From: a virus
Virus record (IMG/VR): IMGVR_UViG_3300034418_009680
Location: 1 to 33,905 of that record
DNA length: 33,905 bases
Reading direction: 5' to 3' (one strand)
Within the stretch, counting starts at the first letter, position 1; every line of letters begins with the position of its first letter. The translations under genes were made by a program, and so were the position numbers. The notes under the pieces are model-generated. The model was not told the origin of the DNA, searched no databases, and saw nothing but the letters and a program-made list of their open reading frames with translations. Shown here piece by piece: positions 1 to 33,905 of the stretch.

Positions 1-1556
1 GAAGCACTTGCTGTATTTACGCTTAGGTCTGTTAATTCAATATCATTTGCTACTGCTGTCTGTACAAACTCTGTTGTAGCAATTTGAGTGGTGTTTGTAC
101 CAGAGGTAGCGGTAGGCGCAGTTGGAGTACCTGTTAAAGCAGGGTCTGCCAAAGGAGCTTTTGTAGCTAAACTATTTGTAACTGTAGTTGCAAAGTTCGC
201 ATCATCATTTAATGCGGCGGCTAACTCATTCAAAGTATCTAAGCTAGTAGGCGCAGAATCTACAAGATTTGCAATTTCAGTATCTACATAAGATTGAGTA
301 GCATAAGCTCCCAAATCTGTAGGAGTAAAAGTAAATACTCCTGTTGTATTATTATAAGATAAACTGTTACTACCCGGGCTAGCTGTTGTTACAGAAATAT
401 CGCTTAGACTTGCTTTTTTCTTTGCTAAAGCGTAGAGGTCTAGGGTCGAGGTAGAGTATACAAACAAAGAAGTGCTTGATGTAGCTACACCGATTTTTTG
501 GTCGGAAGGTAAACCTCTATCGAAACGTAAAGTTCCATCTGCTTCAAGAAATACTTCACTTCCCGAAATTAACGCAGTAAACCCTGAAATTTCTCCTGAT
601 AGCACTACTTCAACGTCTGATCCATTATTTACTGATGCATCTGCAAAGCCAATAAAAGTATCATTAATTGTAGTAATTGTAGAAACAGTTCCATCCGAGT
701 TTAAAACTACAGGGTCTCGTTGCGAAATAGAACCTGATGCAGTTAAAGTCGTAGTTATTTTTCTAGTTTGAGATGTTTGGCTACCATATATTTTGTCAAG
801 AGTCGTTGAAATAAAATTTACAGGAACAACACTGTCTTCGTCTCCAAATGCACTATTTGGAGGTAATACGAGGCCCCCTGCAGAACCTTGTGATAAAGAG
901 GCTCCTCCAACAAATATTGTATTTGCGGCAAAGTAGCCCGCACTAAAGGGATTACTTGGAGTACCTATTGTACTATTTGCTCCATTTGGAAATATCGAGT
1001 TAACATGAAGCTCATCAAATGCTCGATTTTGGCTTCCTAAATTATACGTTAGACTGGTAGAAGGAAGAATATCTACATCTAGATTACCTGCATAGTATTT
1101 TACCCAGCCACTTGTAACTATGCTATCCGTATTTTGACGCATAGTGGTATAGCTTGGAAGTCCTGTAAGTAGCTGGCTTCCGCTAAATGAATTTCCACCG
1201 GATAATTGAGCTTTTGTATTTACTAAATTATATAAAACGCTATTACCAATTTGACTAGAATTAATAATAGCGTTTATAGGTGCAGCTATATCTTGAACAA
1301 AAGCAGTATTTGCAATTTGAAAACTGTCATCTGTGGTTGATATCGCTGTATTGTATGTTGCTGTGCCTGTAAGATTCGGGGAATTTAATGGCGCAAAATC
1401 ACTATTAACATAGCTTTCAAGATCAATAATCCCTTGCTTTAAATTAATAAAGTTGGTATCAACTTCGGTAACCGACAAAAGTCGATTTACAGGAGTAGTT
1501 CCCGTTGCAAGATCGGTTGTATCCTTACTTACTATAACAATGTTTTGTGCGCTCAT
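1..1556 (-). CDS. Tail fiber protein, C-terminus cut by window edge
   Basis: I translated this frame by hand. It is open from an ATG at 1556 (MSAQNIVIVSKDTTDL) to the window edge, 517 full codons, with no stop. An AGGGG Shine-Dalgarno lies about 8 bases upstream. The N-terminus has VTEVDTNFINLK, a start I associate with marine phage fibers. Two units of the classic phage tail fiber repeat are visible: an early one ending in IANTAFVQD, and a late one with YVDTEIANLVDSAP, LNELAAALNDDANF, LTGTPTAPTA and IATTEFVQTAV. In between lies a YNLGS motif (LPSTSLTYNLGSQNRAF) also found in two other fiber genes here. It presumably forms a trimeric fiber contacting the host. The receptor-binding tip lies outside the window. 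It is the most promoter-distal gene of the window, 31 bases after the 483-residue gene. Confidence 0.85.
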   Translation of the reverse strand, partial: MSAQNIVIVSKDTTDLATGTTPVNRLLSVTEVDTNFINLKQGIIDLESYVNSDFAPLNSPNLTGTATYNTAISTTDDSFQIANTAFVQDIAAPINAIINSSQIGNSVLYNLVNTKAQLSGGNSFSGSQLLTGLPSYTTMRQNTDSIVTSGWVKYYAGNLDVDILPSTSLTYNLGSQNRAFDELHVNSIFPNGANSTIGTPSNPFSAGYFAANTIFVGGASLSQGSAGGLVLPPNSAFGDEDSVVPVNFISTTLDKIYGSQTSQTRKITTTLTASGSISQRDPVVLNSDGTVSTITTINDTFIGFADASVNNGSDVEVVLSGEISGFTALISGSEVFLEADGTLRFDRGLPSDQKIGVATSSTSLFVYSTSTLDLYALAKKKASLSDISVTTASPGSNSLSYNNTTGVFTFTPTDLGAYATQSYVDTEIANLVDSAPTSLDTLNELAAALNDDANFATTVTNSLATKAPLADPALTGTPTAPTATSGTNTTQIATTEFVQTAVANDIELTDLSVNTASA

Positions 1557-1587
1557 TAAAAACCCCTATCTTAACGATACTATTATA

Positions 1588-3039
1588 TTACGGAGTATCC
1601 TTTAATTGTACTGACCAAGTAATTTGAAGAGTATCGTCAGTTGCTTTGTTTACAACACTAAAGGTTGTTCGGCAAAGCATAGTCTGCGAAATTCCAAAGC
1701 CTGTAGTACCCTGAGCATTAATACTTACAATACCTCCAGTACTAGTATTTGTTTGTGCCGGAGCGCCTCCTGCATAGGTGAAAGAGTTTGTAGCACCTGG
1801 ATCCGCAGCATTCTTGTTAAAGATACCTGCTTCGCGAATGGGAGCTTCTGCACTTCCACCTGCCCAAGAAGCAGGGTTGTCCTCTTTAAATGTAGCAACA
1901 AAAACTACACGAGTACCTGTTTTCTTCGTTCCTGCAACAGCAGTATATGGAGCAGTTGTGCTAGGGGCAGCAACACTTCCATAGTCATTTTCTGTAGTAG
2001 GATAACCTTCGGGCGTAGTACCTGAATCAAGAATTACACTACTTCCAGAAATTGTGCCTTGGAAAACACCGTCTACTGAGGTACCGAATTGAACAAAGGG
2101 GTCGACATTATTTTCTTCCAGAGGAACATCATCTGCATCCCCAAAGAAAGGCGGAATTGGAGCATTACTGAGTCCTGGTATACCTGCGTCGGTTTTATTG
2201 TAGTATCCACCAATAATACCACGAATTGGAGCACTGCCGCCACCGCCTAACTCAGAAAGAGTCATACCGGCTTCGTCACCTCCACCACTAAAATCAACAG
2301 TAGTTAGATGCTCACCGTCATCTGGATCAATTCGACCAAATTGACTTTGAACGGGCTTAAAAGTAAGGACCATTGGATTGGAAGTGTCCGCAAATCCCGT
2401 ACCAGTTACAGTAACAGGATTTTGCAAAGTAATTGCAAGAATACCTCCGGTCTCTACAACAATGTTTTGAATACCTGTATCGTCAGCAAAGGCTACAGTA
2501 CCTCCAGTTACATTACCTTGAGCGTCTCTGGTAATTGTGCTATTCGTATCACGAACAGTCATAATAGGAGCCCCGATACCTCCGCCTGGAGCACGAATAA
2601 ACTTTGAGAGATAAGAATTACTACCAGTATTTGTAGTTTGAGCTACTCGAATAACAGAACTTCCGTCTGCTGCTCGAGTAAAATTAACATCATCAGGAAA
2701 CTCTACTGTAAAAGTAGAATACTCTGAACTAAAGCTCGTGTCACGTTTTACCTGTACACGAATTCCCTCTTCGTTTTCAAGAGTTCTGTGGTATGCCGCA
2801 GTAGCAGTAGCAGTGGCATTTGCATAATCCCCCGTACCTACAGCCATGTGGCTCATCATGCGAGGAATTTGATGTTTCCCCGTAATATCTTGTCGTGGGT
2901 CAATCATACGACCAACAATATGTGCAAGACCATAGTCTGTAACCATATTTCGAATAGTCTTATGCTGTTTTACTCGACCCGCGTTATCTCGTAAAACGAG
3001 ATTGACAATTCCCTTAATTTGAGCACTGTCTTTTTGCAT
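1588..3039 (-). CDS. Putative virion structural/tail fiber protein, 483 aa
   Basis: Function is not recognised with certainty. The N-terminus (residues 1-100) has the pattern of many phage tail-tip accessory proteins: a short beta segment GIVNLVLRDNAGRV, then TIRNMVTDYGLAHIVGRM and MSHMAVGTGDYANATATAT, followed by a Leu-Glu-rich turn. The rest is Gly/Thr/Ser-rich beta sequence with no predicted membrane segment. The C-terminus (TMLCRTTFSVVNKATDD...) resembles the terminal strand region of fiber-type proteins. Start choice is supported by AGGAG about 7 bases before the ATG in the 11-base gap after the 1415-residue gene. Position in a run of outer-tail genes suggests a baseplate-periphery or fiber role, which is inference. 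Codon use matches its neighbours. Confidence 0.75.
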   Translation of the reverse strand: MQKDSAQIKGIVNLVLRDNAGRVKQHKTIRNMVTDYGLAHIVGRMIDPRQDITGKHQIPRMMSHMAVGTGDYANATATATAAYHRTLENEEGIRVQVKRDTSFSSEYSTFTVEFPDDVNFTRAADGSSVIRVAQTTNTGSNSYLSKFIRAPGGGIGAPIMTVRDTNSTITRDAQGNVTGGTVAFADDTGIQNIVVETGGILAITLQNPVTVTGTGFADTSNPMVLTFKPVQSQFGRIDPDDGEHLTTVDFSGGGDEAGMTLSELGGGGSAPIRGIIGGYYNKTDAGIPGLSNAPIPPFFGDADDVPLEENNVDPFVQFGTSVDGVFQGTISGSSVILDSGTTPEGYPTTENDYGSVAAPSTTAPYTAVAGTKKTGTRVVFVATFKEDNPASWAGGSAEAPIREAGIFNKNAADPGATNSFTYAGGAPAQTNTSTGGIVSINAQGTTGFGISQTMLCRTTFSVVNKATDDTLQITWSVQLKDTP

Positions 3040-3050
3040 TTTTAAATCTC

Positions 3051-6000
3051 CTAGAAATTGGCAGATTTGCCGGCTTCGCTGACATAAGGCTCCAGAAAAT
3101 ATGAAGCGCAGTACACGGGTATAAAGGCGGTTCCAGGGTCAGCAGCCTCGACCGTTTCCGTATGTGTTCTTCGATAATTCATTACTCTTTTATAGAATGT
3201 ATTATCTGTTGAAGTATTTTTTGCCTGAACGCCTACAGGATTAATTATTTCTCCTGGCGCAGGCTGTAAATTTGTAAAAGTTCTGTAGCTTACTTGCGAC
3301 CAAGTACCTCCAGGGGGTGTGCCCACTAAGTTAGTACTTATAGTTCCTGAGGTTGGCCAACCACCTAATCCTGAAGGATTATATAGGTTTACATATAAAT
3401 GCCCATCAGTTGCAAATAATAACTTGCCTCGTAAGTTACTTGCACTCTGAGGTATTCCATTTACAACAGTAGGATATTGTACGTTTCCTCCTAGTATATC
3501 TACTATTTTTCCTAGATCTTGCCAAAAATAAGTCGTTGTAAGACCCGTTTGTGGAATATAACTGAGAAAAGATATAGAAAAATTAATTAATCCTCCATTT
3601 TCTATATCAGGAATTGTATGAGACCCCGTGGGTCTTGAAGGATCAGAAGCAGTAAGAGACTCAATGAAAAAATTCTCTTCATCTATTCCAACGGTGTCCG
3701 CTGAAGTTACTCGTAAGGAACTTCCGAAAGTACCTACCCCATCTACAAAAACCCATTGATTTTGTTCGGAGTGCCAAAAAAATCCATATGCACTAGCACT
3801 TGAACCGGGTATATAAATATAATACGGAGTATCATCATAGGAACGAGCAACTGAATACCCATTCCATCTGTACCCCTTACTATAATTATAGGTTCTGTCG
3901 TACTTAGTACTCGTATTTTCTATTTTTGGCCCGTATCCCGCTCTTTGCCAATCTTGTATATAATTAACAATCTCATAAGTATTTAAACTTGTATAAGAAT
4001 ATGTTTGATCTGTTCGTCTACTTTCTAAAACTGAATAAGAAGCATATAGTCTGTCGCCAAACCTTCTAACTACACCTCTGGAACTAGGCTGCTCTGTGTT
4101 TAAATCAATTGGATTTCCAGCTGCATCAAATTTTGTAATTAATTTTAAAGGATCAGGATCTTCTTCTCGTATCTCAACGAATTCCTTTATACCAAAAAAT
4201 TCTTGACGTATAAAGGCTCTCGATTCGTTAATTTTATTTTTTGCCGAAATGAATTCTTCGTTTAAGCGAGCACTTGAATTTGGTATGCCTGTGATACCTT
4301 CGGCTATTTTTCCAAAATAGTAAAGATTATTTTTTATCGAATTAGAAAAATGATTGGCACTTCTCTCTTGGGCATGAGCTTCTTCATTTTGAGGCTGGAG
4401 ATTACTTTTAAGTATAAGATCAGATTCTCCAACAGCTTCAGGATACCTACGGCTTCGTACAAAACTACGATCAAAGTAAATTGAAACTGGTGCATCGGCT
4501 ACAATAGGTTTTCTCGATACAGCAGTAGTATTATTACTTTCCGCACCACCAATGCTTCCATCTACTGTACTATTTGTACTTTGTTGCGAAACTTTAATAG
4601 TATGATAGTTTTTAAAGAATTTTCCAATACGTTCTAAAGAGTCCCCGTTTAAATCTATACCGCCGATTTGAACAAAATCTTTTCTAGTTCCCAAGGATCT
4701 TTTAAGTCTTACATCTTCTGGCTGGCCAGGAGGATTTTGCCCAACGGGATAAAAAGTAGCAGTAACTCGATCTGTTGCTACAGTTGGCAAAGTTCCCGCA
4801 ATATTAGAGGCTACACTATTTACTTCTGCAGAAGAAAAAAGATACTCTATTCCTAACTTGCGAAAGAATGTGCCTCCTAGTCTACCTAGGTCGCGAAGTT
4901 TTTCAAAAATACTTTTACCCGTTGGTTGAATGTTTAATTGAACGTAGTAACTTCCTGTTACCTGCCCTTCGGCATTGTAGGTATAGGTTAATACCTGAGC
5001 ACGTCTTACATCTTCAGCAGTCATATCTCTATGAAATAAAATTCTGCGTCCTTCTGCTGTTCTTGTTGGATAATAGTTACGAGTGAGAGTGCCCCAACCT
5101 ATACTACCTCCTCGCCAGACAGGTTTTAATACCTTGTATTCTGCTCCGACTAAACTTATGAAGTCTCCACTTAAAGAATTATGGCCATCGTCAAAAAGAA
5201 CATAATCTTCTCGGTGTTTACTGTCTGGTTGAAAAATAATTCTACCATCAGCATGCGGCTGAGTAAAAGTATTTATTCCATCAATTAAAAATGAAGAGAC
5301 CCCTACACTAGCAAAAGTGGGATACTTTAAATTTCCTGTTATAGGATCACGAAGATATTTATATATTTCATTGTATTTTTTAACATAGTAAGGGTCTACT
5401 ATTTTTTGACCAGTACTTGTTGAATGGCGAATTCGAGGAGTTCCAGGCGCTCGTGCATCTGATCCGCTATATTGAAAATCTGTTACAAATTCTACTGGAA
5501 CTGTTTTATTAATTTCTAGTGTGCGCTTATTTATTTGTTCAAAATCTACTAGCTCTCTAAATATTTGGTTACTCATGCCAGACAAAACTAATTCTCTGGC
5601 ACTAACAATTTCTTTCTTTCCGAGCCCCGGCTTTAGAGTTCTTGCATCTTCTTCATAGACGTCATCCGCTGTATGTCCTTCTCGGCCTTCTGTAGTTTTT
5701 CCGGAAGCAAGAAGTTTAATTGTACTATGATAATTTTTAAAGAACTTTGAAGGCTTTGCTTCAGTTTTAATTAAATCTTGCGCAACAGAAGACTTAGATA
5801 CATTTAAGAGTAAATCGTTAGCTTCTCCTATGTCATCATTGAATCCTTTTACGCTAAAGAAGGATACAAAATTATTAAGAAGATTTGCGGGGTCTCGTTG
5901 AGCATTTACCTCTACTACAAAATCTAACCCGGATTTTCCACTAGTATTTGTGCTATGTTTTGCATCATGTTTCCATAGCCAAGAAAGATTTTCTTCTTGA

Positions 6001-7298
6001 AATACTTTGTCTCGTAAAAAAGAAGAGTTAGCTATATTTAATAATGTTTCGTTCAGTTCTCCTATATCATCAGCAAAGTTTTTATTGGTGAAAAAAGATA
6101 CAAAATTATTAGGAGCATTTGCAGGATCTCGTTGAGCATTTACTTCAACTATGAAATCAGGATCCGTTTTATTTATTTGTGTTTCATGCTTCGCATTGTG
6201 TTTCCATAACCACTTAGATTTATCTTCATTATAGACTTGATCTCTTTCAATTTGTGCAAGTGCAACATTTAAAGTTGTATCGCTAAGTTTTGTGACCTCT
6301 TTAATAGTTTTTACTATATGAGTAAATTTAACGTAGTTTAAAAGTCTATTTACAGTATCTCTTTTTGTTTGTATATACGCAATGTCTTGAGACGGTATAT
6401 TTGGATTTCCATTTATGACTTTATGAAGATTTAATGCTTCCTGTACTGCAGTAAAAACTCGATCAGTTGGATCAAGTTTTCTAGCTATTAAAAATTCTTC
6501 TATAGTTTGCGAACCTTGTTGTATAGGCGCTTTTATTCTTAAAGTTTCTATTCTCTCATCAAGAAACTCTACAATATGATCCAGTCCAGGTTTCTGTGGA
6601 ACAGAACCATCTCCAAAAGGATCCGCAAGTTGAGTTTCATGTTTTGCTACTATTCCTCGGGCACGAGTAACTACTTCTTCTGTAAATACTCTTTCTCTAA
6701 GACTTTGAAATCTATATACATTAAAAACTTCAACAAGTTCTGCAATTTCTTTAGGTATACGATTTTGTATATGAATTAGGTCTAACTGTTCATTAAAAAA
6801 TTCTACAATAAAATCAAAATCTGATTTTTCATCTTTTGTTGCATGACGAGCTATTAAATCAGGTAATCGCTTGCTTACTCGTTCTGCGGTAAATAAAAGT
6901 TCATTTTGAGTTTTGATTCGTGGGGTTACAACAGATTCATTAAATAATACATTATCTTGGGGCAAGCGCCTCATTAGATGAAAATACTCAAAATCTTCAT
7001 CTTCTAAAAATAATTCTTCAAATTCTGTTGCTAAAGCTACCGCGAGTTTGACCGTATCTTCTGCGGGTATTTCTTCAAAAAACTTTCTACGATAGTGAAC
7101 AATTCTCGAAAAGAAATCTTCTGTAGCAGCATTATTGGACAGCAAGAAAAATCTTAGAAGCTGTTCATGGGTAATTCTTATATCTAAAAAAGATAAATTA
7201 AACCCAAAAGCATCATCTATTTCTATTCCGGTGTCACTACTATCTTGTATTAATAGTGAACTGTCGGTTAGCGAAATGAATCGAAATTTTCCACTCAT
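3051..7298 (-). CDS. Large repeat-containing tail structural protein, 1415 aa
   Basis: I do not recognise the family. The N-terminal half is charged and helical with at least four degenerate repeats. The two clearest are residues 355-431 and 432-508: each starts V(Y/F).E(D/E), then WLWKH.AKH.T, a DF(I/V)VEVNAQRDPAN motif, and NNFVSFF. Weaker units lie at 134-176 (RHATK...FIVEF) and 204-252 (AKHETQ...HIVEF). A related KFFKNYH motif recurs near 518 and again about 430 residues later. The C-terminal third is rich in Tyr, Ser, Gly and Asn, as in fiber or adhesin domains, and ends SEAGKSANF. No signal peptide or membrane segment is seen. The start overlaps the end of the 122-residue gene by ATGA, so the two are translationally coupled. 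Location between BppU-like and fiber genes suggests a baseplate or fiber-attachment role, which is inference only. Confidence 0.75.
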   Translation of the reverse strand: MSGKFRFISLTDSSLLIQDSSDTGIEIDDAFGFNLSFLDIRITHEQLLRFFLLSNNAATEDFFSRIVHYRRKFFEEIPAEDTVKLAVALATEFEELFLEDEDFEYFHLMRRLPQDNVLFNESVVTPRIKTQNELLFTAERVSKRLPDLIARHATKDEKSDFDFIVEFFNEQLDLIHIQNRIPKEIAELVEVFNVYRFQSLRERVFTEEVVTRARGIVAKHETQLADPFGDGSVPQKPGLDHIVEFLDERIETLRIKAPIQQGSQTIEEFLIARKLDPTDRVFTAVQEALNLHKVINGNPNIPSQDIAYIQTKRDTVNRLLNYVKFTHIVKTIKEVTKLSDTTLNVALAQIERDQVYNEDKSKWLWKHNAKHETQINKTDPDFIVEVNAQRDPANAPNNFVSFFTNKNFADDIGELNETLLNIANSSFLRDKVFQEENLSWLWKHDAKHSTNTSGKSGLDFVVEVNAQRDPANLLNNFVSFFSVKGFNDDIGEANDLLLNVSKSSVAQDLIKTEAKPSKFFKNYHSTIKLLASGKTTEGREGHTADDVYEEDARTLKPGLGKKEIVSARELVLSGMSNQIFRELVDFEQINKRTLEINKTVPVEFVTDFQYSGSDARAPGTPRIRHSTSTGQKIVDPYYVKKYNEIYKYLRDPITGNLKYPTFASVGVSSFLIDGINTFTQPHADGRIIFQPDSKHREDYVLFDDGHNSLSGDFISLVGAEYKVLKPVWRGGSIGWGTLTRNYYPTRTAEGRRILFHRDMTAEDVRRAQVLTYTYNAEGQVTGSYYVQLNIQPTGKSIFEKLRDLGRLGGTFFRKLGIEYLFSSAEVNSVASNIAGTLPTVATDRVTATFYPVGQNPPGQPEDVRLKRSLGTRKDFVQIGGIDLNGDSLERIGKFFKNYHTIKVSQQSTNSTVDGSIGGAESNNTTAVSRKPIVADAPVSIYFDRSFVRSRRYPEAVGESDLILKSNLQPQNEEAHAQERSANHFSNSIKNNLYYFGKIAEGITGIPNSSARLNEEFISAKNKINESRAFIRQEFFGIKEFVEIREEDPDPLKLITKFDAAGNPIDLNTEQPSSRGVVRRFGDRLYASYSVLESRRTDQTYSYTSLNTYEIVNYIQDWQRAGYGPKIENTSTKYDRTYNYSKGYRWNGYSVARSYDDTPYYIYIPGSSASAYGFFWHSEQNQWVFVDGVGTFGSSLRVTSADTVGIDEENFFIESLTASDPSRPTGSHTIPDIENGGLINFSISFLSYIPQTGLTTTYFWQDLGKIVDILGGNVQYPTVVNGIPQSASNLRGKLLFATDGHLYVNLYNPSGLGGWPTSGTISTNLVGTPPGGTWSQVSYRTFTNLQPAPGEIINPVGVQAKNTSTDNTFYKRVMNYRRTHTETVEAADPGTAFIPVYCASYFLEPYVSEAGKSANF
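5775..6236 (-). repeat. Two tandem 77-codon repeats in the 1415-aa gene
   Basis: Two adjacent units of 77 codons (231 bases each, boundary about 6005/6006) encode parallel motifs: WLWKHNAKHETQ / WLWKHDAKHSTN, VEVNAQRDPAN in both, NNFVSFF in both and DDIGE(L/A)N in both. The shared heptad VNAQRDP is encoded by nearly the same bases in each copy, which indicates relatively recent duplication. More diverged relatives lie upstream in the gene at about 6543-6899. Confidence 0.8.
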
Positions 7299-7663
7299 GT
7301 ATAGTCATCCCGCACCTGTATAGTAATCTGCTCAAAAGTTGTGTAAGTGTCTGTTATTTGATTATTGTTTTCATCTACTCCTGATGGGACTACAAATTCT
7401 ACCTCTGCTTCGTAAAAATCATCATTTACGTCTACGTGAGTAAGAAAAGGTTTTAAATTAAAAACGTATTGACCTTGAGTATCTGTAGACTTAGCATCAT
7501 CCGCAGAAATACTAACTATATTTCCTGGAGTATCTTTTCGTCGAATATTTAAAAATACATTGGAAGCCTCTGTGACAAACCGATCATTATTCTCATTTCT
7601 GACAATAACTACAGTTAAATCAGGTCCCGTATCGTTTTTAACAAGTGTCACTAATCTATTCAT
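7295..7663 (-). CDS. BppU-like Ig-fold baseplate/fiber adaptor, 122 aa
   Basis: This short all-beta protein begins MNRLVTLVKNDTGPDLTV. Its layout of strands resembles the N-terminal Ig-like domain of phage baseplate upper proteins (BppU type): an initial NDTGP, a mid LNIRRKDTPGN, a GQYVFNL strand, a YEAEVEF strand and a final TFEQITIQVRDD. That resemblance is from memory of the family pattern and moderate at best. A domain of this kind usually links a fiber to the tail tip. It is the first gene after an exact-consensus promoter and its stop overlaps the ATG of the 1415-residue gene (ATGA). No clear Shine-Dalgarno precedes the ATG; the leader instead carries a 16-base palindrome. Confidence 0.7.
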   Translation of the reverse strand: MNRLVTLVKNDTGPDLTVVIVRNENNDRFVTEASNVFLNIRRKDTPGNIVSISADDAKSTDTQGQYVFNLKPFLTHVDVNDDFYEAEVEFVVPSGVDENNNQITDTYTTFEQITIQVRDDYT

Positions 7664-7677
7664 TGGAAGAGGGATAA

Positions 7678-7693
7678 CTTCTTAATTAAGAAG
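7678..7693. repeat. 16-base perfect palindrome in the leader of the 122-aa gene
   Basis: CTTCTTAATTAAGAAG reads the same on both strands. It lies between the promoter at 7720-7748 and the ATG at 7663, so it is in the transcribed leader. It could be an operator-like site or fold into a short hairpin near the ribosome binding region. On the plus strand it is followed by GGC and seven T, which would resemble a terminator for plus-strand transcripts, but no plus-strand gene is present. Confidence 0.55.
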
Positions 7694-7719
7694 GCTTTTT
7701 TTAAATATTCTATGGTATG

Positions 7720-7748
7720 ATTATAACAAAGCATACCTGCCTTGTCAA
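7720..7748 (-). promoter_or_regulatory. Exact-consensus sigma70 promoter
   Basis: On the minus strand TTGACA (7748-7743) is followed by a 17-base spacer and TATAAT (7725-7720), a 12 of 12 match with ideal spacing. Predicted transcription start is near 7713. It sits in the 114-base gap between the 74-residue gene and the 122-residue gene, one of very few gaps in the window, and points at the downstream fiber/baseplate genes. Confidence 0.85.
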
Positions 7749-7777
7749 GATATATTTTTGTAAGGGGTATATTGTAG

Positions 7778-8002
7778 TTAGGCAAATGCAATATCACATA
7801 CAGCGCGAACTTTCTCATCTTGCTGAGAATAGTCATCCTCTGCATGAATCACAAAGCGATGGAAAGAGGAAGAAAGTAACATACCGTCCTCTAAAACTTT
7901 TGTTTTTTGTCGTACTTGAACAGAGATTATGTCATTAAAAAACTCATCCTGAGTCTCTACAATTTCTATTCTATCTACTACGACTTCTTTTGTTAAAGCC
8001 AT
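7778..8002 (-). CDS. Conserved small phage protein of unknown function, 74 aa
   Basis: The product begins MALTKEVVVDRIEIVETQDE, continues with ISVQVRQKTKVLEDG, then SSSFHRFVIHAEDDYSQQDE and ends VRAVCDIAFA. I recognise this as a type of small protein common in marine phage tail-fiber neighbourhoods (pattern VD.IE...QVR..T.I.EDG...S.SFHR....DDYS.....V.A.C), but no function is known to me. It is predicted soluble with no membrane segment. AAGGAGAA lies 8 bases before the ATG in the 11-base gap after the 1227-residue fiber gene, giving a confident start. It might be a fiber chaperone or small structural part; that is speculation from position. Confidence 0.8.
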   Translation of the reverse strand: MALTKEVVVDRIEIVETQDEFFNDIISVQVRQKTKVLEDGMLLSSSFHRFVIHAEDDYSQQDEKVRAVCDIAFA

Positions 8003-8013
8003 TTTTGTTCTCC

Positions 8014-11000
8014 TTATGTAGTTTGATAGGTTATTCCAAAACTAATTATAGTATTAGAACCCAACATAGTTCCGGGCACGGCCGTTGCTGACCCTGATGC
8101 AACATTATAGAAAAGCGATATATTACTGAAACCTTGTATTCCATACGCATAAATACTAGCTCCCGAAATACTAGTAGCAGAGTTTGATATATATACAGGA
8201 GCAGTTGCTTTTCCATCAATTGTAAAAGGGAGGCCCGTAACTGTAATAACACTTGCACTAGTAGTCCCGGGAGTTCCCTGCACACTAACATGGACCATTT
8301 TTCCTACTTTTACGTACTTTTGAGTTCCTATAGAATTACCGGCAATACTACCCGTCCAAGTTCCTGTTTCTGCTATTTCTAAATCTGATTGTGGAACATT
8401 TTCAAAAACACTATTTCCACTATCATAAACAAGGACATCTCCTTGAGTTGCTCCAAGTATAGTTACATCTGTCAACCCCGCAAGAGTTTGTCCTGCACTT
8501 GGCTGATTTACCCAAGTAAAGTCTCCGGCGCCACTATTTGCAGTTCCATCCCAAGCTAAAATTTGCCCAGAAGTTGCACTAGAAGTGTTTAGCCCGTATG
8601 GTAAAACGATATCTACTTCGTTTCTAAACGCAGTTCCTGTAAGATCTAAATAACTAAAAGGAAGCTGTCTGCTTGCCCAGCTACTTCCGTCATAATATAA
8701 AACATCAAAGTTGGTCGCAGAATCAACTGTAGCAGCAACATTAGTTAAATTTCCTAATGTTCCTCCCGTAGGGGCTTGTGCTATCCATTTACTATCTATT
8801 GATCTATAAGTTAAAACATCTCCATCTGATCTACCCCCTAGCGCAGTGTCTACTAAATCAAAGGAGTATATTCCTTGAGGCTCCCACTCACTATTTGTTG
8901 CATCCCATTTTAGAAAATTATTAGTAAAAGGACTAGAATTAGAAACATCTCCTAAATCTCCTAAATTAAAAGTACTAAAAGCTTTATTTTGCCATTCTCC
9001 TGCCGTAGTGTCCCAAAGTAATAACTCGTTATCTGTATTGGGAGGATTAGGACTATATGCTACGTCGTTAAAAGTAGAAATACTTGGCTGAGCATTTATC
9101 CACCCGTTTGTAGGGCCGGTATAATAAAGATAGCTACCCGGCTGAATATTTGTTATTGTAGTGTCAGTAAGTCCCGCGACATCAAGAGTAGCTTGAACAT
9201 TTAAATTGCCTGTTCCTACTATAGAATTTCCATTAATTGTATATACATCTGTAAGGTAGCCAGCCCCATTAGTGAGCTGATTATTATTTGTAGGAATTGT
9301 AGGTAAATTTTGCAAGTCATTATAATTACCTGTGGTAGCAACAGTTGCAAAACTACCGGAAGTTAAATACCCCGCATCATTTGTTAGCTGACTAACATTT
9401 GTGGGAATAGTGGGTTTATTTGTTAAATCATTATAATTACCAGAAAAAAGTAAGCTAGTATTATCTGTTAGGTCGCTTACATCTGTGGGTACTTGTGCGC
9501 TAGTAATAAAGCCGGAATCATTAGTCAAATCACTAGTTTTTGTAGGAATAGTTGGTTTATTAATTAAGTCAGTGTAAGACCCCGAAGTTGCTACAGCATG
9601 AAGATTTGGCGTCCCATTTAAGTCACTATAATTACCAGTAGTTGCTACAGTGGCGAGACTAGTTGAAGTAACATAGCTTGCATCGTTATTTAAAACAGAA
9701 ACATTGTCTCCAGGTTGAACTGCAGAATCTGCTTTTGCTCCTTGGGCAGCAGTAGCTGCGTCCGTAATGCCGTAACCTGCTAAAGTTGTCGGAGTATTAA
9801 TTAAGTCAGAAAATGCTACTGATGAAGGACCCCAGTTTGTACCATCATACTTTAAAAATTTATTTGCAGTAGCACCGCTAGAAACATTTGTCAAGCTTTC
9901 TAGAGTATAATCAATATAGCTTAATTTTGTTCCATCATGTTGTAAAATTTGAGTATTTGAGCCTCCGGCTACTTTTAACCCTCCGGTTCCTATATCTGCA
10001 GCATTTGCAAAAAGCTCCCCCCATCTTTTAGCAGAACTACCTATATCATAGCTATTTGCTGTGGTAGGAATTAAATTCTCTTCGATTTCTCCATTAAAAG
10101 TAATTACATCCGTAGAAGAAGTTCCTAATAAAATATTTCCTCTTAAATGCGTAGAGCCATAAACTGATAGACCATCTGCAACTGTCCATTGAATATTAGA
10201 TTCCCACGCAGGTCCAGTACCTCCAGAACCATCGGGAAGTGAAGAAGCAATATTGTACTGAATTGCTGCAAATGCTCCATCTAGTGTGATACCTCCACCC
10301 TGAGCGGCTGCGGCATTTCCTGCTCCATCTGCAAGAACTATATTTTTATCGTCTACGGTCATAATGGTACTATTTACTTCGGTTGTAGTACCATCTACCT
10401 GTAAATTTCCTGCAATAACTACAGTACCTGTATCGTCTCCGTGAACTGCAGGATCAATTACAAAAATTTCAGGACCTCTTAGCCAGCCTCTTAACTCTAG
10501 ATTATTCATCTTTGAGTTAATATCTGTGCCGTCATAAGTAACAAAATCTCCGTTTTGCGGATCTCCTATAGCTACTTTTGTTAGACCATCAGTTGGATCG
10601 ACACCAAACCAAAAACCTGTACCTACCCCGTAGTCAGTCATTCCTCCTCGAATACTTCCTCCAGCAACATCAATTCCAGCATTTGGCCCGTTTATTGTAA
10701 TTCCATCGTTTGTTCCTGTTTCTGCTTGTTGTTGGGGATTTAAGTTTGAAACCGCACCTATAAAAGAACGGTTTAATATAAAATTTAAAATATAAGGAGG
10801 ACCGTCTGGGCCTCTAAAAACTTGTCCAAGAACACAGTCATTAGAATAATCAGGACGATATACAGCTCTATATGCTGCTTGCGTTTGTAGCTCAGTTTCA
10901 AAAGAGCGATCTAAAGTAACTTTACTATCACTATTGATTTCTATTACTTTAGCTCCTAGTCCTAAGTATTCATCGCTAATTACGCCAACAGGAAAAGTAA

Positions 11001-11697
11001 CAATATCATTAACTTTTAACGACTCTCTAAAACCCGAGCCTTCCATTACGCCATCAGTGCTTACAGCAACATTTCCAATACTAAGCCAGTTCGAACTATG
11101 GTCCATCGCCCTTGTACCATCGCCCATAAATCTCCAAAAAGGCAGCGTAGGCATTGCATGCTTATCCCATTCAACTAAATGAATAGTTCTAAATGCAGCT
11201 TGGAATAGTATATAAAGCTCTCGTGTATCATTCGGAACTACCCCGTCTAGTTGCACAACTTGAGGCTCTGATACTGTGATTGCACTTTGAGGATTTACTA
11301 TTGCGGACACATTAACCGGATAGCTTTCAAAAGTATAATCAAACTCATCAAAGTCCCCGGTAGGTTGAGGATTTAAAACTACCCCTTCATGAGTCCAGCC
11401 TTCGGGATATAGTTGTGCAATTAAATCTTTTAGAAAAGGCCAATTTATTAATCCTCTATATCTGCTTTCTACAGGAGTCCCTCCCGTATCTTCAGAATTT
11501 TGAGTTTCAGTAGCTCTAAAAGAATTAACTGTATCTGCATTAAAACTGGCATAAGCTCCTTTAGGCATCCCGTCATGAATACGGGGGCCTACAAGAGTGA
11601 ACTTTTGTCCATCCCTATTTATTCGTACTGTTTTAAATTCAGAATAGTTTCCTTTATGGGAAACACTTCGTACTTTAAATGTAATTTCTTCTGACAT
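8014..11697 (-). CDS. Tail fiber protein with tandem NKPTIPT-type repeats, 1227 aa
   Basis: The first 30 residues (EEITFKVRSVSHKGNYSEF...) look like the last strands of a fibronectin type III domain whose start is the C-terminus of the upstream gpJ homologue. The middle contains a motif set common in phage fibers (VDGTTTEVNST, VDDKNIVLADG, GGGITLDG), then a YDIGSSAKRWGEL motif shared with two other genes here. Next come four units built on Y.DL.(N/G).PTIPT and QLTNDAGYLT (about 9240-9700), then several 'LxYDGSSW' segments. The last 110 residues (GTWTGSIAG...SFGITYQTT) form a distinct beta tip domain, probably receptor-facing. The ATG overlaps the gpJ stop in TAATG, so translation is probably coupled. 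The domain order supports a trimeric side or central fiber; receptor unknown. Confidence 0.88.
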   Translation of the reverse strand: MSEEITFKVRSVSHKGNYSEFKTVRINRDGQKFTLVGPRIHDGMPKGAYASFNADTVNSFRATETQNSEDTGGTPVESRYRGLINWPFLKDLIAQLYPEGWTHEGVVLNPQPTGDFDEFDYTFESYPVNVSAIVNPQSAITVSEPQVVQLDGVVPNDTRELYILFQAAFRTIHLVEWDKHAMPTLPFWRFMGDGTRAMDHSSNWLSIGNVAVSTDGVMEGSGFRESLKVNDIVTFPVGVISDEYLGLGAKVIEINSDSKVTLDRSFETELQTQAAYRAVYRPDYSNDCVLGQVFRGPDGPPYILNFILNRSFIGAVSNLNPQQQAETGTNDGITINGPNAGIDVAGGSIRGGMTDYGVGTGFWFGVDPTDGLTKVAIGDPQNGDFVTYDGTDINSKMNNLELRGWLRGPEIFVIDPAVHGDDTGTVVIAGNLQVDGTTTEVNSTIMTVDDKNIVLADGAGNAAAAQGGGITLDGAFAAIQYNIASSLPDGSGGTGPAWESNIQWTVADGLSVYGSTHLRGNILLGTSSTDVITFNGEIEENLIPTTANSYDIGSSAKRWGELFANAADIGTGGLKVAGGSNTQILQHDGTKLSYIDYTLESLTNVSSGATANKFLKYDGTNWGPSSVAFSDLINTPTTLAGYGITDAATAAQGAKADSAVQPGDNVSVLNNDASYVTSTSLATVATTGNYSDLNGTPNLHAVATSGSYTDLINKPTIPTKTSDLTNDSGFITSAQVPTDVSDLTDNTSLLFSGNYNDLTNKPTIPTNVSQLTNDAGYLTSGSFATVATTGNYNDLQNLPTIPTNNNQLTNGAGYLTDVYTINGNSIVGTGNLNVQATLDVAGLTDTTITNIQPGSYLYYTGPTNGWINAQPSISTFNDVAYSPNPPNTDNELLLWDTTAGEWQNKAFSTFNLGDLGDVSNSSPFTNNFLKWDATNSEWEPQGIYSFDLVDTALGGRSDGDVLTYRSIDSKWIAQAPTGGTLGNLTNVAATVDSATNFDVLYYDGSSWASRQLPFSYLDLTGTAFRNEVDIVLPYGLNTSSATSGQILAWDGTANSGAGDFTWVNQPSAGQTLAGLTDVTILGATQGDVLVYDSGNSVFENVPQSDLEIAETGTWTGSIAGNSIGTQKYVKVGKMVHVSVQGTPGTTSASVITVTGLPFTIDGKATAPVYISNSATSISGASIYAYGIQGFSNISLFYNVASGSATAVPGTMLGSNTIISFGITYQTT
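9240..9700 (-). repeat. Degenerate tandem fiber repeats (Y.DL.NKPTIPT)
   Basis: Four units spaced roughly 100 to 130 bases apart encode NYSDLNGTPN, SYTDLINKPTIPT, NYNDLTNKPTIPT and NYNDLQNLPTIPT, each linked to a (Q/D)LTN(D/G).G(Y/F)(L/I)T segment. Several units also share ATVATTGNY. Such repeats are usual in fiber shafts and allow length change by recombination. Confidence 0.8.
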
Positions 11698-14600
11698 TAA
11701 TCAAACCCTGGAAAGTTTACTGACTTTTCTGTTGTAGTTACGGGAGATTCAGTTCCGTCTGCATTATGTACTATTTCAAAATGACTAATCCATTCATCAT
11801 TATCGGGCCTGTCCCAAGATAATAAAATTTCCGAAAACGGAGTAGCTTGAGGGCCTTCAAAAGACGCGTGTAAATTTTTAACAGAAGGAATAATTTCCGG
11901 CTCTTTTTCTGCATATGCACTAGGAGGTATAACTCCTAAATCATACTCGGCTTCTATTTCTGAGAATTTTTGGTTATAATGTTCTACTGCTGTTATAGCA
12001 AATATATTTTTAGACTCTCTTGCTATATCTAAGACTTTGTATAACTTACTAGATCCTAGCACTTCTGCTCCGTCTGAATTTATTTCTCTAATAGACCAAA
12101 TTATATTTGCTCTAGGAACTTTATCCAAACTACTAGCTAAATTAATATTAGCTGTTTTAACTGTGCCAGGATTAGTTATATCTACTTTTTGTACATAAGT
12201 TGCCGAGTGCCAAGACATTTGAAGTAGTATATCCCCCGTAGAGCTAGAAAACGCATTTGAAGCCTTGCTCTCACTGTTTAAACTTGTTAAAACATAGTCT
12301 TTGCCATTAAAAACATAAGCTTCGGGTACTCTATCATTAGTATTATAAGTTGTTCCATTTATAGAAATGGGCGCAGCTCCTGTATAAAAAGCAGCGGGTT
12401 CTGTAATTACTAAGTACATTTCATAATGACTTCCAGAATTAAAAGATATTTCTCTGTCTAAAACTAAAGAGTTAAGAGTTCCTCCGCTACTAAGTCTTCC
12501 TCCATATGAGACTCCGTATCGGTCTCCATCTTGCACTGTTATTACATCACCTGGCCGCACAAAAGCACTTCCAAAAGAAGAACTAAAGGTAACGACTTCT
12601 CTTTGATTTTGTGCAGTCCATAACTTCCATTTTCCCATTCGTATTGCTTGACTTTCTGAAGTACAGCCAAATGCAACTACTTCTTTTGTTCTAATTTGTC
12701 CTGTTTTTGCAATATCTGATTTATCTTCTATTAGTAGGGGTACTAACTCATAGCCGGCTTCGGGGTCATTCCAAGTTACAATTATCTGATTAAATTTTGT
12801 TTTCTCAGGGGTTCCTTCATAAGAAAAACGTCCATCAATAACATTAGCTTTTGTAAAATTATAAACAGGGTCGCTAGGAACATCTTGAACCAAACTTATC
12901 TGGCCATCTAGCCAATAAATTATAGAGGCAAAATTTGTTGCCATATCTTTTAATATTTTATAAATTTCCATTGGTTTGGTAAGAAGTACATTCATTCTAA
13001 ATCTTGGCTCTAATAATTCTGCAGTTCCTTCCAATGTACTGGGGGCCCCGTCTGAAGGCCGTATAAATCTAAATTCTGTACCTACGTTTCCATCAGGAGC
13101 ACCAAGACTTGTCCAAGGTATATTTCCTGTAGTTTTAATTCTATAAAACTCTCCTGTTTTAAAAGTGTACCAATCTGCAATTTTACCTGTTCCAACTAAT
13201 TCATCACAATATCTAGCAATTCTATACAATGAATATTTATCAATATCGAACTCAGAAATATATTGTCCTGCTCCATATCTATTATTTGTTACTATATCGT
13301 AAAAACACCATGCAGGATTATCTGTATAATACAGCACTTTTTTAAAATTACCGCCCCAAAAATTTTCATACTGTGCTTTACCTGTATAAGAATACTCCCG
13401 AGGAGTATAAGAATCTGGAATTTTGACAAGCATGCCTCGCATTTCATAAGTTCTTCTCGGAACTTTTTGATATTGTCTGGAACTAAAAATTGTATTTACT
13501 AGCGCTGTATATGGGTAAGTAAACTTATCTTTTATAATACACTGAATCTTACTAATTACTGAATCTGCAATTGTATAATAGTCTGTTTTATCACTTTCAT
13601 TTCCTGCAGATCTTCCACCGGCGTAGACGGGAAGTCCGGCACTTCGAGTTTGTCTAGCTATTTGCAAAACGAACGTATCAAAAGGTCTAAAGGTTTCTAA
13701 ATCTATAATATGCTCGAAAGAAATTCCGGCGCGTGTCCTTGCCCAGTGTCTGACAGCGTTTCCGAATAAATCAATCCAAGGTCCTGTAACTCCATTGGTT
13801 GTAAATTTTATTCTAAATTTGTATATAGCATAACAAGTTAGCAAACTACCATCCTCTTGGTTCATTGTATGCAGTCCTTGAGGATAAGTAATTATTACCG
13901 AAATTTGATCCATTTCGTTTATTTTTGCATTATTTGCAAAAGCACTAGAGGGAATCTCTGTAGGACCTGTATTAGCGTGATTTGTTATATCTAAACTAAC
14001 CAAACTATTTCTATTTACATATCCACTTTCTGGATCTGTATTAGGAAGTCCGTGTATATCATAAATTGTTATTGCTTCATTTGTATCTTTTCCATAATTT
14101 GACTGAGTGTGATTAGCTGGATTAGGCTCTAATATTTTTAAATCTGTTGTAAGTCCTCCAAGCTGCCCTTCAGTAACTACAGAGGCTCCCACAGTTCCTA
14201 CTTCAGATAAAGGATCTTGTACTAAATAACCTCTACGTTCCTGAGCGTATAGCCCTTCTATTTTATTAAAGTTACCTCCGATTCTCCACCCTTTAGACTG
14301 TCGATTATAGTAGTCTACCCAAGCTTGTTTTTCATCGGGTAACAAATAGCTTGGAGCATCTTCTATAGTAACTTCGTCTGGTAGTTCTATGACTGATTCT
14401 TGTTGAAAATTGAATTGAAGAGAACTTGTGATAGAAAATATATAATTTCCTGGATCGGGCTCATTTTCTGTTATAACTCTTTTGTTATCAGGAATACTGG
14501 CAAGGGCGAATTTTTTAGCAATAAATAGTTTGTACTTTAAAGGGTAAATTGCAACATAAGGATTTTTTGGCTCAAATACAAAAGTATTGCCGCTTGCTTC

Positions 14601-15194
14601 AACGGTTTGACCACTCATAACACTGCCAGCATCTCCAGCTACTAAAAATGCTCGAGCATTTTCGTCATTTAAAGTAACCCACCTAGTTATATCTCCACTC
14701 AAGGGGTCTGCGGCAGTGGCAGTAATTCTTACTTGATTATTTGCGTCTCTTACCGTAGACGTAATATCTAGGTCATCCAGATACAAATAATCAAACAAAA
14801 TTATGCTTTTTCCTATTGCATAATAATCACCAGTACTAGTATCAATCATATAGTCTGGTAAAGTTGCTCCGTTTCCTAAAGTGCCCGTTTTAGCAGAAAA
14901 TGCTATCCTAGTACTTGGGTCTATAGCGGATCCAAGTACTCCTTGAGGAGGAATATATCCTAGATATTTGGAGTCTTTTACGGGGACATCGTCAAAATAA
15001 ATTGACCCTGTTCCATTTACCAAACCTGCTATAGGGCCTTCGCAAATAGCATCCGTAATAGAAATATTTTGTACAGTTGTGCCTGATCCGGTTTGAGTAA
15101 ATACTCTCTCTGTTTGATTTACATTACCGGAATTACCAGGATTTTGATTTCCCCCGCGTACTCCGCCGCCGCGGCCCACTGCTTCGTTTGCCAT
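11697..15194 (-). CDS. J: gpJ-like tail tip / host specificity protein, 1165 aa
   Basis: This is the homologue of lambda gpJ, the central tail-tip protein that closes the tube and contacts the receptor. The N-terminus carries the typical Gly/Asn-rich lead-in followed by ISITDAICEGPIAGL and SIYFDDVPVKD, a gpJ hallmark. Length (1165 versus 1132 in lambda, from memory) fits. Middle segments (PWCFYDIVTNNRYG, PMEIYKILKDMATNFAS, RPGDVITVQDGD) match the tail-hub domains of the family. The C-terminal 60 residues (SVKNLHASF...ILLSWDRPDND...HFEIVH) look like the first strands of an FN3 domain that stops at NFPGFD. The stop overlaps the next ATG in TAATG, and the next protein begins with what looks like the rest of that domain. 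It follows gpI by a 17-base gap containing AAGGGA. Confidence 0.92.
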   Translation of the reverse strand: MANEAVGRGGGVRGGNQNPGNSGNVNQTERVFTQTGSGTTVQNISITDAICEGPIAGLVNGTGSIYFDDVPVKDSKYLGYIPPQGVLGSAIDPSTRIAFSAKTGTLGNGATLPDYMIDTSTGDYYAIGKSIILFDYLYLDDLDITSTVRDANNQVRITATAADPLSGDITRWVTLNDENARAFLVAGDAGSVMSGQTVEASGNTFVFEPKNPYVAIYPLKYKLFIAKKFALASIPDNKRVITENEPDPGNYIFSITSSLQFNFQQESVIELPDEVTIEDAPSYLLPDEKQAWVDYYNRQSKGWRIGGNFNKIEGLYAQERRGYLVQDPLSEVGTVGASVVTEGQLGGLTTDLKILEPNPANHTQSNYGKDTNEAITIYDIHGLPNTDPESGYVNRNSLVSLDITNHANTGPTEIPSSAFANNAKINEMDQISVIITYPQGLHTMNQEDGSLLTCYAIYKFRIKFTTNGVTGPWIDLFGNAVRHWARTRAGISFEHIIDLETFRPFDTFVLQIARQTRSAGLPVYAGGRSAGNESDKTDYYTIADSVISKIQCIIKDKFTYPYTALVNTIFSSRQYQKVPRRTYEMRGMLVKIPDSYTPREYSYTGKAQYENFWGGNFKKVLYYTDNPAWCFYDIVTNNRYGAGQYISEFDIDKYSLYRIARYCDELVGTGKIADWYTFKTGEFYRIKTTGNIPWTSLGAPDGNVGTEFRFIRPSDGAPSTLEGTAELLEPRFRMNVLLTKPMEIYKILKDMATNFASIIYWLDGQISLVQDVPSDPVYNFTKANVIDGRFSYEGTPEKTKFNQIIVTWNDPEAGYELVPLLIEDKSDIAKTGQIRTKEVVAFGCTSESQAIRMGKWKLWTAQNQREVVTFSSSFGSAFVRPGDVITVQDGDRYGVSYGGRLSSGGTLNSLVLDREISFNSGSHYEMYLVITEPAAFYTGAAPISINGTTYNTNDRVPEAYVFNGKDYVLTSLNSESKASNAFSSSTGDILLQMSWHSATYVQKVDITNPGTVKTANINLASSLDKVPRANIIWSIREINSDGAEVLGSSKLYKVLDIARESKNIFAITAVEHYNQKFSEIEAEYDLGVIPPSAYAEKEPEIIPSVKNLHASFEGPQATPFSEILLSWDRPDNDEWISHFEIVHNADGTESPVTTTEKSVNFPGFD

Positions 15195-15211
15195 AAGTTT
15201 ATCCCTTTACC

Positions 15212-16045
15212 TTATTTAAATTCTGGAATATACAATGGATCCCATTGAGGTCCTGATGGGGGAACGGTAGGATGCGTATCAATCCCATCGCCTCCTCCAT
15301 CAGTGCCTCCTCCATTATTTCCATCTGTATTTCCATTATAGTTATCTGTGCCTTCTTCATTGCTGTTATTATTATTTGGCGTTGTAGCATTTAAAGGTTC
15401 TCTATGCACAAAAACAGCCGCCGCATTAGCAGTTTGAAAACTAATGGGCCTGCCGCCTACTCTTAAGTGGCCATAAAGAATTGGAACAGGGTCCCCTTCA
15501 ACAATTACTTGGCCTGCTCCCTGAAAAAGATAAGTATCTTCTTTTGATGCGCCTCCATTATCAACAGCAGGGTCTGGCATCATCATTTCAGTTAATCCTT
15601 GCATCAATAATGAACCGCCTAGAACTGCAAGTCCCAAAGCAGTACCTATAGCTAGACCACTTGCTCCTCCTGCCATTACTGTTGCGAACAAAGTTTTTCC
15701 TGCTGCCGCTCCAAATGCTTGCATTCCCGGGATAAATAAAAGAGCCACTATAACCAGCCCTAGAACTGCTTTTGCTACACCTTCAGAGCCTACTGGGATT
15801 GCACGAATTGTCATCGCTCCTGTATCATAATGAAGTAAAAGCTCACTTTCATGAGTAATAGGAGTGTCCTCAACTTCGCAAACAAATTCTATGCCTTTTT
15901 CAGCAGAATCTATTAAGTATCCTCGTAGTTCAGGAAAATTACAATCAAGACATTTAACAACTTCTTGAAAAGAAGATGCCTCCATTGTAAATTCTTTTCC
16001 GAATTTTTCTCCTATATCGCCTTCTAAATATACTTTACGCATCAT
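15212..16045 (-). CDS. I: gpI-like tail assembly protein, 277 aa
   Basis: Position between gpK and gpJ and the domain layout match lambda gpI. Residues 1-83 form a ubiquitin-like beta-grasp region (MRKVYLEGDIGEKFG...). Residues 88-150 are a long hydrophobic, Gly/Ala-rich stretch with two likely membrane-active segments. Residues 168-200 carry the family signature SKEDTYLFQGAGQ...GDPVPILYGHLRVGG. The C-terminus (about 216-262) is an Asn/Gly/Asp low-complexity tail ending in WDPLYIPEFK. gpI is needed for tail tip assembly in lambda, but its exact role is not known. The gene starts inside the end of gpK (11-base overlap), with TAGGAA about 10 bases before the ATG; a second Met follows directly. 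Confidence 0.85.
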   Translation of the reverse strand: MMRKVYLEGDIGEKFGKEFTMEASSFQEVVKCLDCNFPELRGYLIDSAEKGIEFVCEVEDTPITHESELLLHYDTGAMTIRAIPVGSEGVAKAVLGLVIVALLFIPGMQAFGAAAGKTLFATVMAGGASGLAIGTALGLAVLGGSLLMQGLTEMMMPDPAVDNGGASKEDTYLFQGAGQVIVEGDPVPILYGHLRVGGRPISFQTANAAAVFVHREPLNATTPNNNNSNEEGTDNYNGNTDGNNGGGTDGGGDGIDTHPTVPPSGPQWDPLYIPEFK

Positions 16046-16727
16046 ATCTATAAATTCCTACAATCGTTGGTGCCCATCTCGGGAACAAAGATTCTCTACA
16101 AGAAAGACGATGTACTGCATGATGAAAAAACATATCTTTACCTATATAAACTCCACAATGATTTGGTACATCTGACTCCATTTGAAAAATTAAAACATCA
16201 TTTATTTGTAAATCTTTTGAGTCTACAGGTTTTCCTCCCCATTGCTTTGCCATTTCGTCGGTAAAATAATTTAAATCTTTCTTCTTCCACCAACCTTCTT
16301 CAAATAAAGCTCTAGGAGGTATCTCTATATTTTGAGTTTTTAAATAATCCCGAATAGCTTCAAAACAGTCCATTACTCCAAATTTGTATTCTCTGCCTAT
16401 TAAAGGAAATGCTTTCACAGTTGGCTCTACTATATTTAAGTTCATTTCTGAATCAAAAATATAGTAAGGTATCCCTGTAGCGTTACATCCATTTATATCA
16501 GATTCACTAGGCTCATTACTAGTATTTATGTGATTATGGACTATTCCCAAAATATCTGCTTTTTTAATTACATTCAAGTAATCTTTAGAGCACATTATAA
16601 AATCTTGATCGTTTTCAGCAATATTTTTACAAGGAAACCATTCTTTTTTTCCTTCAACAATTCCTATGATTCCACAACCTTCTTTAGGATACTCTCTTTC
16701 AAAGTGTGCTTGTATTTCATCTATCAT
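16035..16727 (-). CDS. K: gpK-like tail tip hydrolase: JAMM plus NlpC/P60 domains, 230 aa
   Basis: The N-terminal 100 residues are a JAB/MPN domain with a complete JAMM metal site: Glu16, then His64-x-His66, Ser74 and Asp77 in the spacing HxH-x7-S-x2-D. Residues 110-230 are an NlpC/P60 peptidase with Cys121 in MDCF, His190 in NHCGVYIG and a following His-rich strand FFHHAVHR. Both active sites thus look intact. In the lambda family this tail-tip protein is thought to cleave peptidoglycan cross-links during entry or to process tail proteins. The ATG overlaps the gpL stop (ATGA), and its 3' end overlaps gpI. Length is close to lambda gpK (199 residues). Confidence 0.93.
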   Translation of the reverse strand: MIDEIQAHFEREYPKEGCGIIGIVEGKKEWFPCKNIAENDQDFIMCSKDYLNVIKKADILGIVHNHINTSNEPSESDINGCNATGIPYYIFDSEMNLNIVEPTVKAFPLIGREYKFGVMDCFEAIRDYLKTQNIEIPPRALFEEGWWKKKDLNYFTDEMAKQWGGKPVDSKDLQINDVLIFQMESDVPNHCGVYIGKDMFFHHAVHRLSCRESLFPRWAPTIVGIYRYDA

Positions 16728-19462
16728 TTAAATTTATTAGTTCCTATAAATCCACCAAAAGGAAGAGGCAAATAACTATCCAAAGTTCCGGGAACACTAG
16801 TTGCTTGGAATCTAACCTTACATGAGTTTACTCGTTTTCCACAAACATCTATTCTTTTCCAAACTCCCCTTTGGGTGTCAGGATTTCTACCCTTATTTGG
16901 ATTTGTTGCCTCCCAAATTCTTATATATCCATCTCCATTATACCCGTCCGTAAAACTTATTTCAGTACCTTTTAATATAGGCCCTTGAAATGCAGCATCA
17001 AATGTAATCTTATACTCATAACTTAAAACAGTGTTACCTGACGTCATGCCGGGGGTAATTGTAACATTGGTTACAAGTCCTGGAGACCCTAGAGTACTAG
17101 GTATTAAATAATAATTATTTATTTCTGCGAGTATTTGGGCAGCATCATCAGATTCCATCCATTCTCTATTGTACGCAATATATAAATCTGTATCTCCTGC
17201 AGCTGCATTTCGAACGACTTTACTGCTATATATCGTAGGAATATACACCGCACTTGCTCCAGTAATAGTTTTTACTCTATCTCCTTCTACATAGGAAGTT
17301 GTAGAACTCCAATCTGGAAGTGTTGCAGCACCTACTATCAGCTCATCATTTTCATCAAAAAATAAATTACCTCTACTATTTAAAGGAAAGGTGCAGCCTC
17401 CTTGACCATTTTCATAAAATCCTTGGTATTTCCAAGGGCAGTATTTACCAATAACATATCTATTGGGTAGTCTAAACCCTTCCATATCTAAAGGACTGGC
17501 CAACTCTAGGCTCATTAAAGGCCCCGCTTCTGTAGCCACTCTATTTACATAAAAAGACGCTTTTGGAAATTCTGTTGGGCGCTCTGGAACTTGATTCGCA
17601 TTATATGTGTACTTTAATAGGGTAGTCCTGTAAGTTACTTTACTACCTACCAAATCTTGAGATGTAAAAATACCCTCCGCTTCTAAAATATTTATAAGGA
17701 GTTGTTCGTCTCGAGTACCGTCGCCATCATTTACAAGAGTTCTTGCAATTCCCGGTATATTTGCTAAAGTTAGGGTAGGCCTTGACGAAGCTCCGCTACT
17801 TTTAACATCTATTCCCTCTATCATTATAGGCATAGCTATGTATTCATTTAAAACAGATCCTATAGAATCTGGAAAATATATATTGTCTAAAGAACTATCG
17901 TCGAATCCATTGTACAAAAATGCTGTATTTCCTGAAGGCAATTGAATTTCAAATAACTCAATAAAATTATCTCCAATTTCTTGCTCTTGTACTACTTCTA
18001 TTAACTCTAACTCGCCATCCTTTTGAACGTATCCGCTAATAGTCCAAGTATAAGTTTGAGAGGGGCTAAAACCAGGATTAGAATCTGACCTGAACTTAAC
18101 TTCAAATGTTGCCTCTTCTGTACTATTGAGAAAAGTAATATCAAAATAAGTAACAGTTGTGCCTGTTAAAGGAGAAACATCTGCGTTGGTTGTACTTATG
18201 ACATCTATTGTTCTATAAGGATCGGCATCATCATTTTCTAAAATTACTCTAATTACATCTTTTTTGTATACTAAAAAATCAGGATAATTTAAAATATCAG
18301 GAGTTAATCTTAGAGAATATACCGAAGGTCTACCAGTATTTTCATCATCTGCTCCCCCAGGTGGAAATGCTGAAATAGCTAAAGAATTACTAGTAATTGT
18401 CTCTAGGTACCCATCCCCGTCTGTAAAACTAATAGTTAAAGATAAAGAAGTTCCTAAATCATAAGCAACTGTTGTATATGTAGTTGCATTGGCTCCTGTA
18501 ATAGGATACCCATTTCTATTCCATTGATATTCAAAAGTGCCTAGTCCATTTGAATCTGCAATAGTTTCAGTATGAGAAAATTCAAATCCAAATCCTACTT
18601 GGTTTCCATCAATTGTAACTGTACCAGTTGCAGGACTATTTGGGGGCACATATACTTCTACATCAAAATCAATTTCATCCAAGAAAGTAGGCTGTCCTCC
18701 TGTAGTAGAAGCAGAAGCAGTCCCATTAACAAATTGTGGAGTAGTATTATAATGATGCAGCCTTATATAATATTTTCCCGCAGGACAAGATGCGGTTGGC
18801 TGTATATTGACACCAGTAGTAGTACCTGTTATTTGTACTTGTCCACTTGTAGCTACAAAATAAGTAGGATCAATTAAAGTGTTTGATCCTGATGCATCTA
18901 CAATTCTCCATTGAAAAGTTTCTGAACTAGCTACAGGAGTATCATAAGTATACCCATCAGGATGAGTCCGACCGGACCAAGAACCTGTTACATACGGAAT
19001 AAGAGAGCTTGGTGTTGATATAGAAAGACTACCAGTAGTTCCGGTAGTAATAGTCGTACCAGCGGAGGCCCCATCCCAGCCAAATGTAGGAGGAAGCCAT
19101 AAAATTCTAAAAGATTTCTGAGCAAAAGTAGTTAGAGTATTGCCAGTAGTAGCTGCCGTAAAAAAATACCATCTAGCATAGTGATCATTATTATCAAAAT
19201 TTTGATTAGTCCAAGTTTTATCTTTTTCATTATGATCTAGCCACGGAGTATCCGGATCAGGATCATTTATTTCTTCATCGCTATTCGGATATCGTATATA
19301 TCGTATTTCTTTAACAATAGAACCTTCGCTTCCAGTGTATTCTGTTTGCGCATTAATAGTATCTCCAACCTTTGCAATAATTGCATAATTGTCGGAAATA
19401 TCTGCGGTCTCTGGTACGTACCCGGGACTATTTAATTGAAAGTAGTAATCAAATACACTCAT
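16724..19462 (-). CDS. L: gpL-like tail tip protein with large Ig-like N-terminal extension, 912 aa
   Basis: Residues about 495-912 match lambda gpL: (L)FEIQLPSGN at the start, SSRPTLTLANI near 560, then NRYVIGKYCPWKYQG and a C-terminal CGKRVNSCKVRF followed by LPFGGFIGTNKF. The four Cys (675, 690, 874, 881) correspond to those that hold an iron-sulfur cluster in lambda gpL. Two features are unusual. First, residues 1-490 are an extra Ser/Thr/Gly-rich beta region with Ig-like strand patterns (for example FEYQWNRNGYPITGANATTYT near 310-330). Second, about 180 residues separate the two Cys pairs, including WSSTTSYVEGDRVK (718-731), which resembles a chitin-binding type 3 (CBM5/12) motif. The start overlaps the gpM stop (ATGA). 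It bridges gpM and gpJ in the tail tip; the extensions probably decorate it. Confidence 0.88.
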   Translation of the reverse strand: MSVFDYYFQLNSPGYVPETADISDNYAIIAKVGDTINAQTEYTGSEGSIVKEIRYIRYPNSDEEINDPDPDTPWLDHNEKDKTWTNQNFDNNDHYARWYFFTAATTGNTLTTFAQKSFRILWLPPTFGWDGASAGTTITTGTTGSLSISTPSSLIPYVTGSWSGRTHPDGYTYDTPVASSETFQWRIVDASGSNTLIDPTYFVATSGQVQITGTTTGVNIQPTASCPAGKYYIRLHHYNTTPQFVNGTASASTTGGQPTFLDEIDFDVEVYVPPNSPATGTVTIDGNQVGFGFEFSHTETIADSNGLGTFEYQWNRNGYPITGANATTYTTVAYDLGTSLSLTISFTDGDGYLETITSNSLAISAFPPGGADDENTGRPSVYSLRLTPDILNYPDFLVYKKDVIRVILENDDADPYRTIDVISTTNADVSPLTGTTVTYFDITFLNSTEEATFEVKFRSDSNPGFSPSQTYTWTISGYVQKDGELELIEVVQEQEIGDNFIELFEIQLPSGNTAFLYNGFDDSSLDNIYFPDSIGSVLNEYIAMPIMIEGIDVKSSGASSRPTLTLANIPGIARTLVNDGDGTRDEQLLINILEAEGIFTSQDLVGSKVTYRTTLLKYTYNANQVPERPTEFPKASFYVNRVATEAGPLMSLELASPLDMEGFRLPNRYVIGKYCPWKYQGFYENGQGGCTFPLNSRGNLFFDENDELIVGAATLPDWSSTTSYVEGDRVKTITGASAVYIPTIYSSKVVRNAAAGDTDLYIAYNREWMESDDAAQILAEINNYYLIPSTLGSPGLVTNVTITPGMTSGNTVLSYEYKITFDAAFQGPILKGTEISFTDGYNGDGYIRIWEATNPNKGRNPDTQRGVWKRIDVCGKRVNSCKVRFQATSVPGTLDSYLPLPFGGFIGTNKFK

Positions 19463-19986
19463 GGTTCATAGACTCGTCTAAATTCTGCAGTCAAAGAATG
19501 GTAACTATGGTACATATATTTTATATTATACGCTTCGCATATTACTTTTATAGTTTGATTTCCATCGTACTCAGGAATGATTATATCAAAACTTTTTGCT
19601 TGATGTACATCTAAAAACTTTGCAATAATATTAATATCTTCTTTCGTTCTATTAGAAAAAGAAGCTCCAAACATATCTTTTTTAGAATTGGTACCATCTA
19701 TAGCTCGTTGTTCATACCCATCACCAAAATTTGCTCTTAAAATATTAAAATTTGTAGCTCGAGACAGCCCTCGGTCAAAAGTATAAAAAGAGTCTGTAAG
19801 AGGAACTCCTCCAGATATAGAGTCTGCAGGAATTTTTACTATAAATATTTCTCCATAGGAAGAAGAACCTCCTGCAGCCCCGGCGTCAATTGTCCATACT
19901 CCGAGTACGGCATTATACACATATGTTACACCATTATATACATATGTATCACCGTTTGAAGGACTACCTGGAAAATCTGCTGCCAT
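19459..19986 (-). CDS. M: gpM-like minor tail protein with N-terminal adaptor module, 175 aa
   Basis: Residues 55-175 match the phage minor tail protein M family: LSRATNFNILRANFGDGYEQRA with the hallmark FGDGYEQR at 87-94, and the end LTAEFRRVYEP. It forms a ring in the tail tip between tube and gpL. Lambda gpM is about 109 residues; the extra N-terminal 45 residues contain PSNGDTYVYNGVTYVYN...VWT, which resembles the first 40 residues of the collagen-like neighbour ([20 protein letters not shown]). AGGAG lies 7 bases before the ATG. The stop overlaps the gpL start. Confidence 0.9.
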   Translation of the reverse strand: MAADFPGSPSNGDTYVYNGVTYVYNAVLGVWTIDAGAAGGSSSYGEIFIVKIPADSISGGVPLTDSFYTFDRGLSRATNFNILRANFGDGYEQRAIDGTNSKKDMFGASFSNRTKEDINIIAKFLDVHQAKSFDIIIPEYDGNQTIKVICEAYNIKYMYHSYHSLTAEFRRVYEP

Positions 19987-19996
19987 TTAAGTCTCC

Positions 19997-22900
19997 TTAA
20001 TTGTCTTCAAGAGCTGCGATAGCTGCTTGAAAAGCCCCATAATCTGGAGAAGCCGCTGCAATTTCTTTTAACTTTGCCGTAGAAATAAGTCGTGTAGAAG
20101 TACTTGGTGCGCCTCCTGCTTGGTGTTGAGCTACTTTTATATTTCCACTATCAGAGTAAATTGTATTATCTGATAGATATAAATGCCTTATTTTATATTC
20201 GGCAGATCCTAAATCATATTGAGCATTTGTGTCAGGAATTAAACTCCCTGACATTCCTAGCGCTGGAAGATTACCTGTTAAAGCAGATGCGTCTATAGTA
20301 GTGCCTGATTTAATTATTTGGGTAACTTCCGAAATTGGAGACCTTTTTAAATTAAAAGTATATACGTATACATTTGCAGCAGGAACTGTGTCAACAGGAA
20401 TTTCCCAATCATAAAAATAGTCATCACTTCCTCCATAATTCACTCCTGTAAAAGTAGCAGGACCTGTCGCTTTCAAGACTGTGTTTGCAGGGAAGTTACC
20501 ACTAGCATCAGTTTCGCTAGATATTGTTGCACCTGTTAGCAATTCAAAAGAATCGTCTTTTTTAATTGCTCCAAATTTTTGATTGAAAGGAGATTCTGTA
20601 GGAGCGCCAGGTCCGTCAGTTCGTATAACTAATTTATTTCCTGTTTGCCAATCTACATAAGAGACTCCCCCTGTGCCTTCTCCTCCAAAATCCATGGTTT
20701 CACCAAGAACAAGCTGTCCTGATGCATCTGTACTCAACGTTTGGTCGCCCATAAAAATGGTATTATTATCTAAGTACAAATATCTCCACTTGCGCTCAGC
20801 ACTTCCTAAATCATACGCTACATTTGTTGTAGGAAGAAAGTGAGCATCTAGTTGTAGTTCATTACTCGAGCCAAAATCTAACGTACTGGTGCCGTCTGTA
20901 ATACTAGAAGGAGTACTTGAGCTTCCTCCACTACCTACATCAGTTGTATAAATTGTGCCTGCCATTGCAGAGTAATTTTCGTCTACATAATACAGAGTAG
21001 ACGGGGCATCTAAAGGTACAGTAAATGAAACTCTGCCTTTGTCCGCTCCATTGTTTGTTACTCCATCAGAAGTTCCTAAAGCATTTGCGGCATTATATGC
21101 GCCTGAAGAACTTTGAATATAAAATGGGTGTCCACTACTTAACTCAAAGTTTGAAACATCAATATAAGCTTCCGTAGAATCTCCTGAGTTATTTCCTAAA
21201 TCATTTACTCCTAAAAGGCCTACCCATCTATATTGACCTGTAGTTGTAAAGGTATAGCTATATGAACTAGTAGCAATTAAGTAACCTTCACTATTTTGTG
21301 GGTATCCGCGATAAAATCCACCATTTGTTATATCGACTAACCAAAACTGTGCACGTACTTCTTTTTCACTAGGTCTTTCATGATACCTAGTAGTATCCCA
21401 ACTAAGTTTATATCCTTCTTTTACATTAAAAGCAGGAGAAACGGCATAAGCTTTTCTATACCAGTTATTAGTTAGCAAAAAGTAAGTTTTTGTGTATAAT
21501 CTTAAATAATTTCCTGCTCCTGTGGCTGTAAATACGTATACACCTTGAGTAGTAGTTTGTGAGTTTCCTTCAAACTGTGTATCTGTATGAGCTTGTGCCG
21601 GAAAACTTTGCCCATTTACACTATCGGCAGAAGTAATATAATTACTACTTGCTAACGTCCATCCATCATTAGAAGTAATAGGCGCTAAACTATCAAAATC
21701 ACCTGGATCAAAGTAGTAAGTTATACCTTTTTGTAGATATAGATCGGGATTTGTTCTTGCAACAGGAAATCCTGCGCCTGAAAAAGAAAAAGCAGAAGGA
21801 GTTCCACTAGTATACGAAGGCTCAATATCAAATACTATTGAACTTGCGCCATCTGCACCGTCAGCTCCATCTACACCGTCTACCCCTCGTAAATCACCCG
21901 TGGTAAAACCTAATCCATCATTAGATGTGAAGGTTACTGTACCGGTGCTGAGATCGTAGGAGCCTCCCGTAAATCCAGTTCCGTCTACTCCATTAGTTCC
22001 ATTTATACCATCGGCTCCATCTGCACCATCGGCTCCAGCAGGTCCAGTAGGTCCAGTAGGTCCAGTAGCTCCTGTAGGACCAGTAGGACCTTGAGGACCT
22101 ACTACTGTTCCGGCATTAATTGTTGTGCTATCTGCAAGAGTAAGAATTAAATCATCATTTGCATCTACTGTAGCGGAAGAAATACCTCTATTTCCATCTC
22201 CTCTTAGATCTCCCGTAGTAAAACCTAATCCATCATCAGATGTAAAAGATACAATACCTGTTGAAGCAGTATAACTGCCTCCTGTGAAACCTAATCCATC
22301 TGCCCCTGCAGGCCCCGTTGCTCCAGTTAATCCAGTAGCTCCAGTTGGTCCAACTACTGCTCCTGCATTAATTGTTGTGTTATCTACAAGAGTAAGAATT
22401 AGATCATCATTTGCATCTACTGTAGCTGAAGAAATACCTCTATTTCCGTCGCCACGTAAATCTGCAGTATTAAACCCTAATCCATCATCAGATGTAAAAG
22501 ATACAATACCTGTGGAAGCAGTATAACTGCCTCCAGTAAAGCCTAATCCTTGATTTCCTTGAGGCCCAGTTAATCCCACAGGTCCAGCAGGTCCTTGTGC
22601 ACCATCTGCGCCATCTGCGCCTTGAGGTCCTTGTGGCCCCGTTGGTCCTTGAATTCCTGTGGCTCCAGTTGCTCCGACCGGTCCAGCCGGTCCAGCGGGT
22701 CCGGTATTCCCCGTATCTCCTTTTTCCCCTTGAGGGCCTGCAGGTCCTTGAGCGCCTGTTGCACCTTGTGGTCCATCATTGCCTACGGGCCCTGTTGGTC
22801 CAATAGGCCCTTGAGGTCCTTGTGGGCCAGTATTTCCTATTGGTCCTGTAGGTCCAGCAGGTCCTGTGGCTCCAATGGGACCAGTAGGTCCAGTAGGCCC

Positions 22901-23767
22901 AGCGGGTCCGGTAGCTCCAGTATCACCTGTATCTCCTTGGGGACCATCATTGCCTATAGGCCCAGCGGGTCCTTGAGGACCTTGTGGTCCGGTAGGTCCT
23001 GTGTTTCCTATTGGTCCAGTAGGTCCAGCGGGTCCGGTAGCTCCGGTAGGCCCAGCGGGTCCAGCGGGTCCAGCAGGTCCAGCGGGTCCTGTATCTCCAG
23101 TATCTCCTTGGGGTCCATCATTGCCTATGGGACCTTGCGGTCCTGCAGGGCCTGTTAATCCAATAGGTCCGGCGGGTCCGGCGGGTCCTACAGGACCTGT
23201 AGGGCCTTGTGGTCCTGTTAGTCCTTGTGGTCCTTCCGGCCCCTCTGCTCCATCATTTCCAGTGGGACCTTGAGGTCCTGCGGGTCCGGTAGGTCCAGTT
23301 ACAGAAGCTCCAGCAGGACCAGTTGCTCCAGTTGCTCCAGTATCACCTTTATCTCCTTGTGGTCCTTGAGGTCCAGTAGGTCCGGCAGGGCCTTGAGGTC
23401 CTGTTAATCCAATTGGGCCATCATCTCCCTTATCCCCTTGAGGACCGACAGGGCCGGTAGCTCCAATAGGGCCTTGTGGTCCAGTTGTTCCTATACCAAT
23501 AGGCCCTTGTGGTCCTTGTGGTCCTTGTGGCCCTTGTGGTCCTTGTGGCCCCGTTGGTCCAGCTACTCCTGAGCCTCCTGCGGCACCTGTAGGGCCTTGT
23601 GGTCCTGCACTACCTGTATCTCCCTTCAATCCTGTGGGACCGGTAATTACCCATTGCTGCGTATTGCCATCATCATAATAGATGTACATACGAAGATTTA
23701 CGTCATCAAACCATAAATCTCCATTGCTTGGATTAGAGGGCGCTGTTGCTGAAACTATTGCTGCCAT
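19997..23767 (-). CDS. Collagen-like (Gly-X-Y) tail fiber protein, 1256 aa
   Basis: Residues 1-42 form a small N-terminal module ([20 protein letters not shown]). Residues 43-408 are about 120 Gly-X-Y triplets, rich in GPQ, GPT, GPA and GDT, with few interruptions, so a long collagen triple helix is expected. Then come two close copies and one partial copy of a beta cassette starting GFTGGSY and ending DLRG, separated by short GXY linkers (to about 640). Residues 645-940 form a globular region with [18 protein letters not shown]. The C-terminal part has two YDLGS motifs (near 985 and 1185) shared with other fiber genes, and ends with a helical [25 protein letters not shown]. The gene abuts the tape measure gene (TAAATG) and precedes gpM. 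The product is probably a long trimeric fiber attached at the tail tip; receptor and attachment point are inferred. Confidence 0.9.
22073..22549 (-). repeat. Direct repeat of a 75-codon beta cassette, period 252 bases
   Basis: Copy 1 (22549-22325) and copy 2 (22297-22073) encode nearly identical cassettes: [18 protein letters not shown], then [20 protein letters not shown] and LILTL.D.TTINAG.VVGP. Differences are few (NTAD/TTGD, VDNTT/ADSTT, AGAV/AGTV). A third, shortened copy lies at about 21878-21979 ([18 protein letters not shown]). Confidence 0.9.
22544..23641 (-). repeat. Collagen triplet repeat region
   Basis: About 366 codons of near-continuous Gly-X-Y. On the plus strand this appears as a long run of variants of GGTCCAGTAGGTCCTGTTGG. 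Longer sub-blocks recur, for example [16 protein letters not shown] twice and [17 protein letters not shown] near the start, which suggests slippage or recombination within the array. Confidence 0.9.
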
Positions 23768-26700
23768 TTACGCTGCTCCGTAGGGGCTTAAAATGCCTCC
23801 TGCTCTTTTTTGATTTTGAAGTTCTCTCTGTACTGCTGCGGCAACTGCATTCCCTAATTGATTTGCATCTTGCCCATTGCTAGATTGAGTTCTACTTCCA
23901 GCACCAGAGTTATCCATACTAATATTTACTGTTACGTTATTATTTTGACCGCCGCCACCTTTCATTTCAACAGGAATCTCTCTTCCATTTGGAAGAGGTA
24001 CTACAGCTTCGGTGCCATGCATAATTACAGGATACCCTGCACTTGGTCCTTTAAATACACCTCCAATTGCTGCCATTTGAGGCGCTTCTGTGTAGCCGCC
24101 GTACCTATATCCTCGAGGCTTGACAATTCCGCCGTATCTCATACCTGGGCCATTGGGAGTGGCAACTCCACCTTCTGCCATTCCCATAGCAGCCATAATT
24201 GCTTTTTGAATCAGAAGCTTAATTATTATTCTCATAATATCAGCAATAATTGCTTTTGCCATTTCTCCGAAAGCTTGTTTTACTGATTTAGTGCCATCCA
24301 TAATGGACATAAATGCATCTGTAAACCCAGAAGTAAGAGTATCTGGCATATTAGACATATATTCTTGAAGCTCACCATCTCCAAAAGTATCGTTTAATTT
24401 CTGCTTCATATTATCTAGCTGCTCATTTGCAGCTGCGAGCCCATCAGCTACTTGAGAACTTGCTAGTGTTTTTGCAGTCTCCCGCATAGAGCCTTCGCCA
24501 GTGTCTCCATAAGCATCCGCTTGGTTTTCTAGCCTACCGGCCATTTCGTCTGTTCTTGCAACAAGAGAATCTTGTTCGGGGTCTAAACCATCTTGCCTCA
24601 ATGCTTCCGAGCGTTCCAAAGCTAATCGTCGAAGTCTCGTTGCTTCAAGATCTGTTTGTAGCTCTAAAAGATCGTATTCTAGATCAATTGCTTGATGTTT
24701 TGCGGCTAGTTGCGCTGCAGACTGTTGCTCCATACGAGCTATTAAAGCTTCTTGTGCAGCTATTTGGTCTTTTAATGTTAGCCCTTCATTGATGAAGCCT
24801 CCCATCATTGGAGTACGACTTCTTTCTCGACTTGCTGCAGCTATATCTCTTTGAAGTTGTCTATCTTTTAAATCGGCTATGTCTTGTTCCATTTGTAGCC
24901 GTTTACTGATAACATCATTCAAAGTTTTTGCTGCTTGCGTTAGCTGTAATTCTTTTTGTAATAAATCTGTTTGTTGATCAAGAGCTCTTAGTTTCATTGC
25001 GACTGTTTCTTGCTCTCGTTTTATATCAAGTATGTCTTGTTCTTGTTTAATTTGCTGCTCTAATGCATATATTGCTTCGTCTCGTGCAGCTACTTCCTCT
25101 GCGCTCAGCAAAGCTCGAGTTTTGACTAAATACCTTAATTCGTCTTCTTTTAAAGCAATTGAAACCATTCTAGCCAGTTCATCATCTAAAAATGATTGTC
25201 TCGCTTTACTAAACTTATCTAACATTCCAGCAGTTCTTTCTCGTTGAGTAGCCTCCTCTCTTCCTAATCGTATACTGTCTCTTCTTCTTGAGACTTCATC
25301 CTGTACAAATGCTAAAAATTGATCATTTGTCATTCCCATCTTTTCAGAAAGAGCATCTAAATCTTTTTGAAGTTTTTCGGATAAAGCGCCTGGCCCTATT
25401 TTGTTTTGAGCATCTTTAAGTGTCTTTTGAATTTGTAGTATTTTCATTGAAAGAGACGCCGGATCACTAGGATCTCGCATTGCATCTTCAAGACCTGTTA
25501 ATTGCTCTTCAAAAGAAGTTAAAGTTGCTAAACTATCATTTGCCGAACTTTGTAGTTCCGCAAAGGATTCTGCCCAAGTACCTACGGGCTGCTGTAATAT
25601 TTGTGCAACTCTAGGAGAAATAGTTGCTAATTTTTCTAATTCAGGATTTAATTCTGCTAAAAGTTTTGCGGCTTCATCTGTTGCACCTCTGGCCTGCATA
25701 CGAGCAATGTCTGTAATCTTATCCATTACACTTTCTAGCGGTAATGTTGCCATAGCAGTCACTCTTAAACGATCTTGTTTTGCAAAAGCTGCGAGGGCAT
25801 CTTCCTCATCCCCTGCTTTTAAAGACGCGACTCCTTGCTGCTGCACTTTTTGCATGCCCTTTACAACACCGTCTATATCTCCGGCCATATTTTGAATAGC
25901 GGTTGAAACGCTTTCACTAGAAGCTTTTAATTTTTTATTTTCTTCTATTAAGTGTTTTGTTTCAGCCAGAGCTTTTCCTAGCCCCGAATCTTTATACCAG
26001 TCTCCCACGCCAAAAAAGTCTGCAACTTTTTGAAGCATTCCTCCTAAAGAGGAAGTAAAATCCACTGCCATAGTTGCGAATATTTGTCCAAGTCCTACAA
26101 TGGATAATAGTTTTACGACTTTCATAAAAGCATTTCCAACTGCATTCGCCGTATTTATCATTGCAGTTGTAGCAGTTCGTGTTGCAGCAACCATGCCTGC
26201 CATTCCCGCCTTCCAAGCAACGGATATGTTTTTAACACTTAGCTTCCATCTTCCTTCAGTAACCTTAACTCTACTTTCTATAGTTGTTAAGGCATTATTC
26301 ATATCTTGAATAACAGATTGTTGTACCCCTTTGAATACTCCTGACATTACTCGTCCAGAAGCATCAACATTTTGTTCCGCTTGTTTTAAAAATCTTTTTA
26401 AATTAGCTTGATCTACTTTTGCAAGACTATCTATTCCGCCAGCAGCTACTTGCTTTAATAACGAACTAGTTGACCCTTGACCTAATGCTGTTTTTGCCGA
26501 ACTTTGTAAGCTAGCTTTAGCGGCCTGTTTCAATTTTTTCTGCGCAGCTTCAGAACGTTCGATCTGAGCTGCATAAGCCTGCATTTCTTCCTTAGCTTTG
26601 GTTGCTGCTTGACTATGAGATTGCGCCCACTGGTTTACTTTGTCTTGTAATCCTGATAGATTAAAGGCCGCTTTAAGTATAGATAAACTAAATAATCCAA

Positions 26701-27571
26701 AAACTGTAATAGTTGCTGCAATATTATTAGAGATAATATCTGCAATTCCAGATACAATAGGAAGAAATTTTTGAGTTACAGTTTTGATTAAATCTTCAAA
26801 TGCTTTGTCTAACTTTATAAAGGGATTTGCAGCAGCTTCATTTTGAAAAATTTCATCCAACTGTCTTTGAGTTTCAAGTAATACAGCTTGGCTTCTTTGT
26901 GCTTCGGTAAGAGCTTTTGCTTCTAACCCTAAAGCATCTGCGTAACTTTTAGTTGCTCTTTCTAAGCGAAGAGTAATACCTAATTCGTCTAACAATTCTG
27001 GCTCTGCTTTTGACACACCACGAATTAATCTATCAAATGCATCTGCAAAATCTCGACCAAGAGCAACTGAAGCTCTCATAGCACCATCTGCTAATTTATT
27101 AAGCTGCTCGGGAGAAAACCCTTTTGCAGTACCGATTGCGGCTGCTTGCGCGGCTTCTCTAAACCCCAACATACCTTGACTTGCTTCTCTTAACCCATTA
27201 GTTACAGAAGCCATTGCAATACCTGTTGTTTGCGCAAAAGAAAGTTGGCTTTTTTCTAAATTATCTAACTCAGCTGCATTTTTAAAGAAGTTAAATGCAG
27301 CACTTAATGCAAACAAGTTAGCCGCAAGAGTTGCATACGCAGGAACAAGTCCTCCCGTTATACCTTGAGCCATTTTAGAAAAGTTTTTAGTTCCATTTGC
27401 AGAAGCTTGTGCAGCTCCTTTTAATCTACGATCTGCACTCCTGGCAGAAGTGGATAGGCCGTCTGCAGCATTATCTGCTCCCTCTAAGGCTTGCTCCAGC
27501 TTTTTTGCAGAGAGCGTGGCTTTTTGCATCTTGCCATTGACTTCAATATCAATTTGTATCTTTTTTGCCAT
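23768..27571 (-). CDS. H: Tail tape measure protein, 1267 aa
   Basis: This is the tape measure that sets tail length and is ejected with DNA. Evidence: position directly after the frameshifted chaperone pair, large size, high Ala/Gln/Lys helical content, and hydrophobic segments near residues 70-98 (GGLVPAYATLAANLFALSAA), about 285-312 and about 455-510. Long coiled-coil segments occupy the middle to residue about 1020. The C-terminus carries features I know from tape measure proteins: AFGEMAKAIIADIMRIIIKLLI, Gly/Tyr-rich GGIVKPRGYRYGGYTEAP and HGTEAVVPLPNGREIPVEM, then a Gln/Asn-rich end. The start overlaps the stop of the chaperone fusion (TAATG). At roughly 0.15 nm per residue, a family rule, a tail near 190 nm is expected before any processing. 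Confidence 0.93.
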   Translation of the reverse strand: MAKKIQIDIEVNGKMQKATLSAKKLEQALEGADNAADGLSTSARSADRRLKGAAQASANGTKNFSKMAQGITGGLVPAYATLAANLFALSAAFNFFKNAAELDNLEKSQLSFAQTTGIAMASVTNGLREASQGMLGFREAAQAAAIGTAKGFSPEQLNKLADGAMRASVALGRDFADAFDRLIRGVSKAEPELLDELGITLRLERATKSYADALGLEAKALTEAQRSQAVLLETQRQLDEIFQNEAAANPFIKLDKAFEDLIKTVTQKFLPIVSGIADIISNNIAATITVFGLFSLSILKAAFNLSGLQDKVNQWAQSHSQAATKAKEEMQAYAAQIERSEAAQKKLKQAAKASLQSSAKTALGQGSTSSLLKQVAAGGIDSLAKVDQANLKRFLKQAEQNVDASGRVMSGVFKGVQQSVIQDMNNALTTIESRVKVTEGRWKLSVKNISVAWKAGMAGMVAATRTATTAMINTANAVGNAFMKVVKLLSIVGLGQIFATMAVDFTSSLGGMLQKVADFFGVGDWYKDSGLGKALAETKHLIEENKKLKASSESVSTAIQNMAGDIDGVVKGMQKVQQQGVASLKAGDEEDALAAFAKQDRLRVTAMATLPLESVMDKITDIARMQARGATDEAAKLLAELNPELEKLATISPRVAQILQQPVGTWAESFAELQSSANDSLATLTSFEEQLTGLEDAMRDPSDPASLSMKILQIQKTLKDAQNKIGPGALSEKLQKDLDALSEKMGMTNDQFLAFVQDEVSRRRDSIRLGREEATQRERTAGMLDKFSKARQSFLDDELARMVSIALKEDELRYLVKTRALLSAEEVAARDEAIYALEQQIKQEQDILDIKREQETVAMKLRALDQQTDLLQKELQLTQAAKTLNDVISKRLQMEQDIADLKDRQLQRDIAAASRERSRTPMMGGFINEGLTLKDQIAAQEALIARMEQQSAAQLAAKHQAIDLEYDLLELQTDLEATRLRRLALERSEALRQDGLDPEQDSLVARTDEMAGRLENQADAYGDTGEGSMRETAKTLASSQVADGLAAANEQLDNMKQKLNDTFGDGELQEYMSNMPDTLTSGFTDAFMSIMDGTKSVKQAFGEMAKAIIADIMRIIIKLLIQKAIMAAMGMAEGGVATPNGPGMRYGGIVKPRGYRYGGYTEAPQMAAIGGVFKGPSAGYPVIMHGTEAVVPLPNGREIPVEMKGGGGQNNNVTVNISMDNSGAGSRTQSSNGQDANQLGNAVAAAVQRELQNQKRAGGILSPYGAA

Positions 27572-28409
27572 TAGCCTTTTACATTATGGGTGAACTGTTT
27601 TCCACCGCCTGCTTTTGTTTGTCGCTCTGCTTGTTTTCTAGTTTTTTCAGCTTTATCTAACTTTTCTGCAACTATTATATTTTCGTACATTTTCATAAAA
27701 TATAAAACTGTTGTTTTATCACTTACTTGATATACATCGAATAAAAATTCTACTCCTTCCCAAAGTTTTCCTAAATACGTTCCACTCATCCCTTCGTAGC
27801 GGTCTGGTAGAAGTCCTAATATAAAAAATGCCACTTGAACTTCCTCTGGAAAATCAGAGAGTTCGAGCGGCATTTTAGTAGGATCAGGTTCTTGACCTAG
27901 TTGTTCACAAATTGTAAGATATTTTTCAATATCTATCTTAGAATCTGTTTGTTTTGCATGACGTTCTAGTAGCTTTTGTATTTCCGCTACTTGTTCCCAG
28001 TAAAATTTTCAAGGTCACCAACAACCTCGGTAATCCATGTATCAAAATCTCCAGAGTTCTTCATAAGAAGCTCTGCGTTATCTTGAGTAAAAGGAAGTTC
28101 ATCATCAGGGTCAAGCTCTGCCACATCTACCAAAAGAAGCTCTTCTAGGTATCGAAATTTTAGGCCAGACCAGCCTTTAATAACGCCTTTTACATACTCA
28201 ACTAAAAACATATCTTCGTTCAGCTCTTCTTCAGGCTGACGAGTTTTACGATTGAACTTTGTGCTAACACAACGCTTACGAAGTTTGAGAAGTTCTTCGC
28301 GAGCTAAATAAGTAACATCAACAGTGAAATCCGGAAATCCCGGGTAATCCATTGTAACTGTTTTGCTTGGAGTCATTAGACTCGAGAGAGAAATTGGGGA
28401 ATCACTCAT
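27571..28409 (-). CDS. GT: gpGT-like tail assembly chaperone fusion made by -1 frameshift, about 279 aa
   Basis: Ribosomes slipping back one base on A AAT TTT (28008-28002) leave the gpG frame after residue LENF and read YWEQVAEIQKLLERHAKQ and on to ...QFTHNVKG, 143 codons ending at 27571. The downstream frame is closed by TGA at 28011-28009 just before the slip site, so it can only be reached there, and its internal ATG at 27873 has no good ribosome site and would give only 100 residues. The T part has helical segments, an acidic/hydrophobic centre (FFILGLLPDRYEG) and a basic end (KAEKTRKQAERQTKAGGGK). In lambda gpG and gpGT bind the tape measure and recruit tube protein; neither is kept in the virion. 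Its stop overlaps the tape measure ATG. Confidence 0.85.
27987..28409 (-). CDS. G: gpG-like tail assembly chaperone, 140 aa
   Basis: An ATG also exists at 28424, but it has no Shine-Dalgarno, while the ATG at 28409 (MSDSPISLSSLMTPSKT) has GAGGT eight bases upstream, so I place the start there. The protein is acidic and mostly helical after residue 35: LAREELLKLRKRC, KFNRKTRQPEEELNEDMF, VKGVIKGWSGLKFRYLEELL and LMKNSGDFDTWI. That pattern, the place between tube and tape measure, and the slip site near its end identify it as the shorter of the two tail chaperones. It is the first gene of a transcription unit with its own promoter, after a terminator. The zero frame ends only four codons after the slip site. 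Confidence 0.85.
   Translation of the reverse strand: MSDSPISLSSLMTPSKTVTMDYPGFPDFTVDVTYLAREELLKLRKRCVSTKFNRKTRQPEEELNEDMFLVEYVKGVIKGWSGLKFRYLEELLLVDVAELDPDDELPFTQDNAELLMKNSGDFDTWITEVVGDLENFTGNK
28002..28008 (-). promoter_or_regulatory. Programmed -1 frameshift heptamer A AAT TTT
   Basis: Read in the gpG frame the bases are GAA AAT TTT ACT, so A AAT TTT fits X XXY YYZ exactly; after slipping, AAA TTT pair in the -1 frame and TAC is next. An SD-like GAGG lies 15 bases upstream. No strong downstream hairpin was evident by eye. Confidence 0.85.
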
Positions 28410-28417
28410 TAAATACG

Positions 28418-28422
28418 ACCTC
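28418..28422 (-). promoter_or_regulatory. Ribosome binding site deciding the gpG start
   Basis: GAGGT sits eight bases before the ATG at 28409 and overlaps the rival in-frame ATG at 28424 (ATGAGGTCG). Only the downstream start has a ribosome site. Confidence 0.75.
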
Positions 28423-28453
28423 ATGTAAAAGAATATTTTATTTTTGAATTATA

Positions 28454-28482
28454 AGTATAATACATTATACCATAAATGTCAA
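28454..28482 (-). promoter_or_regulatory. Sigma70-type promoter for the tail assembly module
   Basis: On the minus strand TTGACA (28482-28477), 17-base spacer, TATACT (28459-28454), 11 of 12 consensus bases. A TATAAT lies inside the spacer but at 7 bases is too close to pair with this -35. Predicted start is near 28447, giving a leader of about 38 bases to the gpG ATG at 28409. Confidence 0.85.
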
Positions 28483-28501
28483 GAAAAATTTTTAAAAGGT
28501 G

Positions 28502-28522
28502 AAAAGGGGCCGAAGCCCCTTT
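28502..28522 (-). terminator. Rho-independent terminator after the tail tube gene
   Basis: Minus strand AAAGGGGC-TTCG-GCCCCTTTT: an 8-base-pair stem with a UUCG tetraloop and a U run, beginning 9 bases after the tube stop. A further T-rich run lies just beyond. The stem is symmetrical enough (AAA...TTT) to work in either direction, but only minus-strand genes exist here. Confidence 0.92.
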
Positions 28523-28530
28523 AACAAAGA

Positions 28531-29838
28531 TTACGCCGAATAAACGTAAGTAACGGTGGCTTCATCTGCTGTATCTAAGCTGGAAGGCAGTGCATGCCAA
28601 TTTGTCTCAAGAGAGATAACATCTTCGATTCCATGAGTTGGAATCTCAAGATGGCAGTTATCAAAATTAAATTCTACGCGTGGGGCAAGGGAGCCTCCTA
28701 CAGAGAATGAAAGATCAAATCGGTTACTAGTAACTCCTGTTGAAGCTGACAAGTCTCGGAAAAGTTCTGAGCTAGTATGAATAGTGCCTGTTCCCGCATT
28801 TGCACTAAGACCTGCGTCAGTTTTCAAACCAGAGTCATCTAGATAACAGGTAAACGCTCCAGAAATCGATCTAGTACCAGTAACATGACCAATTGGAACA
28901 TTTACTCGACACAGTTCTTCCGGAGTCAAGAATGTAATATTATTTTCAAACGTAATACTTCCTCCAGTAAGAGTAAGACTATAAGTATCATCATACTCAT
29001 TTGGAGCGCCAGGATCTTGGTCTAGATTTGTAGTGGTTACAGCAAGAGTTGTAAGGCGATTCTTAATAAAGTTATCTGTTGTAGTAGTACCAACTTTAAG
29101 AGCACTTGAAGCATTAAATGCAGTATCATAAATAGTAGCACCCGTAGTACTCATTGCAATTTGCTCGAGAAGAGTGCCAAACCCGCTCCAAGTAATTTGA
29201 GTAATTCCGTCAATATCAAACTCAACAGTTGCCGAATTTACAACACAGTTTGACATTTTATACACAGTTTGTCCGTTAGGACTTGCGAAAGCTGCGTCGT
29301 TTGCACCTGGAGCACATCCCCCAAGAACAAAGTAAAGATTGAAAGTACCCAATTCAACTGTATTTGAATCTTCAAAATCAAAAGTTGCAGATACAGGAGC
29401 AGAAGTGCTTCTAGTTACACCTGCATTACCATCATCTGAAAGACGACGCCAATCGCCGGGGCTTGTAGTGGGGGATGCGTTTGCAACAAAAGTAGTGTTT
29501 CCAATAAAGCTAGCCCATAGAGCTTCCTCTACTGCGCCCCCTATGCTAGTGGGGCGAGCATACGTAGTAAAACTCCACTCTGCAGGTTCAAGAGCATCAT
29601 TAAACATTGCTCTGCCTCTGCGAGTTTCCAAAGCCGTATTTTTTGCCATTTCGTTCAGAGCAATTTCTGAAGTTGCAACAGACTGACTAAAAGAAAACCC
29701 ATCCAATACAGGAATCTGCCAAAGATGGGTGCCTTGATCAGCTATTGCTGTTCCACCAACCAAAGTTGTTAAATTTGTTTGATCTTTTTCAAGATAAACG
29801 TGAGTATTTCTACTCAGTTGTAAATTTGCCGCTGGCAT
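28531..29838 (-). CDS. Major tail tube protein, 435 aa
   Basis: Position after the gpU-like gene and before the chaperone pair is that of lambda gpV. The product begins MPAANLQLSRNTHVYLEKD, is rich in Thr, Ser, Asn and Gly with repeated short beta segments, and has DGFSFSQSVATSEIALNEMA near residues 45-65, and WSFTTYARP and SLTLTGGSITFENNITFLTPEEL further on, which fit a phage tube fold. At 435 residues it is longer than lambda gpV (246), so it probably carries an added surface domain. AGGAG lies about 8 bases before the ATG. The gene is followed directly by a strong terminator, as expected for the most abundant tail protein, and its base composition looks richer in GC than the fiber genes. 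Confidence 0.85.
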   Translation of the reverse strand: MPAANLQLSRNTHVYLEKDQTNLTTLVGGTAIADQGTHLWQIPVLDGFSFSQSVATSEIALNEMAKNTALETRRGRAMFNDALEPAEWSFTTYARPTSIGGAVEEALWASFIGNTTFVANASPTTSPGDWRRLSDDGNAGVTRSTSAPVSATFDFEDSNTVELGTFNLYFVLGGCAPGANDAAFASPNGQTVYKMSNCVVNSATVEFDIDGITQITWSGFGTLLEQIAMSTTGATIYDTAFNASSALKVGTTTTDNFIKNRLTTLAVTTTNLDQDPGAPNEYDDTYSLTLTGGSITFENNITFLTPEELCRVNVPIGHVTGTRSISGAFTCYLDDSGLKTDAGLSANAGTGTIHTSSELFRDLSASTGVTSNRFDLSFSVGGSLAPRVEFNFDNCHLEIPTHGIEDVISLETNWHALPSSLDTADEATVTYVYSA

Positions 29839-29901
29839 AGTTTTCTCCTATGTAGCTTGAAAAGACTTGAACGTGAATCCTTTGATTCGTGTCAGTATTT
29901 T

Positions 29902-30369
29902 CTAGTATCGAACCTCTAGTAGAATCTCTCCTACGCCCAATGGTTCAAGTACTCCTTCATCTGTATCAATATTGATGATAGAGATTTGATGAGTATATTG
30001 TGTATTTCCTGTAGGCCGCTGATTATCAATATACTCGAGCCTACTATTATCTTCAATTACGGTTTCTACATCTTCTAACAGTTTTTCTAACGCTTCTACA
30101 GCGTCTTCTTCGTTTACATAGCAACGTACCGTTACTGTTAAAAATCTATCTCTATAGCCCCCGCCTTGGTACTCTCTAGTTTCATTTCCTGCGTTTAAAT
30201 GTAGGGCAGGAAATTCTGTTACTTCATCCCAAAATTTTAATCTTGGGTGGACATTATTAAAGAGATTAGTATGAAAACCCCCGTTTCCATCTATTGCTTT
30301 AAGTTTATCTACTAAAGCATTTACTATTGCCATTCGACGAGTACTATACCGTCTTGCATGATAAGTCAT
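29902..30369 (-). CDS. gpU-like tail terminator / minor tail protein, 155 aa
   Basis: A small mixed alpha/beta protein: an N-terminal helix (RRMAIVNALVDKLKAI), then FPALHLNAGNETREYQGGG, a strand FLTVTVRCYV, a helix EEDAVEALEKLLEDVETVIEDN and final strands HQISIINIDTD...GEILLEVRY. This order matches the tail terminator fold (lambda gpU, HK97-type tail completion) that caps the tube and joins it to the head. The gene abuts the upstream stop (TAAATG) and lies one gene before the tube gene. Sequence similarity to lambda gpU itself is not visible, so the call rests on fold pattern and gene order. Confidence 0.72.
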   Translation of the reverse strand: MTYHARRYSTRRMAIVNALVDKLKAIDGNGGFHTNLFNNVHPRLKFWDEVTEFPALHLNAGNETREYQGGGYRDRFLTVTVRCYVNEEDAVEALEKLLEDVETVIEDNSRLEYIDNQRPTGNTQYTHQISIINIDTDEGVLEPLGVGEILLEVRY

Positions 30370-31797
30370 TTATACTCTCCGAGTGTAGAATCTTCCTAGA
30401 GCAAAGGATACTGCTATTTCTCTAATAGATTTATCTATTAGCCTTCGTGGGTCTCTTTCTATAGAGCCTTGACGATTTCCTACTTCAAACGTTTCATAAG
30501 GATCTCTATCATAAGTATAGCCAATACTTGGGAACCCTTGTGGGGTAGAACTAATATCCGTTACTCTTACACTTGAAGCAAATCTTCCTGTTTGATAATT
30601 CAAAGCAGGATCTCCCATATTGTCTCTAACTACATTAGGTAATTGAGAATTTAAAATACCTAATAGTCTTATTTGTGAAAATTGCTGCTGCTGATTACGC
30701 TTAGAAGTTCTTTTTAACTTAGAGGCTGCCATCATAGGAGATGCGCCTTTTGGTTTTCTTTTTTGTTTCGATTTACTTCTTTGTGTTGATTTATTGGGCC
30801 CTTTATCTACTTTATATTTTTTACCTTTTACACGTTTTCTTCCTAGTAGGCCATCGAGTATTTCTTCATTTACTAAGGTTTGAGCTAATCTTTCATCTAC
30901 AGGTTGGCTCCCTTGTTTTGTAGCAAAGTCTCCTCCCAAATCTTGCAAGTTTTCAAATAAAGCTTGTTCTATTTCGGGGCCTAGATTCCTCCAATCCCCT
31001 GGCTCATCGCCCGGCTGGTTTAAAGCTCTAGGGCCTAGAGTACCTGTTATTCTTGCGTATCTACCTTTAGGTGTATCAACTTTTTCCCAGTTATAAGAAA
31101 TACCTCGAATAATATTTTCTATAACTTTTACTGCTCTTTTTCTTGCTTCAGGCGGAATTTTAATGCTAGTTTTTTTAAATTGATCGGCTAAAGTTTGGGC
31201 CATATCAGTTCCTACCGTTCTTTCTTTGTGGTGAAACTGAGTTCGTGTTTGAAATGCTCTGGCTTTTCCCCCTCGTAACTTAGAAAGCCTAGGGCTGCCT
31301 TTAGCAGCTTTCATAAATGAAGAAACAAAAGCAATTCTTGTTTTTTCAACATCGTTTTTTGGCTGTAGTACTTCTAAAGCAGTTGGACTTATTTTATAAA
31401 CTTTATGGGCGTCAATATTTACTAACTTATTATAATCTTTTTCAAATGTATTGAATATTTTTTCTGCAATTTCTCTTGCTTCTTTTTTTAACTCATTACT
31501 AGACTCTTTTGCTAAAATTACATCTGCGCCTTCTTTTTGACCTACTTTATTTAAGGGAACATTTGTTCTAGACGCAATCTTTTTTCTTTCTGTTCGTACT
31601 GCACTGTTTTGTATAATAGTTACATAATTATATAAAATTAGCTGCTCAAAATCCTCAATAGTAAGTTCAAGTAAGTGAAGTCCAGATCTATTTACACTTC
31701 GTCTTGCTGTCTCTAGGAGTCTTTTTCTAAACTTAGGATTGCCTACATCTATATCATACGCTTCTGCAAATAACTTATTTATAAGCTGTTTACTCAT
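30370..31797 (-). CDS. Putative neck / tail-completion protein with HK97 gp10-like C-terminus, 475 aa
   Basis: Three parts are visible. Residues 1-290 are charged and helical and I do not recognise them. Residues 318-370 are a very basic linker (GRKRVKGKKYKV, KSKQKRKPKG, KLKRTSKR). Residues 375-475 (ILNSQLPNVVRDNMGDPALN, YQTGRFASSVRV, YDRDPYETFEVGN, RDPRRLIDKSIREIAVSF) resemble head-tail joining proteins of the HK97 gp10 type: a helix, an 'R-TGRF-SSV' strand, a 'PYETFE' turn and a closing helix. The place between connector and terminator genes agrees. Fusion of this domain to a 370-residue basic N-terminal part is unusual; the basic stretch could contact DNA or the tail top. The ATG overlaps the upstream stop (TAATG). 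Confidence 0.68.
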   Translation of the reverse strand: MSKQLINKLFAEAYDIDVGNPKFRKRLLETARRSVNRSGLHLLELTIEDFEQLILYNYVTIIQNSAVRTERKKIASRTNVPLNKVGQKEGADVILAKESSNELKKEAREIAEKIFNTFEKDYNKLVNIDAHKVYKISPTALEVLQPKNDVEKTRIAFVSSFMKAAKGSPRLSKLRGGKARAFQTRTQFHHKERTVGTDMAQTLADQFKKTSIKIPPEARKRAVKVIENIIRGISYNWEKVDTPKGRYARITGTLGPRALNQPGDEPGDWRNLGPEIEQALFENLQDLGGDFATKQGSQPVDERLAQTLVNEEILDGLLGRKRVKGKKYKVDKGPNKSTQRSKSKQKRKPKGASPMMAASKLKRTSKRNQQQQFSQIRLLGILNSQLPNVVRDNMGDPALNYQTGRFASSVRVTDISSTPQGFPSIGYTYDRDPYETFEVGNRQGSIERDPRRLIDKSIREIAVSFALGRFYTRRV

Positions 31798-32432
31798 TAA
31801 AAGTTTTTATATAAATCTAGTACGCGCTTAATATGGTCTGGAAAAGCTACACTACTATCTTGACGAGCAGATTGAGGATTTTGCAAGGTTGCTCCTGCAA
31901 GAGTTCGTCGTTCTTTATATTCATCTCTTGCATAATAAGTTACAAGATCAATAACTGCAAGTTTTAAATCAAGAGGGCAGGAAGAGTACCCTGCTCTATA
32001 TGTAACTTTTACAGCCCCGGGACCCATTGCCCAGTTTTTAGAAGCACCTGTTGTAGATATTCGAAAAATACTGTCTGTATCGAAGTCTAAATAATAATCT
32101 TCATCTACTACTAAAGTAGTATAAGCAGAGGATAAATTATTTCTTTCTTCTACAGAGCTGACAGAAACTAAAGGAGTTTCAGTTAACTGCAGAATATCAG
32201 TTGCCCATTTATGATGAAAAGTTTCAACCTTATTTGTGTTGTAAAAGTCTACAAAACTTGTGGCACAATAAGTTTTTACTAATGCACTTACAGAGACTAT
32301 TAGACGATCTAAATTATAGTCGTCCTTTGGATTGGAAATTCTTTCCATATCCTTATATTCTTGCAGTGTTATAAGATTTTTAGCCATAAATGTATTAGTA
32401 AAAACTTGGGGAGGCGTGCCTCCCCAGTCCAT
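31797..32432 (-). CDS. Head-tail connector (HK97 gp6 type), 196 to 211 aa
   Basis: The helical protein beginning LITLQEYKDMERISNPKDD, with LDRLIVSVSALVKTYC, then ITLVVDEDYYLD-type strands and DLKLAVIDLVTYYARDEYKE, matches the small connector family that binds under the portal (HK97 gp6-like). Two starts are possible. The ATG at 32432 has TTAGG about five bases upstream, but its first codons (MDWGGTPPQVF) are encoded by a hairpin and do not look like the family. The ATG at 32387 (MAKNLITLQEYKD) fits the family start but has no clear Shine-Dalgarno. I give the outer limit and favour 32387 on protein grounds. The stop overlaps the next ATG (TAATG). Confidence 0.78.
   Translation of the reverse strand: MDWGGTPPQVFTNTFMAKNLITLQEYKDMERISNPKDDYNLDRLIVSVSALVKTYCATSFVDFYNTNKVETFHHKWATDILQLTETPLVSVSSVEERNNLSSAYTTLVVDEDYYLDFDTDSIFRISTTGASKNWAMGPGAVKVTYRAGYSSCPLDLKLAVIDLVTYYARDEYKERRTLAGATLQNPQSARQDSSVAFPDHIKRVLDLYKNF
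32401..32425 (-). terminator. Hairpin with partial U-tract after the capsid gene
   Basis: Minus strand GGGGAGGC-AC-GCCTCCCC followed by AAGTTTTT, starting about 20 bases after the capsid stop. The stem is strong, but the U run is shortened and delayed by AAG, so partial termination (attenuation) or protection of the capsid mRNA 3' end is more likely than full termination. It overlaps the 5' end of the longer form of the connector ORF. Confidence 0.65.
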
Positions 32433-32436
32433 AAAA

Positions 32437-32450
32437 ACCTAATATTAGGT
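32437..32450. repeat. 14-base perfect palindrome at the capsid stop codon
   Basis: ACCTAATATTAGGT is self-complementary and overlaps the capsid stop (32447-32445). It also supplies the TTAGG that could serve as ribosome site for the ATG at 32432. It may be chance in AT-rich DNA or part of the post-capsid RNA structure. Confidence 0.4.
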
Positions 32451-33896
32451 AATTACTTTAACAGCCATTGCGGCAGGGTTATTAGCTACTTTGCCACCAA
32501 ACAATCGGTCAAAGCCGAGAGATTGGCTAGCAACAACTATACGACGCTGCTCACGTACTTCGTAATCTTGCTCAACATTCACACCGCGAAGGCGAGGAAT
32601 AACAAAGTTAGAAGTGTTGACTGCGTACGCAATGTCTACACCATTTGCTTCTGCTGCGAAGTTATCAGAGATGAGTACGGGCGAACCATACACAGAACCG
32701 ATAGCACCAACCAGCTTGGTTGCTACATCAGAACCGACATCCGTGATGTCTGCGAAACCAGGATCTGCGATCAGATCATAGTAACGTGCTTGTGATACTA
32801 CATAAGTAACATCACTGGGCGACAGACCAAACTTGCCCATTGCAGCACGAGCTTCCAGCAATGCGGCAGCAGTAAGAGCAGTTACTGCGGTAGAACCAAG
32901 AGTAACCTGATTAGCTGCGCTAAGGGCAGGTACAGTAGACATATTAGCAAGACCAGAGATAGCAGGTGTAGTGTTACCATTAAGAACCATATCGTCTACT
33001 GCGCGAGCATGAGCGCGTGCAACGTTCTCGGTCATCATGGGAAGAAGATTTACAAGAATCTCTTCATCAATGTGATTATCGAGGAACGTAGTAGAAATCA
33101 TACGGTGAGCAGTAAGGATAATTTGATCTACGTCAAAAGTACCTGCAGTACCTGTACCATTTACACCATCATTAGTTACACCAGTTGTAGAACCGGTGAA
33201 ACGAGCATTCTCACCACCTTGAGAGAAGACAGCCTTTGAGGTGTCACTCTGCAGAGGAAGAATCATGGACTGAGAGTTCATGTTCAACTCACGGAAAGCT
33301 TGTGCCAGACGATACTGGAACTGAACTTCCTTCTCAAGAGCAGTTTGTACGCTAGTAGCGATGTTGGGCTGAGTACCTGGGTTACCAGAGTTGGGGTAAT
33401 CCATACCAGCTTTTTCAAGAGTTGCACGACCGTACTTGGTGTCCCAGCCTTTCTGAGTGAATACACCCAACATATGGGCATACATCAGCTCTTTTGAATG
33501 CTTCTCAAGATCGGCAGGATTTGCACGATCAGCGAATACACGCTTAGACTCACGCATCTTCTCGAGCTCTTCGCTCTTCTCTTCGAGGTCACGCTTGTAT
33601 TGAGCGATGACTTCTGCCATGTTAGCATCTTTTTCAGATAGCTTGGCTTCAACATCAGCCATCAAACGATCAGCGCCTGACTCGACACCAACCTTAATAG
33701 CTGTTTGTACTTCTTGTTCCTGCTGAGCTTTTGCTTCGGCTTCTGCCTGAGCTTTCTCAGCAGCTTCTTGTGCTGCCTTTTCTTCGGCAGCTTTTTGCTC
33801 GGCTTGCTTCATTGCAATCTTAGCAGCAGTCTCTTCTGCCACTTTCTTCGCAAAAGCTTCCAAGTCGACTTCGGGAGTTTTTACTTCTTCCGACAT
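32445..33896 (-). CDS. Major capsid protein, HK97 fold, with N-terminal coiled-coil scaffold region, 483 aa
   Basis: Residues 1-120 are an Ala/Glu/Lys/Gln-rich coiled coil (for example AEQKAAEEKAAQEAAEKAQA), typical of the delta domain that acts as a built-in scaffold and is removed by the prohead protease. Residues about 170-483 fit the HK97 capsid fold: FRELNMNSQSMILPL, AHRMISTTFLDNHIDEEILVNLL (extended spine helix region), ARAVDDMVLNGN, YVVSQARYYDLI and IPRLRGVNVEQDYEVREQRR near the end. The expected protease and portal genes would lie upstream beyond the window. GAGAT lies 5 bases before the ATG. Base composition is visibly more GC-rich than in the fiber genes, which fits codon selection for very high expression. 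Confidence 0.92.
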   Translation of the reverse strand: MSEEVKTPEVDLEAFAKKVAEETAAKIAMKQAEQKAAEEKAAQEAAEKAQAEAEAKAQQEQEVQTAIKVGVESGADRLMADVEAKLSEKDANMAEVIAQYKRDLEEKSEELEKMRESKRVFADRANPADLEKHSKELMYAHMLGVFTQKGWDTKYGRATLEKAGMDYPNSGNPGTQPNIATSVQTALEKEVQFQYRLAQAFRELNMNSQSMILPLQSDTSKAVFSQGGENARFTGSTTGVTNDGVNGTGTAGTFDVDQIILTAHRMISTTFLDNHIDEEILVNLLPMMTENVARAHARAVDDMVLNGNTTPAISGLANMSTVPALSAANQVTLGSTAVTALTAAALLEARAAMGKFGLSPSDVTYVVSQARYYDLIADPGFADITDVGSDVATKLVGAIGSVYGSPVLISDNFAAEANGVDIAYAVNTSNFVIPRLRGVNVEQDYEVREQRRIVVASQSLGFDRLFGGKVANNPAAMAVKVIT

Positions 33897-33905
33897 TTTG
33901 ATCTC

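Follow-up and report, generated by a model that had tools for sequence, protein, structure and literature searches.

The window analysed here, the whole 33,905-nucleotide stretch of IMG/VR virus record IMGVR_UViG_3300034418_009680, carries on its minus strand a gene for a gpJ-like tail-tip or baseplate hub protein of 1165 amino acids (11697..15194) and, next to it, a gene for a central-fibre protein of 1227 amino acids (8014..11697, minus strand). The hub protein is homologous to gpJ, with matches to PHROG 31 (E 2e-118) and Pfam Phage-tail_3 (E 7.5e-22). Upstream of it lie, in order, matches to Phage_tail_L, Prok-JAB plus NLPC_P60, and PHROG 32, the set of tail proteins L, K and I that also neighbours gpJ in lambda. 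The gpL-like gene of the window (16724-19462, minus strand) encodes 912 amino acids with the L domain near residues 539-706, while lambda gpL has about 232 residues and is far shorter. Between an M-like minor tail protein and the gene for a 1267-aa product is a gene (19997-23767, minus strand) for a 1256-aa protein with eight collagen-repeat stretches.

The gpJ-like protein ends in ...EKSVNFPGFD, followed by TAA, and the fibre protein, whose N-terminus is MSEEITFKVRSVSHKGNYSEF, starts from the ATG of the same TAATG (11695..11699, minus strand), so that the stop of one gene and the start of the other have one A in common and the overlap is 1 nt. A Shine-Dalgarno-like AGGG lies within gpJ (11706..11709, minus strand), 8 nt 5' of the fibre ATG, and relatives have AGGA or AAAGGA at this site. 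Because short overlaps are common among the genes of the window (7 of the 18 neighbouring pairs in its gene list), the TAATG by itself is ordinary.

The initial annotation had read a fibronectin type III (FN3) domain as divided between gpJ and the 1227-aa fibre, and sequence profiles bear this out. With the Pfam fn3 model the gpJ part alone scored 14.5 bits, the fibre part alone gave no match, and the two joined scored 19.4 bits, below the PF00041 cut-off of 25 bits. The fused relatives tested fell short of it too, with 17.9 bits or no match to fn3 at all, so this sequence model is insensitive here and decides nothing alone, and a dedicated profile HMM of the FN3 and head domains was therefore made from 52 fused relatives in which the domain is unbroken. 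Window gpJ matches positions 1-102 of this profile (E 2e-25), the match stopping at the final gpJ residue, and the fibre, starting at about the fourth residue, matches positions 109-169 (E 8e-8). These matches abut without overlapping, as they do in L004, L010 and L011. GpJ ends inside an FN3 domain, and the fibre begins with the missing strands. The profile up to position 102, together with the AlphaFold strands of the gpJ fragment and of the fused relative L041, places strands A, B, C, C' and E, which make up the N-terminal portion, in gpJ residues 1102-1165 (11700..11891, minus strand). Strands F and G (EEITFKVRSVS...GNYSEFKTVRI), placed by the profile from position 109 onward, occupy fibre residues 1-32 (11602..11697, minus strand), and these are followed by a fibre head domain (10798..11601, minus strand) that alignments identify as homologous to the post-FN3 region of fused J proteins.

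In the AlphaFold model of fused L041 the strands fall at residues 38-46 (A), 52-59 (B), 67-74 (C), 85-87 (C'), 91-96 (E), 101-110 (F) and 119-124 (G), with pLDDT of about 88-96 across the FN3 domain. Residues 28-127 of this model match lambda gpJ 613-713 with a Z score of 11.3, and they also match FN3 chains at a Z of about 11, so the uncut domain has the FN3 fold. The uncut domain of the relatives likewise falls on lambda gpJ 612-713 (AlphaFold/VIA), and judging from domain order we take it as the domain that PMC10721106 names FNIII-1 in gpJ. By alignment, the window is cut in the EF loop, at L041 residues 97-100. The AlphaFold model of window gpJ residues 740-1165 is of moderate quality, with a mean pLDDT of 64 and values of about 71-84 through most of the FN3 region, and matches lambda gpJ 416-684 (Z 9.9, rmsd 9.5 over 256 residues). 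Its final residue is the equivalent of lambda gpJ 684, and therefore about 29 residues, comprising strands F and G, are absent from gpJ and are carried by the next gene. The objection that the gpJ C-terminus might be a complete domain alone is not borne out, since it is modelled as an incomplete FN3 domain.

Removal of the eight bases TAATGTCA would put gpJ and the fibre in one frame, as the initial annotation claimed, and on the strength of such an 8-base difference the split could be taken for an indel that sequencing or assembly had introduced into a fused gene that is really intact. However, the identical TAATG junction is present in 12 other IMG/VR contigs from several metagenomes, with gpJ identities of 100, 87 and 65%, and the reading frames on both sides of the junction are under purifying selection, so that we regard an indel as excluded. 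Homologues with a single fused protein were also found: among the J relatives distinct at 90%, a sample made up of the best 80 matches of each scan and not a census, 81 of 101 are fused. In an IQ-TREE phylogeny of 66 J cores the group split at the EF loop is one clade (support 100/100), which is nested with fused J proteins in a set supported 100/99. Because many relatives are fused and the split clade lies among fused J proteins, fission of a fused ancestor would be the simplest reading, and the earlier proposal of an ancestral J-fibre fusion split at TAATG is in this respect strongly supported. In the collection scanned, searches with the fibre N-terminus hit only the 12 contigs with the identical junction; all 12 loci adjoin the same J type, and no fibre start lies beside an unrelated J protein. 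A DNA search of deposited phages had no hit for the junction and turned up no isolate from the clade of the window. A protein search with gpJ gave identities of about 31% or below among the best 40 matches, with no close deposited relative.

As the relatives mostly carry fused chains, it could be argued that a fused J-fibre chain is still produced here, wholly or in part, by frameshifting or by bypass of the TAATG. A second observation might be taken in the same sense. Fibre codons 1-14 (11656-11697, minus strand) are nearly unchanged at synonymous sites, with 12 of 13 identical as against about half elsewhere, and this holds between clades whose gpJ proteins are only 65% identical. Such near-identity fits an initiation region; alternatively, it may mark a recoding signal or a joint left by recombination. 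A TGA just upstream in the required frame would, however, leave a one-codon window for recoding, there is no slippery heptamer, and the RNA structure is not exceptional (z between -0.9 and 0.5 for the window and L010, and -1.9 for L004). The SD-like site 8 nt before the fibre ATG also counts against recoding, and the relative frame of the two genes differs among the other lineages with a split FN3, one of which has a 16-nt gap. A programmed frameshift was rejected, as the overlap has neither a slippery site nor a stimulatory RNA structure, and we consider recoding in any form very improbable.

Selection on the two halves was compared using a Nei-Gojobori script against L010 and L011, which represent the 65% clade. 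Fibre residues 1-32 have a dN/dS of 0.03-0.04, a value based on small codon numbers that points to strong purifying selection. For gpJ 40-1068 the value is 0.15-0.18 and for the fibre head about 0.26-0.28, so that within the fibre the tightest constraint measured is on residues 1-32. Their F-G motif, RxVSxxGNxS, keeps residues that are nearly invariant in fused FN3 domains. The gpJ half of the domain evolves faster, with 50% identity to L010 and L011 versus 67% for the rest of gpJ, and this lower conservation would suit a history in which the FN3 domain was lost, the gpJ remnant and the fibre N-terminus now packing elsewhere, for instance on neighbouring subunits, while other surfaces attach the fibre. 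Against this, when the two halves are stitched together the FN3 core is hydrophobic at 16-17 of 19 positions (fused relatives average 94%, background 31%). As the core is kept in both halves, each retains the character of a piece of a single folded FN3 domain. Given this and the motif retained at the start of the fibre, two independent half-domains seem unlikely. A single FN3 domain formed jointly by the two chains would fit both the kept core and the conserved fibre start.

We consider it probable that an ancestral one-chain gpJ was split in the EF loop of its FN3 domain and that two coupled chains now rebuild an FN3 joint that anchors the fibre. The ancestor would have held hub, FN3, head and central fibre in one gpJ-type chain. 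This chain would have been broken when its first C-terminal FN3 underwent a small change in the EF loop, and the break would have become fixed as the stop/start TAATG. Ribosomes ending gpJ may restart there, or initiate anew at the SD-like AGGG, and the fibre would in either case be made in step with gpJ. The gpJ C-terminus, consisting of strands A-E, would expose an unfinished beta-sandwich, which the fibre N-terminus would complete by bringing strands F and G. With three such non-covalent FN3 joints in each tail tip, the fibre trimer would be fastened to the trimer of gpJ.

The same FN3 domain is also cut between J and the next gene in other lineages, on other branches of the J tree than the window. 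In a well-supported clade separate from the EF-split clade (L021, L022, L095, L103, L187, L195 and L196), the cut lies in the AB loop; J ends after strand A, and the next gene starts at strand B, so that the fibre has strands B-G. L256, on another branch, likewise has J cut after strand A, here with a 16-nt gap between the genes, and is probably a third split event, its branch being only moderately supported in the phylogeny. The reading-frame relation between J and the next gene varies among these FN3-split lineages. A Pelagibacter phage, HTVC103P (L259), encodes a structural protein (6707-8533) similar to the post-FN3 region of the L021 fibre; the phage was followed up for this match to the L021 fibre head and rejected, as its genes stand in a different context. 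In L014, L037, L039, L041, L051, L070 and L081 the break in J lies elsewhere, between the head domain and the GGxIKGG collar, and TAATG has been used several times at these breaks too.

In the Synechococcus isolate S-CBS4, J (gp039) ends after a segment resembling strand A, and a TAATG starts a 131-aa protein (gp040) that resembles the remaining FN3; at least 21 metagenomic relatives in IMG/VR have the same 1-nt overlap, as TAATG or TGATG. An hhalign comparison of the 131-aa family with the fused FN3 gave a probability of 92.5 and an E value of 5e-7, with the register of strand B uncertain. S-CBS4-like cyanophages thus probably split the same FN3 domain, a strong lead in which the strand register is uncertain. 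This family of about 131 amino acids, found at 6611-7006 in S-CBS4 (L260) and in L264-L295, is conserved directly downstream of J in cyanosiphophages; it is annotated as hypothetical in S-CBS4 and resembles an FN3 domain without its first strand or strands. The partner of J in S-CBS4 is this small protein, whereas in the window it is a long fibre. The FN3 domain has been cut on no fewer than two occasions, in the EF loop and in the AB loop, and probably on more.

The gpJ protein of lambda (PDB 8iyk, 8k35, 8xci) has the hub fold and an FN3 domain at the same position (612-713, with FNIII-2 as its second FN3) as the window protein, and in lambda a single chain comprises the hub, the FN3 domains, the central fibre and the receptor-binding tip (PMC10721106). 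The window chain, on the other hand, ends inside FNIII-1, and does not unite a complete FNIII-1 with the fibre. Phage T5 resembles the window in having a two-chain hub and fibre, since its BHP pb3 and its central fibre pb4 are distinct chains that connect at FN3 domains (PMC10038345). The border in T5, however, has a complete FN3 domain on either side, the two being in contact through loops, whereas that of the window runs inside one domain, at the EF loop. Reassembly of FN3 fragments without a covalent link is described for engineered split monobodies in PMC11666773, which cites Dutta et al. 2005; those proteins are engineered and cut in the CD loop, while the arrangement in the window is natural and cut in the EF loop. 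Full-text searches of literature open without subscription turned up no account of gene fission in phage tails or of a J protein whose FN3 domain is divided internally. While gpJ and other hub-central fibre systems are known, what is new here is a recurrent split inside a domain and not between domains.

The way in which hub and central fibre are joined determines both the opening of the tail upon receptor binding and the exchange of fibres between phages. A cut within a folding unit, made at different loops, is unusual, and it predicts a defined interface that can be tested; the cultured phage S-CBS4 is a likely experimental case. It is conceivable, though somewhat short of probable, that independent splits at different loops have arisen in the first C-terminal FN3 of the hub in several siphophage lineages, and that this domain serves as a reusable snap-joint based on strand complementation. 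If so, fibres would be exchangeable as separate genes while a precise fit to the hub is kept.
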